NCBI RefSeq assembly: GCF_003574315.2
Contig: NZ_AP025739.1
Coordinates: 1,860,001 to 1,924,000 of the forward strand
Reading direction: 5' to 3'
DNA from: Capsulimonas corticalis
GTDB taxonomy: Bacteria > Armatimonadota > Armatimonadia > Armatimonadales > Capsulimonadaceae
DNA length: 64,000 bases
Shown: one piece after another, positions 1-64,000 of the stretch
How the letters are laid out: each line of letters opens with the position of its first letter
Position numbering within the stretch: the stretch's first letter is position 1
Notes under the pieces: generated by a model
Seen by the model: the letters and a program-made list of their open reading frames with translations, nothing else
Database searches by the model: none
What the model was told of the DNA's origin: nothing
Made by a program: the position numbers and the translations under genes

Positions 1-213
1 CTGACTCTCTGGGCGATCTCGTTCCTGCGAATCACCAAAGATGAGGCGCAGGCCGCCGAGGATCGTCTGAAGCGGGAGGGGGCCAGGGCGGCGTTTACGC
101 GAATCCAGGATGTCGCGGAGCGCGCGGCGGCCCGAGCGCCCGAGATCGATTACGATCATTTGCTGGCGACTTCGTTTCAGATGGAAATGACACGGATGAA
201 CGAGCAGGGCTAA
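1..213 (+). CDS. C-terminal end of an unrecognised protein (5' truncated by window)
   Basis: An open frame runs from base 1 to a TAA at 211-213 and encodes 70 residues with no start codon needed inside the window. The visible part begins with a hydrophobic stretch (LTLWAISFLR) and continues as a charged, Ala/Glu/Arg-rich, probably helical segment. I recognise no family. The stop lies 28 bases before the next start, so it may share a transcript with the acetyltransferase downstream. The reading frame is supported by third-position GC bias and the clean stop; function is unknown. Confidence 0.6.
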   Translation: MTLWAISFLRITKDEAQAAEDRLKREGARAAFTRIQDVAERAAARAPEIDYDHLLATSFQMEMTRMNEQG

Positions 214-241
214 CCCCTCAAGCGTCGTCTTCGGAGAATGG

Positions 242-778
242 ATGATCGCCAAAATACGCCCCGCGCTATGGCCCGATGACCTTGCCGCGATTGGCGAGCT
301 GGACCGTTCGTTTGTGACGGACCGCCTCTACCGTCCCCGGCGCGGCGAGCTGTCTTTTCAGCTTGTCGAAGAGACTGCGGCGTCGCCGATCCATAAAGTC
401 TACGCGCTGGATCTGGAGGAGCGCGCGATGTGGGACTGCGCCCTTGTGGCGGAGGATCGCCAGGGCGTGATGGGGTTCGCGGCGGCCCAGGTCGCCGCCT
501 GGAACCGGCGCGTCGTGATCCAGCATCTGTATGTCGCGTCCCGCGCCCGGGGCAAGGGCGCCGGAACTCAGCTTCTGGACGGCCTCGAATCCTTCGCTCG
601 CGCTGTCTCCGCCCGCTGCTTGTGGCTGGAGACCCAGAATATCAATCACCCCGCCATTCAATTCTACCGCCGTGCAGGCTTTCAATTCTGCGGGTACGAC
701 GACAGCCTTTATGATCCCGCCTCCTTGGAGCAAGAGGAGATTGCTTTGTACTTTCAGCGGCCGATCTCTCAAAAATAA
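242..778 (+). CDS. GNAT N-acetyltransferase, streptothricin-acetyltransferase-like
   Basis: This 178-residue protein has the GNAT acetyl-CoA-binding motif A (IQHLYVASRARGKGAGTQLL, with the pyrophosphate loop RARGKGAG at residues 101-108). It also has the later GNAT segment LETQN (129-133) followed by FYRRAGF (141-147) and a GYDDSLY turn. The spacing LETQN, FY..aGF, G-D-LY, E-ALY is the pattern I know from streptothricin (nourseothricin) acetyltransferases, which acetylate the beta-lysine of that antibiotic. The length fits a single-domain GNAT. A GGAGA ribosome site at 233-237 fixes the ATG. Substrate assignment is inference; the GNAT fold is secure. Confidence 0.88.
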   Translation: MIAKIRPALWPDDLAAIGELDRSFVTDRLYRPRRGELSFQLVEETAASPIHKVYALDLEERAMWDCALVAEDRQGVMGFAAAQVAAWNRRVVIQHLYVASRARGKGAGTQLLDGLESFARAVSARCLWLETQNINHPAIQFYRRAGFQFCGYDDSLYDPASLEQEEIALYFQRPISQK

Positions 779-815
779 GTGAATCGTTACTCCGGCTCCC
801 AGCGCCAAGTCATGG

Positions 816-821
816 TATACT
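816..821 (+). promoter_or_regulatory. Extended -10 promoter for the GAF-phosphatase gene
   Basis: TATACT is preceded by TGG, giving an extended -10 (TGnTATACT) about 47 bases before the start. No good -35 lies 17 bases upstream, as is usual for extended -10 promoters. Inferred from sequence only. Confidence 0.45.
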
Positions 822-867
822 GACTGAGCTGGCGTGAATGCTTTCATAGGTTCCCGCCGCATGAGGT

Positions 868-2175
868 GTGAACTTGCAGGCGCCAAAACCCCCCACGGAA
901 GCAGAACGGCTCGCCGCTCTCGCTCGATACGAGATTCTCGACTCCTCGCCCGAAGAAGAATTTGAAGAAGTGACCCGGCTGGCGGCGCGCCTGTGCAATG
1001 CGCCGATCGCCCTGATCAGTTTGGTCGATCACGCCCGGCAGTGGTTTCTGTCGGAAGTGGGCATGGGCGTGCGGGAAACGCCGCTCAATATGTCCATCTG
1101 CGCGCACGCCATTCTGGAGCCGGATGTCCTGGTGGTGCCCGACACCCGCGAGGATGCGCGTTTCGCCGACAACCCGCTGGTGACCGGAGACCCGCATCTG
1201 CGGTTTTACGCGGGCGCTCTGCTCGAAACCGACGATGGGCATGCGCTCGGAACGCTGTGCGTCTTAGACTACAAAACACGGGGGCTGACGGACGAGCAAA
1301 AAGATGTTCTGCGCCTGCTTTCAGGTCAGGTGATGAAGCAGCTGGAGCTGCGCCGTCTGGTGCGCCAGCAGGCGCAGGCCATCGCCGAGAAGGAAGAAGC
1401 GCGCGTGATGCTGGACGCCGCGTACGCGCACGAAAAGCAGATCGCCGTCACCCTCCAGCGTTCGCTTCTGATGGACGTGGCCGACCGGACATTTCCCGGC
1501 CTGGATGTCGCCGCGCTTTACGAGGCCGCGTGGAGCGAAGCGGATGTCGGCGGTGATTTCTACGATCTCTTCACGCTGAGCGCGGACGAAGTCGCGATGG
1601 TGGTGGGCGATGTGGCGGGCAAGGGCCTGGGCGCGGCGGCGCGGACGGCGGAGGTCAAATACGCGCTCCGCGCGTTCCATCAGGAGTATCCCGACCCCGC
1701 GCGGACGCTCACCCGTCTCAACAACTTCATCTGCCAGTTTCACGACTACTCGACGGAAGCCGAGCCCCGGTTCGTGGTCCTCTTGCTGGGCGTCATCAAT
1801 ATCCATACGGGAGTAACCACGCTGGCCTTCGCGGGCGCCGAACCGCCGATCCTGCTGCGTGAAGACGGCGCCGTCGAGATCATCACCGGCGTCGGCTACC
1901 CCCTCGGAATCTTCGCGGGAACCGACTACGAAACCACCGTGATTCACCTCGCTCCCGGCGACACCCTTCTCATGGCGACGGACGGTCTGACGGACGCTCG
2001 CCACGACGGCGAGTTTTTGGGGCAGAACGGCCTGGCGAACTTCATCGTCCAGGCGCGCGGCGCCGCCACACTGAAGGGCCTGGGACAGCGCGTCGTCGAT
2101 CTCGCCAAAGAGTTCGCCGGCGGCCCCATGCGCGACGACATGTGCCTGCTGCTCGCGCGGCGGACGTCGCAGTAA
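868..2175 (+). CDS. GAF-domain PP2C-type (SpoIIE/RsbU-like) serine phosphatase
   Basis: A 435-residue cytoplasmic signalling protein. A GAF sensor domain (about 30-165) is followed by a short coiled-coil linker (160-195) and a PPM/SpoIIE phosphatase domain (about 205-433). The metal-binding phosphatase motifs are intact: DVGGDFYD at 226-233, GDVAGKG at 247-253, ATDGLTDAR near 370 and a terminal DDMCLLL. Such proteins dephosphorylate anti-anti-sigma factors in partner-switching control of stress responses; no STAS or anti-sigma partner gene is adjacent. The start is ambiguous. GTG at 868 overlaps its own TGAGGTG ribosome site, so TTG at 874, five bases downstream of that site, may be the real start. 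Confidence 0.9.
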   Translation: MNLQAPKPPTEAERLAALARYEILDSSPEEEFEEVTRLAARLCNAPIALISLVDHARQWFLSEVGMGVRETPLNMSICAHAILEPDVLVVPDTREDARFADNPLVTGDPHLRFYAGALLETDDGHALGTLCVLDYKTRGLTDEQKDVLRLLSGQVMKQLELRRLVRQQAQAIAEKEEARVMLDAAYAHEKQIAVTLQRSLLMDVADRTFPGLDVAALYEAAWSEADVGGDFYDLFTLSADEVAMVVGDVAGKGLGAAARTAEVKYALRAFHQEYPDPARTLTRLNNFICQFHDYSTEAEPRFVVLLLGVINIHTGVTTLAFAGAEPPILLREDGAVEIITGVGYPLGIFAGTDYETTVIHLAPGDTLLMATDGLTDARHDGEFLGQNGLANFIVQARGAATLKGLGQRVVDLAKEFAGGPMRDDMCLLLARRTSQ

Positions 2176-2247
2176 CCCCTCTCACACTTCCCTGCCTACC
2201 CTATATGAAGTCCCTCCCTGAGAAGGTCATTTTTAGAAAAGTCGCAG

Positions 2248-2269
2248 GCCGCCTAACCGGCGGCTTTTT
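2248..2269 (+). terminator. Intrinsic terminator after the phosphatase gene
   Basis: GCCGCC (2248-2253) pairs with GGCGGC (2259-2264) around a five-base loop and is followed by TTTTT. It lies between the phosphatase stop and the convergent nucleoside hydrolase stop. Confidence 0.75.
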
Positions 2270-2270
2270 G

Positions 2271-3173
2271 TCAGCCGCCCACAACCGCAAAGTAATGGGC
2301 GAAGAACGTCTCCGGCGATACCTCGGACGCCAGGTAGTGCGGGCCGTGGCCGTACGATTGGACTAGGGTCTGTCCCGTGGCGTAAGGGCTGACCAGTTCG
2401 ACGAGGACTTTTCCGGTGACTGTTTCGCAGAGGGAGGGTTCGAAGATCAGGGCGGCGGCGAGTGGATCGTGGAAGGTGGAGATGGGGCTGTTCTTGAACC
2501 AGATATCAGCCATGGCGGCGACGGGGGCGAGGACGCCGGCGGCGGCGGTGAAGCGGCGGCGGCATTCGTCGGCGGGCATCGTGCATTGGGTTGTGACGTC
2601 GAGGCCGACGGCGGTGATGCGCGGAACGGGCGCGGCGAAGACCATCGCGGCGGCGTGCGGGTCGCACAGGATATTCCATTCGCACGGCTCCGAGCCATGG
2701 TGAGTGTTCCGAAAGTACTGGCCGCCCATGAGCGTGAGCTGCTTGAGCAGAGCGGGAATCTCGGGGTCCAGCGCGAACAGCAGGGCGATATTCGTGAGCG
2801 GGCCGATGGCGAGCAGCGTCACTTCGCCGGGACGCGCGCGGATTGTCTCGCGCAGGAACGCGATCGCCGTGTTTTCGCGGCCAAACGTTTCATGCGCCCA
2901 GGCGCCCCCTTCGAGCGCGGCGGTTTGCGGCGCGTGCGGCTGGCGCGGCGCCGCCAGGAGCGGGGCCTCCACGCCGACATGAATCGGGATGTCCGTGCGT
3001 CCGCCCGCCCGGCAGATCGCGTCGGCCAGGGACGCGCGCTTTTCAGGCTCGCCGGTGACGGTGGTAATCCCCAATAGTTCGCAGCGCGGCTGACGCAGGA
3101 GATACGCGAGCGCGACGGCGTCGTCGATGTCGGAGCCGAGATCGGTGTCGAGCAGGATCGGTAGGGTTTGCAT
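2271..3173 (-). CDS. Inosine/uridine-preferring nucleoside hydrolase
   Basis: A 300-residue protein beginning close to the family signature DTDLGSDIDDA (residues 9-19), the calcium-binding aspartate cluster of IUNH nucleoside hydrolases, which cleave ribonucleosides to ribose and base. TGEPEKRA, the GPLTNIA segment and a MGGQYF motif near residue 150 fit the family, and the length is typical. There is no signal peptide, so it is probably cytoplasmic. It is a single gene convergent with the phosphatase gene. No clear ribosome site precedes the ATG. Substrate range cannot be read from sequence. Confidence 0.9.
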   Translation of the reverse strand: MQTLPILLDTDLGSDIDDAVALAYLLRQPRCELLGITTVTGEPEKRASLADAICRAGGRTDIPIHVGVEAPLLAAPRQPHAPQTAALEGGAWAHETFGRENTAIAFLRETIRARPGEVTLLAIGPLTNIALLFALDPEIPALLKQLTLMGGQYFRNTHHGSEPCEWNILCDPHAAAMVFAAPVPRITAVGLDVTTQCTMPADECRRRFTAAAGVLAPVAAMADIWFKNSPISTFHDPLAAALIFEPSLCETVTGKVLVELVSPYATGQTLVQSYGHGPHYLASEVSPETFFAHYFAVVGG

Positions 3174-3220
3174 GGGGCGCTATTGGCTCATCACGACCGG
3201 TTTTCCTTCCCAGCATCGCC

Positions 3221-3250
3221 TTGACATCCGTAAAATCCATCGAGTATTAT
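3221..3250 (+). promoter_or_regulatory. padR-ABC operon promoter
   Basis: TTGACA (3221-3226) and TATTAT (3245-3250) are separated by 18 bases. The -10 lies inside the left half of the long palindrome at 3239-3276, so a repressor bound there would block RNA polymerase. Confidence 0.65.
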
Positions 3251-3276
3251 AAAGATATATCTTTATAATACTCGAT
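3239..3276. promoter_or_regulatory. 38-bp perfect palindrome, candidate PadR operator
   Basis: The sequence ATCGAGTATTATAAAGATA (3239-3257) is followed directly by its exact reverse complement to 3276, with no mismatch. It covers the -10 and predicted transcription start of the padR gene. PadR/LmrR regulators bind AT-rich dyads in their own promoters, so autoregulation is the obvious reading. Confidence 0.75.
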
Positions 3277-3282
3277 ATAGAA

Positions 3283-3891
3283 GTGAGCGACATGAAAGAC
3301 CAGCAGCATCTCGACGGCGATCAGGGCGGACGCGGGCGGCATGGCGGGCGCTGCGGCGCCGGCGGGCCGGGGCGGCGCGGGGAGCGGATGGAGCGCGGCT
3401 CGCTGCGCTTCGTGCTGCTGGACGCCCTGCGCGACGGGCCGCGCCATGGTTATGAGATTATCAAGGCGATGGAGGAGCGGACGCATGGGCAGTGGTCGCC
3501 GAGCGCGGGGGCGGTCTATCCGGCGCTGCAATATCTGAACGACCTGGATCTGGTGAGGGCGGCGGCCGACGGCGACCGGCGCGTTTACGAGCTGACGGCG
3601 GCGGGCCGCGCCGAGCTGGAGACGCAGGCGGATCGGGTGGAGGGGTTCTGGACACGCTTCGCGGCGGAAGCGCCGTCGCCGTCCAGCCAGCACGAAGTCG
3701 GGTTTCTTCAGGAAGAACTGGAAGATCTGTCGCGGACGATCTGGCGTGGCTTGCGAGAGGCCATCGGCAGTGGGGACCGGGAAGCGATCCGCCGGGTGCG
3801 CGCCGTGGTCGAGCGCTCGCGCAATGAGATCCGAGATCTGATCGCCGCCGGCGGCAATGAGGTCCCTGGACCCGACGCGGAGAGAAAGTAG
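3283..3891 (+). CDS. PadR-family transcriptional regulator
   Basis: A 202-residue PadR protein. A Gly/Arg-rich N-terminal tail (about 1-36) precedes the winged helix (about 37-110), with the family run LRFVLLDALRDGPRHGYEI and the wing segment SAGAVYPALQYL. A helical dimerisation region follows. PadR proteins of this type control drug exporters (LmrR/LmrCD style), and two ABC exporter genes follow after 6 bases. A GTG at 3283 gives the full frame, but ATG at 3292, with AGAAGTGAG upstream, is an equally likely start. It is probably autoregulated through the palindrome at 3239-3276. Confidence 0.9.
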   Translation: MSDMKDQQHLDGDQGGRGRHGGRCGAGGPGRRGERMERGSLRFVLLDALRDGPRHGYEIIKAMEERTHGQWSPSAGAVYPALQYLNDLDLVRAAADGDRRVYELTAAGRAELETQADRVEGFWTRFAAEAPSPSSQHEVGFLQEELEDLSRTIWRGLREAIGSGDREAIRRVRAVVERSRNEIRDLIAAGGNEVPGPDAERK

Positions 3892-3897
3892 GCGTTT

Positions 3898-5649
3898 ATG
3901 CGCGCGCTCCGAAAACTGGGAAGCTTTTTGAAGCCCTACTGGCGCTGGGCGGCGCTCGCGCCGCTGATGATGGCGCTGGAGGTCGCGATGGACCTGATGC
4001 AGCCGCGTCTGGTGCAGCGGATGGTCGATCAAGGCATCGCGCACTCGGATATGGCGCTCGTGCTGCATACGGGCGCCTTGCAGGTCGCCTGCGCCGTCAT
4101 CGGGATGTTCGCGGGCATGGGCTGCACTTACTTCGCGGTGCTGGCGGGCCAGGGGTTCGGCGCGGACCTGCGCGAGCGGCTCTTTGGGAAGATCCAATCG
4201 CTGTCGTTCGGAAATCTGGACCACCTGGACACCGGCTCGCTGATCACGCGGCTGACCAACGACGTCACGCAGGTGCAGGAAGTCGTCATGATGGTGCTGC
4301 GCATCATGGTGCGCGTCCCGCTGCTGCTGGTGGGAAGCTTGATCATGGGCGTGCTGACGAGCCCGCGCCTGTCGCTGCTCTTTTTGATCTTAATTCCGGT
4401 GATTTCGGCGGCGCTGGCGGCGATCATCCGCAAGACTTCCCCGCTGTACAGCCAGGTGCAGAAGCGGCTGGATGCGCTCAATACGGTGCTTCAGGAGAAT
4501 CTGTCGGGCGTGCGCGTGGTCAAAGCCTTCGCCCGCTCCCAGCACGAAGAACGGCGTTTCGCGGATGCGAACGACCAATTGATGACGCAGAATATCACGG
4601 CGGCGCGCCTGGGCGCGCTGACCATGCCGGTCGTTATGCTCACCCTGAACTTCGGCGTGGTCGCGGCGCTCTGGTTCGGCGGCGCGCAGGTGGACGCCGG
4701 GCAGCTGCGCATCGGTCAGGTCATCGCCTTTATCAACTATTTGATGCAGACTTTGGTCTCCCTGACGATGGCGAGCATGCTGATCCTGCGCTTTTCGCGC
4801 GGCGAGGCGTCGGCCCTGCGCATCGAAGAAGTGCTGGACAGCGTCCCCGCCATCCAGCCGGCGCCAAACGCGATCACGCTCGCTCAAACGCGCGGGCGGA
4901 TCGTCTTTGAAGACGTGCGCTTTGCGTATGACGGCCAGGACCACGATCCCGTGCTGACCGGAGTCTCCTTCACGGCGGAGCCGGGACAGACGGTGGCGAT
5001 CCTTGGCGCGACCGGCGCCGGCAAATCGAGCCTGGTGAACCTGGTCCCGCGCTTCTACGATGTCGCCGGCGGCCGCGTCACGATCGATGGGCAGGATGTC
5101 CGGTCGCTGAGTGAAAAGTCCCTGCGCGGCCATGTCGGGATCGCGCTGCAAGAATCGGTTCTCTTCAGCGGCTCCATTCGCGATAACATCAAATACGGAC
5201 GCCCCGAGGCAAGCGATGACGACGTCGTCGCGGCGGCGAAGATGGCGCAGGCGCACGACTTTATCATGGGGTTCCCCGAAGGGTATGACACGGTGGTGGG
5301 CCAGCGCGGCGTCAACCTCTCCGGCGGACAGAAGCAGCGCATCGCCATCGCCCGCGTGCTGGCGACCGGCGCGGATATCCTGATCCTGGACGACAGCACC
5401 AGCGCCGTCGATGTTCAGACGGAGGCGCGGATTCAGCAGGCGCTGGCGGAGCATCGTGAGGGCCGAACGAGCCTGGTCGTAGCCCAGCGGATCAGCACCG
5501 TGCTCGGCGCCGATAAGATCCTCGTGCTCGATGACGGCCGGATCGCCGCCGAGGGGACGCACCGCGAGCTGCTGACCTCCAGTCCGATCTACCGGGAGAT
5601 CTATGAATCGCAGATGGAAAACGGAGTAATCACGGATGGCGGAGAATAA
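3898..5649 (+). CDS. ABC exporter half-transporter with degenerate catalytic site (LmrC/BmrC-type)
   Basis: This 583-residue protein has six predicted membrane helices (about 15-300) and a C-terminal ATPase domain. Walker A is GATGAGKS (370-377), the Q-loop is LQESVLF and the signature is LSGGQ (474-478). The catalytic Glu after Walker B is replaced by Asp (ILILDDS, Asp499), and the switch His is replaced by Gln (VVAQRIS, Gln530). This pairing of substitutions is the hallmark of the inactive-site subunit of heterodimeric exporters such as TM287/288, BmrCD and LmrCD. The gene overlaps the next ABC gene by 14 bases, as expected for the partner subunit. It probably exports drugs or lipids across the inner membrane. 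Confidence 0.92.
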   Translation: MRALRKLGSFLKPYWRWAALAPLMMALEVAMDLMQPRLVQRMVDQGIAHSDMALVLHTGALQVACAVIGMFAGMGCTYFAVLAGQGFGADLRERLFGKIQSLSFGNLDHLDTGSLITRLTNDVTQVQEVVMMVLRIMVRVPLLLVGSLIMGVLTSPRLSLLFLILIPVISAALAAIIRKTSPLYSQVQKRLDALNTVLQENLSGVRVVKAFARSQHEERRFADANDQLMTQNITAARLGALTMPVVMLTLNFGVVAALWFGGAQVDAGQLRIGQVIAFINYLMQTLVSLTMASMLILRFSRGEASALRIEEVLDSVPAIQPAPNAITLAQTRGRIVFEDVRFAYDGQDHDPVLTGVSFTAEPGQTVAILGATGAGKSSLVNLVPRFYDVAGGRVTIDGQDVRSLSEKSLRGHVGIALQESVLFSGSIRDNIKYGRPEASDDDVVAAAKMAQAHDFIMGFPEGYDTVVGQRGVNLSGGQKQRIAIARVLATGADILILDDSTSAVDVQTEARIQQALAEHREGRTSLVVAQRISTVLGADKILVLDDGRIAAEGTHRELLTSSPIYREIYESQMENGVITDGGE

Positions 5650-7504
5650 GGCTCAGAAAGAAGACGCGGCGCCCCCGCCGCTGATGGGGCGGGGCTTCGG
5701 GCCGGGCGCGCGGATGATGGGCAAGGTCGAAAAGGCCAAGGACCGGCGCGGCGTCCTGCGCCGACTCTGGGGATACCTGCGCCACCAGCGCGCCGCGCTG
5801 ATCGCCACGGCGGTCATGGTCGCCGCCAGCGTCTTCCTGAACCTGGCGGGACCGTTTCTGCTTGGCCGCGCCATCGATAAGTACATCCTGCGCCGCGATC
5901 TGCACGGACTCGCGCATCTTTGCGTGCTGATGCTGATCGTCTACGCCGCCAACTCCCTGCTGACCTGGCTTCAAAGCTACATCATGGCCGGCGCGTCTCA
6001 GCGCACCGTCCGCGAGATCCGAAAAGATCTGTTCGCGCGTCTCCAGCATCTGCCGCTGGGCTTTTTTGATCGGAGGCCGAACGGCGAGTTGATGAGCCGA
6101 CTGACCAACGACGTCGAGAATATCAATCAGGTGCTTTCGGACAGCGTGACGCAGATCGTCTCCGGCGTTCTGAACACCGTCGGCGTGACGGTGGCGATGC
6201 TGCTGCTCAATGTCCAGCTCACCGCCGTGACTCTCATCACAATCACGACCATCACCGTGGCGCTGAACCGCTGGGTCGCCACCCGAACGCGCGCGCAGTT
6301 TCGATTGCAGCAGGCGGCGCTGGGCAAATTGAATGGATTTATCGAAGAGACCATCACCGCGCAGCGCGTCGTCAAGGCGTACCATCAGGAGCCGGCGGTG
6401 ATCACCGAATTCGCCGCCTCCAATCGGGAGCTGCGCCAGGCGGCGACGCGCGCTTAGATCTTCTCCGGATATGTCGGCCCCGTGATGAACTTCGTCAGCA
6501 ACCTCGGCTTGGCGATCGTCGCGGGCGTCGGCGGCGTCCTCGCCGTGCGCGGCGCGATTACCGTCGGCGCGATCGCGACATTCATCAATTACACCCGCCA
6601 GTTCGGGCGGCCCCTCAACGATATCGCGAACCTGTACAACTCGATCCAATCCGCGATGGCGGGCGCCGAGCGCGTCTTTGAGATCATCGATGAACCCATG
6701 GAAGTCGACGCGCCCGACGCCCGCCCGCTCGCCCAGATCCAGGGCGAAGTCGTGTTCGACGACGTCAGTTTCTCCTATGTCCCCGGCGCGCCCGTCCTGA
6801 AGAACGTCTCCCTGGATGCGCGGCCGGGCCAGGTCATCGCGCTGATCGGACCGACCGGCGCCGGCAAGACGACGATCGTCAACCTGCTGACCCGCTTCTA
6901 TGAGATCGATTCCGGACGCATTACGATCGACGGTCAGGATATCCGCAAAATCAAAAAAGAGGACCTGCGCCGCCAGCTCGGCATCGTCCTGCAAGATACG
7001 TTTCTCTTCACCGGGACCGTCCGCGACAACATCAAATACGGCCGCCTGGAAGCCACGAACGACGAAGTGACGGCGGCGGCGAAGCTCGCCAACGCCGACG
7101 TCTTTATCCGCCGCCTGCCCGGCGCCTACGACACCGTGCTGTCCGAGCGAGGCGGCAATCTCAGCCAGGGCCAGCGCCAGCTTCTCGCCATCGCCCGCGC
7201 GATCCTCGCCGATCCGCGCATCCTGATCCTCGACGAAGCCACCAGCAGCGTCGACACCCGCACCGAGAAGCACATCCAGGAGGCGATGCTGCGACTCATG
7301 CATGGCCGCACCAGCTTCGTCATCGCCCACCGCCTGAGCACGATCCGGGAAGCGGACCAGATCCTCGTGATCAACCGGGGCGAGATCATCGAGCGCGGGA
7401 ACCACGTCGAGCTGGTGGCGCAAAACGGATTCTACGCACGCCTCAGCGCCAACCAGTTCCAGGCTACGGCCGATGACGCGCCGCCCGTCTCGCTCGTCAA
7501 ATAA
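5636..7504 (+). pseudogene. Partner ABC exporter subunit interrupted by an in-frame amber codon
   Basis: One continuous frame of 623 codons contains a single TAG at 6455-6457 (codon 274) and no frameshift. Upstream (5636-6457) are a charged N-terminal tail and about four membrane helices. Downstream (resuming IFSGYVGPV) are the last helices and a complete ATPase domain: Walker A GPTGAGKT, Q-loop LQDTFLF, signature LSQGQ, Walker B ILILDEATSS with Glu, and switch His in IAHRLST. Relatives usually have Gln at the interrupted position, and CAG to TAG is one substitution. An internal ATG at 6485 could start a C-terminal fragment, but half a membrane domain would be useless. It is either a fresh nonsense mutation, an amber-readthrough gene or a sequencing error. 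Confidence 0.8.
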
Positions 7505-7755
7505 TTTTCACGCTCGCCGAAATCCTCCCAACTTTCCCCTCCGAACCCGCGATCTTATGAGTATCGGACAGTCGCGGGAAGACGCGCGCCGAGAAAAATC
7601 GCATCGCGCGATAATTATCATAAAAAATTAGAAAAAAAGCGGTTTATTCATGAAGGTTGCTTCGATCAGGCTGATCGAAGTCATTAAATACGATTGGCGC
7701 GGCCGATCGTAATTCGCTGGATCTTTGCAACCATTGCTCACCAGGAGTTGCTCCC
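7505..7755. other. Intergenic region with a 21-bp dyad
   Basis: This 251-base AT-rich gap carries the exporter operon end and the upstream region of the small secreted protein gene. Its only strong structure is CTTCGATCAG (7660-7669), one G, then the exact inverted copy CTGATCGAAG (7671-7680). The dyad is operator-like: there is no loop and no T-run, so it does not look like a terminator. No convincing promoter hexamers were found. Confidence 0.5.
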
Positions 7756-8181
7756 TTGAAGCCCAATAACGCTGTCGCTCTGATTATGCTCTGCTGCCTT
7801 CTGGCGGCGGGCGGCTCCATTGTTCACAACTATTCCGAGGCTCACGCCGCCGCATCGGGACGCGCCACGCCTCCGCCGTCGCCTTTTCCGGAGTTGTCGC
7901 GGAAGTTTTGCTCGGCCTCCTATCTGGAGTGCCCGCAGCAGGAGGAGTGCGAGTATATGGCGCTGTTCGAGCAGGCGAAGGAAGAGAAGAACCTTTATCG
8001 CATCCACGCGCTGCAAGCGGCGCACCGCCAGCATCTCGTGAGTTCCAAAAAGGCGTACGCCGCCTATATGACGGCGCATGGCCATCTCCCGGTATTTTAC
8101 CGTAACAGGACAAAGGGCAATTTTCAGATGCTGAAGCGTTTGTGCATTATGCGTCCCGAAAAACGGCTGCGCGCCGACTAG
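7756..8181 (+). CDS. Small secreted protein of unknown function
   Basis: The 141-residue product starts at a TTG placed eight bases after AGGAG (7743-7747). It has an N-terminal signal peptide (LIMLCCLLAAGG, probably cleaved near AHA-AA). The mature part has three clustered cysteines (FCSASYLECPQQEECEY), followed by a His/Lys/Arg-rich helical tail. No family recognised. The paired cysteines suggest a disulfide-stabilised periplasmic or extracellular protein. The frame is supported by the ribosome site and by a strong hairpin directly after the stop. Confidence 0.6.
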   Translation: MKPNNAVALIMLCCLLAAGGSIVHNYSEAHAAASGRATPPPSPFPELSRKFCSASYLECPQQEECEYMALFEQAKEEKNLYRIHALQAAHRQHLVSSKKAYAAYMTAHGHLPVFYRNRTKGNFQMLKRLCIMRPEKRLRAD

Positions 8182-8213
8182 GGACGTGGATGCGGCGCGC
8201 AGAGTAGGCGCGA

Positions 8214-8251
8214 AACCTCCGTCGCCGCCGGGATCGGCGGCGACGGAGGTT
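8214..8251. terminator. 16-bp stem hairpin between convergent genes
   Basis: AACCTCCGTCGCCGCC (8214-8229) pairs perfectly with 8236-8251 around the loop GGGATC. It lies 33 bases after the secreted protein stop and 10 bases from the convergent prepilin stop. It lacks a T-run, so it may act as a transcript-end stabiliser or a bidirectional terminator. Confidence 0.55.
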
Positions 8252-8260
8252 GAGGAGCGA

Positions 8261-9055
8261 TCAGAAACCGTCGCCCGTATTCGCCTGCGCGGCCGCGAGC
8301 GCGTTGGAGAGGTTGTTGTTGTTGGGAATCGTATTGTTTACGTTCCACATGTTGACCGTCGGCGTCAGCGTCGCCGTCGGCTTCATGGACTTGGCGTGAT
8401 AATCGGCGAACAGGAAGTTGGTTTGGCCGGTGTGGCCCTGCATACGCATGTCGTTATCATCAGTCCAGAACTCCGGGTCGGCGCGCGGCGTCGCTCCGGC
8501 GGCGCGCGTTTCTCCGACGGCGATGGTCGTCGCCGGCGAAACGAGCTGTGCGATCGCCGCCGGCGCGGGATCCAAGCCGGGGACGCCGGGCACGAAGTAC
8601 GGCATCACCACAGGGCCGCCAAAGAAGCTGGCCGCGCCATTGATGTCGCTGCCGCCGACGCAGACATATGAAACGGGGATCGCCGGATAGCCGCGATCGG
8701 TGTTCGGGGTGTTGTTGATGGTCACATTCGCCGGGTTATCGGGACACTTGAAGACCTGCGTGCTCTTGACGTAAGAGTAGATGGCGGCCTGCCACGGCGC
8801 GGGGCCGCCCGCAATGCCGTCTATCCGCGCATAAGGCAGCGTCTCATCGAAATCCTGCGAGTACTGGGCAAGTCCCAATCCGATCTGCTTCAAATTGGAA
8901 ATGCAGGAGATCTGGCGGGCCTTTTCACGCGCTTTGGCGAAGACCGGAAACAGAATTGCGGCAAGAATCGCGATGATAGCGATGACGACGAGGAGTTCGA
9001 TCAGAGTGAAGCCTTGGACGGATATTGTGCGCTTTGAGTGAGAAGAGTGATGCAT
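8261..9055 (-). CDS. Prepilin-like protein (DUF1559-type, H-X9-DG family)
   Basis: A 264-residue type II/IV pseudopilin-like protein. A short basic leader precedes the prepilin peptidase site [17 protein letters not shown] (residues 15-32), whose helix both anchors the protein and drives pilus assembly. [16 protein letters not shown] and NLKQIGLG follow, then a beta-rich C-terminal domain with a Cys pair and the late motif [11 protein letters not shown] (the relaxed DGHAK box). Genomes of Armatimonadota and Planctomycetes carry many such paralogs. The gene has its own consensus promoter at 9224-9252 and a 160-base leader carrying two dyads. Confidence 0.88.
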
Positions 9056-9097
9056 GAAGATAACCTTTCGTGCGGCCTCACTGGCTGCTCGGAGAAA

Positions 9098-9113
9098 AAC
9101 GCAACTTGTTGCG
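9098..9113. promoter_or_regulatory. Operator-like palindrome in the prepilin leader
   Basis: CGCAACTTGTTGCG is a perfect 14-bp palindrome (9100-9113). With its flank, AACGCAACTTGTTGC matches the motifs at 11419-11433 and 13819-13833 in most positions. It lies about 45 bases before the start codon, well downstream of the promoter. Confidence 0.5.
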
Positions 9114-9191
9114 CTCTGCGTCGCGAATAAAAACCGACTTCGAGAAATCGAGTCGGATGGATGTACGACCTCCGAAAGACCAATGTAACGA

Positions 9192-9215
9192 GTTTATCGA
9201 TATAAATTGATAAAC
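9192..9215. promoter_or_regulatory. 7-bp inverted repeat at the prepilin transcription start
   Basis: GTTTATC (9192-9198) and GATAAAC (9209-9215) are separated by ten bases and sit just downstream of the -10 element. The position suits a repressor site; the binding protein is unknown. Confidence 0.4.
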
Positions 9216-9223
9216 CTGTTTTT

Positions 9224-9252
9224 ATTATAAGACGCATCCGTCAATCTGTCAA
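9224..9252 (-). promoter_or_regulatory. Consensus sigma70-type promoter of the first prepilin gene
   Basis: On the minus strand TTGACA (9252-9247) and TATAAT (9229-9224) are separated by exactly 17 bases, a perfect housekeeping promoter. This implies a strong basal promoter that needs repression. Confidence 0.8.
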
Positions 9253-9408
9253 GCATTTCCAAAAATCCCCGAAACGGGGCGGAGCCTGAGGCTCGATGGG
9301 GGAATGACGGGAGGTTTCTCCTTGCTGCGTATTGTCCGACAATCATTGGCCCGCGCGCCGCCGGTGGGTTGTTGGGCGGCGCGCCGGCCAGAGATTTTGA
9401 GAGCGCCG

Positions 9409-11298
9409 TTATGGATGGGCGATGGCGGCGGAGGCCATCGCCGCCGCGTTGTTTGTCGTCGAGCCGTGAATCGTCAGCATCTCATTGAGTTTGTCCGGCC
9501 GCGATGGGTTCGCCAGCAGGCCGATCCGGACGGTGACGGGATGCGCCTTCGCGGGATTGGCGCACGTCAGCACGAGCTGAAGCTTTTTGCTGGCGCTGGG
9601 CCACAGCCGCTGGTCTTTGAGGAAGGCGAAGCCGTCCTTTTCGGCGACCGCCTCCGTAATGTCCTTGCCTCCCATTCGGAAGCCCACGGTCCATTGACGC
9701 CCGGGATCGTCGATCTCGGCGCGCAGGACCGGGCTCAGGTCCAGCCACTGGCTTTCATTGCGCAGAGTCAGATCGATCACCCGTGTCGCCGCGCGGCGGC
9801 CGTTCGCCAAGCGGGTCGTCGGCACGTAGAGATCCGCTTCCGTGCGCTCCAGCGGCGTCGTTCCCGTGGCGGCCATCTGGGCGCGGGCCGACGCGGAGAG
9901 GGTGGTCGGCGCGGAGCATGTGCGCAGGCCGCGCGTGTTGGGGAGCGTGAGGCGCGCCCAGTGCGCGGGGTCGGTGACGTGGTGGATCAGCCAGTAGGCG
10001 ACGCCGGTCGTCGTGTTGGCCGCCGAGCCGTCGGAGTTCGATTCAGGCAGGGTCGGGGTCTGCGTGTCGTACGCGTAGTCCGCCCAAATCTCGGGCGTCG
10101 CCCCCTGGTTTTCATGGTACCGGATACACTGCTGGGCCGCGGACAGCCACTGAGCGGCGGGTAGGTCTCCCGGAGAAACCATCACCATCGACAGCTTACC
10201 AAGATTGCGCGCGTATTTGACGACGGACACGCTGCCCTGCTGCATCTGTCCGTTATTGCTGACCCACAGGTCCATCGGTCCATCCGTGGACTGTCCCTCC
10301 GTGCGCCCAATGTCGTTGCGGATAGAAGGGTTATTCTGGACATTCTGGTTGATGTCGCCGCCAAACAGCCAGGGGCCGTTCTGCGCGAGGCATGGGCGGA
10401 TCGCCCCGCTCGGAAGGCCAAGGGTTCGGCACTGGCTGAGCTTGTCGTTGTCGACGCCATAGTTGAGGCTGGTGTAGGTAATGTTGAAGCCGGCATTCAG
10501 CAGTTCGTTCATCTCCTGGGCTTCGGTCGAGAGCGTGTACTGGCCGCCGTTGGGGAAGCCGCCCAGGCCCGTGTAGCGCGAATCCGATTCGAAGTACGCG
10601 TTTTTATGCGTCATCAGCGGCGCGAGCTGGCTGCACATCGCGCCGGGATTCCCCACCGTGGGAAGAAGCTGGATGAAGTTGGCGTAGAAGCCGTCCACAT
10701 TGGCGCGAACGTAAGTCCACTGGCTGGGGCTGTTGAGCAGATCCTGCCAGCCATGCATCGTCCCGTAGTACACCTTCGGCGATACCGTCACGGGCATGGT
10801 CTGCACGCTGAACGATTCCCACGAGCCGATCGATGTGCTGCTGGCGACGAGGTTATTGCTGGAGTTGTTCGCGCTGACATACTTGGAGTTCGCCATGGCG
10901 CGCAGGGCGATATGTCCGCCGCCCGCGTTGATCTCCGTAAATGTCTCCCACGGCCCGAACGCCGTGCGGTTGGCGATGAGGGGGCTCGCTCCGGCATTGT
11001 CGGCGCACACATACTCGCCATTGATCTGCGAGCGCAGCGCGATATTGCCTCCCCCCGCGTCCAGCACGGTGAACGATTCCCACGCGGCGGCGGTGGAGCG
11101 ATTGGCGACCAGCGGGTTGGCGCCGAAGTTATCCGCGCAGACATACTTCCCATTCGCCGTATCCTGAAGGCAAATACTGGCCCCCGGAACCAGCAGCGCG
11201 GCGTTCGCCGCGTGCGGGGGAGGCAGGAGACAGAGGGCTAGCGCCAGCGGCGCCGCAGCCAGAATCGGCGTACGCCGGAGGCTTGTGAGACGGTTCAT
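9409..11298 (-). CDS. Secreted protein with fascin-like beta-trefoil repeats
   Basis: The start at 11298 (AAAGGAG upstream) yields 629 residues. A signal peptide (about 1-33, ending ANA-A) is followed by three tandem repeats of about 50 residues with the pattern N-GKYV-ADN-G---L-ANR----WE-F. These resemble fascin-like or ricin-type trefoil modules that accompany carbohydrate-active enzymes. The next 300 residues (VYYGTMHGWQDLL to AYWLIHHVTDPAHW) look like an alpha/beta enzyme domain but match no glycosidase family I can name. A beta-sandwich tail follows. It shares an operator-like site with the second prepilin operon and is divergent from the LacI regulator, which may control it. Probably a secreted glycan-binding enzyme. 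Confidence 0.72.
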   Translation of the reverse strand: MNRLTSLRRTPILAAAPLALALCLLPPPHAANAALLVPGASICLQDTANGKYVCADNFGANPLVANRSTAAAWESFTVLDAGGGNIALRSQINGEYVCADNAGASPLIANRTAFGPWETFTEINAGGGHIALRAMANSKYVSANNSSNNLVASSTSIGSWESFSVQTMPVTVSPKVYYGTMHGWQDLLNSPSQWTYVRANVDGFYANFIQLLPTVGNPGAMCSQLAPLMTHKNAYFESDSRYTGLGGFPNGGQYTLSTEAQEMNELLNAGFNITYTSLNYGVDNDKLSQCRTLGLPSGAIRPCLAQNGPWLFGGDINQNVQNNPSIRNDIGRTEGQSTDGPMDLWVSNNGQMQQGSVSVVKYARNLGKLSMVMVSPGDLPAAQWLSAAQQCIRYHENQGATPEIWADYAYDTQTPTLPESNSDGSAANTTTGVAYWLIHHVTDPAHWARLTLPNTRGLRTCSAPTTLSASARAQMAATGTTPLERTEADLYVPTTRLANGRRAATRVIDLTLRNESQWLDLSPVLRAEIDDPGRQWTVGFRMGGKDITEAVAEKDGFAFLKDQRLWPSASKKLQLVLTCANPAKAHPVTVRIGLLANPSRPDKLNEMLTIHGSTTNNAAAMASAAIAHP

Positions 11299-11351
11299 TC
11301 GTGTGTTCTCCTTTGATCGAATGTCATCGTAATCCCTGAATTTCTGTATTT

Positions 11352-11389
11352 GATTTGCAAATATAGCAATAATCACTAATTTGCAAATC
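11352..11389. promoter_or_regulatory. Paired ATTTGCAAAT palindromes in the leader
   Basis: GATTTGCAAAT (11352-11362) and its exact inverted copy ATTTGCAAATC (11379-11389) flank 16 AT-rich bases. Each arm contains the self-complementary ten-mer ATTTGCAAAT, so two dimeric binding sites two or so helical turns apart are possible. It could also form an RNA hairpin in the leader. Confidence 0.5.
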
Positions 11390-11418
11390 GCACCGAGCGA
11401 ACAGTTTTACCAGAAAGC

Positions 11419-11433
11419 GGAACTTGTTGCGTT
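11419..11433. promoter_or_regulatory. Operator-like site GGAACTTGTTGCGTT
   Basis: It lies nine bases downstream of the -10 element of the fascin-like gene, so it overlaps the first transcribed bases. It differs from the site at 13819-13833 by a single base. A partly symmetric GNAAC-nn-GTTGC core is compatible with a LacI-family dimer, and such a regulator is encoded next door. Confidence 0.6.
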
Positions 11434-11442
11434 AGTTTTATC

Positions 11443-11471
11443 AGTATAGGACTCGTACGGGATTCTGTCAA
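11443..11471 (-). promoter_or_regulatory. Promoter of the fascin-like gene
   Basis: On the minus strand TTGACA (11471-11466) and TATACT (11448-11443) have a 17-base spacer. The spacer start GAATCC is also shared with the promoter at 13845-13873. Confidence 0.78.
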
Positions 11472-11530
11472 GTGGGTAAATATCAATGGCGATCGTTTTT
11501 CTAGAATCGGCGCTTGCCGGAGGTCTTGTC

Positions 11531-11560
11531 TTGACAGATGTCCGTGTCAAACCGTATCAT
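11531..11560 (+). promoter_or_regulatory. Promoter of the LacI-family regulator
   Basis: TTGACA (11531-11536) and TATCAT (11555-11560) have an 18-base spacer. TTGACA and a TGTCAA at 11545-11550 form a 6-bp inverted repeat inside the promoter, a possible autoregulatory site. Confidence 0.55.
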
Positions 11561-11605
11561 GAGGATAGAATCCCAATCGACATTTGAACCGAGCTCACCT
11601 ATCTC

Positions 11606-12667
11606 ATGCGACAAAAACCCACAATCCGTGATATCGCGAGCGCCTGCGGCGTCGCTCCGTCCACGGTCTCTCGTGTCCTCAACAATCGCGCCGGCGAGGT
11701 GGGGGAGGAGACGCGGCTGCGTATCCTTGACGCCATGCGGCGCATGAACTATCGCCCGGGACAGACCCGTCAGGCGCCCGCCGATAAAACGTATACGCTG
11801 GGGGTGATCTCCGGCATTACCGGGGCGACGTATTACCACGAAGGGTACTTTCACTCCCTGGTGGACAGCCTGCTGGCCGTGATCTCGGAGCGCCGGCAAA
11901 ACGGACTGATCTTCGCGCCGCACATCTTCCACGCCGCCCCGCAGCAGAGCATCCGCAGCTACTGCGACGGTCAATGTGACGGTCTGCTCGTGCTGGCGCC
12001 GGGCATGGAAAGCCTGCTCGTCACCAGTCTTCAGGAACGGGGATTTCCGCTGGCGCTGCTCGGGTCGTCGGGAGGAATCGCATCGGTCGCCTACTGCGAC
12101 CTCGACAATATCCATGCGGTCGCGCTGGCGATGAACGAATTCGTGGGAATGGGGCATCGGCGCATCGCGCTCTGTCAGGGGCCGGAGGGTCTGGAGGCGA
12201 CGGCGCTGCGCCATGCGGGCTATTTGCAGGCGCTGTCCACGGCGGGGATTCCGCTGGATGAAGCGCTTGTCTCGCCGATGCTCTCCGATACCAGGACGAA
12301 CGAAGATTCTCAGTCCATCGCCAGCTGGGTGCGTTGGGTCCTGCGCGCTCTTCCGGCGGGGCGCCGCCCGACCGCGATTCTTTGCTTCAACGATACGCAC
12401 GCCGGATCCGTGCTTGAGGCGCTGGCGGCGCTATCGCTGCGCGTCCCGGAGGATGTCTCGGTGATCGGGTTTGACGACGGCGGGTCGGCGCACTTCGCGC
12501 CGCCGCTGACGACCATTGGACAGCCCTATCGCGAGATCGCCCTCCATGCGGTCGAAGCCGTGCTCGCGCAGATCGCCGGCAATGAAGACAGCGTTTCCCA
12601 GCGCGTCCTGCTTCAGGGCAACCTCATACGCCGCCAATCGGTCGCCCCGCCTTCGGCGGCCGATTGA
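11606..12667 (+). CDS. LacI/GalR-family transcriptional regulator
   Basis: A 353-residue regulator. The N-terminal helix-turn-helix TIRDIASACGVAPSTVSRVLNN (residues 6-27) with the hinge helix around 50 is diagnostic of LacI/GalR. A periplasmic-binding-protein-like ligand domain follows (about 62-345), with FNDTHAGSVLEAL and DVSVIGFDDG. These proteins normally repress sugar-use genes until a sugar ligand binds. Position between the fascin-like gene and the second prepilin operon makes those two its likely targets. The ligand is unknown. There is only a weak ribosome site (GAGCT) before the ATG. Confidence 0.9.
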   Translation: MRQKPTIRDIASACGVAPSTVSRVLNNRAGEVGEETRLRILDAMRRMNYRPGQTRQAPADKTYTLGVISGITGATYYHEGYFHSLVDSLLAVISERRQNGLIFAPHIFHAAPQQSIRSYCDGQCDGLLVLAPGMESLLVTSLQERGFPLALLGSSGGIASVAYCDLDNIHAVALAMNEFVGMGHRRIALCQGPEGLEATALRHAGYLQALSTAGIPLDEALVSPMLSDTRTNEDSQSIASWVRWVLRALPAGRRPTAILCFNDTHAGSVLEALAALSLRVPEDVSVIGFDDGGSAHFAPPLTTIGQPYREIALHAVEAVLAQIAGNEDSVSQRVLLQGNLIRRQSVAPPSAAD

Positions 12668-12705
12668 CGGCGCACTATGCTCCTCTCTGTCGAAAGTTTG
12701 CGATA

Positions 12706-13506
12706 TTACTGATACCGCTGGCCTAGCTGCGCCAATCCCTGCACCATCGCCGGCTCTGGGGTGTCGCAGTTCAGGTCATACGTCGGTCCGCAGGCCGAGC
12801 CTGACCCTGAATAGCCGTTCGACCCCGATCCCAAAGATCCCCACATATTGAACGGCGTCGCCGTGGCGACCGGACGCATGGCCTTGGCGTGGCCGTCGCA
12901 GAATACGTAGTTCTCGACTCCTGTATGGGCGGCGAACCCGAAGGTGGACATGTCCGAGGGCGAGATCTCCGGCCACATGTAGTCGGGGCTCGGAAACATC
13001 TCCGCCGTGACTTCGCAGATGATGATCTTCTGCGCCGGCTCGTTGACCGACGCCATCGTGCCGATCTCGCTGCTGAAGTAGCCATGCGGCTGCGGAACGC
13101 GCGAGTTCATGGCGTACGACTCATGCAGGAACGGCGCGAACGTGGTCTTGTTGGGACACACGGGGCCGGTGTCCGGGTTGGACGGGCAGACGTAGAGGTT
13201 GGCGCTCTTGGTGTAGGGGTAGATCGCCTGGGACCACCAGTAATCCGTCTCGAAGCCGTTGCCGCCGTAGGTCTGCCCGGGATCGTTGATGCGCAGGGCG
13301 GGATACGCCTCGTCGTTGTCCTGGACGTACTGCATGATGCCCAGTCCAAGCTGCCGCTCATTGGAGAGACAGGAGATCTGCCGGGCCTTTTCCCGCGCCT
13401 TGGCGAAAACGGGGAAGAGAATAGCGGCAAGGATAGCGATGATAGCGATAACAACGAGTAACTCGATCAAAGTAAACCCTTTTCGGGTGTGTCGAATGAT
13501 TTTCAT
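12706..13506 (-). CDS. Prepilin-like protein (DUF1559-type), second copy
   Basis: The 266-residue product starts at 13506, just before the cleavage site [17 protein letters not shown] (residues 10-27). The frame stays open upstream, but that part is non-coding leader overlapping the preceding small gene. After [16 protein letters not shown] the sequence has [17 protein letters not shown] and ends with the H-x-DG box ([18 protein letters not shown]), the canonical form that the paralog at 8261 has lost. It is translated 18 bases after the small membrane protein gene at 13524-13718 and shares its promoter at 13845-13873. Probably assembled by a type II/IV pilus-like machine as a surface or secreted pseudopilin. 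Confidence 0.88.
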
Positions 13507-13523
13507 GGAGATATCCCTTTCGA

Positions 13524-13718
13524 TTAATGATGGACGGGCGCTCCCGTCCCGTTCGGAAGATTCTGCGGAGCATGATATGAAGTGGGCATCTTGAGATCGC
13601 TGTTGGGCGCCTGCGGGCGCAAAACATGGACGCCGTAGAGAACGATAGCAAAAAGCGCAACGATAACGACTGCGGCTCCGCTCCAAAACGGTAATTCTCG
13701 CTGCTGCTGGATATTCAT
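13524..13718 (-). CDS. Small single-pass membrane protein upstream of prepilin gene
   Basis: A 64-residue protein starting [14 protein letters not shown], with one membrane helix ([14 protein letters not shown], about 17-30) and a Pro/Asn/His-rich extracytoplasmic tail. GGGAGG lies nine bases before its ATG. It is the terminal part of a longer open frame that runs antisense to the rhamnosidase gene, which is why the short real gene is easy to miss. It is the first gene after the operator-controlled promoter, 18 bases ahead of the prepilin gene, so it may help membrane insertion or assembly of that prepilin. No family recognised. Confidence 0.68.
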
Positions 13719-13818
13719 GAGATGACGCCTCCCGTATCCGCTGTTGCTTTCGCCGGACAATCGAATATTCCGCTGGTCCCCTGCGCGGTGTGGCGCGATG
13801 GAAATGAGTTTATCAATC

Positions 13819-13833
13819 AACGCAACACGTTCC
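13819..13833. promoter_or_regulatory. Operator-like site, second copy (minus strand GGAACGTGTTGCGTT)
   Basis: It matches the site at 11419-11433 at 14 of 15 positions, in the opposite orientation relative to its gene. It begins 11 bases downstream of the -10 element. Confidence 0.6.
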
Positions 13834-13844
13834 AGAGTGTTACC

Positions 13845-13873
13845 AGTATATCTGCTCGGCAGGATTCTGTCAA
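13845..13873 (-). promoter_or_regulatory. Promoter of the small-protein/prepilin operon
   Basis: On the minus strand TTGACA (13873-13868) and TATACT (13850-13845) have a 17-base spacer starting GAATCC, nearly the same promoter as at 11443-11471. Confidence 0.78.
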
Positions 13874-13945
13874 GCGATTTTCTGTTGGGATTTCTGCTTT
13901 TCCATGGGCGCGCGGCGCTGCGGGGGACCGATAAGCTTGTGCGTG

Positions 13946-16900
13946 TTATTGCTTTATCGATTGGAGCGTGACCGGGCCGAGCAGCCCGGACGGCTCCAGC
14001 GGGGAGTCGGGATGGTAGTTGTTGTACGTGACGGAGGTCAGGCGCTGCGCTTCGGGTTTTCCGGAATCGCCGATCAGCCGATTGACCCAAAGATTCGCGA
14101 CCGTCACTTCCAGCGTATTGCCGGCCGGTTTGAGAACGCCGGCGGGAATGGACACTCGCCACGGAGCGCACCAGACGATTCCGAGATCGCGCCCGTTGAG
14201 ACGGACGGCCGCCAGATTTTTGACATCGCCCAGCGAAAGCGCCGCTGAGGATGCCTGGAGCGCTGTCCTGGGGGCGTCGAATGTGGTCGTGTAAATCGCC
14301 TTGCCTGAGTAGTGCTGAATGTCCGTCTCGGGACGTTTGCTCCAGTCGTCCAGCCGCGCGAAATCGATGTGCGCGGGTCCGCCCCATTGGGGATCGAAGG
14401 CGACGCTCCAAGGTTTGATCAGCGTCATGAGCGTGCGGTATTGCGGAAAGTTCTCGGCGGACATCGCGGTTCCCATCGTCGGCTTGCGAAAAAGAACAAA
14501 GCCGCTTTCGAACGGGCCGAGGCGTATCGGGATCGTGGTGAGACCGTGCGCCGCCGAATATTCGCCGAGGCGGCGCGAGGATCCGGAAAGCGCGTCCCAC
14601 CATTCGGGCTGAAGTCCGGCGACCCGAAATACGCCCCTGGTTGTGATGGCCTGGCCGCTTTTGTTGGCGATGAAGTACAGCTCGCCGTCCGGGAGATGAC
14701 GGTGGATATATCGGATCGGTTTTCCAGATGAGAAGTCTGGAGCGATTCCCAGGCCGCGCACCTGCGCGGCCGTCGCCGCGTAGTTCTGGTATACGGTCGT
14801 CCGCCGCGCGCTCGCGCCCCAGGGACCCATCCCATACGGCCCGAGAACTTTCGCCGCCGTGAACTCACCCATCGCGGTTTGCGACGCCGTCCAGCCGGCG
14901 TCCGTGACGACCGTCTGCCGCTCGCCGTCCGCGTATTCGATCTCGATCTTGCCGATCAGGCCCGCCGGATTCGCGCCCGCCGTCCCGGCGTCGTTGACCG
15001 CCGTCACGCCGATCGCGTTCTTTCCCGGCTTGAGCGATTTCGAGATATCCAGCGCCGCCGGCGTGGACCAGGCCAGGCCGCCGCCGGCGGCGCGCCCATT
15101 CACGGACAGCGCAAAGGAGTTATCGGCGGACATCGTGACGACCGCCGATTTGATCTTGCGGCCCGCGAGAATCTCGATCGTTTTTCGGAAGTATCGGGCA
15201 CCGGCCGGAGCGTCGCGCGCGGGATCGCCTTCGTCAAACCAGATCCATTGGGCGTCGCTCAGATTCGCGCTGTTCGTCCCCTGGCCGGTGTCCAGCAGGA
15301 CGCGTCCCCGGCCGACCGCGCGCGCGGCGGCGTAGGGCGCCGCGCCCCAAAGATGGGCGGCCAGCGACTGCACTTCGGCGTCGCACGCGGGATAATTTGC
15401 GAGACTGGGGGATTTGCTGGGCGGCGCGCCGATCACGACGGCGCCGTCTTCCACAAGCTGCGTGACCTTGCGCAGCAGCGCCGGGGTCATCGTGTCCCAG
15501 TGCGGGAGAACAAGCACCCGGTAGCTCATGCCGTCGGGGAAGACGATGCGGCCGCCACGCGTCTTTGCATGGGCGATAAGATTGAGCGGCGAGCAGCCGT
15601 CGAAGCCGTAACCCTTATGGTCCGGCAGCAGGTTGGCGTCGAGAGATGTGGTGAGCGCATCGTCCGGCGCGGCGAAGACCTGCGGGGCGCCCTCGGGAGT
15701 GACATAGAGAATATCCGACACCGGCAAGCCCTGGCGCAGCATCTGGCAGCAGCGCGCGATATACCGATGGAACGCCGGCGCCATGTCCCACCAGGTCTGT
15801 GTGCGCTCCCAGTTGACTCCGTACGGCCCCATCATCATGCCGGGGAATTTGTCCATGTCCGGCTGGTGCTGCGATCGGTGAATCACGAACTTGTTGATCC
15901 CCGCGCACAGCGCCCAGTCGAGCTGCTCCTTCATCACGCCCGGAAATTGACGCCAGTCTTGATTGGGGGCGGCGGTGAACGATTCGGCGCCGACGATCTT
16001 TCGCCCGTTCGTGTGCGCGACGGAGACCACTTCGATGCAGCTGTAATTCGAGGGCAAGGCGTAATGGTTGGACCAGAACTCGCACATCGGCAGATCGGCC
16101 ATGCCGCCCAGATCCATGTCGGCCGAGGGGTTCAGATCGTACGGCTCCACCGAGAGCGTCAGTCCATGCTGGTGCGCGTAGTCGGCGAGATAACGGGCGT
16201 GGACGCCGACGATCAGGTCCGACGCCGTCTGGCGCAGATCCCAGAGGAAGCGCTCGGAGCGCTCGCGGCTGCCGACAATATGTCCGGTCATCACCGGCAG
16301 ATAGGGGGCGGGATCGTAGCCGCGCCGCTGGGTAAACTCCTGGCGGAAGCGCGCCGACCAGTTCTGCGACGACACCTCCCAGCTGTCGAAGTGCAGCATG
16401 GTCAGTCCGGCGGAGCCGCCATAGTATTTCGGCCCGACAGCCCCGAGGAGATTTCCGACAAACGCATCGAACTGCGCCGCGACTCCCTCGCGGTCGAACT
16501 TATCGCTTTCAAAGCCCAGGCCGGCGTCCGGCGCGGGACGCGTCGTCTGCCCGGTGGTCGTGCGTCCGAAGCGCATGATCGTCCAATTGCCGGCGGGAAC
16601 ATCCCAGGAGAGGCGACCGTCCGCGCCCAGCTTCGCGGTCAGCTCGATGACCTTGGCGGCCGGAATACATTGGTCGCCTGGGACCGACGCGCCGGCCGGC
16701 GGATCGAACTGCCACGGAACCTGGCCGGACGACACTGAGCCGCGATAATAAAACGCCTTGCTGTCCACATCGTCAATGCGCGCGTTTCCGGCGGGTGTTG
16801 GGAAGGCGACGACCGACACGTCCTGATAGAAATCGAGCCACTGGCGCCGCCCCTCCTCCGTCATCGTTCCCTCGCCAAAAAATGGCGGGCGGGGTTTGGG

Positions 16901-17383
16901 GCGCGGCAGGAGTTCGTCAAAATGCGCTGGCCCGGCGACGGTTGTTTCACTGGCGACCAGATGCTGCATGGACTCTTCGGGTTTGATCCATGGCCCGCCG
17001 TCGCCGCACCAGCCCGGTCCCGTCTCCAGCGAAAATTGCAGGCCCAGACGCTTCGCCTCCCGCACCCCGTAGACGAAGTTATCCCGCCACTCGGGGCTCA
17101 TGAACGCGACCGGCCCTTTCGGGACGCCAAGATTCACGTCCATTCGAATCACGCCGCCGATCCCCGCCTTTTGCAGCGCCTCCAGATCCGCGCGCATGCC
17201 CCGCTGGGTCTCGTTCCCGTCCATGAAGAACCAGTAAACCCAGGGCTTCGCCGTATCCGGCGGCGTGACGAAGCTTTGGCGAAGCGTGTCCGGGTGGGCG
17301 GCGCGCGCCCCGATGGGCGCGCCGCCGGCGAGGGCGAGAACGATGGCAAGGCCGAAATGTGTGAGACGGTGGGTTTCGATCAT
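13946..17383 (-). CDS. Secreted GH106-like alpha-L-rhamnosidase
   Basis: A 1145-residue secreted enzyme with a signal peptide (about 1-29, ending ARA-A). The start of the mature part, PWVYWFFMDGNETQRGM, followed by DLEALQKAGIGGVIRMDV, FMSPEWR and the GPGWCGDGGPWI segment, is the pattern I know from family GH106 alpha-L-rhamnosidases. The C-terminal 350 residues include galactose-binding-like beta-sandwich regions, as in that family. It is the last gene of a minus-strand operon, 51 bases after the dioxygenase gene. It probably releases rhamnose from plant or bacterial polysaccharides outside the cell. Family is well supported; exact substrate is inferred. Confidence 0.85.
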   Translation of the reverse strand: MIETHRLTHFGLAIVLALAGGAPIGARAAHPDTLRQSFVTPPDTAKPWVYWFFMDGNETQRGMRADLEALQKAGIGGVIRMDVNLGVPKGPVAFMSPEWRDNFVYGVREAKRLGLQFSLETGPGWCGDGGPWIKPEESMQHLVASETTVAGPAHFDELLPRPKPRPPFFGEGTMTEEGRRQWLDFYQDVSVVAFPTPAGNARIDDVDSKAFYYRGSVSSGQVPWQFDPPAGASVPGDQCIPAAKVIELTAKLGADGRLSWDVPAGNWTIMRFGRTTTGQTTRPAPDAGLGFESDKFDREGVAAQFDAFVGNLLGAVGPKYYGGSAGLTMLHFDSWEVSSQNWSARFRQEFTQRRGYDPAPYLPVMTGHIVGSRERSERFLWDLRQTASDLIVGVHARYLADYAHQHGLTLSVEPYDLNPSADMDLGGMADLPMCEFWSNHYALPSNYSCIEVVSVAHTNGRKIVGAESFTAAPNQDWRQFPGVMKEQLDWALCAGINKFVIHRSQHQPDMDKFPGMMMGPYGVNWERTQTWWDMAPAFHRYIARCCQMLRQGLPVSDILYVTPEGAPQVFAAPDDALTTSLDANLLPDHKGYGFDGCSPLNLIAHAKTRGGRIVFPDGMSYRVLVLPHWDTMTPALLRKVTQLVEDGAVVIGAPPSKSPSLANYPACDAEVQSLAAHLWGAAPYAAARAVGRGRVLLDTGQGTNSANLSDAQWIWFDEGDPARDAPAGARYFRKTIEILAGRKIKSAVVTMSADNSFALSVNGRAAGGGLAWSTPAALDISKSLKPGKNAIGVTAVNDAGTAGANPAGLIGKIEIEYADGERQTVVTDAGWTASQTAMGEFTAAKVLGPYGMGPWGASARRTTVYQNYAATAAQVRGLGIAPDFSSGKPIRYIHRHLPDGELYFIANKSGQAITTRGVFRVAGLQPEWWDALSGSSRRLGEYSAAHGLTTIPIRLGPFESGFVLFRKPTMGTAMSAENFPQYRTLMTLIKPWSVAFDPQWGGPAHIDFARLDDWSKRPETDIQHYSGKAIYTTTFDAPRTALQASSAALSLGDVKNLAAVRLNGRDLGIVWCAPWRVSIPAGVLKPAGNTLEVTVANLWVNRLIGDSGKPEAQRLTSVTYNNYHPDSPLEPSGLLGPVTLQSIKQ

Positions 17384-17434
17384 GGGATGGAGGCGCCTGT
17401 TTTCGTGAGCATAACGAGAGTCCGCGAGGGGCGG

Positions 17435-18217
17435 TTATTGCGGCCAAACGCGCGCGAATCGTTCTCCCTGAATCACTTCGCCGTCGGAGACGGTAATAAA
17501 CTGTTTCATCGGGTGGCTGCCGGCGGCGACAAAGCGCGTGTCGTCGCCCATGTAGTGCAGGGCGATCGCGCGGCGGGGCCGGCCGCTGATGTTCGCCGAC
17601 GAGCCGTGCCAGGTGAGCGCGTGGTGAAAATGGACGTGGCCCTTTTTGACCGGGCAGACGCGCACTTCGATCGCGTGGCCGTCGAAGCTGCCTGGCATAT
17701 CGTCGAACGATTTTCGCGTGTGCAGGTAGTCGATGTTGTTTCCCCAGAGGTGGGAGCCGGGGACCATACTCATGCAGCCATTGCTCAGATCGACATCGTC
17801 CAGCGCGATCCAGGCCGTCACCTGAGTCATCGGCGTGATCGTCGGCCAGTAGGGGGCGTCCTGGTGCCACATGTTGACGCCGCCGCCGCCCGCCGGCTTG
17901 AACTGGATCTGGTCGTGCCAGAGACGCACTTCGGCGGCGCCCGTCAGCGCGGCGATGGTTTGCGCGATCTCCGGGTGATACGCGAGGCGCGCGAACGGCG
18001 GGCTGACGTCGGAGATATTCACGATCTGCCACACCGGCGATTCGGGCTTGCCCATGTTCGACAGCATCACCGGCTGCGGGACGCTCGTGTCGCCATGGCT
18101 GTCGATTACCCGGTGCATCTCCGCGCGCAGCGTGTCCACTTCGTCGTCGCTGAGCACCGGCCCGCCGAGCACAAATCCATCCCGATGAAACTGTTCTTCC
18201 TGATCTCGAGTTAGCAT
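17435..18217 (-). CDS. Phytanoyl-CoA dioxygenase (PhyH) family Fe(II)/2-oxoglutarate oxygenase
   Basis: The start at 18217 has AGGAG eight bases upstream and gives 260 residues, the usual PhyH length. The iron ligands are visible: His118-x-Asp120 in MWHQDAPYW and the distal His204 in LTWHGSS. A conserved Arg for 2-oxoglutarate follows in RRAIALHY. No signal peptide, so it is cytoplasmic. It sits 13 bases after the GH43-like gene and before the rhamnosidase gene, so it is co-transcribed with sugar-degrading enzymes. Such oxygenases recur in glycan clusters of planctomycete- and armatimonad-like genomes, where the substrate is unknown. The open frame runs on upstream, but that part overlaps the previous gene. 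Confidence 0.87.
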   Translation of the reverse strand: MLTRDQEEQFHRDGFVLGGPVLSDDEVDTLRAEMHRVIDSHGDTSVPQPVMLSNMGKPESPVWQIVNISDVSPPFARLAYHPEIAQTIAALTGAAEVRLWHDQIQFKPAGGGGVNMWHQDAPYWPTITPMTQVTAWIALDDVDLSNGCMSMVPGSHLWGNNIDYLHTRKSFDDMPGSFDGHAIEVRVCPVKKGHVHFHHALTWHGSSANISGRPRRAIALHYMGDDTRFVAAGSHPMKQFITVSDGEVIQGERFARVWPQ

Positions 18218-18230
18218 CTTGACGCTCCTA

Positions 18231-19820
18231 TCACTTCTGGATAACGGTTCTAAACATGAGAGTTCGATTTTGTTCGGCGGCAAACGCGCCGCCGCTGTCA
18301 CTGCTGTAAGCCGCGCCGCCGCCCGGATAAGGCGCCAGGTCGTTGTATTCACAGCCATAGCGGGCGCCGCTGGACGCGGACTTCACGACAATCGCGTAGC
18401 GAACGCCGGATTTCACGGAGATATTCGGATGAACGGTCGCATATTTCGGCGCCCAGCCAATGGCGTCCGGCAGGATTAAGATCGAGCTGAGCGCACTTCC
18501 GACCGGCTGGAAGGCGTCGTTCGCCGGATAGATTTCCATCGTCAGGCCGGCGTCCGGATTGCCGTTTTTAAATGTGGAGAACGAGACGGCGCTGAGCTTG
18601 CCGTCGCGGGTGGCGATGAACGACTGGGACCGCTGAATATTGGCGCCGATATCGCAATAGCTCGTAAACCCGTCCACGCCGGAAGTACTGTCCAGATCGG
18701 CGATGGATGGTTTGAGAGCGGCGTCCGGCTTGAGGGCGACACTGACTTTATTCTGGCGTTCGATGGGGGTGATGGAGCCGTCGGCGGAAAACGTCAGCGG
18801 CGCCCAATAGAAGTTGGCGAGCGCTTCGTTCTTGGCGCCGTTATTCCACAGGTCGCTTCCGTAGAGAAAGATCACCTTGGCGCCCAGCTTAATCGTGGAA
18901 ACAAAGGAGGGCTGCCCGCCGGAGGAATTGTCGCTGATCCGAATTCCCTCGGACCAGGGGCCCAGCGGAGTGGGGGCCGTTCGATACGCGGTTCCCGTGC
19001 CGGAGCAGTATCCACAGTTTGGGTCCGAATAAAGAAGGTAATACTTGCCGTTGCGCTTCATCAGCGCCGGCGCTTCCGTTTGCCCGGGAGTGACCGATTC
19101 CACATGCCGCCCGGTCCCGGACGTATAGTCCGCATTGAGCTTTTCAATGACAATGGAGCCGCCCGTTCTCCAATCGGTGTAGGCGAGATACGCCGCGCCG
19201 TCATCATCCACGAACGTATCATGATCGCCATTATTCAGCCCCGCCGCCGGCGCATTATTGTTGACCGCAAGCGTCGGCTCCGCGATCTCCGCAAATGGGC
19301 CGACCGGAGTTTTGCTGGTGAAGACGCGGTATCCGACACGGTTGTCATAGACGTTGATCCACAGGACGTACAATCTCGTTTTTGGGTTGTAAATCACATG
19401 GGGACGGTAGCAGCCGTAGGTCGCTCCGTTACAGCGTGTCTGCCAAACGGGGGTTCTGGCGTCAAACAAAAACCCTTTGTCCGTCCAGTTCACCAGATCG
19501 ACGGACGTATAGACTTTGAAGCCGCAAAAGGGCGCTGATTTATTTCCCCACTCATAGCCACAATCATAGCTGGTTCCATAGAGATAGAACATTCCGCCAA
19601 AATCGGCGATCTCCCCATCATGAGCGTCAATGGCTGCGGCGACAGAGTCGAATCGGGTGAGCTGAAGTCCCTTTGCGCTGAAATTGACAAGCGTCGAATC
19701 CGCTTTTTTGTTGTCGGGTTTCGCAAGGGCGCCGAGTGGAAGCAAAGCGCAAACCGCGAGGCTCATCCCCAATGTCGTAAAACGTCGCATGTCAATCTTC
19801 CTGATTTTCGCCGCCGGCAT
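18231..19820 (-). CDS. Secreted GH43-like five-bladed beta-propeller glycosidase
   Basis: The 529-residue product has a signal peptide (LAVCALLPLGALA). A propeller-like domain carries acidic motifs spaced as in family 43-type enzymes: IDAHDGEIADFGGMFYLYG, then GDHDTFVDDDGAAYLAYTD, then TEAPALMKRNGKYYLLYS with the candidate acid Glu. The last 150 residues (from SIADLDSTSG) look like a beta-sandwich binding module. Two starts are plausible: ATG 19820 with GGAGG nine bases upstream, and ATG 19790 with AGGAAGA seven bases upstream. It is the first glycosidase of the minus-strand operon. It probably removes arabinose- or galactose-type side chains; substrate unproven. Confidence 0.75.
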   Translation of the reverse strand: MPAAKIRKIDMRRFTTLGMSLAVCALLPLGALAKPDNKKADSTLVNFSAKGLQLTRFDSVAAAIDAHDGEIADFGGMFYLYGTSYDCGYEWGNKSAPFCGFKVYTSVDLVNWTDKGFLFDARTPVWQTRCNGATYGCYRPHVIYNPKTRLYVLWINVYDNRVGYRVFTSKTPVGPFAEIAEPTLAVNNNAPAAGLNNGDHDTFVDDDGAAYLAYTDWRTGGSIVIEKLNADYTSGTGRHVESVTPGQTEAPALMKRNGKYYLLYSDPNCGYCSGTGTAYRTAPTPLGPWSEGIRISDNSSGGQPSFVSTIKLGAKVIFLYGSDLWNNGAKNEALANFYWAPLTFSADGSITPIERQNKVSVALKPDAALKPSIADLDSTSGVDGFTSYCDIGANIQRSQSFIATRDGKLSAVSFSTFKNGNPDAGLTMEIYPANDAFQPVGSALSSILILPDAIGWAPKYATVHPNISVKSGVRYAIVVKSASSGARYGCEYNDLAPYPGGGAAYSSDSGGAFAAEQNRTLMFRTVIQK

Positions 19821-19916
19821 ACGACAACGCCTCCGCGGCTCGCGTTCCTGTGAAAGGATGTACGGATTCTAACGTATGGAGAGCCGGGGATCAATGGAAA
19901 ATCGGCCAATCGGTTG

Positions 19917-20972
19917 TTATGCTTGGGATTCGTCTTCGGAGGCAAGAGATCGGCCGAACAGAACGGCGGCGCGGAACTGGGTGGGCGTCAGGCCGTCGAC
20001 GCGGCGAAACACTTTGCTGAAGTAGAACCGATCCTCGAACCCCGTCATCGCCGCGATCTGCTTGATCTGCAAACCGGGATCGGCGAGCAGACGCCGCGCC
20101 TCGGCAATGCGCCGCTGCTGGATATAATGCTGCGGCGAAACGCCCGTCGCCTCGCGGAACAGAGTCACAAACCGGCTCCGTCCGATGCCCGCGACCTGCG
20201 CCAGCTCGTCCAGCGTCAGGGGAGATGCGAGGCTCCCGGCGATATGGGCCAGCACGCGCCCCATGCGTTCGTGGTTGACGTGGGAGACGACGCCGTAGGC
20301 GTCGCCCGCCTCCGGCCGCGCGCCCCAGCGCAGCATCTGCGCCAGCACGCGCGCCATCCGGCTGCTCGCCTCCAGGACGCTCAGCGGATCGTCCTCCTCG
20401 GCGTGACTGTCCACGATCTCCCGCAGCGTCTGCTCGATCCAATGCCCCGGCGCGAGGCTGACGATCGGCGCCGGTTTGAGGCCGCCCGGCCAGACGATCT
20501 CATAGGGGTCGCGTCCATCGGGCGCATCCAGCGGCTGCGGCGTCTCCGGGCAGAAGTCGAAATGCACGGCGATATGCGCGCTCCTCGCTCCGCCCGGCGA
20601 CTGGAACGCGTGCGGAGTGAATGGGGGAATGAGCAGCATCGTTCCCGGCTCCGCAAGCCGCGTTTCCGATCCCATGGAGATCGACGCGACCCCGCGCAGC
20701 ACGAGCACCAGTTCATGGTCGTAGAGGATCCGGTCCGGGATCGTCAGGACCGATTCATGCACATGGGCGATGCGAATCACGGGATGAATCTGTTCGAAAC
20801 GCAGCAGGATCCGGCGCTTCGGCTCCGTAGGGCCAAACGGCGAGGCGCGCTGAACGAGGGAATGGTCGGACGTACGGCGGGCGATCATGGCGATCTGTTC
20901 CCCATGACGCTTTGGATTACCTGCTATTTCTTCACGATGCTTGACGACCAGGCAAAATCCTCGGATAATCAT
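19917..20972 (-). CDS. AraC-family regulator with cupin sensor domain
   Basis: The N-terminal half is a cupin-like ligand domain (HELVLVLRG, then PGTMLLIPPFTPHAF). The C-terminal 100 residues form the two helix-turn-helix motifs of AraC proteins: LTLDELAQVAGIGRSRFVTLF, then IKQIAAMTGFEDRFYFSKVF, then GLTPTQFR. It is transcribed toward, and ends about 96 bases before, the GH43-like gene, so it is the likely activator of that operon in response to a sugar. The ATG at 20972 has GAGG eight bases upstream; ATG at 20888 is an alternative. It is divergent from the amidohydrolase gene across a 44-base gap. Confidence 0.87.
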   Translation of the reverse strand: MIIRGFCLVVKHREEIAGNPKRHGEQIAMIARRTSDHSLVQRASPFGPTEPKRRILLRFEQIHPVIRIAHVHESVLTIPDRILYDHELVLVLRGVASISMGSETRLAEPGTMLLIPPFTPHAFQSPGGARSAHIAVHFDFCPETPQPLDAPDGRDPYEIVWPGGLKPAPIVSLAPGHWIEQTLREIVDSHAEEDDPLSVLEASSRMARVLAQMLRWGARPEAGDAYGVVSHVNHERMGRVLAHIAGSLASPLTLDELAQVAGIGRSRFVTLFREATGVSPQHYIQQRRIAEARRLLADPGLQIKQIAAMTGFEDRFYFSKVFRRVDGLTPTQFRAAVLFGRSLASEDESQA

Positions 20973-21016
20973 TTGCAAAGCCTCACAATGAGCATGAACG
21001 CTGACAAAGGAATCTC

Positions 21017-22000
21017 ATGAAAATCGTCGCGATAGAAGAACATTTTCTCTCACCGGATGTGCGGGCGTCTTGGGCGGCGTCCAGCGCCGGGCAAGATGAC
21101 AGTGGGTCGCTGCACCTTGGGGAAATGGAGACGAGGCTGGAGGAGCTGAGCGAGGCGCGCATCTCAAGGATGGACGAAAGCGGCGTCGATATGCAGGTCT
21201 TGTCCTTGACCAGCCCGGGGTTACACAATCTTGAGCCAGCGGAAGGCGTCTCGCTCGCGCGCCGGACAAACGACCTGATCGCCGCGACGGTCGCGGGCCG
21301 CCCGGACCGTTTCGATGGCTTTGCCACAATACCCGCCAGCGCTCCGGGAGAAGCCGCCGCGGAGCTCGAAAGGTGCGTGCGTGAACTGGGGATGAAAGGC
21401 GGAATGCTGTTTGGGCGAACGCAGGACAAGAATCTCGACCATCTGGACTTCTTGCCGATCTTCGAGACGGCGGCGCATCTGCGCGTCCCACTGTTCATCC
21501 ACCCGCAAACGCCGTCCCGCGCGGTGCGGGAAGCCTACTACTCTGGCTTCAGCCCGGAGGTAGACCTTGCGTTTGCGACCTTCGGCCTCGGCTGGCACTA
21601 CGATTGCGGGATTCAGTTTCTTCGGCTTGCCCTGGCCGGCGTCTTCGATCGCTTCCCGGATCTCCAGATCATCCTCGGCCATTGGGGAGAGGTTGTGCTC
21701 TTTTATACCGAGCGACTGAAGGCGTTCTCTCGCATCGCCAAACTGGAGCGATCCGTCGTTGACACCATGCGTGAGAATCTCTATGTGACTCCAAGCGGTA
21801 TGTTCAGTCAATCGAATTTTCACCACGCCGTCGAGATCGTTGGCGTCGATCGTGTTCTATTCTCGGCCGACTACCCCTATCAATATCGGCCTGGCGGAGG
21901 CCCGAAGCATTTCATAGAGCAGCTTCCGATCGGCCAAGACGAAAAAGAAAAGATCGCGCACGGCAACTGGGATCGTCTCACTCACGCCATTCGTCGATAG
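21017..22000 (+). CDS. Metal-dependent amidohydrolase/decarboxylase (gamma-resorcylate decarboxylase-like, ACMSD family)
   Basis: A 327-residue TIM-barrel protein. The start IVAIEEHF supplies Glu8-x-His in place of the usual HxH and matches gamma-resorcylate and 2,3-dihydroxybenzoate decarboxylases. The other metal ligands are present: His162 (FIHPQTP), His222 (GHWGE) and Asp285 (FSADYPY). Such enzymes remove CO2 from hydroxybenzoates, or hydrolyse related substrates, in the cytoplasm. AAAGGA lies six bases before the ATG. It is divergent from an AraC regulator, which could control it. No aromatic catabolism genes are nearby, so the true substrate is open. Confidence 0.85.
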   Translation: MKIVAIEEHFLSPDVRASWAASSAGQDDSGSLHLGEMETRLEELSEARISRMDESGVDMQVLSLTSPGLHNLEPAEGVSLARRTNDLIAATVAGRPDRFDGFATIPASAPGEAAAELERCVRELGMKGGMLFGRTQDKNLDHLDFLPIFETAAHLRVPLFIHPQTPSRAVREAYYSGFSPEVDLAFATFGLGWHYDCGIQFLRLALAGVFDRFPDLQIILGHWGEVVLFYTERLKAFSRIAKLERSVVDTMRENLYVTPSGMFSQSNFHHAVEIVGVDRVLFSADYPYQYRPGGGPKHFIEQLPIGQDEKEKIAHGNWDRLTHAIRR

Positions 22001-22102
22001 ACAGATCAACCGGTTTGGTGAAACCTGTCCATACAAGGCAGGCAATGACAGGACACGTGTTCGCCTTCATGATATGATGCGTACGAAAGGGAGGTGGGAA
22101 GA

Positions 22103-22984
22103 TTGCAGTGGCTGGACCGAATGATGGACGCTTTGGAGTATTTGGAAGCGCATCTGGACGATGAGTGTGATGTCGGTGAGGCGGCGCGGGCGGCTTGTTC
22201 GTCGACGTTTCACTTTCAGCGCATGTTCCATATGCTGACCGGCGTGACCGTTGCCGAATATGTCCGCAAGCGGCGGCTTTCGCTGGCGGCGCAGGAGCTG
22301 GCGTCGTCGCGCGTCAAGGTGATCGATGTCGCGATGAAATACGGCTACGATACGCCCGAAGCGTTTTGCAAGGCGTTTCGGCGGGCGCATGGATTGACGC
22401 CGTCGGACGCGCGCCGGTCCGGGGCGCGGCTGAAGGTCTTTCCACGGATGTCCTTTCAAATATCGCTAAAGGGAGATCAGGATATGGACTATCGAATGGT
22501 GGAGAAGCCCGGATTCCAGGTGATGGGCAAGGCGCAGCGCGTGTCTACTCGGGATGGCGAAAATATGAAAGCCATTCCGGAGTTCTGGAGCCGGACGATG
22601 CAAGAGGGCGACGTCAAGCGCCTCGCGGAGCTGACATCCGCAGGCGGAGTGGTGGGAGACGCCATCCTGGGCGTGTGTACGGAGTTCCAATACGACCAGC
22701 AGGAGTTTACGTATCTGATCGCCGTCGAGGCGGGGGCGGCGCCCCCGCCGGACGGCTGTGTGGTGAAGGAGATCCCGGCCGCCACATGGGCGGTCTTTGA
22801 ATCCGTCGGAGCCATGCCGGACGCGATACAAAAGGTCTGGGGGCGGATCTTCTCCGAGTTCTTCCCTTCGACCGGCTTTGAACACGCCGAAGGCGGGCCG
22901 GAGCTGGAGGTCTATCCGCCCGGCGATGTGAGCTCGGATGATTACCGGTGTGAAGTATGGGTCCCGGTCGTGAAAAAATCCTGA
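22103..22984 (+). CDS. AraC helix-turn-helix plus GyrI-like effector-binding regulator
   Basis: An AraC DNA-binding domain lies at the N-terminus (WLDRMMDALEYLEAHL, EAARAACSSTFHFQRMFHMLTG, VIDVAMKYGYDTPEAFCKAFRRAHG). It is fused to a GyrI-like small-molecule domain (about 130-293, from MDYRMVEKPGFQVMG). This is the SoxS/Rob-like architecture used by multidrug and antibiotic sensors. Translation most likely starts at TTG 22103, preceded by the strong site AAGGGAGGTGG; relatives start at the same WLDRM position. A GTG at 22094 inside the ribosome site is less likely. No obvious target operon adjoins. Confidence 0.88.
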   Translation: MQWLDRMMDALEYLEAHLDDECDVGEAARAACSSTFHFQRMFHMLTGVTVAEYVRKRRLSLAAQELASSRVKVIDVAMKYGYDTPEAFCKAFRRAHGLTPSDARRSGARLKVFPRMSFQISLKGDQDMDYRMVEKPGFQVMGKAQRVSTRDGENMKAIPEFWSRTMQEGDVKRLAELTSAGGVVGDAILGVCTEFQYDQQEFTYLIAVEAGAAPPPDGCVVKEIPAATWAVFESVGAMPDAIQKVWGRIFSEFFPSTGFEHAEGGPELEVYPPGDVSSDDYRCEVWVPVVKKS

Positions 22985-22988
22985 GCCG

Positions 22989-23021
22989 CAGGAGCCGCGG
23001 ATCTTATCTCCGCGGCTCCTG
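22989..23021. terminator. Convergent-gene hairpin
   Basis: CAGGAGCCGCGG (22989-23000) pairs perfectly with 23010-23021. It begins five bases after the AraC-GyrI stop and overlaps the last codons of the convergent small gene. The T-run is poor, so termination is inferred from position. Confidence 0.5.
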
Positions 23022-23237
23022 TTCCTTTGCCGCCGCAATCGCCTCGCGAAGCTTCGATGCGACCTCCCGCTGCTGCTCCGAAACACGCCGCTGATGCTCG
23101 GCGACTTCTCGCTGAGCATCAGCGACCTGTCGATCGAGCTCCGCGCGCTCCACGAGCGCGTCCGTGTCCGGACATGGATCCACACTCGGCGTCTGCGTCG
23201 AGTCCTGAGTAACCTGTTCCGGCCGTTCTTCCGTCAT
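23004..23237 (-). CDS. Small charged coiled-coil protein
   Basis: A 77-residue product starting MTEERPEQ, with GGGGAG four bases upstream. After a Thr/Ser/Pro-rich N-terminus, residues about 28-70 are a heptad-like run (LVERAELDRQVADAQREVAEHQ and on) that should form a single coiled coil. Hydrophilic throughout, with no signal peptide. No family recognised. The open frame extends upstream of the start, but that part lacks coding character. Confidence 0.5.
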   Translation of the reverse strand: MTEERPEQVTQDSTQTPSVDPCPDTDALVERAELDRQVADAQREVAEHQRRVSEQQREVASKLREAIAAAKEQEPRR

Positions 23238-23376
23238 TAAGCTCCCCTTGCGATTTGATGTGCTAAAACATTTTAGGTATTTACCCGCCGTGGCCGGGCG
23301 ACGAAGCATTATTATTCAGATATTTTTGGAAGGACACGGCGTCCAAATTTCCAAATGGCGGAGACGAGCTCTTTGC

Positions 23377-23405
23377 TTGACAAACGAAAACGATCGTGAT
23401 AGAAT
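23377..23405 (+). promoter_or_regulatory. Alpha-amylase promoter
   Basis: TTGACA (23377-23382) and TAGAAT (23400-23405) are separated by exactly 17 bases, 65 bases before the amylase ATG. Confidence 0.75.
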
Positions 23406-23420
23406 GCTCGTGACAGGATC

Positions 23421-23436
23421 CCCCAAACGATTGGGG
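23421..23436. promoter_or_regulatory. LacI-type operator-like palindrome downstream of the amylase promoter
   Basis: CCCCAAACGATTGGGG has a single asymmetric base pair in 16 and contains AANCGNTT, the core favoured by many LacI-family regulators. It lies about 10-25 bases after the predicted start of transcription, where a bound repressor would block elongation or initiation. Confidence 0.5.
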
Positions 23437-23470
23437 AAGATCTGTATAGGACACCAATGGAGGTTTCGCC

Positions 23471-25258
23471 ATGTTTCGTCCGTTTTGCCGCCGTCATCTT
23501 AAGCCGTTAGTAATAATGTCTTTTGCTGCAATCGCTATTCAGTCTGCCGCGCCCAGCCGCGCGGATGTCCTGCTTCAGGGTTTTTACTGGGATGTGCCTT
23601 CCTACGCCGCCGGAAGCAGCAGCGCGCCGTGGTGGTGGGATAAGCTCGCCGGCCAGGCCAACGCCTTTCGGCTGGCCGGATTCACGGCGGTCTGGCTGCC
23701 GCCGGCGCTGAAGGGAGCGGCGGGAGGCTATTCCGACGGTTACGATCCCTTCGACGACTACGATCTCGGCTCGAAGACTCAGATGGGAACGACGACGACT
23801 CGATACGGGACGCGCGAGCAGCTGGAGCGCTGCTGCGCCATGATGCGCGCCAACGGTCTGAACGTCTACGCCGATATCGTGGACAATCATCGGAGCGGCG
23901 ACGACGGGTACTACAACTTCCATTATCTGGACGCTTACGGCAACGCGAACTCCGGCCGTTTCCAAAAAGGGCAGTATGACTTCCACCCCAATGTCCCGCA
24001 GGATTCTAATGTTCCGGCCGGCAGCGGCGAGGCCAGCTTCGGCCGTGACCTGGCGCCGATCAACGGGGCCAGCCATTGGGTCTATAACGGACTGGAGGCT
24101 GCGGGGGATTGGCAGACGAAGGCGCTGGACTTGCAGGGATATCGTCTGGACGATGTCCTTGGGATCTCCACCGACTGGCTGCTGCCCTTCTTAAATTACG
24201 GCGCGATGGCGGGTAAGTTCGCCGTCGGCGAGTATTACGACAGCAATCTGAGCAACGTTTCCTACTGGGTCTCCACAAGCATGCAGGGGCGCAGCAGCGC
24301 GTTCGATTTCCCGCTGCGCAGCCAGCTCAAGCAGATGTGCAACAGTCCTTCGTCGTTTAATATGGCGAACCTGGACCATGCGGGCCTGGCAGGCAGCGAT
24401 CCGTACCACGCCGTGACCTTTGTCGAGAACCACGACACCGACCGCTCCGAGCCGATCACACAGAATAAGATGCTGGCGTACGCCTATATTCTGACCTCGG
24501 AAGGCTATCCCAGCGTCTTCTACAAAGATTACAGCACCGATTCGGGGTGCTACGGCTTGCAGACCCCGATCAACAATCTGGTCTGGATTCACGAAAAGCT
24601 GGCGTCGGGATCGACGCTCCAGCGCTATAAGAATAACCTGGCCTTTGTTTACGAGCGGCAGGGCGGGTCCCATCTGCTCGTCGGCCTGAACAACAACACG
24701 GGGTACGGCTACAATCTCACCTGCGCCACCGGCTTCGGCGCCAACGTTCATCTGCACGACTACACCGGCCACGCCGCCGACGTCACGACCGATGGCGGCG
24801 GCAATGTGACCCTGGCCCTGCCGGCGGCGGTTAGCGGAAACGGCTATGTCTGCTATGCGCCGGCTGGCGTGAGCGGCGGCTTCACCGTCAGCGGCGTCGC
24901 CACCACCCAGGAGTACGCCGGCGCGCAGGATCTGGATATCAAGCCCGCCGACAACACCGCGCAGATTCAGGTCTGCCGCGTGTGGGTGGCGAGCGGTTCG
25001 CCGGTCACCGGCGCGCTCTTTTACGACACGGCGTCATGGACCTCCAGCACGGACATTAAGCTGGAGCTCGACAACCCCGCTGGAACCGCCGTCGCGACCA
25101 AAACCTACCTGTCGGGCACGGCGCAGGGCGCGACCATCACCGCGACCGCGCCGAGCAACGGATGGTACACCTTCAAGATCCGTTCCGACAGCACGCCGAC
25201 GGCCAATCCAAAGCCGGCGTACTGGCTTCGCGCGACGTATAAATCGACGCTGAATTAG
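23471..25258 (+). CDS. Secreted GH13 alpha-amylase with C-terminal beta-sandwich
   Basis: A 595-residue protein with signal peptide (to about residue 31, SRA-D). All four GH13 regions are visible: DIVDNH (His140), GYRLDD with nucleophile Asp227, VGEYY with acid/base Glu254, and VENHD with Asp322. It therefore should hydrolyse alpha-1,4-glucans outside the cytoplasm. After the barrel and domain C (to about 470) there is a pre-peptidase-C-like beta-sandwich (ATTQEYAGAQDLD to the end), possibly for starch binding. GGAGG sits seven bases before the ATG. It has its own promoter and a LacI-type operator-like dyad, so it is probably induced by sugars. Confidence 0.92.
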   Translation: MFRPFCRRHLKPLVIMSFAAIAIQSAAPSRADVLLQGFYWDVPSYAAGSSSAPWWWDKLAGQANAFRLAGFTAVWLPPALKGAAGGYSDGYDPFDDYDLGSKTQMGTTTTRYGTREQLERCCAMMRANGLNVYADIVDNHRSGDDGYYNFHYLDAYGNANSGRFQKGQYDFHPNVPQDSNVPAGSGEASFGRDLAPINGASHWVYNGLEAAGDWQTKALDLQGYRLDDVLGISTDWLLPFLNYGAMAGKFAVGEYYDSNLSNVSYWVSTSMQGRSSAFDFPLRSQLKQMCNSPSSFNMANLDHAGLAGSDPYHAVTFVENHDTDRSEPITQNKMLAYAYILTSEGYPSVFYKDYSTDSGCYGLQTPINNLVWIHEKLASGSTLQRYKNNLAFVYERQGGSHLLVGLNNNTGYGYNLTCATGFGANVHLHDYTGHAADVTTDGGGNVTLALPAAVSGNGYVCYAPAGVSGGFTVSGVATTQEYAGAQDLDIKPADNTAQIQVCRVWVASGSPVTGALFYDTASWTSSTDIKLELDNPAGTAVATKTYLSGTAQGATITATAPSNGWYTFKIRSDSTPTANPKPAYWLRATYKSTLN

Positions 25259-25284
25259 TTAAAGGCCAAACGGTGAATTTACGG

Positions 25285-25314
25285 CGCGCCAGAATCCGCC
25301 GCGATTCTGGCGCG
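25285..25314 (+). terminator. Terminator after the amylase gene
   Basis: CGCGCCAGAATC (25285-25296) pairs perfectly with 25303-25314 around CGCCGC and is followed by TCTTCGTCTT, a T-rich but imperfect tract. Confidence 0.65.
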
Positions 25315-25353
25315 TCTTCGTCTTGACCGGGGGATCCGTGGTATAAAGGATCC

Positions 25354-26709
25354 ATGAGCATTCGATTTCGCGGACGCGCACTCTTCTGCCTTCCCATTCT
25401 GCTGCTGGCGGGCCTGACCGCCACGCCGACGCCCGCCGGAGCGGCGGGCGCAAACGCCGTCAGCGCCGCCGATTTCCTCAACTCTCTCGGGGTGAACTCC
25501 GCGATCTCCGGACGCGGGGAGAGCCTTTCAAAGACCATCGACTGCGCGAAGTACCTTGGGATCCGCTGGTTCCGTTCGGGGACCGAAGGCGATATTCCAC
25601 TCCAGGACTTGATCGCGCTGCACAAAGAAACGGGCGCGCGGCTGAGCTGGGGGCTGCTGAGCGGCGGCTCGGATATCCCCAAGCTCATCCAAACGGCGAA
25701 GCCGCTCGCGGCGGCCGGCGCTTTGCTGGCCTTGGAAGGGCCCAATGAGCCAAACAACTGGGGCGTGACCTATCAAGGCGAGGCGGGCGGCAAGAACCTG
25801 ACATGGGTTCCGGTCGCGAAGTTACAGAGCGGTCTCTACAAGGCCGTCAAAAGCGATCCCGTCTTGAAAAAGTATCCGGTCTGGTCCATCAGCGAGAACG
25901 GCGCCGAGACCGACAATGTCGGGCTGCAGTTTCTGGCAATCCCGAAGGGTGCGGGGGCGGTCATGCCGGACGGCGCCAAATACGCCGACTTTGCCAACGT
26001 CCATAACTATATCTATCACCCGAACTCGCCCGGTCTGGCGGACAACAAGACGTGGAACGCCGCCGATCCGACCCAGACCTGCAAGGTAGACGGGCTTTAC
26101 GGCGAGTACGGCCTGACATGGGGGCGTCATTTTCCCGGATATTCGGAAGCCGATCTCATTTCGCTGCCCCGAGTCACCACGGAAACCGGCTGTATGATCG
26201 ACGGCCCGGTGACAGAGGAGATCCACGCTCGGAATCTCCTGAGCATGTATTTGGACCAGTTTAAGCGCGGCTGGAGTTACACCGCCGTTTACCTGCTCCG
26301 AGACCGCGTGGATGAGGCCGGCAACCAGCAGTTCGGCTTTTACAAGCCGGACTACTCCCCGCGCAAGGCGGCCGTCTATCTGCACAACCTGACGGCGATC
26401 CTGGCGGACAATGGCGCCGCGCGGAAGCCGGGGAAACTCGGCTACGCCATTCCCGACGAACCGGCGACAGTCCACGATCTGCTGCTTCAGAAGAGCGGCG
26501 GCGCATGGGAGCTGATCGTGTGGGGCGAACAGATCGAGGGCGCCAGCAGCGTCACCGTCCACCTGGGCGGCGTGTACGGCCTGGTGAAGGTTTACGATCC
26601 GACGGTCGGCGCGGACCCGGTCCTGACCTACCATCAAATCAACGCCGTCCCGCTGACGCTGAGCGATCATCCGCTGATCGTTGAGATTCCCGCGAGCCGC
26701 CACGCCTGA
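25354..26709 (+). CDS. Secreted clan GH-A glycoside hydrolase (GH39/GH5-like)
   Basis: A 451-residue protein with signal peptide (about 1-31). A TIM-barrel of clan GH-A type is indicated by the acid/base motif EGPNEPNNW (Glu132) at the end of strand 4, and by the candidate nucleophile Glu277 in VTTETG at strand 7, with HNYIYHP between them. The C-terminal 90 residues form a small beta domain. The spacing is right for a retaining endo- or exo-glycosidase, but I cannot choose a family or substrate. It follows the amylase gene by 95 bases with a hairpin between, so it probably needs its own promoter. Confidence 0.78.
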   Translation: MSIRFRGRALFCLPILLLAGLTATPTPAGAAGANAVSAADFLNSLGVNSAISGRGESLSKTIDCAKYLGIRWFRSGTEGDIPLQDLIALHKETGARLSWGLLSGGSDIPKLIQTAKPLAAAGALLALEGPNEPNNWGVTYQGEAGGKNLTWVPVAKLQSGLYKAVKSDPVLKKYPVWSISENGAETDNVGLQFLAIPKGAGAVMPDGAKYADFANVHNYIYHPNSPGLADNKTWNAADPTQTCKVDGLYGEYGLTWGRHFPGYSEADLISLPRVTTETGCMIDGPVTEEIHARNLLSMYLDQFKRGWSYTAVYLLRDRVDEAGNQQFGFYKPDYSPRKAAVYLHNLTAILADNGAARKPGKLGYAIPDEPATVHDLLLQKSGGAWELIVWGEQIEGASSVTVHLGGVYGLVKVYDPTVGADPVLTYHQINAVPLTLSDHPLIVEIPASRHA

Positions 26710-26718
26710 CGGGTCCCG

Positions 26719-27780
26719 TTACCGTTTCAGAGACGCATGCATCCAGAAGACATTGTACGGCGTCCACTGGGACATCGTAAAATAGAGATCCGGCCCCGCA
26801 TTATGGATCGGATCGATGTAGCCTCCATAGAGAGCAGGAAAATCTTGCGCGCTCGCGAGGATTTTCCCATCCGTCCACGGCCCGATCAGCGCCGGCGCAT
26901 CACGCAGGACGAGTGCGTGGCGGTTTTCGTCCAGGGTCACCATCAGCCAGCGATGGAAGTAAGAATTATACGCGACCGATAGCTCGGCGATCGGCCCGCG
27001 CACGACCGGGCGCGCCGCCGCCTCATCGCCGGTCCGCCACACGGAGCCGTCCCAGTACTGGTAGGCGGCGCCGTCCAGCATGGCGCTTCCCGGAACGCGC
27101 GCGAGATAGGCGTCGCCGTGACGGCCGTTCGGCGTGCCGAGCAGATAGACCGTTTCGCCGATTTTGGCGAAGGCGGCCTGCTGGAATTTGCTGTCGCCCG
27201 CCGGCGTGTTCGGCCAGAGCGGAGTGCTGGGCCGTGTCCACGTCGCGCCGCCGTCGTCGGAATACGCCATCCCCCCTTCATTGGTGTCCCAATAGCCGGG
27301 CGCGCCCCAATGCCGCACCGCCATATAGTGAAGAAATTGCCGGGCGCCGACGGATACGCCGGCCGTCGGAATGATCGTCCACTCTTTCTCATTCCGCTGC
27401 GCGCGCAGCAGCTCTTTGGCGTGTCCGGGCGTGTCGTGGATCATGCGGCTAAACGCCAGGCCCGTCGCCGGATCGGCGTCGCGTGAGAGCGCCAGCACAT
27501 TGCTGCGCCAGTCCGCCTCGCTTGGCCCGGCGCCGTTCCCTCCCCAGCCCTTGCCGTAGGTGTCGCCGAACACAACTCGAATCTCGCCGTCTCCCCCGTC
27601 CCAGAGAATCCCAAGATCGGTCCCCAGAAGCGCATCGCTTTGATCCGTATGATTGGGGTTCGGCAGCGCTTCGCCCGCCGGCGTTGCGCCGGTCACACGC
27701 GCGATCTTCGCCGCCGGGCCCGGCGTGACGGCGCCGGCCACGGAAGCGGATAGGACGATCAATGTCAGTATTCCTTTCAA
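26719..27780 (-). CDS. Secreted DUF4185 (beta-propeller-like) protein
   Basis: The best start is TTG at 27780, seven bases after GGGGGAG, giving 353 residues with a signal peptide (MKGILTLIVLSASVAGA). The longer open frame to 27948 would overlap the catalase 5' region and lacks a ribosome site. The mature part, with LGILWDGGDGEIRVVFGDTYG, YSDDGGATWTRP (an Asp-box), VYLLGTPNGRHGDAYLARV and GGYIDP near the end, matches the DUF4185 family of sialidase-like propellers. The function of that family is not established; extracellular glycan processing is a fair guess. Confidence 0.78.
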   Translation of the reverse strand: MKGILTLIVLSASVAGAVTPGPAAKIARVTGATPAGEALPNPNHTDQSDALLGTDLGILWDGGDGEIRVVFGDTYGKGWGGNGAGPSEADWRSNVLALSRDADPATGLAFSRMIHDTPGHAKELLRAQRNEKEWTIIPTAGVSVGARQFLHYMAVRHWGAPGYWDTNEGGMAYSDDGGATWTRPSTPLWPNTPAGDSKFQQAAFAKIGETVYLLGTPNGRHGDAYLARVPGSAMLDGAAYQYWDGSVWRTGDEAAARPVVRGPIAELSVAYNSYFHRWLMVTLDENRHALVLRDAPALIGPWTDGKILASAQDFPALYGGYIDPIHNAGPDLYFTMSQWTPYNVFWMHASLKR

Positions 27781-27950
27781 GCGCGAACTCCCCCGTTCAT
27801 TTCCCAAGTTTGTGCGAATAATACTGAAAATGACGGCGTTTGTAAAGACCCCGCCCGCACGGTTTAAATCCCATGAGAAACGGACACCCTTCAATGGAAC
27901 ACGCGCACGGGGCGCGCTACTCATTCGACGAAGGGGAACGACCAGCACTC

Positions 27951-30137
<2,187 letters not shown>

Positions 30138-30151
30138 TTCGCCCCAACACG

Positions 30152-30183
30152 ATCGGCCCTGGACGCATGCGTCCAGGGCCGAT
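30152..30183. terminator. 32-bp perfect palindrome between convergent genes
   Basis: ATCGGCCCTGGACGCA (30152-30167) is followed by its exact reverse complement to 30183. It starts 15 bases after the katE stop and ends 6 bases before the opposing stop, so it probably ends both transcripts as a bidirectional hairpin. Confidence 0.65.
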
Positions 30184-30188
30184 GTTCG

Positions 30189-30773
30189 TTAGCCTTTGCC
30201 CGCAGACGCGCTTTCGTGCTTGTCCAATACCGCGCGCACTTGCTTACCCACTTCGTCCCCCATCAATTCCTGAAAGTGGTAGGCCGAGCAGATTCCCGTC
30301 ACGTTCTGCTGAATCTCCCCTTGCACCGTTCCCTGATACCAAACGCTTTGCTGAGAACCGACGGGAGCAGTTGATTCTGGGTCGCCGTCGGAAAGGAGCA
30401 CATGGTAGGTGCAGACGCCTGTTTTGTAGAGAGGAACCCAGTAAGGCCCTTTTGTCTCCAGCGTCTTCACCACGATATGGACCGGCGGTTTCGCCCCCGC
30501 CGCCCCGGCAATCGCCTCCCGAAGGCGCTTCATCAGAACCGCGTCTCCATGAGATTTCACAACGATCGCCGCCGGCTGGCCCAGCGCCTCGGCGGATTGC
30601 GGAAGGGGCTGGGCGGAACTGGAGGATGAGGCGTCGCTCGACATACTGGATGCGCTGCTGCTGGCCGAGTAGAGATTGAGACTGATGTGGCCGGTCTCGC
30701 GCAAATATCCAACGAGAACGAAAGCGACTACGATCATGGTTGTGGTCTTGCGATTGGGGCGTGAGATTGGCAT
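30189..30773 (-). CDS. Membrane-anchored protein of unknown function
   Basis: Starting at 30773 with CAGGAG five bases upstream, the product has 194 residues. One N-terminal membrane helix (about 12-22) is followed by a very serine-rich linker (about 30-55) and a globular domain of about 135 residues (AIVVKSHGDAVLMKRL to the end) that would lie outside the cytoplasm. It has a few scattered Cys (TGVCTYHV, TGICSAYHF). No family recognised. Convergent with katE and divergent from the next small secreted protein gene. Confidence 0.6.
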   Translation of the reverse strand: MPISRPNRKTTTMIVVAFVLVGYLRETGHISLNLYSASSSASSMSSDASSSSSAQPLPQSAEALGQPAAIVVKSHGDAVLMKRLREAIAGAAGAKPPVHIVVKTLETKGPYWVPLYKTGVCTYHVLLSDGDPESTAPVGSQQSVWYQGTVQGEIQQNVTGICSAYHFQELMGDEVGKQVRAVLDKHESASAGKG

Positions 30774-30907
30774 GGCGACTCCTGATCGAAGATTGTCGTT
30801 CACTGAGTGAGACACGATCGGCGAGAATTCGTTGCAACGGAACTAATCGCCGCCTGTCACGCGCCGACTCTGGAGATCACATTCATGCGCGCCCAAGGAG
30901 ACTACCG

Positions 30908-31252
30908 ATGCGTTCCAAGTTCCAGAAGTACACCCTCGCCGCTCTCGCCGCCGTTGCGGCGGTCGCCGCCGCCAACCTGACCCTTTCGTCAACTCCACCC
31001 GCCCACGCGGAGGACATCAGCTCGCTGTCCTCTTCCCAACTGCAAACGCTCATCAGCTCCGGCGCTAGCCTGCAATTCGACGCCTCCCGCTTTTCCGTGG
31101 CGCAACTCACGAACCTTGTCGTTTCCGCCAGAAATGCGGGCAACCAGCCCACGAACCTGACTCTGGTCAATGTCGGCAAGTTCTCCTCCAGCGATCTGAT
31201 GATCGTCGCCGACGCCGGCAAGGGGCATGTGACGTTTATTTTGGATAAGTGA
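30908..31252 (+). CDS. Small secreted protein of unknown function
   Basis: A 114-residue product beginning MRSKFQKYTLAAL, with AAGGAGA seven bases upstream. The signal peptide ends near AHA-E (about residue 35). The mature 79 residues are Ser/Leu-rich (SSLSSSQLQTLISSGASLQF), then a beta-rich segment ending GKGHVTFILDK. No Cys. The open frame continues upstream to 30740, but that part overlaps the leader of the opposite gene. No family recognised. Confidence 0.6.
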   Translation: MRSKFQKYTLAALAAVAAVAAANLTLSSTPPAHAEDISSLSSSQLQTLISSGASLQFDASRFSVAQLTNLVVSARNAGNQPTNLTLVNVGKFSSSDLMIVADAGKGHVTFILDK

Positions 31253-31450
31253 GCTGCAACTTCCTGTCGCGCGGTAGGTCACAGTCATTGTATCGTCCAG
31301 ATGCGCGAGACGGCGCGGGGCGTGGGAACAAATGCGCTCCGGCGTTCGCCTTGGCAGTATCGAGAGTTTGCCAATAGCGTTTGCGGCGGTATCTTTCATG
31401 AGGAGAGATAAGTACGTTTCGCCGTGGACGGGTCATCAAGGAGGAATACG

Positions 31451-32992
31451 ATGTCTTTTGGAACATTCGCGCCGAGGCGATTTCGTCCATTTCTTCCCGT
31501 ATGTCTGGCGTTCGGGGGAGCGGCGGGCTTATTGACGGTCGCTGGCTGCCGTCACGATTCGACTCCGGCGGCGCCCACGGCTTCCGTCGCCGTCAATTCG
31601 CCGGTCAGTCCCCCGCCGGCGCCGGCGTTTCAGCCATATACCGTTCTGCCGCAGCAGCCGCCCGCGCCGGCGGTGGTGACGCACGCGCATCGCAATCTGC
31701 ATCTGATCCATACCAACAACCGTGTTGCGCTGGCGGATACGAGTGGACGGGTTTATGACGTTGGACGCGATGCGTCCGGCCATATTTACCCGATCTATCG
31801 CTCTCCCAGTGACGGGCGCAGGTATCCGCTGTATTATGACTCCGCGCGCGACCGTTATTATCGGGTGGCGCGGGACGATCAAGGGCGATATCTGCGCGGC
31901 TACGCCGACGATCCCGCAAACCAGTACTACGCGGTCGATCGCGATTATGAACGCGATACGCCAAGCGACAGCGACCGTCCGATCATCACCAACAATTATA
32001 CGAATAACTATTACGAGAACGGCGCGCCTTACGGCTCCCATGGCGATCAAGCCGCGCCGGCCCAGCATCACGGCAGCCACAACAATAACTGGCTGTGGGC
32101 CATTCCCGTGGTCGCCGCCGCGTACTTCCTGCTGCGCCCGCACCACTCCAGCCCGCCGAAGCCGCCGTATTATCCCCAGCGGTCTGCTTACGTCCACACG
32201 ATTCCGGGGCGCTCGATCACACAGATCAACAGCAACAACCGAATCGTCAACAACACTCACATCGTCAATCAGGTCAATAACTTCAACTATGGCGGCGCCG
32301 GATATCCGTATCCGCACGGCTCGTTCCACCCACGGCCCATCGCCCCGAGCAGCGGCGCATTTCATAACAGGCACAATGGTTACGACGACCGCGTTCCCGG
32401 ACGTCCCCCCGGAATTCCATCCCATGGTCTATGGCCGCCGCGCTTAACGCCGGCTTCGCATCCGGCGCCGGCGCAGCATATCTTGCCGCCGCGTGGCTTT
32501 GGCAAACCGGCGCCGCCCAAACAACAACACGCGGCTGTCACCCCCGATCACCCGCGCCTGGCTCCGCCGGTTCCGAAAATCCTGCGGAAGCCCGCCGCGC
32601 GGCCGCTTGCCGTTCGGCGGCCTGGGAGGCCCTTGCCAAAACCCGCGCCCGTGCGCCATATCGATCCGCCGATCCACCACGCCGTAAGGCCGGTGGTCGC
32701 GAAGCCGTTCTTCAAGCGCATCACGAAGCCCGCCGCGCCGATTGCGAGGTCCGTCGCTCCGATCGCGAAACCGGCGCCGGCGCATCTGGTGAAGACGATC
32801 CGCCGCGCGGAGCCGCCCAGGCCGGAGCCGCGCGCCATTCCCCGGCCCGTGGAGCCGGCGCGCCATGAAGTCGCGCGCACCGAAGCAAAACCCGCGCCGC
32901 GTTTTGAGGCCCCGAAGCGTGAGGAGCCTCAACATGACTCAGCGCGTCCGAAGCCGTCGGGAAGCCGGCCTGGCGGCCCGAAGCTACGATAG
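31451..32992 (+). CDS. Proline-rich lipoprotein
   Basis: With AAGGAGG seven bases before ATG 31451, the product has 513 residues. A lipobox LLTVAGC places the lipidated Cys at residue 33. Next come a Tyr/Arg-rich domain that reads like a surface-exposed fold (DTSGRVYDVGRDASG, then PLYYDSARDRYYRV), an Asn/His/Tyr-rich linker, a hydrophobic helix (NNWLWAIPVVAAAYFLL, about 212-228), and a 200-residue Pro/Ala/Lys/Arg-rich tail. The tail resembles peptidoglycan- or DNA-binding low-complexity regions. No family recognised. Its last nine bases overlap the end of the convergent hydrolase gene. Confidence 0.65.
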   Translation: MSFGTFAPRRFRPFLPVCLAFGGAAGLLTVAGCRHDSTPAAPTASVAVNSPVSPPPAPAFQPYTVLPQQPPAPAVVTHAHRNLHLIHTNNRVALADTSGRVYDVGRDASGHIYPIYRSPSDGRRYPLYYDSARDRYYRVARDDQGRYLRGYADDPANQYYAVDRDYERDTPSDSDRPIITNNYTNNYYENGAPYGSHGDQAAPAQHHGSHNNNWLWAIPVVAAAYFLLRPHHSSPPKPPYYPQRSAYVHTIPGRSITQINSNNRIVNNTHIVNQVNNFNYGGAGYPYPHGSFHPRPIAPSSGAFHNRHNGYDDRVPGRPPGIPSHGLWPPRLTPASHPAPAQHILPPRGFGKPAPPKQQHAAVTPDHPRLAPPVPKILRKPAARPLAVRRPGRPLPKPAPVRHIDPPIHHAVRPVVAKPFFKRITKPAAPIARSVAPIAKPAPAHLVKTIRRAEPPRPEPRAIPRPVEPARHEVARTEAKPAPRFEAPKREEPQHDSARPKPSGSRPGGPKLR

Positions 32993-33691
32993 GCCGCGCA
33001 GTACAAAGTCCGTCGCGGTCCGCTGGGGCTTGTCATCCAGCGGGCCGCAGTGGCCGACGCCGGACAGTTCGAGGTAAGTCAGCTCATGGCCGGCGTCGCG
33101 CATTCGCGCCGCGAGAATGTCGGAGTGATGCTCTTTCGCGACCGCGTCGTCCTGGTCGCCATGGATGATCAAGTAAGGCGTTCGCGGCATCCGATCGATT
33201 TGCCGCGTCGGGGAGTTGGCGATGAGCGCCTCGGAAATGTCGCCATAGGAATGGTAGGCTGCGTGGAAGGTGCGCGGCAGATCCGGGCGCTCGCCGTAGT
33301 GGTAGAGCAGGTCGCAGACCGGACTCAGCGCGTAGCAGCGGGCGACGGCGTGGCGTGAGTTCATCGTGTAGGCGAGCGCGGCGTGTCCGCCCATGCTGCC
33401 GCCGGTGGCGATGACGGGCGTCTCAGGAGCCAGACCGTATTTGAGCCGAATCGCCTCGATCAGCTCATCGATAAACGCCACGGTCTCCGGGTTCATCCAC
33501 GCCCATGGGCTGTAATAGGGCATAACCACAAGGCCGCCGGCGTTCGCCCACTCTTGCTCCTGGTCCCCGATCCCGTCTTTGAGCTTCGTAGTGCCGCCGA
33601 GCCCGGCGAAGCTGAGGATAACTCCCCGGATCGGGCCGCTTAGAAATTGGCCGCCGGTCCAGGCGACCTGATCGATCAATTCTTCCCGCAT
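32984..33691 (-). CDS. Alpha/beta hydrolase (prolyl-oligopeptidase-like esterase)
   Basis: A 235-residue cytoplasmic hydrolase. The nucleophile elbow GGSMGG puts the catalytic Ser at 99. The acid is in HGDQDDAV (about 178-182), and the base His is in GVGHCGPL (about 213). The order and spacing match the S9/BAAT-like alpha/beta hydrolases that act as esterases or peptidases. The substrate is unknown. Its upstream region is the left copy of the direct repeat that brackets the toxin-antitoxin island. Confidence 0.85.
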   Translation of the reverse strand: MREELIDQVAWTGGQFLSGPIRGVILSFAGLGGTTKLKDGIGDQEQEWANAGGLVVMPYYSPWAWMNPETVAFIDELIEAIRLKYGLAPETPVIATGGSMGGHAALAYTMNSRHAVARCYALSPVCDLLYHYGERPDLPRTFHAAYHSYGDISEALIANSPTRQIDRMPRTPYLIIHGDQDDAVAKEHHSDILAARMRDAGHELTYLELSGVGHCGPLDDKPQRTATDFVLRGLS

Positions 33692-33700
33692 GGTTTCTCC

Positions 33701-33752
33701 TTATGGCCGCGTCCGCCAAATGCACGGGCAAGCTCTGGTAAAATCTCTCCAG
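33701..33752 (+). repeat. Left copy of the direct repeat flanking the toxin-antitoxin island
   Basis: From TTATGGCCGCGTCCGCCAAA to CTCTCCAG these 52 bases match 35502-35569 with two mismatches and one 16-base difference (a tandem copy of ACGGGCAAGC plus linker in the right copy). It ends 11 bases before the toxin stop codon. Confidence 0.8.
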
Positions 33753-33763
33753 ATTGAACTGGG

Positions 33764-34690
33764 CTATGCCGAAGGTCTGGCGCCGGTCAGACTTTGTTTG
33801 AGTTCTCCCATCTGCTCACGATGTTTGGTTGGATTGCTTTCTTTTAGGTTACGAATGTTTTTCAGCTTCCATTGCACGGCGGGAAATTTCTCAAAGTCGG
33901 CAAATCCGTAGCGGTCCCATTCCGGCTCGCCTTGCTTGAAGCTCATTAAAAACTCTCTATCGGTTTCAGTGAGTTTGTTGGTTACTGTCGCGATCAGTGT
34001 GCTTCGCGTTTCCTCGAACTGTCCATAGCTGAAGGGCTCCTGCGTCATTCCTTCAAAATGGTTCTCCAGAGTTGCTCGCTGGTCAATGAGTTCAGGGCGG
34101 ATAAGTTCATGCATTGGGCGGTCGCCGCTCAAAAGGCAGAGTAAGAAGCCGCGCTTAATGTTGTCGTCGAACCCTGAAGTCTGGAGCATGTATTTAATGT
34201 CGAACAGATCGCGAGGGTGTTGTCTGGACAGAGCGGCGCAGATCTTGCCGCCATAAAGCTGCCCAATAGGGATGATCCGCATTTCCGCGAAACGATCGAA
34301 TGTTTCTTGAGTTTGTTCGCAGAGAACACGCATCTCTGGATCGCCCAAGGCTCCACGCATGGTTGTGTTTACTTCAACCTTTATCTGTATGCGCCGACGG
34401 CCGCAGAGAAGCTTCGCACGGCGTTCGTCAACCGAAACTCGGATCTCGGGGGATTTCGCAGTGATTCTGGCTTGGATCGATTTCAGCGCGTCGGCAATAT
34501 TCGCCAGTGTCGTTTCTCTTTCTTCAAGCAGCAGGTAGGTGAGATCAAGGTCCACGGACAGGCGTGGCATGTCGCGTACAAACAGATTGATGGCGGTGCC
34601 GCCGTGCAGCGCAAAACACTCTTCTTCCGCGACCGCCGGCAAGATATCGAGGAGTAAGCGGACTTGATCTTGATATTTGATGGCGCTCAT
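33764..34690 (-). CDS. abiEii: AbiEii/AbiGii-family nucleotidyltransferase toxin
   Basis: A 308-residue protein with the minimal nucleotidyltransferase signature of AbiEii toxins: ALHGGTAINLF (residues 27-37) followed by the acidic pair of SVDLDL (45-50), then a conserved GGKICAALSRQHPRDLFDIKYML segment near 150-175. The family inhibits growth, and in MenT-type members the target is tRNA. Paired antitoxin AbiEi is encoded immediately upstream with a one-base TGATG overlap. The base composition is visibly more AT-rich than the neighbours. Together with the flanking direct repeats this suggests a transferred abortive-infection or addiction module. Confidence 0.88.
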   Translation of the reverse strand: MSAIKYQDQVRLLLDILPAVAEEECFALHGGTAINLFVRDMPRLSVDLDLTYLLLEERETTLANIADALKSIQARITAKSPEIRVSVDERRAKLLCGRRRIQIKVEVNTTMRGALGDPEMRVLCEQTQETFDRFAEMRIIPIGQLYGGKICAALSRQHPRDLFDIKYMLQTSGFDDNIKRGFLLCLLSGDRPMHELIRPELIDQRATLENHFEGMTQEPFSYGQFEETRSTLIATVTNKLTETDREFLMSFKQGEPEWDRYGFADFEKFPAVQWKLKNIRNLKESNPTKHREQMGELKQSLTGARPSA

Positions 34691-35454
34691 CAGTTTGTCA
34701 ATTCTTTCGGGACGGTGATTTGGTATTTGGGAACGTAGACACCGCCTTGGACAAGGCTTCGTTTTCCATGACCTATTTCTATTTTAGAATGATCGAGATG
34801 CCGGAACCAGGCATGCCCCGCCTGTTCCGCCATAAAGAGAAAGAGGCGTTTGACTTTGACGGAGCGGCATTGCTCCATTAACTGCTGAACTGTCGTAGGC
34901 CGGAGCGCGTTCAAGCCTTCCATGATCTGATAAGCTTCCACCAGATCGAATTCGTCGGGGGATAGATACAGACATTCCATCATGGCTCGTGCGGCGGTGG
35001 ATGCTCTCACAGTGAACAGTTTACTCTCCACATCCACTAGTCCGAGATGGGGCGGAAGGAAGTGCGTATGGTGCAGCCGTAGTTTGACGCCCCAATCGTA
35101 GCTCTTAAACCAGGCCGGCATATTGACGCTGCGAGGAGAAAACAAGTGAACCGTTTGAGAGTTGAGTTCTAGATAATGCGCTTGCCCCTGCATCCCTAGC
35201 GCCGTCCGTCCACCGATGTGGATATCCAGGCGCGCCTGGTCCTGGATTGCGTAAAGACCGCCAAGCCAATCGACGGTGTCTCCTGTACGGCGGAAAGCGC
35301 CGTGTCCGATGCTTTCAATCCAGGCGGTAGACTGATAGACCTGCTGAAGCTGGCGGGACACGCCCATTTGTTCAAGCCATGAAGACAGGGCGGCCGTCCC
35401 AGAAGGCCATGTTCTGAGTACGGAGTTTATTTTTGTTCCGGAATGTAAACCCAT
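34690..35454 (-). CDS. abiEi: AbiEi-family antitoxin with DNA-binding N-terminus
   Basis: A 254-residue antitoxin. The N-terminal winged helix (VLRTWPSGTAALSSWLEQMGVSRQL, then ESIGHGAF) followed by the C-terminal domain with GGRTALGMQGQAHYLEL is the AbiEi architecture. The protein both neutralises the toxin and represses the operon. The start codon lies in the middle of an AT-rich 8-7-8 inverted repeat (35442-35464), and no ribosome site precedes it. A TATAAT is only seven bases upstream, so translation may be leaderless. It shares the low GC of the toxin gene. Confidence 0.85.
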   Translation of the reverse strand: MGLHSGTKINSVLRTWPSGTAALSSWLEQMGVSRQLQQVYQSTAWIESIGHGAFRRTGDTVDWLGGLYAIQDQARLDIHIGGRTALGMQGQAHYLELNSQTVHLFSPRSVNMPAWFKSYDWGVKLRLHHTHFLPPHLGLVDVESKLFTVRASTAARAMMECLYLSPDEFDLVEAYQIMEGLNALRPTTVQQLMEQCRSVKVKRLFLFMAEQAGHAWFRHLDHSKIEIGHGKRSLVQGGVYVPKYQITVPKELTN

Positions 35455-35470
35455 AATTTACATTATACAA
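35442..35470 (-). promoter_or_regulatory. abiE promoter with 23-bp inverted repeat
   Basis: AATGTAAA (35442-35449) and TTTACATT (35457-35464) form a perfect dyad around the start codon. On the minus strand TATAAT (about 35467-35462) overlaps its edge. AbiEi antitoxins are known to repress by binding inverted repeats of about this size, so this is the expected autoregulatory site. Confidence 0.6.
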
Positions 35471-35501
35471 TAAATATAAACTGATTAGATACTGACTCCC
35501 G

Positions 35502-35569
35502 TTATGGCCGCGTTCGCCAAATGCACGGGCAAGCGAATGAACGGGCAAGCTGTGGTAAAATCTCTCCAG
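35502..35569 (+). repeat. Right copy of the direct repeat flanking the toxin-antitoxin island
   Basis: Same sequence as 33701-33752 plus a 16-base internal duplication. It contains an extended -10 (TGGTAAAAT, about 35552-35560) that probably serves the serine protease gene starting just downstream. Confidence 0.8.
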
Positions 35570-35585
35570 CAAGCAGTCTGGATGA

Positions 35586-36566
35586 ATGGAGATTTCGCGT
35601 ATGCCGGCGCGTTCCCTCAATCAAATCGCGGTGCTGGCGAGCCTTCTTTCGGCTTGCGTCGCCGGCGCGGCCCACGCCGGAGCGCCGCCGACGCCGCCGG
35701 CTGCGGCAAGCGCGCGGACGCCGCTCACCATCCGCGAAGTGGCCGATCTTGCCCTGCCGTCGATCGTCATGATCGTCATCACCGACAAGTTGGGAACGAA
35801 CACGGCGCTTGGTTCGGGCTTTGTCCTGGCGCCGGGTGTTGTGGCGACGAATATCCATGTGATCGCGGACGCCGCCACCGTCACCGTGCATTTCGCCGAC
35901 GGCCGATCCGCGACATCGCCCGGCGCCGTGGCTGTTGACCGGGATCACGACCTGATCCTGATCCGTGTCGATACGGGCGCCGTGAGGCCGCTGCGCCTCG
36001 CCTCCGAGCAGGACTACCATGTGGGCGACACCGTGGTGGCGCTTGGGAATCCTGAAGGCCTTGGATGGTCCGTCTCCGCAGGTCTCATCAGCGCGCTGCG
36101 CGAGGAGAACAACCTGCGTGTGGTGCAGACCACCGCGCCGATCTCGCACGGCTCCTCCGGCGGCCCGCTGCTGGATCTGTACGGCAATGTTGTCGGCGTC
36201 AACTCGTTCAACTGGGGCGAGGGGCAAAACTTAAACTTCGCTTATCCTGGAAGTTATCTGGATTCGCTGCTTCAGCATCCCTCGAAGCGACTGTCGCCCT
36301 GGCGCGATTTCAAATCGCCGCCCCCGGCTACGCCTCCCGCCTCCGAAACTCCCCCGCCCGCCGCGCCTGCGCCCGCCGTCCCGCCGGCGCAGCCCGATCC
36401 GCCCGCGCCCGCCGGCGGTTTGCAGGCGATGGTGTGGGTGAATTTGACGACGCACGTCTACCACCGCCCCGGCTCGCGCTACTACGGCAAGACCAAAAAA
36501 GGCCGGTATATGACCGAAGCGGACGCCATCGCGCATGGCTGCCATGCGTCCGGGAACGGGCAGTGA
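35586..36566 (+). CDS. Exported trypsin-like (DegP/S1C-type) serine protease
   Basis: The 326-residue protein has a signal sequence with a lipobox-like LLSAC. The protease domain (about 45-235) carries the triad His91 (ATNIHV), Asp122 (RDHDLILIRV) and Ser191 (HGSSGGPL). There is no PDZ domain. A Pro/Ala-rich linker (about 245-280) is followed by a 40-residue tail VWVNLTTHVYHRPGSRYYG-TKKGRYM-EADAIAHG. This resembles a short module I have seen at the ends of varied bacterial secreted proteins; its function is unknown. ATG 35586 or 35601 (GGAG nine bases upstream) could start it. It probably trims or chaperones envelope proteins. Confidence 0.85.
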   Translation: MEISRMPARSLNQIAVLASLLSACVAGAAHAGAPPTPPAAASARTPLTIREVADLALPSIVMIVITDKLGTNTALGSGFVLAPGVVATNIHVIADAATVTVHFADGRSATSPGAVAVDRDHDLILIRVDTGAVRPLRLASEQDYHVGDTVVALGNPEGLGWSVSAGLISALREENNLRVVQTTAPISHGSSGGPLLDLYGNVVGVNSFNWGEGQNLNFAYPGSYLDSLLQHPSKRLSPWRDFKSPPPATPPASETPPPAAPAPAVPPAQPDPPAPAGGLQAMVWVNLTTHVYHRPGSRYYGKTKKGRYMTEADAIAHGCHASGNGQ

Positions 36567-36571
36567 GGCCC

Positions 36572-36955
36572 TTACCCCGCGGATTGCGCGAGCACGATGC
36601 CGCGAATCTCGTACTTCGTCTCTTCGTCCCCGGACGACTCGATCGATTGCAGCACCGAATGGCATTGCCGGATGTCGTCCACATGGAGTTTGCCGACGAA
36701 AATATCGCCGCTCGAATCCGGGGCGTCCACCGGGTGCAGGCCGTAGGCGAATCCTTTGGTGGCGTCCGGGAAGTGGATCTTGATGTCGTGCGCGAAGACC
36801 TGGCCGACTTTGAGCCGGGGTTCGCCGCGTTCCTCCGCCACCAGCCCCTGGATACGGATGCCCTGCGGACCTTCGCCCGTGGCGGCGGGAAGAATCGTCA
36901 GCCCCAGCTCCGCGGCGTCCCGCACGAATGTTTCTTTGTTTCGATAACTAGCCAT
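36572..36955 (-). CDS. Hypothetical cytoplasmic protein
   Basis: A 127-residue soluble, acidic protein. No signal peptide, no Cys cluster, one Cys only (RQCHSVLQ). The sequence alternates short beta-like runs (RIQGLVAEERGEPRLKVGQVF, then DIFVGKLHVDDI). No family recognised. It is convergent with the protease gene, five bases apart. No clear ribosome site is visible before the ATG. Confidence 0.55.
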   Translation of the reverse strand: MASYRNKETFVRDAAELGLTILPAATGEGPQGIRIQGLVAEERGEPRLKVGQVFAHDIKIHFPDATKGFAYGLHPVDAPDSSGDIFVGKLHVDDIRQCHSVLQSIESSGDEETKYEIRGIVLAQSAG

Positions 36956-37052
36956 AACGTGTTTTGAAATCCTTCGTCCAGATTATCTCCGCTAACACCC
37001 ATGCGTGTCAATCCATTCGTGGGTTGGCGGCCGAGTTGGCGGCGGTCTGTGG

Positions 37053-37058
37053 TATGAT
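37053..37058 (+). promoter_or_regulatory. Extended -10 promoter of the crcB transcript
   Basis: TGG-TATGAT lies about 12 bases before the first stem of the fluoride riboswitch, a fitting place for the transcription start. Confidence 0.5.
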
Positions 37059-37070
37059 ATGGTCAGAATG

Positions 37071-37144
37071 AAGTTTCGGCGATGGACCCCGCCGGGGACG
37101 CGATGCGTCCCGAACCGTCATATTTTGACTGATGGCTCCTGCAC
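37071..37144 (+). ncRNA. Fluoride riboswitch (crcB motif)
   Basis: The aptamer hallmarks appear in order: GGCGATGGACCCCGCC, a variable GACGCGATGCGTC hairpin, GAACCG, and the terminal CTGATGGCTCCTGC. A following hairpin (TGGCGATTCGCCA, 37146-37158, extended by flanking CCG/CGG) and a short T-rich stretch could be the expression platform. It lies directly upstream of a crcB fluoride channel gene, the classic target. Confidence 0.9.
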
Positions 37145-37207
37145 CGCTGGCGATTCGCCACGGCTGCGGGGGCCATTTTCGTTTGAGAACCGAGGAGCAA
37201 AAGTCTG

Positions 37208-37603
37208 ATGACACCGTGGCAATTGTGTTTGATCGGGGCCGGCGGCGCGGCCGGGGCGCTGGCGCGCTACTGGCTGGGGACGTGGGTGATGGGCAAGCTG
37301 CCGGGAGCGATGTTTCCCTGGGGGACATTTGTGATCAATGTCACCGGGTCCTTTATACTTGGACTAGTGATGACCTTGCTCACGGAGCGCGTGCTGACCA
37401 GTCCCAACTGGCGCCCGCTGATCACGATCGGGTTTGTCGGCGCGTACACCACGTTCAGCACGTTCGAGTATGAAACAGCGCGCCTCTCCTCTTCGTGGCA
37501 GGCGATGGTGAATCTCTTGGGAAGCGTCGCCGCCGGGTACGCCGCCGTCTGGGCCGGCATCAAGCTCGCCGTGTGGCTGGCGGGCATTGCGCCGCGTGGG
37601 TAG
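37208..37603 (+). CDS. crcB: Fluoride channel CrcB/Fluc
   Basis: A 131-residue protein with four membrane helices. GAGGAAGALARYWLG, the Asn of TFVINVTGSFILG and the GAYTTFSTFEYE segment are the conserved pore and signature regions of Fluc/CrcB, a dual-topology dimer that lets fluoride out of the cell. A fluoride riboswitch in its leader (37071-37144) implies induction by intracellular fluoride. A GAGGAG ribosome site lies 12 bases before the ATG. Confidence 0.95.
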   Translation: MTPWQLCLIGAGGAAGALARYWLGTWVMGKLPGAMFPWGTFVINVTGSFILGLVMTLLTERVLTSPNWRPLITIGFVGAYTTFSTFEYETARLSSSWQAMVNLLGSVAAGYAAVWAGIKLAVWLAGIAPRG

Positions 37604-37725
37604 GGGTTCCATCGATGGCCCCGCGCTAACGTTCCCCAGGCAAATCGCCATAATTAAGGGATAAACGCGGGTGCGCGTCGGCGTTTTTGTCATTCCCAAT
37701 GCTGTCAGACGCGAAGGAAGCCGAT

Positions 37726-39165
37726 ATGGACGGAAAAACTTCAGTGGCGGGCGCTGTCGCAGGGCGTAAGCCCGATCGAATGGGTGCGCGCCGCCGTCAT
37801 TTTGTCGGCTGGCTGGCCTCCACGGGCCTGGCGCTGGTGCTGCTGATTTTGACGGGATTCGTGTTTTGGGCGTCGGTCACGACGCGGAGCCTCACCAGGC
37901 AGGCGCACACGGCGGCGCAGCTCAATGACGCTTATCAGGAGGCGCGCTATGCGGTCGGGGCCGAAGAGTCCCTGGAGCGCAAGTATCGCCTGGAGCCGGG
38001 CGCGGAAGTATCACGAGACCATCGCCGAGCCGCGCGGAATCTCATTTCCGCGCTGGAGAAAGCTCAGAAAGTCGGCGGTCTGCACGAGCGTATCGTCGTT
38101 CCCCAACTGCTGAAAGAACACGACGCGTACTTGACGACGACGGTCGAGATGTTCGCCGCCGTGGACGCCGGCCAGACCCAGCGTGTCCGATATATCGACA
38201 GTCATATTACCGATCCTGTTTTTGGCGAATTTGAAAGCGCCGTCGAAATGGAAGCGGAGACGAACCACGCCAAAGCCTTAACCGCCATGACCCAGCTGGA
38301 CCGGATGCAGCGCTGGGTCGCGGCCCAGATGACGGCGCTCTTTACCGTGGGGCTGCTGCTGCTGGGGGCGTTTATGCTCCTGCTGCGCGCCCTGACCGCA
38401 TCGTCGCTGCGTCAAACCAAGGCGTCGCTGAGCGAAGCCGAGCGGCAACTGGTGCATTCCTCGAAGCTTGCGTCGCTGGGCACGCTTTCGGCGGGAGTCG
38501 CGCACGAACTGAACCAGCCGATCGCCATTATCCGGGGCGTCGCCCAGCAGCTTCAGGACGAGCCGGGGCTGTCTCAGGACGTTCAGGATGACCTGACGCT
38601 GATCGAGGGACAGACGAGCCGGATGGTGAAGATCATCAACCATCTGCGCAGCTTTTCCCGATGCGGCGGGCAGACCTTCGAGGAGGTCGCCGTCAACAAT
38701 GTCGTCCGGGATTGTCTGCTGCTGGTCGGCGCGCAGCTCCGCACTCAGAATATCGAGCTGGACCTGGACTTGAACGATGTCCCGGACGTGTTCGCGGACG
38801 CCAATGAATTGGAGCAGGTCGTTCTCAATTTGATCACCAACGCCCGCGACGCGATGGATGGACGCCCCGGCGCGCGGATCTTCGTACGCACTCTGGTCCG
38901 GCAGGATCGCGTGATCATGGAGTTCCGGGACAACGGTCCCGGAATCCCAGAAGCCGTCGCCGAGCGGATCTTCGATCCCTTCTTTACGACAAAGGAAGTG
39001 GGGAAGGGGACCGGACTGGGCCTGTCCATCAGCCATGGGATCATCGAAAAGCACCAGGGGATGCTGACCGTCCACAATGACGGCGGCGCGGTGTTTACGA
39101 TCGACCTCCCGGTGGTTTCTCACTTTGACCTGGAGATAAGCGCGCAGATGCCCAAAGCGGCGTAG
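37726..39165 (+). CDS. Sensor histidine kinase (NtrB-like)
   Basis: The ATG at 37726 has AAGGAAG six bases upstream and gives 479 residues. Membrane helices at about 30-52 and 202-222 enclose a 150-residue, mostly helical periplasmic sensor. The kinase core has His260 in SAGVAHELNQP, an N-box NLITNARDAMDG, the G1 box RDNGPGIPE, the F-box FDPFFTTKEVGKGTG and G2 GLGLSISHGI. The HELNQP variant is typical of DctB/NtrB-type kinases. No response regulator is adjacent, so it is an orphan in this window and its signal is unknown. Confidence 0.92.
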   Translation: MDGKTSVAGAVAGRKPDRMGARRRHFVGWLASTGLALVLLILTGFVFWASVTTRSLTRQAHTAAQLNDAYQEARYAVGAEESLERKYRLEPGAEVSRDHRRAARNLISALEKAQKVGGLHERIVVPQLLKEHDAYLTTTVEMFAAVDAGQTQRVRYIDSHITDPVFGEFESAVEMEAETNHAKALTAMTQLDRMQRWVAAQMTALFTVGLLLLGAFMLLLRALTASSLRQTKASLSEAERQLVHSSKLASLGTLSAGVAHELNQPIAIIRGVAQQLQDEPGLSQDVQDDLTLIEGQTSRMVKIINHLRSFSRCGGQTFEEVAVNNVVRDCLLLVGAQLRTQNIELDLDLNDVPDVFADANELEQVVLNLITNARDAMDGRPGARIFVRTLVRQDRVIMEFRDNGPGIPEAVAERIFDPFFTTKEVGKGTGLGLSISHGIIEKHQGMLTVHNDGGAVFTIDLPVVSHFDLEISAQMPKAA

Positions 39166-39326
39166 GCCCGATGGTGTCGGCTGTAGTTTCCGCCGTGGAC
39201 CGGCCCCGCTCAGGCGCTGTTACCGCTGAAATTAAGTGTTTGCCTCAGGAAAACGAGAATAATTGCAATCCACAATGCTGAAGTTTTATTAACTTACAGA
39301 CATTATGAACAGATCGCAACAAGACA

Positions 39327-39358
39327 TAAAAAAGCGCCCCGCGTGAGGCGGGGCGCTT
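39327..39358 (-). terminator. Terminator for the HAD phosphatase gene
   Basis: On the minus strand AAGCGCCCCGC pairs with GCGGGGCGCTT across a five-base loop and is followed by a six-T run (39327-39333 as A on the plus strand). It lies about 75 bases after the HAD stop. Confidence 0.75.
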
Positions 39359-39430
39359 GGACGGAGACAGGTATTAATTGCGTCGTGGAACATATTGACG
39401 CTGTGTCACGTAAACAAATTGTGAACTGCT

Positions 39431-40231
39431 CTATTCCAGACCGCGAAGATCGCCGATAATGACGTCAGGACGCCAGTTTTCAGGAGCGCTGTTCGCGGCG
39501 GCTTCGCTGGTGACGCCGGTTAGAACGAGAACGGTGCGCGCTCCGGCCCGCTTTCCGACCGCAATGTCGGTATCGAGCCGGTCGCCGATCATGACGCTTT
39601 CGGCGGCGTTCACGCCGGCCGTTTGCAGGATCGCTTCGTAGGCGTGCGTTTCGGGTTTGCCGATCGTGATGGGCTCAATGCCCGTCGCGGTCGCGACGGA
39701 GGCGACGATGGAGCCTCCGCCGGGGATTTCGCCATGTTCCAAGGGGAATGTGGCGTCCCGATTGGTGGCGATAAACTGAGCGTGGCCCTGCTTGATCGCG
39801 GCGTGGGCAAAGCGCAGTTTGTCATAGGTGAATTGACGATCGATGCCGACGACGACGTAGTCGATGGTGTTTGGATCGACTGAGTCCGCGACGGTAACCG
39901 TTTGCAATCCGCCGACCTCGGAGAGTTCGGCCGCGAGGCCGGCCTCGCCGATCACGAACGCGGTTTTGCCTTCGGCGCCATGCCCTTTAAGATATAACGC
40001 TGTGGCGTAGGCGGATGTGAATATTTCTGATTCCGGGGCGTCCAGCCCATTGACGGCCTTAAGCTTCTCGCAGTACGAGGCGCGTGTCCGTCCGGAGTTG
40101 TTGGTCAGAAAGTAGACGTTTTTGCCCGCCGCCCGCAGGCGCTCGACGGCCTCCGTGGCGTAGGGGATTTGGGTGTCGCCGAGGTACATAACCCCGTCGA
40201 GATCGAACACATAAGTCGTGGTGGAAATCAT
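39431..40231 (-). CDS. HAD-superfamily class IIA phosphatase (NagD/4-nitrophenylphosphatase-like)
   Basis: A 266-residue cytoplasmic phosphatase. Motif I is VFDLDGVMYLG right after the start. Motif II is FLTNNSGRTRASY. The lysine and acidic motifs III/IV are GKPETHAYEAIL and MIGDRLDTDIAVGKRAG. The class IIA cap lies between them (about 80-180). Relatives hydrolyse small sugar phosphates or 2-phosphoglycolate. ATG 40231 is chosen over upstream ATGs because motif I normally starts within ten residues. A promoter (TTGACT, 18 bases, TACACT; 40269-40240) puts the transcript start at or next to this ATG, so the mRNA is probably leaderless. Confidence 0.88.
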   Translation of the reverse strand: MISTTTYVFDLDGVMYLGDTQIPYATEAVERLRAAGKNVYFLTNNSGRTRASYCEKLKAVNGLDAPESEIFTSAYATALYLKGHGAEGKTAFVIGEAGLAAELSEVGGLQTVTVADSVDPNTIDYVVVGIDRQFTYDKLRFAHAAIKQGHAQFIATNRDATFPLEHGEIPGGGSIVASVATATGIEPITIGKPETHAYEAILQTAGVNAAESVMIGDRLDTDIAVGKRAGARTVLVLTGVTSEAAANSAPENWRPDVIIGDLRGLE

Positions 40232-40239
40232 ATCGCGAA

Positions 40240-40269
40240 AGTGTAGCATACCGGTCGCCGGAAAGTCAA
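40240..40269 (-). promoter_or_regulatory. Promoter of the HAD phosphatase gene
   Basis: On the minus strand TTGACT (40269-40264) and TACACT (40245-40240) have an 18-base spacer. The -10 ends eight bases before the start codon, implying a leaderless transcript. Confidence 0.55.
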
Positions 40270-40463
40270 ACGGGGAATCGGTGAGTGCGGCAAGAGCTTC
40301 CGGGGCCTTAGAGTTTGGCGCCACGGGGGGCAGGGTATAACTTGAATACCTACGAAGACGAAAATACCGAAGCGCCGGTCAATGCGGATCGGGTGTCTGG
40401 GAATAGATGCGCGAGCCGCCGAGTCTGTTAGGACAAGGACCGGCGAAGCAGGAAGGGAAACTT

Positions 40464-40730
40464 ATGAAGTCGACGTCAGAATTGGATACCAAGCAGCGCA
40501 TATATGCTCTGCAACACATAGAGAACGGGGAGTTTATTTGCTTGCTTCAGGAGGGCGTCGATTACCTGGCGTGTTTCTCCGACGGCGATACCGCGCTGGA
40601 GTTTCGCACCGCGCTTGGTCTTCAGGAGCACGTTGACCTGATCGCCATGACAATCGCGACCAGCCCATTCACGCACTTCTGGATGGACGGTGAAAGTATC
40701 GCGCTGGAGCATGAACTGGCGCAGCAGTAG
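40464..40730 (+). CDS. Small hypothetical protein
   Basis: An 88-residue soluble protein starting MKSTSELDTKQRIY, with AGGAAGGG six bases upstream. It alternates beta and alpha-like segments (IYALQHIENGEFICLLQEGVDYL, then HVDLIAMTIATSPFTHFWMDGESIAL). No family recognised. It is followed by a good terminator, which supports it as a real single-gene transcript. Confidence 0.6.
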   Translation: MKSTSELDTKQRIYALQHIENGEFICLLQEGVDYLACFSDGDTALEFRTALGLQEHVDLIAMTIATSPFTHFWMDGESIALEHELAQQ

Positions 40731-40801
40731 AACTATCAAAAACGCAATTGTACTTTTGATCGCGCCGAATGCTGAGTGAGAATCGATGAACGAGGGTAAG
40801 C

Positions 40802-40831
40802 GCCCGGCTCCGGATGGAGCCGGGCTTTCTT
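40802..40831 (+). terminator. Terminator after the small hypothetical gene
   Basis: GCCCGGCTCC (40802-40811) pairs perfectly with GGAGCCGGGC (40816-40825) around GGAT and is followed by TTTCTTG. Confidence 0.75.
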
Positions 40832-40854
40832 GTGCGTGGGGTTAGGATCGCCTC

Positions 40855-41409
40855 TTAGAACCGCAGTCCCACATTCACCGCCGCGCCGTTGGCGTGGTCG
40901 ACGAATTGGTATTTGGCGTTGACGTAAAGCGGGCCGGTGATCGAGTAGCCGAGTTCGACGTATCCGCCCAGGCGGGTGGCGCTGGAGATACTGCTCTGGT
41001 TGATGAAGTAGGCGCCGGCGCCGGCGCCGTAGAAGAAGCTGCCCGGGGCATAGGGCGACGAGCCGCCGGTTCCCGCGACGACGCCGGCGGTCAGCGGGAT
41101 GACGGTTGAGTGGCCGCCGGATTTGGCGCCGGTCTCCACGCCCAGATCGAGGACGGTGCGCACCGGGACGCCGATTGGGTCGGGAACGGGCAGAGTATAA
41201 CGGAAGTTCACCGACAGCTGTGTCGCGCCGCCCTTGTCTTTGGCTTCGCCGCTGCTGGGAATGAACACGCCGGCGGAGATGCTGCTCGGGTTGCCGACAA
41301 TCGGCAGCGCCGGGCCAGGCGCGGCGGCGGCGGGCAGGGCGCAGCCAAGTGCGGCGGCGGCGCAGGCGACAATGGGCAGGTGGCGGGAACGCAGATCGGT
41401 ATACTTCAT
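40855..41409 (-). CDS. Outer-membrane-like beta-barrel protein
   Basis: A 184-residue product with signal peptide (about 1-29, AAA-A). The mature protein is Gly/Ser/Tyr-rich with alternating polar and hydrophobic residues (TQLSVNFRYTLPV, RTVLDLGVETG, GGYVELGYSI, LYVNAKYQFVDH) and ends in the C-terminal Phe (VNVGLRF) that marks outer-membrane barrels. About eight strands are plausible. AAAGGAAG precedes the ATG. This is an inference from pattern, not from a named family, and it supports a two-membrane cell envelope. Confidence 0.65.
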   Translation of the reverse strand: MKYTDLRSRHLPIVACAAAALGCALPAAAAPGPALPIVGNPSSISAGVFIPSSGEAKDKGGATQLSVNFRYTLPVPDPIGVPVRTVLDLGVETGAKSGGHSTVIPLTAGVVAGTGGSSPYAPGSFFYGAGAGAYFINQSSISSATRLGGYVELGYSITGPLYVNAKYQFVDHANGAAVNVGLRF

Positions 41410-41439
41410 GGGCGGATTCTTCCTTTGATGGTCTTGAAA

Positions 41440-41473
41440 TAAAAAAACACCCCACGGATAACCGTAGGGTGTT
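41440..41473 (-). terminator. Terminator after serA
   Basis: On the minus strand AACACCCTACGG (41473-41462) pairs with CCGTGGGGTGTT (41457-41446) with one mismatch, followed by a run of seven T. It lies 60 bases after the serA stop. Confidence 0.7.
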
Positions 41474-41532
41474 CGTGGCTATGGTGTTGTTACCCGCAAA
41501 CGCGAGATTACAACCGTGTTACAATTTCCGAG

Positions 41533-43113
41533 CTACAGCTGGACTTGGCGCGCGTTTTCCATGCCGTCGATCTTGAGGATCTCCTCGACGCCGCCATCCG
41601 GGATCGCGCTGTCGATCAGCAGGACCATCAGCGCGCCCTTGCCCTCGCTCTCGCGGCCGACATGCATGCCGGCGATGTTGACGCCCTTGTCGCCGAGCAG
41701 CGTGCCGACTTTGCCGATGACGCCCGGGCGGTCGGTGTGCTTGGTGACCAGCAGGAAGCCTTCCGGCTTGACATCCACGCGGTAGCCGTCGATCGTCAGG
41801 ATACGGATATCCTTCGGGCCGAAGACTGTGCCGCTGATCTCGCGCCAGCCGCTCTGGGTCTCGGCGCGGACGGTGAGGACGGGCGAGCCGCTCTCATCGG
41901 CGCCGGTGCGGCTTTCCGTGATGTTGATGCCGCGCGACGCCGCCAGGCCCGGCGCGTTGACGTAGTTGACGCTCTCCGGAACCACGGTGTCCAGCACGCC
42001 TTTGACGGCGCCCCGGGTGATGTGCAGGGTGGGCAGGTCGCCGAAGTCGCCCTTGTAAACGACTTCGATGGCGCGTACGCCGCTCGTGGTGAGCTGCGAT
42101 TGCAGGCTGCCGATCTTCTCCGCCAGGGTCAGATACGGCTGGATGCGGGCCAGGACTTCGGCGGACACCGACGGCATATTGACCGCCGCGCGCGCCGGCT
42201 TGCCGCTAAGGACATCGGCAATCTGCTCGGCGATGTCGATCGCAACATTTACCTGCGCCTCTTCGGTGCTGGCTCCCAGGTGCGGGGTGGTGATGATGGT
42301 CGGGATGCCGAGCAGCGGGTTATCCGCCGGGGCCGGCTCGGTGGTGAAGACGTCGATGGCCGCGCCGCCGATTTTGCCGTCCTTCGCCGCCTGCGCCAGC
42401 GCCGCTTCGTCGATGATGCCGCCGCGCGCGCAGTTGATCAGGCGCACGGTGGGTTTCATGGTCGCGAGCTGCTCCGCGCCGATCATGCCCGACGTTTCCT
42501 TGGTCTTGGGAACGTGGACCGTGATGTAATCCGACTCTTTATAAAGCGTCGGCAGATCGACCAGGCGGATGCCCAGCTTCTCGGCCTGCTCCGGCTTCAG
42601 GTAAGGATCGTAGCCCAGGATCGACATGCCGAACGCCTGCGCACGCTTGACGACTTCCTTGCCGATCTTGCCCAGTCCGATGACGCCCAAGGACTTGCCG
42701 TAGACTTCGGAGCCCATGTACTTGGAGCGCTTCCACTCGCCGTTGCGCAGCGCCTGATCGGCCTGCGGAATGTTGCGGGCCAGCGCCAGGAGCATCGCCA
42801 CCGACAGCTCGGCGGCCGCGAGGGTGTTGCCTTCGGGGCTGTTGACGACGAGAATGCCGCGCTTGGTGGCGGTCTCCACATCGATATTGTCCACGCCGAC
42901 CCCGGCGCGTCCAATGATCTTGAGCTTATGCGCGTTCGCCAGAACCTCGGCGGTTACCTTGGTCTCGGAGCGCACGGCCAGCGCATCGTATTCTCCAATG
43001 ATCGAAGCCAGCTCTTCCTTGGGCAGGCCCGTCTTCACGTCTACATCCGCGACCTGCTTCAGGATCGCGATCCCTTCCGGAGCGATCGGGTCGCTCACCA
43101 AAACTCTCGGCAT
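41533..43113 (-). CDS. serA: D-3-phosphoglycerate dehydrogenase
   Basis: A 526-residue enzyme for the first step of serine synthesis, oxidising 3-phosphoglycerate with NAD. The substrate and NAD domains show GRAGVGVDNID, the Rossmann loop VIGLGKIGKEV, NCARGGIIDE with the active-site Arg, the catalytic Glu of DVFTTEP and the His of TPHLGAS. An ASB domain follows (about 315-445) and an ACT domain ends the protein (RILTIDGYRVDVKPEG to the end), the long SerA type seen in Bacillus and Mycobacterium; ACT domains usually mediate serine feedback. It follows serC on the same strand, separated by a palindromic repeat element. Confidence 0.96.
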   Translation of the reverse strand: MPRVLVSDPIAPEGIAILKQVADVDVKTGLPKEELASIIGEYDALAVRSETKVTAEVLANAHKLKIIGRAGVGVDNIDVETATKRGILVVNSPEGNTLAAAELSVAMLLALARNIPQADQALRNGEWKRSKYMGSEVYGKSLGVIGLGKIGKEVVKRAQAFGMSILGYDPYLKPEQAEKLGIRLVDLPTLYKESDYITVHVPKTKETSGMIGAEQLATMKPTVRLINCARGGIIDEAALAQAAKDGKIGGAAIDVFTTEPAPADNPLLGIPTIITTPHLGASTEEAQVNVAIDIAEQIADVLSGKPARAAVNMPSVSAEVLARIQPYLTLAEKIGSLQSQLTTSGVRAIEVVYKGDFGDLPTLHITRGAVKGVLDTVVPESVNYVNAPGLAASRGINITESRTGADESGSPVLTVRAETQSGWREISGTVFGPKDIRILTIDGYRVDVKPEGFLLVTKHTDRPGVIGKVGTLLGDKGVNIAGMHVGRESEGKGALMVLLIDSAIPDGGVEEILKIDGMENARQVQL

Positions 43114-43152
43114 ATCGTTGGTTGTCCTTTTCTATCGTTGAAAAATGGCGAG

Positions 43153-43400
43153 CCCTATTCCCCCGCGCTTTAGCGCGTTTCCCCTTTTTCCCAACAAGCT
43201 GCTGCGCAGGGGAAAAGGGGAGCCAATCATTTACGGCCATTCACACTCGACAAGTAGCGAATGAGAGGGGATATCGTTCACGAGCACTCTCATCTCGTTC
43301 TCTTTTGTTACTTGTCGAGCGAGCAAGGATGATAGTGATGAGCGCCCCTTTTCCCTTTGGGTAAAAGGGGAAAGCGCGCTAAAGCGCCGGGGGAATAGGG
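43153..43400. repeat. Class A palindromic intergenic element, copy 1 (between serC and serA)
   Basis: This 248-base element has terminal inverted repeats: CCCTATTCCCCC from 43153 and GGGGGAATAGGG ending at 43400, extended inward by GCGCTTTAGCGCG-type and CCCCTTTT runs. Each end also folds on itself (CCCCTTTTTCCC with GGGGAAAAGGGG). Its outer 95 bases at each side match copy 2 (45809-46046) in inverted orientation, while about 60 central bases differ. No coding frame is shared. Confidence 0.85.
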
Positions 43401-43409
43401 CCTATCCCC

Positions 43410-44501
43410 TTAACCCTTACGCTGCGCGAAATCCCGCAGCAGGTCGGCGAGCGTTTGGACGCCGGCGACCGGGAACGCGTTGTAAATGGAGGCGCGGAAG
43501 CCGCCGACGCTGCGGTGGCCTTTCAGACCGTCGAGCTTCGCGGCTTTGGCTTCGGCCAGGAACTCGGCTTCGAGGTCGGCGTTGCGCAGGCGCCAGGTGA
43601 CGTTCATCAGCGAGCGGTCTTCCTTGGCGGTGACGGCCGGCTCGTAGAAGCTGCTCAGTTCGTCGAGCGCGTTGTAAAGGATCGCGGCCTTTTCTTTATT
43701 GCGCTTCTCGATGACGGCCTGTCCGCCCTCGGCCTCAATCCACTTCAGCACCAGGCCGACGACGTAGATCGCGAAGGTCGGCGGGGTGTTGTAAAGGGAG
43801 TTGGCGTCGCGGTGCGTCTTGTAGGCCCAGATCGCGGGGATATCGGTGCGGGCGGTGTCTAAGAAGGACTTACGGGCGGCGACAATGGTGACGCCCGCCG
43901 GGCCCGCGTTCTTCTGCGCGCCGGCGTAGATCATGGCGAACTTGCTGTTGTCGCGCTGAATGGCGGTGAAGTCCGAGGAGCAATCCGCGACCAGCGGGAC
44001 ATCGCCGACATTGGGCAGATCGAAGTATTCGGTGCCCTCGATCGTGTTGTTCGTGGTGATGTGGACGTAGCGCGCGTCGGGCGATACCGTGAACTGCTTG
44101 GGAATATACGCGTACTTGTCCGCCTTCGACGACGCGATTTCGCGCACGTCGCCCAGGTTCTTTCCTTCCTTGAGCGCCTTCGCGCCCCAGTCGCCGCCGA
44201 TGATGTACTCGGCGTGCTGGCCCGCGCTCAGGAAGTTGAGGGGGAGCTGAGCGAACTGGCCGCTTGCGCCGCCCTGCAAAAAGAGCGGAACATAGTCGTC
44301 CGCGCTCAGGCCAAGGACGCGCAGCAGGCGCTGCTCCGCGTCGGCGTGAATGGCCTCATAGTCCTTGCCCCGGTGACTGACTTCCAGCAGGGACATTCCC
44401 GATCCATTAATTTCGCGCACGCCTTGCGCGGCTTCTTCCAGCACAGCCTCGGGCAGGATAGCGGGCCCGGCGCTGAAGTTGTATATCCGGTGGCTCATCA
44501 T
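43410..44501 (-). CDS. serC: Phosphoserine aminotransferase
   Basis: A 363-residue PLP enzyme that converts 3-phosphohydroxypyruvate and glutamate to phosphoserine, the second step of serine synthesis. Family markers are IYNFSAGPAILP at the start, ISHRG-type SLLEVSHRGKDYEA, LQGGASGQFAQLP, SSDF near 175 and the PLP lysine Lys197 in YAGAQKNAGPAG. GAGGAG lies six bases before the ATG. The gene is followed by a class A repeat and then serA on the same strand, so the two may be transcribed together through the repeat. Confidence 0.96.
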   Translation of the reverse strand: MMSHRIYNFSAGPAILPEAVLEEAAQGVREINGSGMSLLEVSHRGKDYEAIHADAEQRLLRVLGLSADDYVPLFLQGGASGQFAQLPLNFLSAGQHAEYIIGGDWGAKALKEGKNLGDVREIASSKADKYAYIPKQFTVSPDARYVHITTNNTIEGTEYFDLPNVGDVPLVADCSSDFTAIQRDNSKFAMIYAGAQKNAGPAGVTIVAARKSFLDTARTDIPAIWAYKTHRDANSLYNTPPTFAIYVVGLVLKWIEAEGGQAVIEKRNKEKAAILYNALDELSSFYEPAVTAKEDRSLMNVTWRLRNADLEAEFLAEAKAAKLDGLKGHRSVGGFRASIYNAFPVAGVQTLADLLRDFAQRKG

Positions 44502-44703
44502 CGATATCTCCTCGAAAATTGTCCGCGGTCTGTTCCACGCATCAAAAATACGTCAAATGACTCCCGCAAATCGCATAAAGTGTACCTGTTTTTCGCCCAA
44601 ACAGGTACCGGCAATTGAACGTTTGCCGCTAATGCGACCGGGGTACAGAAGAATATCAGCAAGATTCGAAGATGGAAATCAATATCAAGAAGAGGAACCA
44701 GCG

Positions 44704-45285
44704 ATGAATGCAATACAAGAACCGACGGCTCACGTAACGACAGGACAGGTCGCCGCCGCCTTTGTGGATCGCGCCCATGCGGAGGAGGCGATCCTGGCGC
44801 TGGAGGCCGCGAGCTTCCCGCGCGAAGCGATCGGAGCCGCCATTCGCAACCATAACGAAGAGAAGCTGTTGATCGAGCATACGGGCGCGCATGGGACGGG
44901 CGAAGAGCGCACGAGCATCGTCGAAGGCGGCCTGATCGGCGGATTCGTCGGCGCGATCATCGGCTTCGGGATCCTCAGCGTCCCCGGCGTCGGTCCCGTC
45001 ATCGCGGGTGGCGTCCTCGCCTCCGCGCTGGCGGGCGCCGGGATCGGCGCCGCCTCGGGCGGCATCCACGCCGCGCTGACCCACCTGGGCCTATCCGTGG
45101 AGCAGGCCGACGAGCTGGAGACCCATTTCCGGGCCGGCGCCGCGCTGGTGATCGTCAACGCGGGAGCTCGCGCCGACGAAGCGATGCGAATCTTTGATAA
45201 GTTTGGCGGAGTGACTCACGCCTCGCCCGTGGAGGAAGCGCTGACGGAGGAAGAGGCCGAGGAGATTGAAGAAAAGGCCTGGTGA
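44704..45285 (+). CDS. Glycine-zipper stress protein (general stress protein 17M-like)
   Basis: A 193-residue protein. The N-terminal 60 residues (VAAAFVDRAHAEEAILALEAASF) look like the YflT/general stress protein 17M domain. The middle (about 80-130) is a glycine-zipper hairpin of two hydrophobic segments (GGLIGGFVGAIIGFGIL and AGGVLASALAGAGIGAASGG) that could insert in a membrane. The C-terminal part again has the stress-protein fold (GAALVIVNAGARADEAMRIF) and ends in a Glu-rich tail. The start is set by AGAGGAA upstream. Role probably in stress tolerance; mechanism unknown. Confidence 0.72.
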   Translation: MNAIQEPTAHVTTGQVAAAFVDRAHAEEAILALEAASFPREAIGAAIRNHNEEKLLIEHTGAHGTGEERTSIVEGGLIGGFVGAIIGFGILSVPGVGPVIAGGVLASALAGAGIGAASGGIHAALTHLGLSVEQADELETHFRAGAALVIVNAGARADEAMRIFDKFGGVTHASPVEEALTEEEAEEIEEKAW

Positions 45286-45305
45286 CCCAGGCCCTTTCGG
45301 AAAGT

Positions 45306-45779
45306 CTACAAGATCGTCTCGATGTAATTCTGCGACGCCGCGTCGAGCTTCTCGACATTCGGGATCTCGAAGCGGCTTCCATCGACATCCAGCAGCAGGA
45401 GATGCGTCGGCGATAGCCACACCGCATTCTCCTGCAAGTTCTGCGTCACGAAGTCCTTCGTTCCCCGGTCCGTCTCCACCGTCCAATACGTCGCGCCGAA
45501 CTCCTGCTTCGCGTGCTTGACCGTAATCACGGTCGCCGTCAGATACCGCCGCCGCAGCTCCTCCTTCGCCGCCGTCAGCGACTCCGGGGACAGCGTATTC
45601 GGATCCGAAACCGTCACGATCTCATCACCCTTGCCGTCAAGCAGCGCGAGATAAGTATTCGGCCGCGAAAGCGGCGCCGCCCAGGCGGGACGGACGGTAT
45701 GGTACGATTTCTCGCCTTCGATCGTGAGGCGAAGGCGGTCCTTGGGTTCATAGAAGAGTTTTAGGGTTTCTGGGTTCAT
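45306..45779 (-). CDS. DUF1854 family protein
   Basis: A 157-residue soluble protein starting MNPETLKLFYEPKDRLRLTI. The TYWTVETDRGTKDFVTQNLQENAVW segment, with LLLLDVDGSRFEI and the final LDAASQNYIETIL, is the pattern of DUF1854. In proteobacteria this family is annotated as associated with cyanophycin metabolism and with a cognate ABC transporter. Here an ABC exporter gene lies directly upstream on the same strand, separated by a class A repeat. The longer open frame (to 46076) reads through the repeat and is not real. Biochemical role unknown. Confidence 0.8.
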   Translation of the reverse strand: MNPETLKLFYEPKDRLRLTIEGEKSYHTVRPAWAAPLSRPNTYLALLDGKGDEIVTVSDPNTLSPESLTAAKEELRRRYLTATVITVKHAKQEFGATYWTVETDRGTKDFVTQNLQENAVWLSPTHLLLLDVDGSRFEIPNVEKLDAASQNYIETIL

Positions 45780-45808
45780 GGTTTGTTTCTCTGATGGGGG
45801 CGTGTCGG

Positions 45809-46046
45809 CCCTATTCCCCCGGCGCTTTATCGCGCTTCCCCCTTTTGCCCAGAGGTAAAAGGGGCGCTCATCATTGTGATCCTTGCTCGCTCGACAAGTA
45901 TGTTTGATGAATGCTTTGCTTTCGTAAGCATGATCCTCACGTTCATGTGACGAGTGAATGGCTATAATGAGTGGCTCCCCTTTTCCCCTGCGCAGCAGCT
46001 TGTTGGGAAAGAGGGGGAAGCGCGATAAAGCGCCGGGGGAATAGGG
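45809..46046. repeat. Class A palindromic intergenic element, copy 2 (between ABC and DUF1854 genes)
   Basis: This 238-base element starts CCCTATTCCCCCGGCGCTTT and ends with the exact inverted copy, giving terminal inverted repeats of about 35 bases. It is inverted relative to copy 1 (43153-43400). The outer thirds are strongly conserved, including CAACAAGCTGCTGCGCAGGG and ACTTGTCGAGCGAGCAAGGA, while the centre differs. Confidence 0.85.
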
Positions 46047-46059
46047 ACTAAGCCCTGTC

Positions 46060-48243
46060 CTACTCCGCCAGCCCAATAATCTGCGTGACTTGGCTTTGTG
46101 TCTCCACCAATTTGAAGAACTCGCCTTTCTTTTCCATCAGCTCGGCGTGCGTGCCGATTTCGGCGATCTCGCCTTTGTCCAGCACGATCAGCCGGTCCGC
46201 GTTGCGCAGGGTCGAAAGACGGTGCGCGATGGCGAAGGTGGTGCGGCCGGCGGTGAGGCGGCCGATGGCTTCCTGGATCTGCTTTTCGGTTTCGACATCG
46301 ACACTGCTCGTCGCTTCGTCCAGGATCAAGATGCGCGGGTCGTGCAGGATCGCGCGGGCGATGGAGATGCGCTGGCGTTCGCCGCCGGAGAGCTTGGCGC
46401 CGCGCTCGCCGACCATCGTGTCGTAGCCGTCGGGCTTCGCCAGGATGAAGTTGTGCGCGTTCGCCGCCTTCGCCGCCTTGATGATGTCGTCGAAGTCCGC
46501 GCCGGGCTTGCCGTAGGCGATATTCTCCGCGATCGTGCCGTTGAAGAGGAACGGTTCTTGCAGGACAAGGCCGATCTGGCGGCGCAGGTCTTGCAGGTCC
46601 ATCTCCCGGTAATCGATCCCGTCGATCATCAGCGTTCCGGCGTCGGGCTCGTAGAAGCGGCAGATCAAGTTGATGGTTGTCGATTTGCCCGCGCCGGACT
46701 TGCCGACCAGGCCGATCATCTCGCCCGGCTTCGCCGTGAACGAAAGGTTCTTCAGGACTGGATTGGACTTGTCATAGCCGAACCGGATGTTGCTGAACTC
46801 GACCGTGCCCTCGATGTCATGCTTCGTCGAGTTGTCCTTGGCGTAGTTCTCCTTCTCCATGTCCATGATCTCGAAGATGCGCTCGGCTCCGGCCATCGCG
46901 CGGCTGAACCAGTTGTTCACCTGCGCGAACCATTGCAGCGGACCGTAGACCAGGTTGAGATAAGCCGTGACCTTAATGAAGTCGCCCAGCGTGATTTCGT
47001 GCCGATAGACCATCGGGCCGCCGACGGACCAGCAGATCAATGTGCCGATACTCGTGAAGAGGCTCATGGCGCCGAAGATCGTGGACCAGCGCGAATCCGC
47101 GGCCACGGCTGCGTCCCGCAGTTCTTTGTTGCGTGACGCAAACCGGTCGAACTCCAGGTCTTCCTGCGCGAACGCCTTCATAACGCGGATGCCCGACAGC
47201 GATTCGTTCAGCAGCGTGTGGAAGCGCGCCCACTTCTGACCGACGCGCGTGAACATCGTGGACATCGGCCGCCAGAAGATGATGCTGATCAGCATCACCA
47301 TCGGAATCGGCGCGATGATCGCCAGGGTCAGTTTGAGGCTGATTTGCAGCAGAAACCCGATGACGCCGAGGAGCATCAGCGAATTGATAACCAGGAACGG
47401 AAGGCCATCGACAAGGAAGCCCCAGACACGGTCCGTATCTTGAGTCACGCGGCTTGCGATGGAGCCGACCTGTTTCTTATCGAAATAGCTGACCTGAAGG
47501 TATTCAATTGAGCGATAGAGCTTTGAGCGCAGGTCCGCCGCGATGTTGGCGGCGAGAAAGGCGATCAGCCTGCCGTTCACGACCTGCACCAGCGAACCGA
47601 AGACAATAACTGCGCCCCAGATCCACATCAATTGAAATAAGTGAGCGAGGGTGTGATGCGCGTTAACAATGCCGTTGACCAGGTTGCCGACGATCTGCGG
47701 CGGAATCAAGTTCGCCAGCGTCGTTAGGATGGAGCAGGTTGTCAGCGCCGCCGCCTGCAATCGATACGGCTTGAGGAAGCCGGCGATGCGCAGCAGCGTG
47801 CGTCCGCGATTGACGCAGGCGGGGCAAACTCCGTCCTTTTCGGGCAGCAGTCGTCCGCACTTCGGGCAGTTGGTCTGTTCCGTCTTGAGACTGATCAGCA
47901 GCGGCTCGCCCTTGGCGAGCTGCTCGATGCCGCGCGCGGCTTCGCTGAACTGGGCCGCCACCGACTGCGAATAGCTGATGATCGGCAGGATCTCGCCCGT
48001 CTTCGCGGTGATCTCCAGCCGGCCGCCGCCGACCAGCGGCTCGTTGCGCGCCGTCTTGATTTCAGAGATCGGCATCTGGAACGCGAGCGTTCCATCATGG
48101 TCGAGCACTCGAACCTGGTCCTTGGTGACCTCCAGACTGCGCCGGCCAAACGACCCGGCGCTGTCGATGTCGGCCTCCAGCCGGACCAGCGGCTCTTCGT
48201 CGCGCCGTTCTTCCGATTCGTGCGTCGCTTCCAGTATCGCCAT
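46060..48243 (-). CDS. ABC exporter with N-terminal PH-like domain and zinc ribbon (DUF1854-associated)
   Basis: This 727-residue protein is longer than an ordinary half-exporter. Residues 1-115 form a beta-rich PH-like domain (LEVTKDQVRVLDHDGTLAF). Cys126-x2-Cys129 and Cys140-x2-Cys143 form a zinc ribbon. Six membrane helices lie at about 160-450. The ATPase domain is fully canonical: Walker A GKSGAGKS (514-521), LSGGERQ (618-624), ILILDE with Glu643, and His674. It can thus work as a homodimer. Pairing with a DUF1854 gene matches the transporter/DUF1854 couple annotated near cyanophycin genes elsewhere, although no cyanophycin synthetase is seen here. Substrate unknown. Confidence 0.88.
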   Translation of the reverse strand: MAILEATHESEERRDEEPLVRLEADIDSAGSFGRRSLEVTKDQVRVLDHDGTLAFQMPISEIKTARNEPLVGGGRLEITAKTGEILPIISYSQSVAAQFSEAARGIEQLAKGEPLLISLKTEQTNCPKCGRLLPEKDGVCPACVNRGRTLLRIAGFLKPYRLQAAALTTCSILTTLANLIPPQIVGNLVNGIVNAHHTLAHLFQLMWIWGAVIVFGSLVQVVNGRLIAFLAANIAADLRSKLYRSIEYLQVSYFDKKQVGSIASRVTQDTDRVWGFLVDGLPFLVINSLMLLGVIGFLLQISLKLTLAIIAPIPMVMLISIIFWRPMSTMFTRVGQKWARFHTLLNESLSGIRVMKAFAQEDLEFDRFASRNKELRDAAVAADSRWSTIFGAMSLFTSIGTLICWSVGGPMVYRHEITLGDFIKVTAYLNLVYGPLQWFAQVNNWFSRAMAGAERIFEIMDMEKENYAKDNSTKHDIEGTVEFSNIRFGYDKSNPVLKNLSFTAKPGEMIGLVGKSGAGKSTTINLICRFYEPDAGTLMIDGIDYREMDLQDLRRQIGLVLQEPFLFNGTIAENIAYGKPGADFDDIIKAAKAANAHNFILAKPDGYDTMVGERGAKLSGGERQRISIARAILHDPRILILDEATSSVDVETEKQIQEAIGRLTAGRTTFAIAHRLSTLRNADRLIVLDKGEIAEIGTHAELMEKKGEFFKLVETQSQVTQIIGLAE

Positions 48244-48371
48244 GCGTCCCTCCTTCTCAATGATCGGCGCGGACCGAGCCGCCGCCTTGTCAGTCTTGCG
48301 TTCTTACATTATCGCCGCGACATTCGCGAAAAACAAAAAGTTTTTTGCGGATGTCGAATTTTTCTTTGGAA

Positions 48372-48392
48372 TATTCTCATGACAAGAGAATA
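48372..48392. promoter_or_regulatory. Inverted repeat upstream of the DUF5335 gene
   Basis: TATTCTC (48372-48378) and GAGAATA (48386-48392) are separated by seven bases in an AT-rich stretch 86 bases before the start. An operator role is inferred from symmetry and position only. Confidence 0.35.
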
Positions 48393-48477
48393 CTTTTCGG
48401 TGTTATTCCATGAGCGGTGGGTACATTCACCCATCGATATGGAGCGCGCACCCATTCGCGCTCAGAAGAAGGACCCT

Positions 48478-48840
48478 ATGCCGACACGAGAAATCCCATT
48501 TACGGAATGGAAGTCATATCTGGAAACGTTCAGCAAGCGCCACCAGGGCGCCGTCGCGAAGGTCTTGGTCGCCGACCCTTCGGGCGAGCACACCGTCGTC
48601 AAATCCCTGCCCTTCGTGGGCATCTCTCTGGAGACCAAAGGCAGCGGCGATCATGAAATCGCCCTGGAGCTGGGCGACGACGCCACGGACCACGAGACCC
48701 ACTTCATCGCGCAGCCGAAGAAGCTCTATCACAAGGACGCCACCACGGATCTGAGCGAGGAGATCAACAAGGACGAGATCCTCGAAGTCACATCCGCCAC
48801 GGACCCGCCGATCACCGTGATCCATCTGCGGCATTCGTAA
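48478..48840 (+). CDS. DUF5335 family protein
   Basis: A 120-residue soluble protein starting MPTREIPFTEWKSYLETFSKRHQG, with AAGGA six bases upstream. The start TREIP-EW--YL--FS--H-G, the middle LPFVGISLETKGSGDHEIALELGD and the HETHFIAQPKKLY box match DUF5335, a small family of unknown function often found in stress or desiccation gene neighbourhoods. The open frame extends upstream but has no further start with a ribosome site. Monocistronic by position. Confidence 0.75.
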   Translation: MPTREIPFTEWKSYLETFSKRHQGAVAKVLVADPSGEHTVVKSLPFVGISLETKGSGDHEIALELGDDATDHETHFIAQPKKLYHKDATTDLSEEINKDEILEVTSATDPPITVIHLRHS

Positions 48841-48909
48841 GACGAATATCGTTTAAATCACGCAGACACACTTGCGGCATATTGGTCCGGCGCCGCCGGG
48901 CCGATATGC

Positions 48910-48915
48910 TACAAT
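48910..48915 (+). promoter_or_regulatory. Extended -10 promoter abutting the P450 start codon
   Basis: TGC-TACAAT ends five bases before ATG 48921, so transcription should begin at or beside the start codon. No ribosome site is present. Confidence 0.5.
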
Positions 48916-48920
48916 ACGCC

Positions 48921-50231
48921 ATGACCTCCGTCCTGGCGCCGCCCGCGCCCAAATCGCTGGCTGAGTTTCGGTCCGATCCCATCGCCTTCCTGCGTCGCCT
49001 GTCGCGTGAAGGCGGCGATATGGCTCATTTTCTCATGGCGCGCCGCCGCTTTGTCCTCGTCAGCCATCCCGACGCCATTCGGGAAGTGCTGGTCACGCGC
49101 CAATCCTCCTTTGTCAAAGGCCCCGGGCTGCTGCGCGCCGAGCCGCTGCTCGGCGGCGGTCTGCTCACCAGCGACGGCGCCGACCACCGCCGCCAGCGCC
49201 GGCAATTGCAGCCGACGTTTTCCCCTGCGAATTTAGACAAGTATCTCGCCGTGATGGGCGAACTCGCCGGCGCGATGCGTGACGAGTGGGGCGACGGCGA
49301 GACGCGCGACGCGCACCGGGAGATGAGCCGACTGACGCTGGAGATTGCGGTGCGGACGCTGTTTGGCGAGGGGGGCGTCGCCGGATGTCCACACTTCGCG
49401 GGGGACAATATTGGCGATGCGATCACCGACGCCATCTTCACTCGTTTTGGAAAACTCACGAACGAGCAGGCGCCGCCTGAGAAGTCAGCAGACAGGCAGA
49501 GCCCGAGCGCGGTGCTCGAATCCGCCGTCGATCGTCTCCTCCAGCGCCACGCCGCCGAGGACGACACCCTGCTTGCCCTCCTGTTCCAAGACACCGGCCG
49601 GACGCCGGAAGTTCAAGACGCCGAGCGGCGCGACCAGGCGATGACGTTTCTCATCGCCGGTCATGAATCCGTCTCGGTGGCGCTGTCGTGGGCCTGGTTT
49701 TTGCTGTCACGGCATCCCGAAGCTGAGGAACGTTTCCACCGAGAGATCGATGGATGGGATGGGGAAGATCTGCCGGCGCTCGCCGTTACGCGCGCCGTCA
49801 TCGCCGAGACGATGCGGCTTTACCCGCCGGCGTGGATGATGAGCCGGGAGGCGCGGGAGCCGGTGACGATCGGCGGCGAGATGGTGGAGGCGGGGACGAT
49901 CGCCGTGGTCGCTCCGTGCGTGACGCATCACGACGCGCGGTTCTTTCCGGCGCCGGAGGCGTTTTGTCCGGAACGGTGGCTGGCGGCCCAGACTTGGCCG
50001 CGCTTCGCATACTTCCCATTTGGGGCGGGCGCGCGCAAGTGTATCGGCGATGAGTTTGCCTGGCGCGAAATGACGCTGCTGATGGCGACGCTGGGGCGGG
50101 AGTGGCGCCTGCGGCCGGAGCCGGGCGCGCCGACGCCCGACCCGCAGCCGATCGTGACCCTCCGGCCGCGCGGCGGCATGCCGATGCGTCTGACGCGCCG
50201 GCGATTTAATTGGACGCCGACTTCTTCTTAG
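48921..50231 (+). CDS. Cytochrome P450
   Basis: A 436-residue soluble P450 monooxygenase. The I-helix oxygen-activation motif is FLIAGHESVSVAL, the K-helix is ETMRLYPP, and the heme loop FPFGAGARKCIGDEFA provides the axial Cys. Length and the RLYPPAW segment suggest a CYP110/CYP102-like group that hydroxylates fatty acids or terpenes. No redox partner gene is adjacent. ATG 48921 is chosen because a promoter -10 ends just five bases before it, so the mRNA is probably leaderless. Its last 26 bases overlap the convergent ankyrin protein gene. Confidence 0.92.
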   Translation: MTSVLAPPAPKSLAEFRSDPIAFLRRLSREGGDMAHFLMARRRFVLVSHPDAIREVLVTRQSSFVKGPGLLRAEPLLGGGLLTSDGADHRRQRRQLQPTFSPANLDKYLAVMGELAGAMRDEWGDGETRDAHREMSRLTLEIAVRTLFGEGGVAGCPHFAGDNIGDAITDAIFTRFGKLTNEQAPPEKSADRQSPSAVLESAVDRLLQRHAAEDDTLLALLFQDTGRTPEVQDAERRDQAMTFLIAGHESVSVALSWAWFLLSRHPEAEERFHREIDGWDGEDLPALAVTRAVIAETMRLYPPAWMMSREAREPVTIGGEMVEAGTIAVVAPCVTHHDARFFPAPEAFCPERWLAAQTWPRFAYFPFGAGARKCIGDEFAWREMTLLMATLGREWRLRPEPGAPTPDPQPIVTLRPRGGMPMRLTRRRFNWTPTSS

Positions 50232-51255
50232 GCGTGGTTTTCCCGCCGTGCTTTTTGAGCAGCGCGATCATCTTGGTCCGATGGAAGAAGACCGCTTCGT
50301 CCAGAGGCGTCTGCCCCATATGGTTGGGCGCGTTGACTTTGGCGCCGTGGGCGATGAGAAACGCCGCCGTCGGGACGTCTTCCCAAAAGACCGTGTTATA
50401 CAGCGCGCTTTCCCCCATAAAGTCCTGAGCGTCGACGAGTTTTGGGTCTTTGTGCAGCAGGGCTTTGATCGCGGGAATATCGTGCGATTTGGCGGCTTCG
50501 ATCATCTTGTCGGCCAGAGGATTGGCCGGCGGATCCGATGGTTTCCCCGGAGACATGCTCTTCGACATCGCGTTCAGAATGACGGCGGGGTCGCCCAGAT
50601 CCAGCCGCCACTGCCCGTCTTCCTGCATGGCGGAGATGCTGACGACGCCCGGCAGCTTCAGCGTATTCCCTTTTTTCGGCGTGATCTTCACTTCCGTGGG
50701 GCTGACGACGGAGAACGTATACTTCGTGAAGTCCGTGGGAATGGCCTGGCTGAATTGGAAGCCGTCATCCTTACCCCCGTCCTTGCTCATCTTATCCAAG
50801 CGTGTTTCAAACTCCGTCAGCTTCGTGACGAACTCGCGCTCATGCCCCTTGAGCGTCTCGGGCAGGCCGGTGATCGGCTTGTCGGGCTTGGGATCGCCGA
50901 GATAGCGCGTGAGGAAATCGTTGAAGTCCTTTTGCAGGGTCGGATCCGAGGAGGGCTTGTCGGGAGTCGCTCCCATCTGCGAGAAGCCGATGCCAAACGC
51001 GATGGGAATGGTGAAGATAATCCCAAACACGCCGACCGAGCGGTCGGTCATGTGGTCGACGACTTCCGCCATCGACTTCGAGTGCGCGAAACTCAGCAGC
51101 GCGCTCTGAGCCCCCGCAAGGGCTGTCGCCGACTGGTCCGCCGTCATGGCGGGCGCGGCTGTCTGCGCCCAAACACCCTGGGGCGCGGTCAAAAGGGACG
51201 AACAGAGAACGACGCAGGCGGCTTTGGCGGCGAATCGCGCTCGTGTGAGGTGCAT
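50206..51255 (-). CDS. Secreted protein with C-terminal ankyrin repeats
   Basis: A 349-residue protein with a signal peptide (about 1-30, VWA-Q). Residues 40-245 form a domain shared with the neighbouring gene product at 51266: DRSVGVFGIIFTIPIAF, KITPKKGNTLKLPGV, AMQEDGQWRLDLGDP. The last 100 residues hold about three ankyrin repeats (IPAIKALLHKDPKLVDAQD, TAAFLIAHGAKVNAPNHMGQTPLDEAV). It ends in a Lys-rich tail. Ankyrins mediate protein binding, here outside the cytoplasm. The shared domain is not one I recognise. It forms a minus-strand pair with its paralog. Confidence 0.7.
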   Translation of the reverse strand: MHLTRARFAAKAACVVLCSSLLTAPQGVWAQTAAPAMTADQSATALAGAQSALLSFAHSKSMAEVVDHMTDRSVGVFGIIFTIPIAFGIGFSQMGATPDKPSSDPTLQKDFNDFLTRYLGDPKPDKPITGLPETLKGHEREFVTKLTEFETRLDKMSKDGGKDDGFQFSQAIPTDFTKYTFSVVSPTEVKITPKKGNTLKLPGVVSISAMQEDGQWRLDLGDPAVILNAMSKSMSPGKPSDPPANPLADKMIEAAKSHDIPAIKALLHKDPKLVDAQDFMGESALYNTVFWEDVPTAAFLIAHGAKVNAPNHMGQTPLDEAVFFHRTKMIALLKKHGGKTTPKKKSASN

Positions 51256-51265
51256 GGGTTTTCCT

Positions 51266-52039
51266 CTAATCGTTTTTGTGGGCGTTCTTCATTGCTTTGG
51301 CGAGAGCGGCGAAGATCTTATCGGAATCTCCAAGATCGATGCGCCACACGCCGTCTTCCTGGACGGCTTCAAACGTGTCCACCCCGGGAAGCTGAAGGGC
51401 TTTCGGGTCCTGCGGAGTGATCTTCACGCGTGTCGGCCCGATCGTATTGAACTTGAAGAAGTCCAATCTGCTCGGCAGCGGCTCCTGCAGTTGAAACGAG
51501 GTTTCAGTATCGGGGGCGCCGGGCGATTTCCCGTTGAGACGGTCGGCGAATGGGGAGAGCCCCAGCAGAAACTCATGTCCATGGCCTTGGACCTTCGGCG
51601 GAATTGCGGTCAGATTATTGACTGTGGAGGCGTCCATTCCGTAGCGCCGTAAGTAAGCGTCGAAGTCTTTTTTGAGCGCGGGAATGATGACCGGATTGGG
51701 GGCCTGGTCGGGAGCCATCTCGATAATAAAGCTCATCGGGAGGACGGTGATTACGCCGATCAGGGCCGCGGACCGGTCCGTCAGCGTATTCTTCAGCGCG
51801 GGCAGGCTGGTCGCCTTGGCGAAGGCCAGGACGGCGTGCTGAGCGCCGGCGATCTTGGGGTCCGAGGAAAACATAGGCGGGGCGGGGGCGGGCGTCGTTG
51901 CCGGAGCCGCTGTCGCTGCGGGGGCGGGCGTCGCGGCCGGCGCGTCGCCGGCCGCGCAGACACGCTGCGGGCTGGTGAGAAGGGCTCCGGCGAGCAGCGC
52001 CGCGCATCCGATCGCGCCGGCGAAACGTGTGGGAGTCAT
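51266..52039 (-). CDS. Secreted paralog lacking ankyrin repeats
   Basis: A 257-residue protein with signal peptide and an Ala/Pro/Thr-rich linker (about 30-57). The remaining domain matches the gene product at 50206-51255 along its length: DRSAALIGVITVLPMSF, KITPQDPKALQLPGVDTFEAVQEDGVWRIDLGD. It stops where that protein continues into ankyrins. It is upstream in the same orientation, 10 bases before its paralog, so the pair arose by tandem duplication with gain or loss of the ankyrin tail. Function unknown; probably periplasmic or surface-located. Confidence 0.65.
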   Translation of the reverse strand: MTPTRFAGAIGCAALLAGALLTSPQRVCAAGDAPAATPAPAATAAPATTPAPAPPMFSSDPKIAGAQHAVLAFAKATSLPALKNTLTDRSAALIGVITVLPMSFIIEMAPDQAPNPVIIPALKKDFDAYLRRYGMDASTVNNLTAIPPKVQGHGHEFLLGLSPFADRLNGKSPGAPDTETSFQLQEPLPSRLDFFKFNTIGPTRVKITPQDPKALQLPGVDTFEAVQEDGVWRIDLGDSDKIFAALAKAMKNAHKND

Positions 52040-52116
52040 GAGTGAACCCTTTCGCTTGTAAGAATTAATTCACTGTACCCGGTAACCCCCCATGCTTACC
52101 ATCTTAATATTTCGCG

Positions 52117-52770
52117 TCAGCCCTTGCCGCTGCGACCGCCGTGGCTGACCAGCACCGCCAGCACATCGTCCTTGCCCAGCGCGCGCGCTTTGTCCAGGGG
52201 CGTGGCGCCGGTGTTGTCCTTGGCGTTGACATTCGCGCCCAGGCGCAGCAGGAGCGATGTCATGGCCGGCTTGCCCTGAGTCACGGTCAAAAAGATCGGG
52301 GTCTGCCCAATGGCGTCGCGCGCGTTGAGCGCCGCCCGGTTTTTGTGGGCGATGGCGCGGATCTTCGCCACATCGTTTTGACCGATCGCGTAGTCCAGCG
52401 CGCCGGCGCTGGGCGCGAGTTTTCCGTGAGCGCGCGCGTGCGCTTTCGCGATCGCCGACTGTGGGTTGGTCTCCTGGGCGACTTTGTTCTTGATCAAGCC
52501 GCCGAATGTTAAGCCCAGCGCGAGCGCGGCGACGATCGCCACGACGGAAAGCGCCAGGATAACCGTGCCGACGATGCCGCAGATCCGGCCGATCATCGTG
52601 TTCTGCCGCTGCTGGAAATCGCCGTTTCCTCGGTCGATCGTTTGGATTCCGTTGTTCCCCATGATCCAGGCGACGGGGCCGAGGATGGGCAGGCCGACAA
52701 TGCTCAGAATCCCGAGGATCAAAATCATCGTCCCCTTGACGGGAGTAGGGCTATAAGACGTAGGCTGCAT
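52117..52770 (-). CDS. Membrane protein with DUF4190-like helices and ankyrin repeats
   Basis: A 217-residue protein. Two membrane helices with an intervening GNNGIQTIDRGNGDFQQRQNT-type loop (MILILGILSIVGLPILGPVAWIMG, then GIVGTVILALSVVAIVAALALG) resemble DUF4190 proteins. The C-terminal half has two to three ankyrin repeats (VAKIRAIAHKNRAALNARDAIGQTPIFLTV, MTSLLLRLGANVNAKDNTGATPLDKA). It lies upstream of the two secreted paralogs in the same orientation, and like one of them ends in ankyrins, so the three may act together at the envelope. Confidence 0.7.
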   Translation of the reverse strand: MQPTSYSPTPVKGTMILILGILSIVGLPILGPVAWIMGNNGIQTIDRGNGDFQQRQNTMIGRICGIVGTVILALSVVAIVAALALGLTFGGLIKNKVAQETNPQSAIAKAHARAHGKLAPSAGALDYAIGQNDVAKIRAIAHKNRAALNARDAIGQTPIFLTVTQGKPAMTSLLLRLGANVNAKDNTGATPLDKARALGKDDVLAVLVSHGGRSGKG

Positions 52771-52808
52771 CGTTCATTCTCCCTGACGGATCGCTTCCAT
52801 TCAGTTTA

Positions 52809-53564
52809 TCACGGATTTTCGGGATTTGAATGGCCGCTTGCAGCAAGTGAAAATCGATCCAGAACGCGCTGCGCCGTTCCGCTCGCAATCATCCACTCCA
52901 CCGTTTCGCCCGGATCGCCGCGCTCCACATCGATATTCGAATCGAAGGGCATGCATCCCAGCACCGGCAGACCGGTCAATTGTTCGATCGCGGCGGGGCT
53001 GGTCCGCTCGGCCAGGCCCGGCTCCGCCGGCATGCCGGCGATCACGATCCCCAGCACGGTCAGACCGACCGCCTGCGCGTAGTGCGCCGTCAGCGCCGTA
53101 TGGTTGATTGTCCCCAGCGCCGGCCGTGCGACAATCAGCAGCGGCAGATCCATCGCGCGCGCCAGATCCGCCATTCCGTAATCCTTCTGAATTGGAACCG
53201 TGATTCCTCCTGCGCCTTCAATCAAAACGCCTGCATGCCGCGTTCGCAATTTTCGATAGCTCGCCAAAACTCGATCCAGATCGACCGCCGTCCCCGCAAG
53301 CTCCGCCGCCACCGACGGCGCCAGCGGCGCCTCCAGCCGCACCGGGCAGATCAAATCCATCGGGTCGCCCGTGCTGCTGACCGCCGCCAGGTACTCCGCG
53401 TCGCCCGGCTCCCAACCCTCGGAGGTCCGCGCCACCCCCGTCTGGATCGGTTTCATCACGCCGATATCGCGCCCCAGATCCCGCAAGGCGCGCGCGAGCG
53501 CCGCCGTCACGATGGTTTTGCCGACGCCGGTGTCGGTCCCGGTGATGAAAATGCTGGGGGTCAT
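52809..53564 (-). CDS. bioD: Dethiobiotin synthetase
   Basis: A 251-residue ATPase that carboxylates 7,8-diaminopelargonic acid and closes the ureido ring to make dethiobiotin. The P-loop ITGTDTGVGKT starts at residue 7. Other family markers are MKPIQTG, EGAGGITVP and the ARPALGTINHT segment. It is the last of three biotin genes on the minus strand, separated from bioF by a palindromic repeat element. bioB is not in the window. Confidence 0.93.
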   Translation of the reverse strand: MTPSIFITGTDTGVGKTIVTAALARALRDLGRDIGVMKPIQTGVARTSEGWEPGDAEYLAAVSSTGDPMDLICPVRLEAPLAPSVAAELAGTAVDLDRVLASYRKLRTRHAGVLIEGAGGITVPIQKDYGMADLARAMDLPLLIVARPALGTINHTALTAHYAQAVGLTVLGIVIAGMPAEPGLAERTSPAAIEQLTGLPVLGCMPFDSNIDVERGDPGETVEWMIASGTAQRVLDRFSLAASGHSNPENP

Positions 53565-53601
53565 GGGGTGCGCCCCGATTTATATTGGCGAAGCGGTGCG
53601 C

Positions 53602-53756
53602 AGGCCCTCACCCGGCGCTCCGCGCCACCTTCTCCCAAAATTGGGAGAAGGTTATGAGTAAGATATTGGATCAAAGATCCAAAAGAACTCAAAACAAAAT
53701 TCCCTCTGACCCCCCCTCTCCCAATTTTGGGAGAGGGGGCCGGGGGGTGAGGGCCT
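53602..53756. repeat. Class B palindromic intergenic element (between bioF and bioD)
   Basis: A 155-base element whose ends are inverted copies (AGGCCCTCACCC at the left, GGGTGAGGGCCT at the right). Each end carries a strong hairpin with the core CTCCCAAAATTGGGAG or its complement. It resembles the widely seen bacterial intergenic repeats that start GGCCCTCACCC. It begins eight bases after the bioF stop on the transcript, so it separates bioF from bioD. Confidence 0.75.
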
Positions 53757-53763
53757 TTCCAAA

Positions 53764-54969
53764 TCATCCCATCGCCTCCGCGATCGCGTCTGCCGCGCGT
53801 TCGAGATCTTCGACGGTGTGTGTCGCCATGACGCTGACGCGTAGGCGGGCGGCGCCTTCGGGGACGGTGGGCGGACGGATGGCGGGCGCCCAGACGCCGG
53901 CGTTTTCCAGGGATTCCGAGACGGCCAGGGCGCGCTGGGAGGAGCCGATGAGGACGGGGATGATCGGGGTGACGCTGTCGGCGGTGACGACGCCGCGCTG
54001 GGAAAGCAGAGCGCGCAGGTGGCCGGAGTTGAGGCTGAGCTGTTCGCGGCGCTCCGGCTCGGCGCGCAGCAGCCGCAGGGCGGCGCGGGCGGCGGCGACC
54101 GGGGCGGGGCTCGGGGCGGTGGTGAAGATAAAGGAGCGCGCGCTGTTGCGCAGATAGTCGATCAGCACCCGGCTTCCGGCGATATAGCCGCCTTCGGACC
54201 CGAGCGCCTTGCTGAGCGTTCCCATCTGGATCGTGTTGCCGGGCTGCATCCCGAAGTACTCCAGCGATCCGCCGCCGGAGCCGCCCAGCACGCCCGCGCC
54301 ATGCGCGTCGTCGACATAAAGCCAGGCGCCGTGCTCGGCGGCGATGGTTTGCAGCTCGGGCAGGGGCGCAAGGTCGCCATCCATGCTGAAGACGCCGTCG
54401 GTGACGATCAGGCAGCGGCGAAATCGGTCGCGGTCGTGCAGCAGCTCGCGGACATGATCGGCGTCGTTGTGGTCGTAGATGCGAAATTCCGCGCGGCTCA
54501 GTCGAACGCCATCGATGAGGCTGGCGTGGTTGAGCTTATCGCTCAGGATCAGGTCGCCGGGGCCGGCGAGCGCGGGGATCGTCCCGACATTTGCGGCGTA
54601 CCCGCTGCCGAACAGCAGCGCCGCCTCGGTGTGCTTGAAGTCGGCGAGGTCCCTCTCCAGCGCCTCGTGCAGATCGAGGTTGCCGCTGGTCAGGCGCGAT
54701 CCGGAGGCGCCGGTCCCCCAGGTTTCCGTCGCCTCCCGGGCGGCTTCGCGGACAAGGGGATGCGTCGCCAGGCCGAGATAGTTATTGGAGCCGAGCACCA
54801 GAACCCGGCGGCTGTCCACGACGGCCCACGGCCCGGGCGGGCTTTCGGTCCGCCGCAGGCGGCGGTGCAAGTGCGCGCCCTTCAGCCGGTCCAGGTCGGC
54901 GGATAGTTCGGTGTTCAGGTTCAAGGTGTGTCTTACTTTACGTTCAGGCGTCCTGGGTTTCCCAGGCAA
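53764..54969 (-). CDS. bioF: 8-amino-7-oxononanoate synthase
   Basis: A PLP-dependent alpha-oxoamine synthase that joins pimeloyl-ACP/CoA with alanine. Markers are LGSNNYLGLATHP, GTGASGSRLTSGN, FGSGYAANVGTI, DDAHGAGVLG and the PLP lysine in GTLSKALGSEGG. The annotated start is a TTG at 54969 with GGGAAG upstream, overlapping the bioA end by 26 bases, a sign of translational coupling. A start nearer NLNTELSADLDRLKG is also possible since the family usually begins there. Length of 401 residues is typical. Confidence 0.93.
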   Translation of the reverse strand: MPGKPRTPERKVRHTLNLNTELSADLDRLKGAHLHRRLRRTESPPGPWAVVDSRRVLVLGSNNYLGLATHPLVREAAREATETWGTGASGSRLTSGNLDLHEALERDLADFKHTEAALLFGSGYAANVGTIPALAGPGDLILSDKLNHASLIDGVRLSRAEFRIYDHNDADHVRELLHDRDRFRRCLIVTDGVFSMDGDLAPLPELQTIAAEHGAWLYVDDAHGAGVLGGSGGGSLEYFGMQPGNTIQMGTLSKALGSEGGYIAGSRVLIDYLRNSARSFIFTTAPSPAPVAAARAALRLLRAEPERREQLSLNSGHLRALLSQRGVVTADSVTPIIPVLIGSSQRALAVSESLENAGVWAPAIRPPTVPEGAARLRVSVMATHTVEDLERAADAIAEAMG

Positions 54970-56266
54970 TCGCTTCCCGGAGAATCCCCAGCATCTCGGT
55001 CAGCTCCCCAGGCGAGCTCGCCAGCGGCGGGACAAAGGTGATCACATGCCCGAGCGGCCGGGTGATCAAGCCCATCGCCAGGGCGCGGCGGCAGATACGA
55101 ACGCCAATGGCGTCCTCGAACGGGTACAGTTCGTGACGAGATTTATCGCGGACGATCTCGATCCCCGCCATCAGCCCGCACTGCCGAATCCCGCCGACAT
55201 GCGGCAGGGATTCGATCTCGGAAAGGATCTGGCGGATAAGCGTTATCTTCGGCGCGAGCCCATCGATTACCTGCTCCTGCTCGAAGATATCCAGACTGGC
55301 GAGGGCGGCGGCGCAGGCCAGCGGGTTGCCCGTGTAGGAATGGCCGTGCGTGAAGCTTTTCCACTCCTTGTAGTCGCCGAGAAACGCGTCGTAGATCTTG
55401 TCCGTCGCCAGCGTCGCCGCCAGCGGCAGGTAGCCGCCGGTCAGCCCTTTGCCCAGGCACAGAAAATCGGGCGAAACGCCTGCCAAATCGCAGGCGAACA
55501 TCGCGCCGGTGCGTCCAAAGCCCGTCGCCACTTCGTCGGCGATCAGCAGCACGTCATACCGATCGCACAGTTCTCGGACGGCTTTGAGATATCCTGCCGG
55601 CGCCGTCAGAATCCCGCCCGCCATCTGTACGAGCGGCTCCAGAATCACGGCGCAGACCTCATCATTATGCGCCGCCAGCGCCGCTTCCATTTGCTGGACG
55701 GCCGCCTCCAAACTCGCGGCGCGCGCGGGTGAGGGAACGAAATCGACCTCGAACAGCAAGTCGCGAAAGATCCCATGGAAGAGGCCGACGCCGCCGACGC
55801 TCACCGCGCCGATGGTGTCCCCATGGTAGCCTTCCGAGAGAGCGATAAACCGCCGGCGATCCTGCCCCTGATGCCGCCAGTACTGGAACGCCATCTTCAG
55901 CGCGACCTCATTGGCGGTGGACCCATTGTCCGAGTAAAACACGCGCGTCAGCCCCGGCGGCGCCAGCGCCGCCAGCCGCGCCGCCAGCCGCGCGCCCGGC
56001 TCATGGGTCAAGCCCAGCATCGTCGAATGCGCGACCTTGCCGATCTGCGCGATCACGGCGGCGTCGATCTCCGGCCGCCGGTGTCCGTGGACATTGAGCC
56101 ACATCGACGAGTTGGCGTCATAATACTCGCGCCCCTCCATGTCGCGCAATTTGACGCCCTGGCCGCTTTCAATGAAGATGGGGCTGGACACTTCCCAATC
56201 GCGCATTTGGGTGAAGGGGTGCCAGAGGTGAGCTTTTTCAAGCTGGGTGAGTTCGGTGTTGGTCAT
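54944..56266 (-). CDS. bioA: Adenosylmethionine-8-amino-7-oxononanoate aminotransferase
   Basis: A 440-residue class III PLP aminotransferase that converts 8-amino-7-oxononanoate to 7,8-diaminopelargonate. The start LEKAHLWHPFTQMRDW is the BioA-specific N-terminus. Further markers are YSDNGSTANEVALKMAFQYW, YHGDTIGAVSVGG, DEVATGFGRTG and the PLP lysine in CLGKGLTGGYLPLAATL. It is the first of bioA-bioF-bioD and overlaps bioF. The upstream region contains a short palindromic repeat (56312-56403). Confidence 0.94.
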   Translation of the reverse strand: MTNTELTQLEKAHLWHPFTQMRDWEVSSPIFIESGQGVKLRDMEGREYYDANSSMWLNVHGHRRPEIDAAVIAQIGKVAHSTMLGLTHEPGARLAARLAALAPPGLTRVFYSDNGSTANEVALKMAFQYWRHQGQDRRRFIALSEGYHGDTIGAVSVGGVGLFHGIFRDLLFEVDFVPSPARAASLEAAVQQMEAALAAHNDEVCAVILEPLVQMAGGILTAPAGYLKAVRELCDRYDVLLIADEVATGFGRTGAMFACDLAGVSPDFLCLGKGLTGGYLPLAATLATDKIYDAFLGDYKEWKSFTHGHSYTGNPLACAAALASLDIFEQEQVIDGLAPKITLIRQILSEIESLPHVGGIRQCGLMAGIEIVRDKSRHELYPFEDAIGVRICRRALAMGLITRPLGHVITFVPPLASSPGELTEMLGILREAIAWETQDA

Positions 56267-56311
56267 CGTGCTTTTGTGTTTGATTGTGATTCGTCTGTGA
56301 ACGGTGATGTA

Positions 56312-56403
56312 CGCCGAAGAGGCGCGGTTTCAACCGCCGGCCTCTCTTGTTCGCGTTACGCTATTAATTTCGCAAAATGCATTGATCGCCGGCCTCTTCG
56401 GCG
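56312..56403. repeat. Class C-like palindromic element upstream of bioA
   Basis: CGCCGAAGAGGC (56312-56323) and GCCTCTTCGGCG (56392-56403) are inverted copies bounding 68 bases. The inner part GCGCGGTTTCAACCGCCGGCC matches the terminal repeat of the element at 58098-58285. It lies between bioA and the divergent methylase gene. Confidence 0.6.
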
Positions 56404-56485
56404 CGGATTGCGCCATGAATTTCGCAATCCGTATTTGGTAAGTGGGTAATCCACTCCACAACACCCATCAGGTATCCTAACAGCA

Positions 56486-57583
56486 GTGCAAACCATTTCC
56501 CCATCTTCCACAAAACCCGCCGCGCTCGACTTCTTCGCCGGCGGCGGCCTCGCGTCCGAAGGGCTGAAATCTCAGTTCGATGTCGTTTGGGCCAATGACT
56601 TTGCGCCCAAAAAGGCGCTGGTCTATCAGGCGAACCATCCCGGGCATCTGCATGTCGGGCCGATCCAGGAGGTTCGCGGCGGCGATCTGCCGGCGGCGGC
56701 GCTCGCGTGGGCGAGTTTTCCGTGCCAGGATCTCTCGCTCGCCGGGCGGATGCTTGGCATGCACTCCGGGACGCGCAGCGGGCTGGTGTGGGAGTGGCTG
56801 CGTATCCTGGGCGAGCTGCGGGAGCGTCCGCCGGTGGTGGTCGCGGAAAACGTCTCCGGGCTGCTGTCCTCCGAGGGCGGCGCGCATTTTCGAATGCTGC
56901 ACGCGGCTTTGAGCGATCTGGGATATCGGGTCGGCGCGCTGGCGCTGGACGCCGCGCGCTGGCTGCCGCAGTCCCGCCCGCGCGTTTTTGTCGTCGGCGC
57001 CCGCCGCGACTTGGACACCAAGGCTTTGGAAGCCCTGGACGCATCCTGGGCCCACTCCGAGGCGGTGCGGCGCGTGTCGGACACGGACGGCTGGGTCTGG
57101 TGGGACTTGCCCGAACCGCCCCAGCGCACGGTGCGCCTGTCCAGCCTCATCGATCGTGACGCGCCGGTCCACGCCGATGCCCGGGCGGCCCATGCGTTGA
57201 GCCTGCTTTCGGACCGCCACCGGCGAAAGCTGTCGGCGCTGGCGAATGGCGATATTGTACCCGGCTACCGCCGTGTCCGCGATGGCCGGCAGGTATTGGA
57301 GCTGCGCTTTGACGGCGTGGCGGGATGCCTGCGCACGCCGAGCGGCGGCAGCAGCCGGCAGGTGATCGTGATCCGCCGGGGCGATGAGTTTCAGACGCGT
57401 CTGCTCACCGTGCGTGAGGCCGCGCGCCTGATGGGCGCGCCGGAGACCTATCAGATTCCGGGATCGTACAATGATGGGTATAAGGCCATGGGCGACGCCG
57501 TCGCGGTTCCGGTCGTGGAGCATCTCGCGCGGCATCTGCTCGCGTCGCTCGCACGGATCGCGAACGTGGTGACCCCGAGGTAA
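56486..57583 (+). CDS. DNA (cytosine-5) methyltransferase
   Basis: A 365-residue C5-methylase. Motif I DFFAGGGLASEGL (15-27), motif IV FPCQDLSLAG with the catalytic Cys80, motif VI ENVSG (121-125), motif VIII QSRPRVF and motifs IX/X RLMGAPETYQIPG and GDAVAVPV appear in the usual order. The target-recognition region (about 185-290) cannot be read for specificity. Next to a vsr gene it forms the Dcm-Vsr pair, in which Vsr repairs T:G mismatches left by deamination of methylcytosine. It starts at GTG 56486, with a TATCCT seven bases upstream and no ribosome site, so leaderless translation is possible. No restriction nuclease is adjacent. Confidence 0.9.
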   Translation: MQTISPSSTKPAALDFFAGGGLASEGLKSQFDVVWANDFAPKKALVYQANHPGHLHVGPIQEVRGGDLPAAALAWASFPCQDLSLAGRMLGMHSGTRSGLVWEWLRILGELRERPPVVVAENVSGLLSSEGGAHFRMLHAALSDLGYRVGALALDAARWLPQSRPRVFVVGARRDLDTKALEALDASWAHSEAVRRVSDTDGWVWWDLPEPPQRTVRLSSLIDRDAPVHADARAAHALSLLSDRHRRKLSALANGDIVPGYRRVRDGRQVLELRFDGVAGCLRTPSGGSSRQVIVIRRGDEFQTRLLTVREAARLMGAPETYQIPGSYNDGYKAMGDAVAVPVVEHLARHLLASLARIANVVTPR

Positions 57584-57609
57584 ACAACGCCGCGCCTTTG
57601 AGGTAAACC

Positions 57610-58029
57610 ATGACGGACACGATCTCTCCCGAAGAGCGCAGCGCGGTGATGCGGCAGGTCAAGTCCAAGAACACCAAGCCTGAGATGCAGATCCGCTCGC
57701 GGCTGCACCGGCGCGGCTATCGCTTTCGCCTGCACCGCCGCGACCTGCCCGGCGTCCCCGACCTCGTCTTTCCCAGTCGCAAAACCGTCGTCTTCATCCA
57801 CGGCTGCTTCTGGCACGGCCACCCCTGCAAGCGCGGCCAGCGCCCGCCGGCGACCAACGCCGAGTACTGGCGCGCCAAGATCGCCCGCAACGAAGCGCGC
57901 GACACGGTCAACCTGCAAAAGCTCGCGGAGCTGGGGTGGAAGGCGATTGTGATCTGGGAGTGCGAGATGAAGCTGATCGACGCCGCAATCGACCGGCTGG
58001 CGGCGGAGCTGGATGGGAATAAAGCCTAA
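57610..58029 (+). CDS. vsr: Very short patch repair endonuclease
   Basis: A 139-residue Vsr nuclease that nicks beside T:G mismatches at methylated sites. Markers are RSAVMRQVKSKNTKPEM, LHRRGYRFRLHRRDLPGVPDLVF with the catalytic Asp, FIHGCFWHGHPCKRG (zinc-binding His/Cys), TNAEYWRAKI and the final VIWECEM. It starts 26 bases after the methylase stop in the same orientation and should be co-transcribed with it. Confidence 0.94.
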   Translation: MTDTISPEERSAVMRQVKSKNTKPEMQIRSRLHRRGYRFRLHRRDLPGVPDLVFPSRKTVVFIHGCFWHGHPCKRGQRPPATNAEYWRAKIARNEARDTVNLQKLAELGWKAIVIWECEMKLIDAAIDRLAAELDGNKA

Positions 58030-58097
58030 CCCCGTCAATCTCCCATGAGGCGCCAGCGGTTAATGCATTTGGTCGATTTAGTAACGCAATCGCCTAC

Positions 58098-58285
58098 GTC
58101 AGAAGGCCGGCGGTTGAAACCGCGCCTCCGAGAGCGCGGAAGTCCGCCTGCGCGGACTGCATGATCCATGACGGCGCCGACGAACATGGTCGCGTGATAA
58201 GGCGGTATCGTCTACAAATATGTAACCCACGCAGGTGGGTTTCTGCGCTCTGGCAGGCGCGGTTTCCAACCGCCGGCCTTCTGAC
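58098..58285. repeat. Class C palindromic intergenic element
   Basis: A 188-base element with 30/31-base terminal inverted repeats, GTCAGAAGGCCGGCGGTT through CGCGCCT at the left (58098-58127) and the inverted copy at 58255-58285 with one extra base. The interior has a hairpin core AGTCCGCCTGCGCGGACT and a second small hairpin (ACCCACGCAGGTGGGT). It sits between the convergent vsr and bpX6-like genes. Confidence 0.8.
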
Positions 58286-58305
58286 GCAGACAATTGCACT
58301 GCCAT

Positions 58306-61089
58306 TCACCCCACCCGCAAATCCCTCACCAAATCTCCCCGCCGCAGATCGACCACCAGCAGCCGCCCCCGGTCGTCCCCAATCGTCACATTCTCCAAGC
58401 CGACGCGCGCCGAGACGGTTTTCGCGCCGTTCAGATGGATTCGCAGGCGTACTGTCAGGGTCTTTGTGTCGAGCAGGCGGCAGCAGACGCCGTTCTCAGT
58501 GGATGTAGAGGCGACGATCCATTCGTCTGAGAGAGCAATGTGCAGCGGCTTATTCTCCTTATGGAAGAACACTTGACGCGTAAGTTGCGGAATGCCGGAG
58601 CCGGACGATTCGTAGAGTGCTAAGGCGGTCGAAAAGACGTCGGCGGAGTCGTCCGTTGGCAGTTGGATTCGCAGCTCCGCGATGCTTCCGCTGGGCGCGA
58701 CCACGCGGCGCAGATCGACATAGCCCATCGCTGGCTGTGGGATTTCCGGCCGCGCGCGCAGGCTCAGAGCGGGGAGTGCGAGCAGCCAGCGCTGCCAGAG
58801 TTCGTGTTCGAGCGGTTTTGGAACTCCCCACGGATCGACATCTTCCGTGACGCGCACGAGGAACGAGCAGGCGGCGGCGCTGCGGGCGATCTGTGTGATG
58901 CGGCCCGGGATATTGGGGGTGCGCCAGAGGGCTTTGTAGTCGTCGGCCAGCGCGTCGATCGCGAGGAAGTCGGTTCCTTCGGCGACAAACCAGAGGGATC
59001 CGTCGTAGCTCTTTGCCCAGGAATCGAGGCGGACATCGCGCCAGGAGCGGGCGGTGCGCTGGAGGAAGTCCAGGCGGGCGAGGTGCACGGCGTCGCCGCG
59101 CGGGGCGAGCGCGAGGGCGCGGTCGCCGCTGTCCGAGAGGACCAGCCGGTGCGCGGGCTGATCGAAATGCGCGACCGTGCGGCCATCGCGGGCGAGCATC
59201 CGGGCGCCGGCTTCGCCGAGCGCAGCGACGCAGCGGCCGTCCGGAAGCCAGGCGGCGTCCAGCACCGGCAGCGCGCCGGTGTCGGCGGCGTCGATCGTGA
59301 TTTCCAGAGCCGTCGTTCGCTCCGCGAGGCGCGGGCGCGGGCTGAGGGGCGCCGGCGGCGAGTCGGCTTTCAGCGCGCCATCGCCCGAGAACTGCACGAG
59401 TTTTGCCAGCCACGCCGGGGCGAGCGCGATGGATCCCTCGGCGGCGTCTTCGATCAGGGCGCGAGTGGCGGCGCGGGTGAGCGCGGACGCCGCCGGGGTG
59501 CGGGATTCCTTGATCAAGCTTTCGGCGAAGGCCAGACGCGCCGCAGCCAGTTCGGCGTCGCCGCCCAGCAGCGCCTGAGCGCGTTCGCGGACGTCCGGGA
59601 AGGAGTCCGGCTCCAGCGCGAGCCGCCGCGCCAGCATCCGAGCGGCGGGCGCGCCGCCCAGCTCCAGCACGCGCCGGATCCATTCGTGTGTCAGCGCCCG
59701 GCCTTCGGGGACCGGCCACGCGATATCGACGGCGGCGGAGTAGTCGCCCTGGCCCGCGAGCGTCCCCGCCCAGACCATGCGTAATGTGTGGCCATGCTTT
59801 TTGTCCGTGCGCTCCAGCCGCGTGACGGCGTCGGCGAACGCGCCCGTGCGCCGCGCAATCTCGGCGGCTCGGCCGGCGTCGCCGGCCAGGAACCATTGGC
59901 GCACGATCAGCCCCGGCGGCAGCTCGCGCGCCTCCGCCATCTCCGCCGCCAGTCGAAGGCGTCCGTGGCGCTCCAGAAAGGCGACGGCCTCTTCGTTGGC
60001 GTGCAGCAGCTCCGCGAGGACAAACGCGGCCTCATCGATCCGCCCCGCCGCCTCCAGCCGCGCGAACGCGCTTCGATAGATCTGCTGGAGATTTTCGTAG
60101 AGGTTCACGCCGAGGCCCAGCGCGGAGCCCGGGGCGTTCTGGCCGGGACGGATTTGCAGCGAGTCGCGGCGGCTGGGAAGGCCGAACGCCGGCCAGGGGT
60201 TGCTGGCCCCGCCATCGGCGCCGGCGAGCGGCAGGGCGTGCCGGAGCGCTTCCGCGAAATCCCCTTGCTCGAACATTCGTATCATCTTCGAAAGATAACG
60301 CGCCTGCCGCACGCCGAAGACCTGCCCCAGCTTTGTCATACGGAGGAACTGATTGAGAAATCGCCCGAGCCACTCCGGCGGTGTGGGACTTGCAGCAGTA
60401 TTGCGCGCGCCTGATCCCCCGGAAGCGGCCCCTGCCCCGGCGCCGAAAGCAGCCAACAGCAGGGTGAGGGGATTGAAAAGATTCCCGAATATCGCCCCCA
60501 GCGATTGCGTCCCGATGGCCGCCGGCGTCTGCGCTTCCTTCGCGGCGAAGCTTGCCCGAAGCCGCATCAATACGGACAGCATGTCCGGCGACGGGGCGGG
60601 AATGCCGCCCAGCTGCCGGCGAGCGTCGAAAGCGGCGGCTTCCGTGAACATCTGCGGCGGCGCGAGAGGCGCGCCGAGGGTTTGGACGGTCATTACCGGC
60701 CAGTCAGAGACATCAAGCCACGCCGCCGGATCGGTCCTCGTGTCCTCCGTCAGCGCGTGCAGCGTCGTCACGCCGTCCTGGATCCGGCAAAAGCTGCGCG
60801 GCGGCGGCGCGATCTCTTCCCACTCGTCGGAGGTCAGCGGCGATCCGGTCAGCACATCGTCGCGCAGCGTGAGCGGCAGCCCGGGTGTCCGGCGGCAGTC
60901 GATCTCCCGCGCGTGCGCCCAGCGCAAGAGGAGCCCGCCCGCGACGGCGTGAACCGTCGCGCCCGGCTCCCAGAGCGCGAGCACGCGACGGCGCGCCTCG
61001 GGCTCGCCGAGCAGGGCAAAGTCAAAGAATAACCCGATGGCGTCGATGACGCCTTGATGGACAAGCGCGCGCGGCTTCACAAGATTCAT
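58306..61089 (-). CDS. bpX6-like protein with helical repeats and C-terminal beta-propeller
   Basis: A 927-residue soluble protein. The N-terminal 90 residues (VIDAIGLFFDFALLGEPEARRRVLALWEPGATV, then GGLLLRW and CRRTPGLPL) fit the bpX6 domain of MoxR-vWA-beta-propeller ternary systems as I recall it. Residues about 330-620 are TPR/HEAT-like helices (YRSAFARLEAAGRIDEAAFVLAELL). The last 290 residues are beta-propeller blades (VLDAAWLPDGRCVAALGEAG, then LSDSGDRALALAPRG). It overlaps the upstream gene by four bases (ATGA), so translation is coupled. It is probably a large scaffold or effector of an NTP-dependent conflict system. Confidence 0.65.
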   Translation of the reverse strand: MNLVKPRALVHQGVIDAIGLFFDFALLGEPEARRRVLALWEPGATVHAVAGGLLLRWAHAREIDCRRTPGLPLTLRDDVLTGSPLTSDEWEEIAPPPRSFCRIQDGVTTLHALTEDTRTDPAAWLDVSDWPVMTVQTLGAPLAPPQMFTEAAAFDARRQLGGIPAPSPDMLSVLMRLRASFAAKEAQTPAAIGTQSLGAIFGNLFNPLTLLLAAFGAGAGAASGGSGARNTAASPTPPEWLGRFLNQFLRMTKLGQVFGVRQARYLSKMIRMFEQGDFAEALRHALPLAGADGGASNPWPAFGLPSRRDSLQIRPGQNAPGSALGLGVNLYENLQQIYRSAFARLEAAGRIDEAAFVLAELLHANEEAVAFLERHGRLRLAAEMAEARELPPGLIVRQWFLAGDAGRAAEIARRTGAFADAVTRLERTDKKHGHTLRMVWAGTLAGQGDYSAAVDIAWPVPEGRALTHEWIRRVLELGGAPAARMLARRLALEPDSFPDVRERAQALLGGDAELAAARLAFAESLIKESRTPAASALTRAATRALIEDAAEGSIALAPAWLAKLVQFSGDGALKADSPPAPLSPRPRLAERTTALEITIDAADTGALPVLDAAWLPDGRCVAALGEAGARMLARDGRTVAHFDQPAHRLVLSDSGDRALALAPRGDAVHLARLDFLQRTARSWRDVRLDSWAKSYDGSLWFVAEGTDFLAIDALADDYKALWRTPNIPGRITQIARSAAACSFLVRVTEDVDPWGVPKPLEHELWQRWLLALPALSLRARPEIPQPAMGYVDLRRVVAPSGSIAELRIQLPTDDSADVFSTALALYESSGSGIPQLTRQVFFHKENKPLHIALSDEWIVASTSTENGVCCRLLDTKTLTVRLRIHLNGAKTVSARVGLENVTIGDDRGRLLVVDLRRGDLVRDLRVG

Positions 61090-62927
61090 GAGGCGCCTCC
61101 GCCCGGCGCCAGCCGATACAAAATCGCCTCATGCTCCAGCGAATAGATGATGACCTCGCCGTTTGTCGTCGAATACGCGATGATCGGCGCCGCGTGGCTG
61201 ACCGTGACATGCTCGATCGGCGCGTCCGCAATCGGCAGGACATGCGACCAGGAGGCTCCCAGCACCCGGAGCCGCCGCGCGCCCGGCTCCAGCAGAACCA
61301 GCGCCGGCGTTTGATAGCGTCGCGTGGCGATCACTCCGACAACACGGCACTCGGGAATCGCTTTGAGCGAGAGTTCCGCACTATTGGTGAGCACGCTCCA
61401 ATAACCATCGCCTTTATATGCGGCGACCAATCCGTAACGCTCGTTTCCGAGCGCCGACGCATATCCCATGAAAAGACCGGGCGAATTGTCGTCCGTCGCG
61501 CCGGGGATGTTCTGAGGCGTCCGTTCGCTGCCGTCGAGGGCGACGCTCCAGCCGTCTTTCGCTTGCAGTCCACAGAGGATATGATGGGGAGTATTGAGCG
61601 TGGCGAGAAATACGGCTCCGTTGTAGATGGGATTGAGGTGCGCGCCTTTGGCGTCTTTGTAAAGCGTGGCGATGGAGCAGCGCCCCGGCATGCGGATATT
61701 GCCGGGCAGGCCAATCACTAGCCGGGAGCCGGCGGGATTGCTCTGCGGCGTGGCGAAGCATGGCGATAGCGGCGGATTGACAGCGTCGTCCAGCGCTTTT
61801 TGGTAACCTACATCGATGGGATAAGCGCCGACGGCAACGCCGGCGTTTTTGCCGCCGATGCATGACACAAGCAACGCATCGCCGTTACCGGGGCGGGTGA
61901 TGATGACGTAAGCCTTGCCGATGCGTCCCGCCGCCAAAATCGTGGTTTTGGTGTGTGAGGGAAATGCAGTGTAGTGTTTCGGATATCCTGGGCCTGAGCG
62001 CGGCGAATTCGGGACAGGGTAGGCGATGAGGCCGCCGTCGTGCGCACGCGCGATCAGTTTGCTGCCGCTTGCCGTGAACAGCAGGTTGGACGCCGGGGCG
62101 ACGTGCGCTTGAGGCTTGGTGGGCGCGGCGACGGCGGTGGCGAACGGATCGCGCAGGAGACGCGCGCAGAGCGCGTCGGCAGGCAGATCCAGCACGACAT
62201 GGGCGTCGGCCCGGCCGGCGCGGTGGACATGCGCCGAGATTTGATGGGTCTCGGGATCCAGTTCGTCCCGCACTTCCACGCCGCTGGCGCCGTCCCGTGC
62301 GGCCAGCCGGGCGAGGCGGGCGCCGCCGATGGCCCAGAAATCGTCCACGTCGCTTTGGGCCGTCGCACGCTCGCGCCACTGGTGCCACATCTCGGAGGTG
62401 GGCGGCTGCGATGATCGGGCCAAGAGAAGCGCCCGGATACTCGATTCCGTCAGACCGACCTCCGGCTCCATGTCGGGCCGCTGTACGATCGCCCACTCAA
62501 ACCGCGCCTTCGCCGCCTCGGCGCGGCGGGCAAGGGCGATCAGCAGCGCGAGATGCGCGATGCGCGGCCCGCCGATCTGGCTCGGGCCGGCGTCGAACAA
62601 GGCGAAGGAGACCCGTCCGCCGGTCCGGGTGCGGCGGGCAAGCTGTAAGAATCCGTGCTCGCCCATCGCCGCGCGGCGCAGAAACTCGTCGGGCGCGTCG
62701 TCGGCGAGGAGCCATTCGGAGAGAAGAAGACGGTCGTAGGGGCCGCGCCGGCCGATGTCCGAAAAGCCGTCGGGGTCGCCCTCGTCCACGCGGTCATGCG
62801 TGCGCATCGGGCCAATCGCGGCGTCGAGTCGCTGGGCGAGCGGCGCGAGCGCGGCGGCCAGATCGTCGGGAAAGAGATTCAGGTGCGGAGCCCAGGACGC
62901 CAGCGCGGCGGGGAGAGCAATCGTCAT
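61086..62927 (-). CDS. vWA-like plus beta-propeller protein of the bpX system
   Basis: A 613-residue soluble protein. Residues about 100-155 contain FALFDAGPSQIGGPRIAHLALLIAL, in which Asp112-Ala-Gly-Pro-Ser116 resembles a variant MIDAS of a von Willebrand A domain. It continues with FEWAIVQRP. From about 280 to the end it has propeller-like repeats (LLFTASGSKLIARAHDGGLIAYPV and AAPIIAYSTTNGEVIIYSLEHEAILYRL near the C-terminus). It overlaps both neighbours by four bases. The fusion or pairing of vWA with a beta-propeller next to a MoxR gene is the definition of the ternary system. Exact domain names need a profile search. Confidence 0.6.
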   Translation of the reverse strand: MTIALPAALASWAPHLNLFPDDLAAALAPLAQRLDAAIGPMRTHDRVDEGDPDGFSDIGRRGPYDRLLLSEWLLADDAPDEFLRRAAMGEHGFLQLARRTRTGGRVSFALFDAGPSQIGGPRIAHLALLIALARRAEAAKARFEWAIVQRPDMEPEVGLTESSIRALLLARSSQPPTSEMWHQWRERATAQSDVDDFWAIGGARLARLAARDGASGVEVRDELDPETHQISAHVHRAGRADAHVVLDLPADALCARLLRDPFATAVAAPTKPQAHVAPASNLLFTASGSKLIARAHDGGLIAYPVPNSPRSGPGYPKHYTAFPSHTKTTILAAGRIGKAYVIITRPGNGDALLVSCIGGKNAGVAVGAYPIDVGYQKALDDAVNPPLSPCFATPQSNPAGSRLVIGLPGNIRMPGRCSIATLYKDAKGAHLNPIYNGAVFLATLNTPHHILCGLQAKDGWSVALDGSERTPQNIPGATDDNSPGLFMGYASALGNERYGLVAAYKGDGYWSVLTNSAELSLKAIPECRVVGVIATRRYQTPALVLLEPGARRLRVLGASWSHVLPIADAPIEHVTVSHAAPIIAYSTTNGEVIIYSLEHEAILYRLAPGGGAS

Positions 62928-63367
62928 CGAGTCTCCTCATGTTGCAGCCACCGCGCCAGCGATTCCCGCGCCACCGTCCGGGCGGCGGACAGCGACGCCA
63001 GCGCCGGCCAATCCGGGATCAGCGCCATCGGCGGCTTGACGTCGGGAGCGCGCAGCGCCATCGCCCCGGCGAGCAGGGCAACCGGGATACTGGGAGCCAG
63101 CATCGTCGGAATCAGCAGCTCCGCCGCCATGGGATCACGCCCCAAATACACAACCCCGTCCGCCCACGGCAGACTCTCGGTGGGTCCCATCAGAATCAGG
63201 AACCCGTCCCCGGCCACGCCCGTCAGCGTCGCCAGCGCTTCCTCGGAAGAGGCCAGCAGACGCTGCGCAATTGCACACGCCGCCACGCCCGACGCGGCCA
63301 CGGCGACGGGCTCCAGAGGTGTGGCGCGCGAGCGCCAGGTGATGGGGAATAGAGTATTGGCGTTCAT
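62924..63367 (-). CDS. bpX5-like small protein
   Basis: A 147-residue soluble protein from MNANTLFPITW. The segment SLPWADGVVYLGRDPMAAELLIPTMLAPSIPVALL, followed by PMALIPDWPALASLSAARTVARESLARWL, fits the bpX5 domain of MoxR-vWA-beta-propeller systems as I remember it. The frame is open to 63433, but those extra codons lie inside the class D repeat element and are not needed. It overlaps the next gene by four bases. Likely an adaptor between the MoxR ATPase and the vWA protein. Confidence 0.6.
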   Translation of the reverse strand: MNANTLFPITWRSRATPLEPVAVAASGVAACAIAQRLLASSEEALATLTGVAGDGFLILMGPTESLPWADGVVYLGRDPMAAELLIPTMLAPSIPVALLAGAMALRAPDVKPPMALIPDWPALASLSAARTVARESLARWLQHEETR

Positions 63368-63400
63368 AGGATCGGTGTTTTGTGCTTTCAGCACATGCCT

Positions 63401-63542
63401 GGCGAATGAATTCGCGGCTAAAAGTACGGCCACCCGCCTGCGCGGGTTCAGATTTTACGCCGCAGGCGCTTATCTTATATGCCGTAGGCTCCGAAGTCCG
63501 CGAAGGCGGACGGCCGTACTTTTAGCCGCGAATTTATTCGCC
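63401..63542. repeat. Class D palindromic intergenic element (between MoxR-like and bpX5-like genes)
   Basis: A 142-base element with 31-base terminal inverted repeats (GGCGAATGAATTCGCGGCTA at 63401, inverted copy ending 63542) differing at one base. The interior has hairpins such as CCCGCCTGCGCGGG, the same core type as in class C. It separates the ATPase gene from the rest of its operon. Confidence 0.8.
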
Positions 63543-63576
63543 GGCCTTCTTACATGTCCCTCCGTCGCGCCTCGCA

Positions 63577-64000
63577 TTATTCCGCGTTCACCGTCGCGCC
63601 GCTGACTGCCGTCAGCGGCGTCGCTTCAAGAGTGGCGACGATCTCGGCGCGGACGCCGATGAGGTCGGGCGGCAGGGATTCGCGCGCGAAGCCGGCGTCG
63701 ATCTCTCGGGCGACGCCTTCGAGCGCCAGCCGGCGGCGTTCGGCGGCGCGGAGGTCGTCCGGGGCGGCGTGCTCGGCGAGGATGCGACGGCCGGCGTCGA
63801 CGAGACGCGCGGCGCGGGCGAGCGGGCCGAGGGAGGCGGCTTCGGCGGCGGTCTTTAGCGTGGCGTTCTCGGTCTTGTCCAGCAGCGCGCGCAGGGTTTG
63901 GCGCGCAATCTCTTGAGTCTCGGCGGTCGGCGTCGCCAGAACGATCGGCCAGAGGTCCGCTTCGGTCGGCTGCGTGCGGCCGGCGACCACGGCGGCGGCC
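63577..64000 (-). CDS. C-terminal part of a MoxR-type AAA+ ATPase (5' truncated by window)
   Basis: The frame is open to the window edge, so only the last 140 residues are visible. AAAVVAGRTQPTEADLWPIVLATP looks like the lid region of a MoxR AAA+ ATPase, where the segment G-R---T--DL normally ends the fold. It continues as a long helical tail (ETQEIARQTLRALL and LARAARLVDAGRRIL). The Walker motifs lie outside the window. Position upstream of bpX5-like, vWA and bpX6-like genes on the same strand supports the MoxR assignment. A GTG at 63990 is not a real start. Confidence 0.6.
   Translation of the reverse strand, partial: AAAVVAGRTQPTEADLWPIVLATPTAETQEIARQTLRALLDKTENATLKTAAEAASLGPLARAARLVDAGRRILAEHAAPDDLRAAERRRLALEGVAREIDAGFARESLPPDLIGVRAEIVATLEATPLTAVSGATVNAE

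Follow-up and report, generated by a model that had tools for sequence, protein, structure and literature searches.

Palindromic intergenic repeats are common in bacteria, and several kinds have no known mobilising enzyme. Among the closest described systems are the REPs and BIMEs that are associated with RAYTs in REPtrons and TIRtrons (PMC3733652). REP units are 20–40 bp long, bear a GTAG or CGTC tag and are linked to HUH/Y1 transposases, and REPs of the CGTC type have no dedicated transposase (Di Nocera 2013, PMC3733652). A second body of work concerns DUF559, a broadly distributed protein family of unknown function. A study on Thermosynechococcus assigned a DUF559 gene, in connection with an intein, to the EDxHD homing family (PMC9403480). 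Furthermore, the VsrA protein of Caulobacter contains a DUF559 domain and has been assigned a role in mismatch repair (PMC12907096); the passages of that paper on VsrA draw no link to repeats and contain the string ‘palindrom’ zero times. In the literature that we searched, whose coverage leaves out most subscription journals, no link between DUF559 and palindromic repeats, inverted repeats or mobile elements was found.

We analysed a stretch of 64,000 nucleotides (termed the window) from the 7,645,051 bp genome of Capsulimonas corticalis, an organism of the Armatimonadota. A preliminary description of the window had reported two palindromes of about 240 bp that are inverted relative to each other, with terminal inverted repeats, like ends and unlike centres. 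Alignment of the two copies bears out their positions (Table 1) and this pattern. Specifically, copy 1 and the reverse complement of copy 2 share 86 of 97 positions over the left ~95 bp and 85 of 94 over the right ~94 bp, but just 30 of 65 in the centre. The terminal inverted repeats extend over 33 nt in copy 1 (85%, ungapped) and 43 nt in copy 2 (95%).

Table 1. Positions of the two palindromic elements and their parts, in coordinates of the window.
Feature	Position	Strand	Remarks
Copy 1, palindromic element, 249 bp	43153..43401	+	between serA-like and serC-like genes (names by inspection)
Copy 2, palindromic element, 239 bp	45808..46046	-	inverted relative to copy 1; just 3′ of an ABC-transporter-like gene (name by inspection)
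Copy 1, left terminal inverted repeat (outer arm)	43160..43192	+	
Copy 1, right terminal inverted repeat (outer arm)	43360..43392	+	
Copy 2, left outer arm	45809..45851	+	43 nt; 95% complementary to right arm
Copy 2, right outer arm	46004..46046	+	
Copy 1, side hairpin GCTGCTGCGCAG	43199..43210	+	second pair UA, CG or GC depending on copy
Copy 1, variable centre	43246..43319	+	lies between the inner inverted arms CTCGACAAGTA and TACTTGTCGAG
Copy 2, variable centre (approximate)	45885..45955	-	contains inner arm CTCGTCACAT..CGTGAGGA

The full element has a nested layout, in which an outer palindrome (CCCTATTCCCCCGGCGCTTTAGCGC../..GGGGGAATAGGG) encloses arms of the form CCCCTTTTTCCC..GGGAAAAGGGG that bear a small side hairpin, followed by inner inverted arms and a short centre. 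The centres carry two kinds of inner inverted arms (CTCGACAAGT.. and CTCGTCACAT..), and the variable centre is in part a swap of these arms. The inner arm of copy 2 (CTCGTCACAT..CGTGAGGA) matches the inner arm that adjoins the DUF559 gene of a coding copy elsewhere in the genome (see below). Both window copies fold end to end, with z scores of −13.4 for copy 1 (DNA parameters) and −12.4 for copy 2 (RNA parameters), and none of 200 shuffled sequences was equally stable in either case. A structured RNA, which the preliminary description had offered as one possible reading, did not hold up as the main explanation. No Rfam family matches the palindromes, the sole match in the window being a fluoride riboswitch elsewhere (RF01734, 37 bits, positions 37069–37148, + strand), and covariation is modest, with 6 of 58 pairs altered on both sides and a covariation term of −0.43. 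The window contains two more long inverted repeats, with arms of 34–47 nt, at 58086–58297 and 63401–63542.

The two window copies belong to a larger family. BLAST with copy 1 against the genome returned 79 matches, and the genome has 71 occurrences of the end motif CCTATTCCCCC, compared with 0 for the reversed pattern. The preliminary description had named a total of just two copies as grounds for refuting its reading, and this is not the case here. Our census of the genome comprises ~20 full-length copies and ~15 short or partial ones. Fifteen full copies, both window copies among them, are gene-less (244–312 bp as extracted), and five longer copies contain an IS3-type element (three copies), an ORF (one) or a DUF559 gene (one). 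About 11 short palindromes of ~37 bp consist of the outer arms only, and there are a few partial or one-hairpin forms. One element (L044, genome 5646484–5646795) shows an about fivefold tandem expansion of GGGAAGCAGCTTGCT in its side hairpin. Elements adjoin the 3′ end of a gene, typically within tens of bases of the stop codon. When gene direction was called by a heuristic combining ORFs with GC content at the third codon position, 16 of the 30 elements with readable flanks lay between convergent genes, 14 between tandem genes and 0 between divergent genes, a distribution like that reported for REPs (PMC3733652).

The palindromes also receive other DNA. Three near-identical IS3-type elements (L035, L036 and L037; genome 1441113, 2048452 and 3903311) each lie at a different point inside a palindrome copy and bring their own ends, which are internal to the palindromic element. 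This pattern suggests that the IS3-type element prefers these palindromes; IS1397 likewise prefers BIMEs. With ends inside the element and three different landing points, the IS3-type elements are later insertions, and an IS3 parent was rejected. One and the same IS4-like insertion sequence (ORF MLGSGWAENEIQ..) is found inside palindromes of two different families (L056 and L338; genome 1657378 and 2160474). Another copy of the element (L039, genome 3596322–3597179) contains an ORF of ~168 aa on the minus strand that has no Pfam match.

The coding copy with the DUF559 gene (L038/L071, genome 2525611–2526291) has the same arms as the gene-less copies, placed around this one gene, whose product scores 105.3 bits against DUF559 (PF04480; Pfam gathering score 20.6). 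Each of the three strong DUF559 genes in this genome sits in inverted repeats, and the palindrome family differs from gene to gene. The GCAAACCCACCCC family, with 221 end matches, comprises ~100 gene-less copies, mostly ~151 bp long, and a single DUF559 copy of ~700 bp. Next to the DUF559 gene of this family, and outside the arms, lies a 25 bp stretch that three of the five gene-less copies examined also have, at an identical offset; 0 of 200 shuffles gave as good a result. Shared sequence beside the gene would be expected either if gene-less copies arose by deletion or if the gene arrived by insertion.

The association extends well beyond this genome. Among Armatimonadota, 30 of 49 DUF559 loci lie between inverted repeats (repeat ≤400 bp away on both sides, score ≥20), compared with 3 of 490 controls in which flanks of different loci were paired. 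For loci from many phyla, a set in which a few loci come from genomes that are also in the Armatimonadota set, the count is 29 of 75, compared with 5 of 750 for mismatched flanks and 4 of 367 for shifted positions. Genes for PIN-domain proteins, used as a further control, gave 0 of 25, and the controls overall stand at ~1% or less. No such repeat was found within 400 bp of the remaining 19 Armatimonadota loci and 46 loci of the other set. The arms around DUF559 genes are often alike across phyla, with the form CCCTCTCCC-loop-GGGAGAGGG; this hairpin occurs between 1 and 372 times per genome in the ten genomes checked. The highest count belongs to a genome of the Armatimonadota (G129) with an unusually dense load of palindromes, where the hairpin takes the form CCCTCTCCC-N2-12-GGGAGAGGG. 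The window itself has, at 53620–53745, a palindrome of another family, the CCCTCTCCCAATTTTGGGAGAGGG type, which flanks DUF559 genes in other phyla.

The fold predicted for the DUF559 protein that the coding copy encodes (pLDDT 87.7) resembles those of 3hrl (Z 15.8), I-Bth0305I (3r3p; a homing endonuclease, Z 13.0) and Vsr (Z 10.3). A profile search likewise returned 3hrl (1e-35) and, more weakly, the I-Bth0305I chain of 3r3p (9e-4). Residues D45, E56, D58, H62 and D69 are among those invariant in 15 members, as would be expected of an active nuclease. By predicted fold and by sequence, the DUF559 protein of the element is classed as a Vsr/EDxHD-type nuclease of a homing family.

Two pairs of loci bear on the movement of the arms together with the gene. 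In two genomes of one genus (L174 in G006, L175 in G002), a DUF559 gene and its two arms form a 540 bp stretch of 99% identity between flanks that are unrelated. Both copies have an in-frame TAG near the N-terminus, ahead of the conserved core. In the second pair, from Bacteroidetes (L213/L234), 690 bp are 91% identical. The near-identity of 540 bp between unrelated flanks shows that the unit of arms and gene moves as a whole, and that one such unit did so recently.

For comparison with a relative we used a Capsulimonas sp. assembly (G001) that is 69% complete and contains more than 40 such elements. Nineteen of 43 G001 loci correspond to palindrome-bearing sites in the window genome, often in a different form; the loci were chosen by presence of a palindrome, which biases the fraction occupied in both species upward. 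Two sites have a short form in one species and a full form in the other (L140/L048 and L146/L057), and a third is found with and without an IS (L164/L035). In the window genome, the 19 elements checked that are full-length or carry an insert all have a centre of the CCATTCAC/CCTTGCTCG type. Most G001 elements have a centre of the CCAGGCGA type, including those at shared sites (L131/L041, L133/L050, L160/L052 and L126/L042), as if copies had been converted or replaced in place. The preliminary description had suggested that the centre is exchanged. This is half borne out: orthologous sites often carry other arms in the two species, within one genome the arms are common to the copies, and centres also contain nested insertions.

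Fourteen further G001 sites were located in the window genome through their flanks, and eleven of them gave a clear reading. Four are occupied there by another palindrome family, two by a divergent or degraded relative, and five have no palindrome of this kind (two of these bear a scar and one another hairpin). No target duplication is evident at sites that are occupied in G001 and empty in the window genome, where the flanks have diverged. The serA/serC junction is absent from the 69%-complete assembly, which consequently offers no ortholog of that window-copy site. Because form, family and occupancy differ between the species at mapped sites, palindrome sites are evidently gained and lost, as well as re-used and converted.

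Our best explanation, to which we give an even chance, is that the two elements of the window are MITE-like, carry no gene and belong to a family of intergenic palindromes of which the coding form is a small mobile DUF559 unit that spreads by break-stimulated copying. The stronger part of this explanation, which is probable, is that arms and DUF559 gene together make up a mobile element and that the window copies are its gene-less relatives. The part that makes the nuclease the driver of the spread is plausible, if slightly short of an even call. In the mechanism that we envisage, the DUF559 nuclease would nick or break DNA at palindromes or at equivalent sites near the 3′ ends of genes, and repair would then copy an element in, with the arms serving as homology, in a homing-like process. 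Gene-less copies may arise by internal loss or by copying in trans, and the hairpins, once settled, may also act at the 3′ ends of mRNAs. Homing-like copying would account for the re-use of the same sites, the replacement of families and subfamilies, the concerted evolution of the arms and the nested palindromes. It would also account for the absence of a transposase and of any evident target duplication. Several observations weigh against the explanation: the in-frame TAG in both L174 and L175, the DUF559 loci that lack a nearby inverted repeat (19 of 49 and 46 of 75), the entry of other sequences into the palindromes, and the mismatch-repair role given to Caulobacter VsrA (PMC12907096).

The DUF559 gene might instead be a passenger or parasite that has settled in the centre of palindromes that serve as insertion hot spots and are moved in trans, for example by a RAYT-type Y1 transposase or an unknown enzyme. 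The IS3-type elements (three copies), the IS4-like sequence (two loci) and the ORF without a Pfam match all enter palindromes, so DUF559 could have done likewise, and Y1 transposases flanked by inverted repeats do exist in the genome. We consider this unlikely, since the insertion sequences carry their own ends whereas the DUF559 gene has none beyond the palindrome arms. Furthermore, the gene is found in three different palindrome families, its link to inverted repeats recurs across phyla, and the arms and gene travel together as one unit. A RAYT was rejected as the mover. Two Y1 (RAYT-like) genes (L074 and L075; genome 2822448 and 2171961) lie between long inverted repeats ending in CCGTCCGTGCCGGACGG, forming TIRtron-like units, but these arms are unrelated to the window family; two others have no arms, and none of these four Y1 genes is flanked by the window palindrome.

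It is more doubtful still that the palindromes are structured 3′-end elements, acting as terminators or mRNA stabilisers, that are not mobile now, with selection maintaining them and ordinary gene conversion between repeats keeping their sequences alike. The invariable position beside the 3′ end of a gene, with no divergent context, would fit such a role, as would the very stable hairpins, some compensatory changes and the many sites occupied in both species. However, at least 5 of the 14 mapped sites prove in the other species to be either empty or scarred, the palindrome family can change between species at one site, and neither the DUF559 link nor the movement of a whole unit is predicted by this explanation.

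The MITE reading of the preliminary description survives in so far as the elements are multicopy and gene-less, have common ends and have a longer coding relative. The transposase with the same ends that it proposed to look for was not found, and the coding relative carries the DUF559 nuclease instead. A classic MITE, the deletion derivative of an ordinary IS with a DDE transposase acting on these ends, would fit the size, terminal inverted repeats and copy number, yet is very improbable, as the only transposases inside family members have their own ends, internal to the element, and no target duplication is evident at mapped empty sites, whose flanks have diverged.

If the DUF559 unit does spread by homing-like copying, the same may be true more generally. 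We put forward tentatively that one widespread kind of bacterial intergenic palindrome with no known mobiliser spreads in this way, driven by the DUF559 nucleases of rare full-length copies. It is equally conjectural that such a system would be the nuclease counterpart of REP-RAYT, with existing hairpins and the 3′ ends of genes as its targets, turning one repeat family into another. The link described here offers a testable role for DUF559 and gives these repeats a candidate mover. It also points to mobile DNA that would act through homing and take the place of repeats where a site is already occupied. The parts, namely palindromic repeats, homing-type nucleases and MITE-like derivatives, are known; no paper in the literature searched combines them.

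Like the REPs and BIMEs that accompany RAYTs, the elements described here are palindromic, multicopy and intergenic, lie between tandem or convergent genes 3′ of coding regions, and exist in a coding version with these repeats at its borders (PMC3733652). They differ from REPs in being nested palindromes of ~240 bp with a DUF559 nuclease; the full copies, at 239–312 bp, exceed the 20–40 bp of REP units, and the short palindromes measure ~37 bp. With MITEs they share short, gene-less, multicopy forms with terminal inverted repeats and longer coding copies, but here the coding partner is a nuclease and no transposase has the same ends. The mobile GC clusters of yeast mitochondria are likewise palindromic mobile repeats inserted in one another, although these are organellar and are not known to encode a DUF559 gene. 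Vsr (1cw0, 1vsr) has the nuclease fold in common with the DUF559 protein and differs in its role in mismatch repair. I-Bth0305I (3r3p), an EDxHD homing endonuclease, is similar in fold (Z 13.0), gives a weak sequence match (E 9e-4) and likewise comes from a gene that may promote its own spread. It is intron-encoded, whereas the DUF559 gene lies inside a palindromic repeat and its product is predicted to cut DNA.

What the first reader, a model, noticed from the sequence alone, without database searches (positions are those of the whole stretch)
58306..64000. Operon resembling a MoxR-vWA-beta-propeller (bpX) ternary conflict system
Four same-strand genes, three linked by 4-base overlaps, encode the end of a MoxR-like AAA+ ATPase, a bpX5-like protein, a vWA-like/beta-propeller protein with a variant MIDAS (DAGPS) and a 927-residue bpX6-like/TPR/beta-propeller protein. 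Such systems were predicted computationally as NTP-dependent conflict systems enriched in morphologically complex bacteria. As far as I know they have no demonstrated mechanism. This is the best candidate here for a poorly described biological system.
Basis: partly seen in the sequence, partly recalled or inferred. Interest (0 to 1): 0.78.

Follow-up and report, generated by a model that had tools for sequence, protein, structure and literature searches.

The report
AAA+ ATPase and beta-propeller protein machine
A four-gene bacterial operon encodes a probable ATP-driven protein machine with two fast-changing propeller-shaped proteins; it belongs to a predicted but untested group of "conflict systems", and the evidence here supports the machine but not, so far, a role in defence.

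Summary
A same-strand cassette, MoxR–bpX5–"vWA"/propeller–bpX6, runs from window 58306 past the edge. MoxR is bpMoxR (284 bits), bpX5 80, bpX6 119. It is a new member, in an Armatimonadota genome, of the MoxR-vWA-beta-propeller ternary systems of Kaur et al. 2020. The four genes keep this order in 70 of 80 relatives; the other 10 are cut by contig ends. AlphaFold models give a propeller in the "vWA" protein, and an N-terminal domain, alpha-solenoid and WD40-type propeller in bpX6. The "variant MIDAS" is a family motif, D-x-G-P-x-Q-x-G-x-P-R: none of 71 has DxSxS, and vWA identity was not shown. The propellers and a disordered linker diverge fastest; the N-terminal domain of bpX6 does not. The bpX6 propeller has a conserved and a hypervariable sector at the same place in three sets of genomes. 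No effector domain was found in the window's proteins, and Pseudomonas flanks hold no excess of defence genes over random regions. Best reading: a RavA-like AAA+ remodelling machine whose propellers recognise a changing ligand. Whether that is a phage, a rival or a client is open. Membership is supported; the conflict role is not shown.

The parts
63577..64000 (-). 3' part of the MoxR-family AAA+ ATPase gene (395 aa in all; the 5' part lies outside the window, to genome position 1924764)
   Evidence: PF20030 bpMoxR 284.1 bits; ORF L007:8578-9765; closest solved structure RavA, E 8.3e-53
63400..63545 (.). Dispersed palindromic element (about 142-146 bp, long hairpin) between moxR and bpX5
   Evidence: RNA fold of 63400-63576 -99.5 kcal/mol, z -8.1; 68 matches in the same genome counting both orientations and fragments, best other copy 95% identical over 146 bp; the sister genome G134 has a different sequence at this junction
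62924..63367 (-). bpX5 protein (147 aa from ATG 63367; the longest ORF begins at GTG 63433, inside the palindrome arm)
   Evidence: PF19921 80.4 bits; found in all 70 complete cassettes among 80 loci; start read from the sequence
61086..62927 (-). 'vWA' component, 613 aa: N-terminal helical region with invariant E81/R84/R85/E90, alpha/beta domain with D-x-G-P-x-Q-x-G-x-P-R motif in place of a MIDAS, C-terminal beta-propeller (272-611)
   Evidence: AlphaFold model mean pLDDT 86.3; propeller VIA Z 13.8 vs Hsv2; profile hits to WD40 repeats; motif counts
58306..61089 (-). bpX6 protein, 927 aa: N-terminal alpha/beta domain (13-124), low-confidence linker (187-208 and 215-236 under pLDDT 50), alpha-solenoid (239-576), WD40-type propeller (about 590-925)
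   Evidence: PF19922 119 bits at 7-174; AlphaFold model mean pLDDT 86.6; propeller VIA Z 21.6
57610..58029 (+). Neighbour, not part of the cassette: Vsr-type nicking endonuclease, convergent with bpX6
   Evidence: PF03852 105.3 bits
56486..57583 (+). Neighbour, not part of the cassette: C5-cytosine DNA methyltransferase
   Evidence: PF00145 161.4 bits

Best explanation
The operon encodes a cytosolic four-protein AAA+ remodelling machine of the RavA/MoxR type. Inferred mechanism: a MoxR ring works on the helical/alpha-beta N-terminal part of the 613-aa adaptor, which carries a conserved site of its own instead of a MIDAS. bpX5 is a fixed core subunit. bpX6 is a scaffold whose solenoid and the conserved half of its propeller hold the complex together. 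The hypervariable sector of the bpX6 propeller, and probably the fast-evolving propeller of the adaptor, bind a changing ligand or client. Binding licenses ATP-driven rearrangement of the complex. Shown: gene set, order, domain structure (models), motifs and the pattern of divergence. Inferred: ring, contacts, ligand recognition and output.
For: Order MoxR-bpX5-vWA-bpX6 in 70 of 80 loci, the other 10 cut by contig ends, and in 18 of 19 Pseudomonas loci (17 intact, one with split genes; in the nineteenth bpX5 was not detected; three of these contigs are also among the 80): one unit. No neighbour family recurs at a fixed place beyond groups of close relatives among the 25 largest neighbour clusters. 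MoxR is nearest to RavA. Propellers in both large subunits. Mean identities over 64 loci: MoxR 0.64, vWA helical part 0.49, bpX5 0.41, solenoid 0.41, vWA domain 0.40, bpX6 N domain 0.34, bpX6 propeller 0.30, bpX6 linker 0.23, vWA propeller 0.21. In the myxobacterial-type loci the vWA propeller is less identical than a syntenic beta-propeller gene in 55 of 55 pairs. bpX6 propeller, sector 610-729 versus 790-889: 0.68/0.28 in the myxobacterial-type set, where the bins were chosen, then 0.66/0.34 in Pseudomonas and 0.37/0.14 in the rest; contrast between 100-residue windows 0.41 versus 0.21 for the control propeller. Divergences of the two propellers correlate with MoxR held constant (r 0.50).
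Against: No contact, ring or ligand was observed. Fast divergence may be relaxed constraint: I have no proof of positive selection, and NG86 omega values are inflated in these GC-rich genes (a control gene reaches 0.68, the vWA propeller 0.77). The bpX6 linker is as variable as the propellers. Sector contrast is not unique to the bpX6 propeller: the bpX6 solenoid shows 0.33 and the vWA N-terminal part 0.30. The sector pattern of the vWA propeller is weak (shift test 19 of 309, 86 of 283 and 25 of 303), and the bpX6 shift-test rates are modest (10 of 303, 8 of 301, 13 of 306). Partial correlations beyond MoxR are positive for all 28 domain pairs (0.10-0.52), the highest being vWA domain with bpX6 solenoid, so they single out the two propellers only weakly.
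Confidence: 0.5

Rival explanations
1. It is a true conflict (anti-phage or anti-element) system as Kaur et al. predicted: a propeller senses an invader, MoxR switches the complex, and bpX6 acts as effector by scaffolding, containment or membrane action.
For: Family-level prediction (Kaur 2020, sections 8 and 22 and part 1 of section 35 read). Patchy occurrence: 10 of 251 genomes in the phylum, 19 of 298 in the genus of Pseudomonas gingeri, these in 11 different chromosomal contexts. Found in a region of genome plasticity unique to P. syringae clade 2b-a (PMC9677677, section 9 read). Fast-evolving propellers and a variable linker behind the bpX6 N-terminal domain. A Vsr/C5-methyltransferase pair beside it in this genome. 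In a related system a diversified domain on the vWA protein was proposed as antigen sensor (PMC10907252, passages seen).
Against: No excess of defence families in Pseudomonas flanks at E<=1e-10: 8 families among 125 proteins versus 11 among 124 from random regions. Flanks in other phyla: 71 families among 148 proteins, the 25 listed matching one or two proteins each; no matched control. No PADLOC model at E<=0.01 for bpX5, bpX6 or the 613-aa protein. bpX6 query: no match in 50,697 phage records and 2 of 72,556 plasmid records, both megabase-sized. MoxR and adaptor queries: no confirmed relative in viral contigs. Same upstream neighbour in 17 of 22 myxobacterial-type loci. N-terminal bpX6 domain not hypervariable; membrane-strength linker segment in only 16 of 65.
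Confidence: 0.3
2. It is a dedicated assembly or repair chaperone for a cellular complex, like RavA-ViaA or NorQ-NorD (the latter recalled), needed under some stress; the propellers bind the client.
For: RavA is the nearest solved relative (E 8.3e-53). Constant four-gene set without an effector domain in the window's proteins. Same upstream neighbour in 17 of 22 myxobacterial-type loci; the MoxR tree groups rows by phylum far better than shuffles (15 changes versus 35.3).
Against: No client gene is kept beside the cassette beyond groups of close relatives. Patchy occurrence. Client-binding propellers would be expected to be conserved, but they are among the fastest-diverging parts.
Confidence: 0.35
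3. Social or kin conflict: the propellers recognise proteins of competing bacteria or of siblings, mainly in myxobacteria and other soil bacteria.
For: 44 of 117 genomes of the order of Myxococcus xanthus, each hit in a genome of 7.9-13.5 Mb. Propellers diverge fast. A TsiV-family (type VI immunity) gene lies between MoxR and bpX5 in one Archangium locus.
Against: No conserved membrane segment in bpX6; secretion signals were not scanned. Very close Myxococcus relatives have similar propellers (L045/L047: vWA propeller 0.91). Present in Armatimonadota and Acidobacteriota MAGs of unknown lifestyle.
Confidence: 0.1

Closest known systems
MoxR-vWA-beta-propeller ternary systems (Kaur et al. 2020, eLife 9:e52696; Pfam bpMoxR PF20030, bpX5 PF19921, bpX6 PF19922)
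   Same: Same families, P-loop of the AKS type, propeller behind the vWA-like domain, third component with solenoid and C-terminal propeller, no recognised effector domain in the window's proteins.
   Different: Here the adaptor's propeller aligns with whole propellers over 272-611 rather than 'about four blades'; a conserved membrane segment was not found; the N-terminal bpX6 domain is not the most variable part (the propellers and linker are); the window's P-loop reads GPPGAAKS (T to A). Phylum Armatimonadota is not named in the main text (0 hits for 'armatimonad'; source data not seen).
RavA-ViaA (E. coli)
   Same: RavA is the nearest solved structure to MoxR (E 8.3e-53); both are MoxR-type ATPases.
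   Different: Whether a ViaA-like or LARA-like part is present was not tested; this system adds bpX5, bpX6 and two propellers.
Cassette ravA-bpX5-6ND4-bpX6 in RGP_32 of Pseudomonas syringae clade 2b-a (PMC9677677, Table 2, section 9 read)
   Same: By the listed names it is the same four-gene set; the paper's Foldseek match for the third gene was 6ND4, and chains of 6nd4 are also among my matches for the 613-aa model.
   Different: Reported there as clade-unique genes, with no function given in the section read; the sequences were not compared here.
DGR-diversified VMAP ternary systems (PMC10907252, passages seen)
   Same: A variable recognition domain on the vWA protein next to a MoxR ATPase.
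   Different: There C-type lectin domains are diversified by a reverse transcriptase; here the propellers align almost end to end (95% aligned), so the divergence looks like ordinary substitution. I did not search for a DGR.

Membership tests
MoxR-vWA-beta-propeller ternary system (Kaur subsystem 4) | MoxR-clade AAA+ ATPase of the bpMoxR family | tested here: met
   PF20030 284.1 bits, next best in the genome 41.4
MoxR-vWA-beta-propeller ternary system (Kaur subsystem 4) | Non-canonical P-loop ending AKS (published as 'often' GXXXTAKS) | tested here: met
   GPPGAAKS in the window (AKS kept, T replaced by A); 78 of 81 MoxR sequences have G[PA]PGTAKS, 1 GPPGTGKS, 1 (L072) not matched by the pattern
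MoxR-vWA-beta-propeller ternary system (Kaur subsystem 4) | Partner with a C-terminal beta-propeller | tested here: met
   Model propeller 272-611, VIA Z 13.8, rmsd 3.9, 258 aligned
MoxR-vWA-beta-propeller ternary system (Kaur subsystem 4) | Partner has a vWA domain | tested here: inconclusive
   Model topology strand-helix-strand with Asp after the first strand fits; profile comparison with 30 stretches found by the VWA_CoxE model, some under its cut-off, was not significant (prob 0.2%, as for the MoxR control), though it placed LFDAGP under the MIDAS strand; no positive control was run; the fold search was filled by the propeller
MoxR-vWA-beta-propeller ternary system (Kaur subsystem 4) | Third component with TPR-like region and C-terminal propeller | tested here: met
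   Alpha-solenoid 239-576 and propeller 590-925; propeller VIA Z 21.6, rmsd 3.2, 274 aligned; TPR-like by sequence only weakly (E 0.14)
MoxR-vWA-beta-propeller ternary system (Kaur subsystem 4) | bpX5 and bpX6 domains | tested here: met
   80.4 and 119 bits against cut-offs of 27
MoxR-vWA-beta-propeller ternary system (Kaur subsystem 4) | Membrane-spanning segment in the third component | tested here: inconclusive
   19-residue hydropathy at least 1.6 in the linker of 16 of 65 (background: 6 of 65 in solenoid and in propeller), window 1.63
Classical vWA/MIDAS protein | DxSxS metal-binding motif | tested here: not met
   0 of 71 have DxSxS in the aligned region; D-x-G-P in 66 of 71
Anti-phage defence system (PADLOC-type) | Match to a known defence family | tested here: not met
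   No model at E<=0.01 for bpX5, bpX6 or the 613-aa protein; MoxR only mad8 at E 6.2e-4
Anti-phage defence system (PADLOC-type) | Location among other defence genes | tested here: not met
   Pseudomonas flanks like random regions; other phyla few hits, no matched control; in this genome a Vsr/methyltransferase pair does lie beside it
Anti-phage defence system (PADLOC-type) | Protection against phage | not testable with these tools
   Needs challenge assays
RavA-ViaA | RavA-like AAA+ module | tested here: met
   PDB RavA E 8.3e-53 over profile positions 11-268
RavA-ViaA | LARA domain in RavA (recalled) and ViaA partner | not tested
   The match ends at position 268; no ViaA search was made

The most novel reading that the evidence does not exclude
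The bpX6 propeller is a two-faced receptor: a conserved sector (about 610-729) docks in an AAA+ machine, and a hypervariable sector (about 790-889) is a diversifying binding surface at the same place in distant genomes. With the fast-changing adaptor propeller it would make a cytosolic recognition device, comparable in logic to APAF-1/NLR sensors but driven by a MoxR ring and a site that has replaced the MIDAS.
Probability: 0.25. Interest if true: 0.75.

Novelty: new member of a known kind. Interest (0 to 1): 0.45.

Why it matters
These systems were predicted in 2020; my literature searches turned up no experimental study of them (openly licensed PMC papers only). This work gives a fixed four-gene unit, a family motif where a MIDAS was assumed, and a named variable surface on bpX6. 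These are direct targets for mutants and pull-downs, including in laboratory Pseudomonas and Myxococcus. It also warns that the 'conflict system' label for this subtype is not backed by the flanking-gene, phage-record and plasmid-record tests made here.

Tried and rejected
Chance or annotation artefact: rejected, since three Pfam families match far above cut-off and the order recurs in 70 of 80 loci.

Extra effector gene inside the operon: 10 of the 22 myxobacterial-type loci have 1.6-5 kb between MoxR and bpX5. The five insert proteins scanned gave TsiV immunity, DUF2381 and AHSA1 families and two without a family, and some lie on the other strand, so I treat the junction as a tolerant insertion site, not as an effector slot.

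Natural MoxR-bpX5 fusion in L043: not used, because the genes overlap in a close relative (L037) and the vWA gene of the same MAG is in two ORFs, so an indel error is likely.

Hypervariable N-terminal domain in bpX6: not seen; the linker behind it is variable.

Positive selection: not claimed; omega values are inflated.

vWA identity: profile comparison failed. Fold searches of both models were filled by propeller matches and leave the N-terminal domains of both proteins untested.

Neighbour genes were called by a simple codon-preference script, so neighbour lists are approximate. The first attempt to read vWA control domains used the wrong strand and was replaced.
Full report
What is there. 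The window's right end holds, on the minus strand, the end of a MoxR gene, bpX5, a 613-aa protein and a 927-aa protein. The genome continues past the window: MoxR is 395 aa, a bpMoxR family member (284.1 bits; the genome's five other matches score 41.4 or less), with Walker A GPPGAAKS and Walker B FLDEVF. bpX5 and bpX6 domains score 80.4 and 119 bits. The two downstream joints are 4-base overlaps. Between moxR and bpX5 lies a palindrome of about 146 bp (fold -99.5 kcal/mol, z -8.1) with many copies in this genome (68 matches counting both orientations and fragments), so the GTG start of bpX5 at 63433 is probably spurious and ATG 63367 (147 aa) is preferred.

The genome. It is a single 7.65-Mb contig. 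A third (21,362 bases) coincides with a MAG titled Actinomycetota. A genus name was not tested.

Relatives. A MoxR alignment found 272 relatives in named genomes, of which the best 80 were kept. MoxR-bpX5-vWA-bpX6 is complete and in order in 70 of 80; the other 10 all run into a contig end. By NCBI names they come from Myxococcota, Acidobacteriota, Pseudomonadota, Armatimonadota, Abditibacteriota, Actinomycetota, Melainabacteria and Latescibacterota. In the tree of 84 MoxR rows (quick search, many open forks) the labels need 15 changes against 35.3 when shuffled: transfer between phyla is not rampant. Frequency of bpX6: 10 of 251 genomes of the phylum, 44 of 117 in the order of Myxococcus xanthus, 19 of 298 in the genus of Pseudomonas gingeri; each set includes at least one genome chosen because it carries bpX6. 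The 19 Pseudomonas cassettes lie in 11 contexts; 17 are intact in order, one (L130) has vWA and bpX6 each in two ORFs, and in one (L143) bpX5 was not detected. A set of 22 myxobacterial-type loci (I call it Cystobacterineae, a recalled name; it includes L054, titled Comamonas) behaves otherwise: in 17 of 22 the same outer-membrane-like gene lies upstream.

Anatomy. The 613-aa model (mean pLDDT 86.3) has helices, an alpha/beta domain (about 93-260) and a propeller (272-611; VIA Z 13.8, rmsd 3.9, 258 aligned). In place of DxSxS all 71 sequences (window included) share G114, G119 and R122; D112 is kept in 69, P115 and Q117 in 67. E81, R84, R85, E90 and R135 are invariant too. The place of the second MIDAS aspartate seems to be Gly (G201 in 70 of 71), if my strand assignment is right. 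Kaur et al. noted that some vWA domains of this group lack one or both aspartates (section 8 read). Profile comparison with 30 vWA-model stretches from related genomes was not significant, and no positive control was run, so 'vWA' stays a topological guess. The bpX6 model (mean pLDDT 86.6) has a small alpha/beta domain, a low-confidence linker, an alpha-solenoid and a propeller (VIA Z 21.6, rmsd 3.2, 274 aligned). A hydrophobic stretch of membrane strength is present in the linker of 16 of 65.

Divergence. Over 64 loci MoxR is the most conserved part and the vWA propeller the least, closely followed by the bpX6 linker (0.21 and 0.23). In the myxobacterial-type loci the vWA propeller is about 40% identical, against 63% for a syntenic beta-propeller gene (PF09826) and 60-80% for four other syntenic genes; it was lower than the control propeller in 55 of 55 pairs. 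Within the bpX6 propeller, positions 610-729 are conserved and 790-889 variable. I chose these bins on the myxobacterial-type set, and they held in Pseudomonas and in the remaining loci. A same-loci control propeller shows half the contrast (0.21 versus 0.41), but the bpX6 solenoid (0.33) and the vWA N-terminal part (0.30) come closer, so the contrast is strong rather than unique. For the vWA propeller the sector pattern did not repeat clearly. All this may be relaxed constraint; selection is not shown.

Is it a defence system? Against random regions of the same Pseudomonas genomes, flanks show no more PADLOC families at E<=1e-10 (8 families among 125 proteins versus 11 among 124). In other phyla, 148 flank proteins gave 71 families, of which the 25 listed match only one or two proteins each, many being models of one family (PD-T4-6) or of helicase type; this set has no matched control. 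With bpX6 as query: 2 of 72,556 plasmid records and 0 of 50,697 phage records. With adaptor and MoxR: no confirmed relative in viral contigs. In favour of a conflict role are the patchy occurrence, the P. syringae clade-specific region (PMC9677677, section 9 read), the fast propellers, and the Vsr/methyltransferase pair beside it here. I therefore keep the conflict role as a rival at 0.3.

Literature. Kaur et al. 2020 (PMC7159879): abstract, sections 8, 22 and part 1 of 35 read, other passages seen. PMC10907252 (2024): passages seen. PMC9677677: one passage and section 9. No experimental test was found. NLR sensors, NorQ-NorD and the LARA domain are named from recall; Kaur et al. discuss APAF-1.

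Verdict. A real, well-defined cassette and a new member of a known, untested group, with two specific additions: the MIDAS-replacing motif and the conserved/variable split of the bpX6 propeller. The mechanism proposed is an inference from these.

Noticed in passing
window 63400-63545: A dispersed palindromic (MITE- or REP-like) element of about 146 bp with many copies in the genome (68 matches including both orientations and fragments; best other copy 95% identical); function and mobiliser not studied.
   Followed up: partly
L021:2680-3050: The sister genome has a different, also repeat-looking, sequence at the same moxR-bpX5 junction; the junction also carries inserted genes in 10 of 22 myxobacterial-type loci.
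   Followed up: partly
window 56486-58029: C5-cytosine methyltransferase and Vsr nicking endonuclease pair between a bioA/bioF/bioD-like cluster (named by inspection, no call) and the cassette; no restriction enzyme was looked for.
   Followed up: no
L054 and L084: Records titled Comamonas sp. KCTC 72670 and Klebsiella pneumoniae (MAG) carry cassettes that group inside Myxococcus and with an uncultured proteobacterium respectively; L054 also shares myxobacterial neighbours. Both names look doubtful.
   Followed up: partly
   Followed up: no
L041:12201-14351: An ORF without a Pfam family followed by a TsiV-family (type VI immunity) gene inserted between MoxR and bpX5 of Archangium.
   Followed up: partly
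L130: In one Pseudomonas genome vWA and bpX6 are each split into two ORFs, as if decaying.
   Followed up: no
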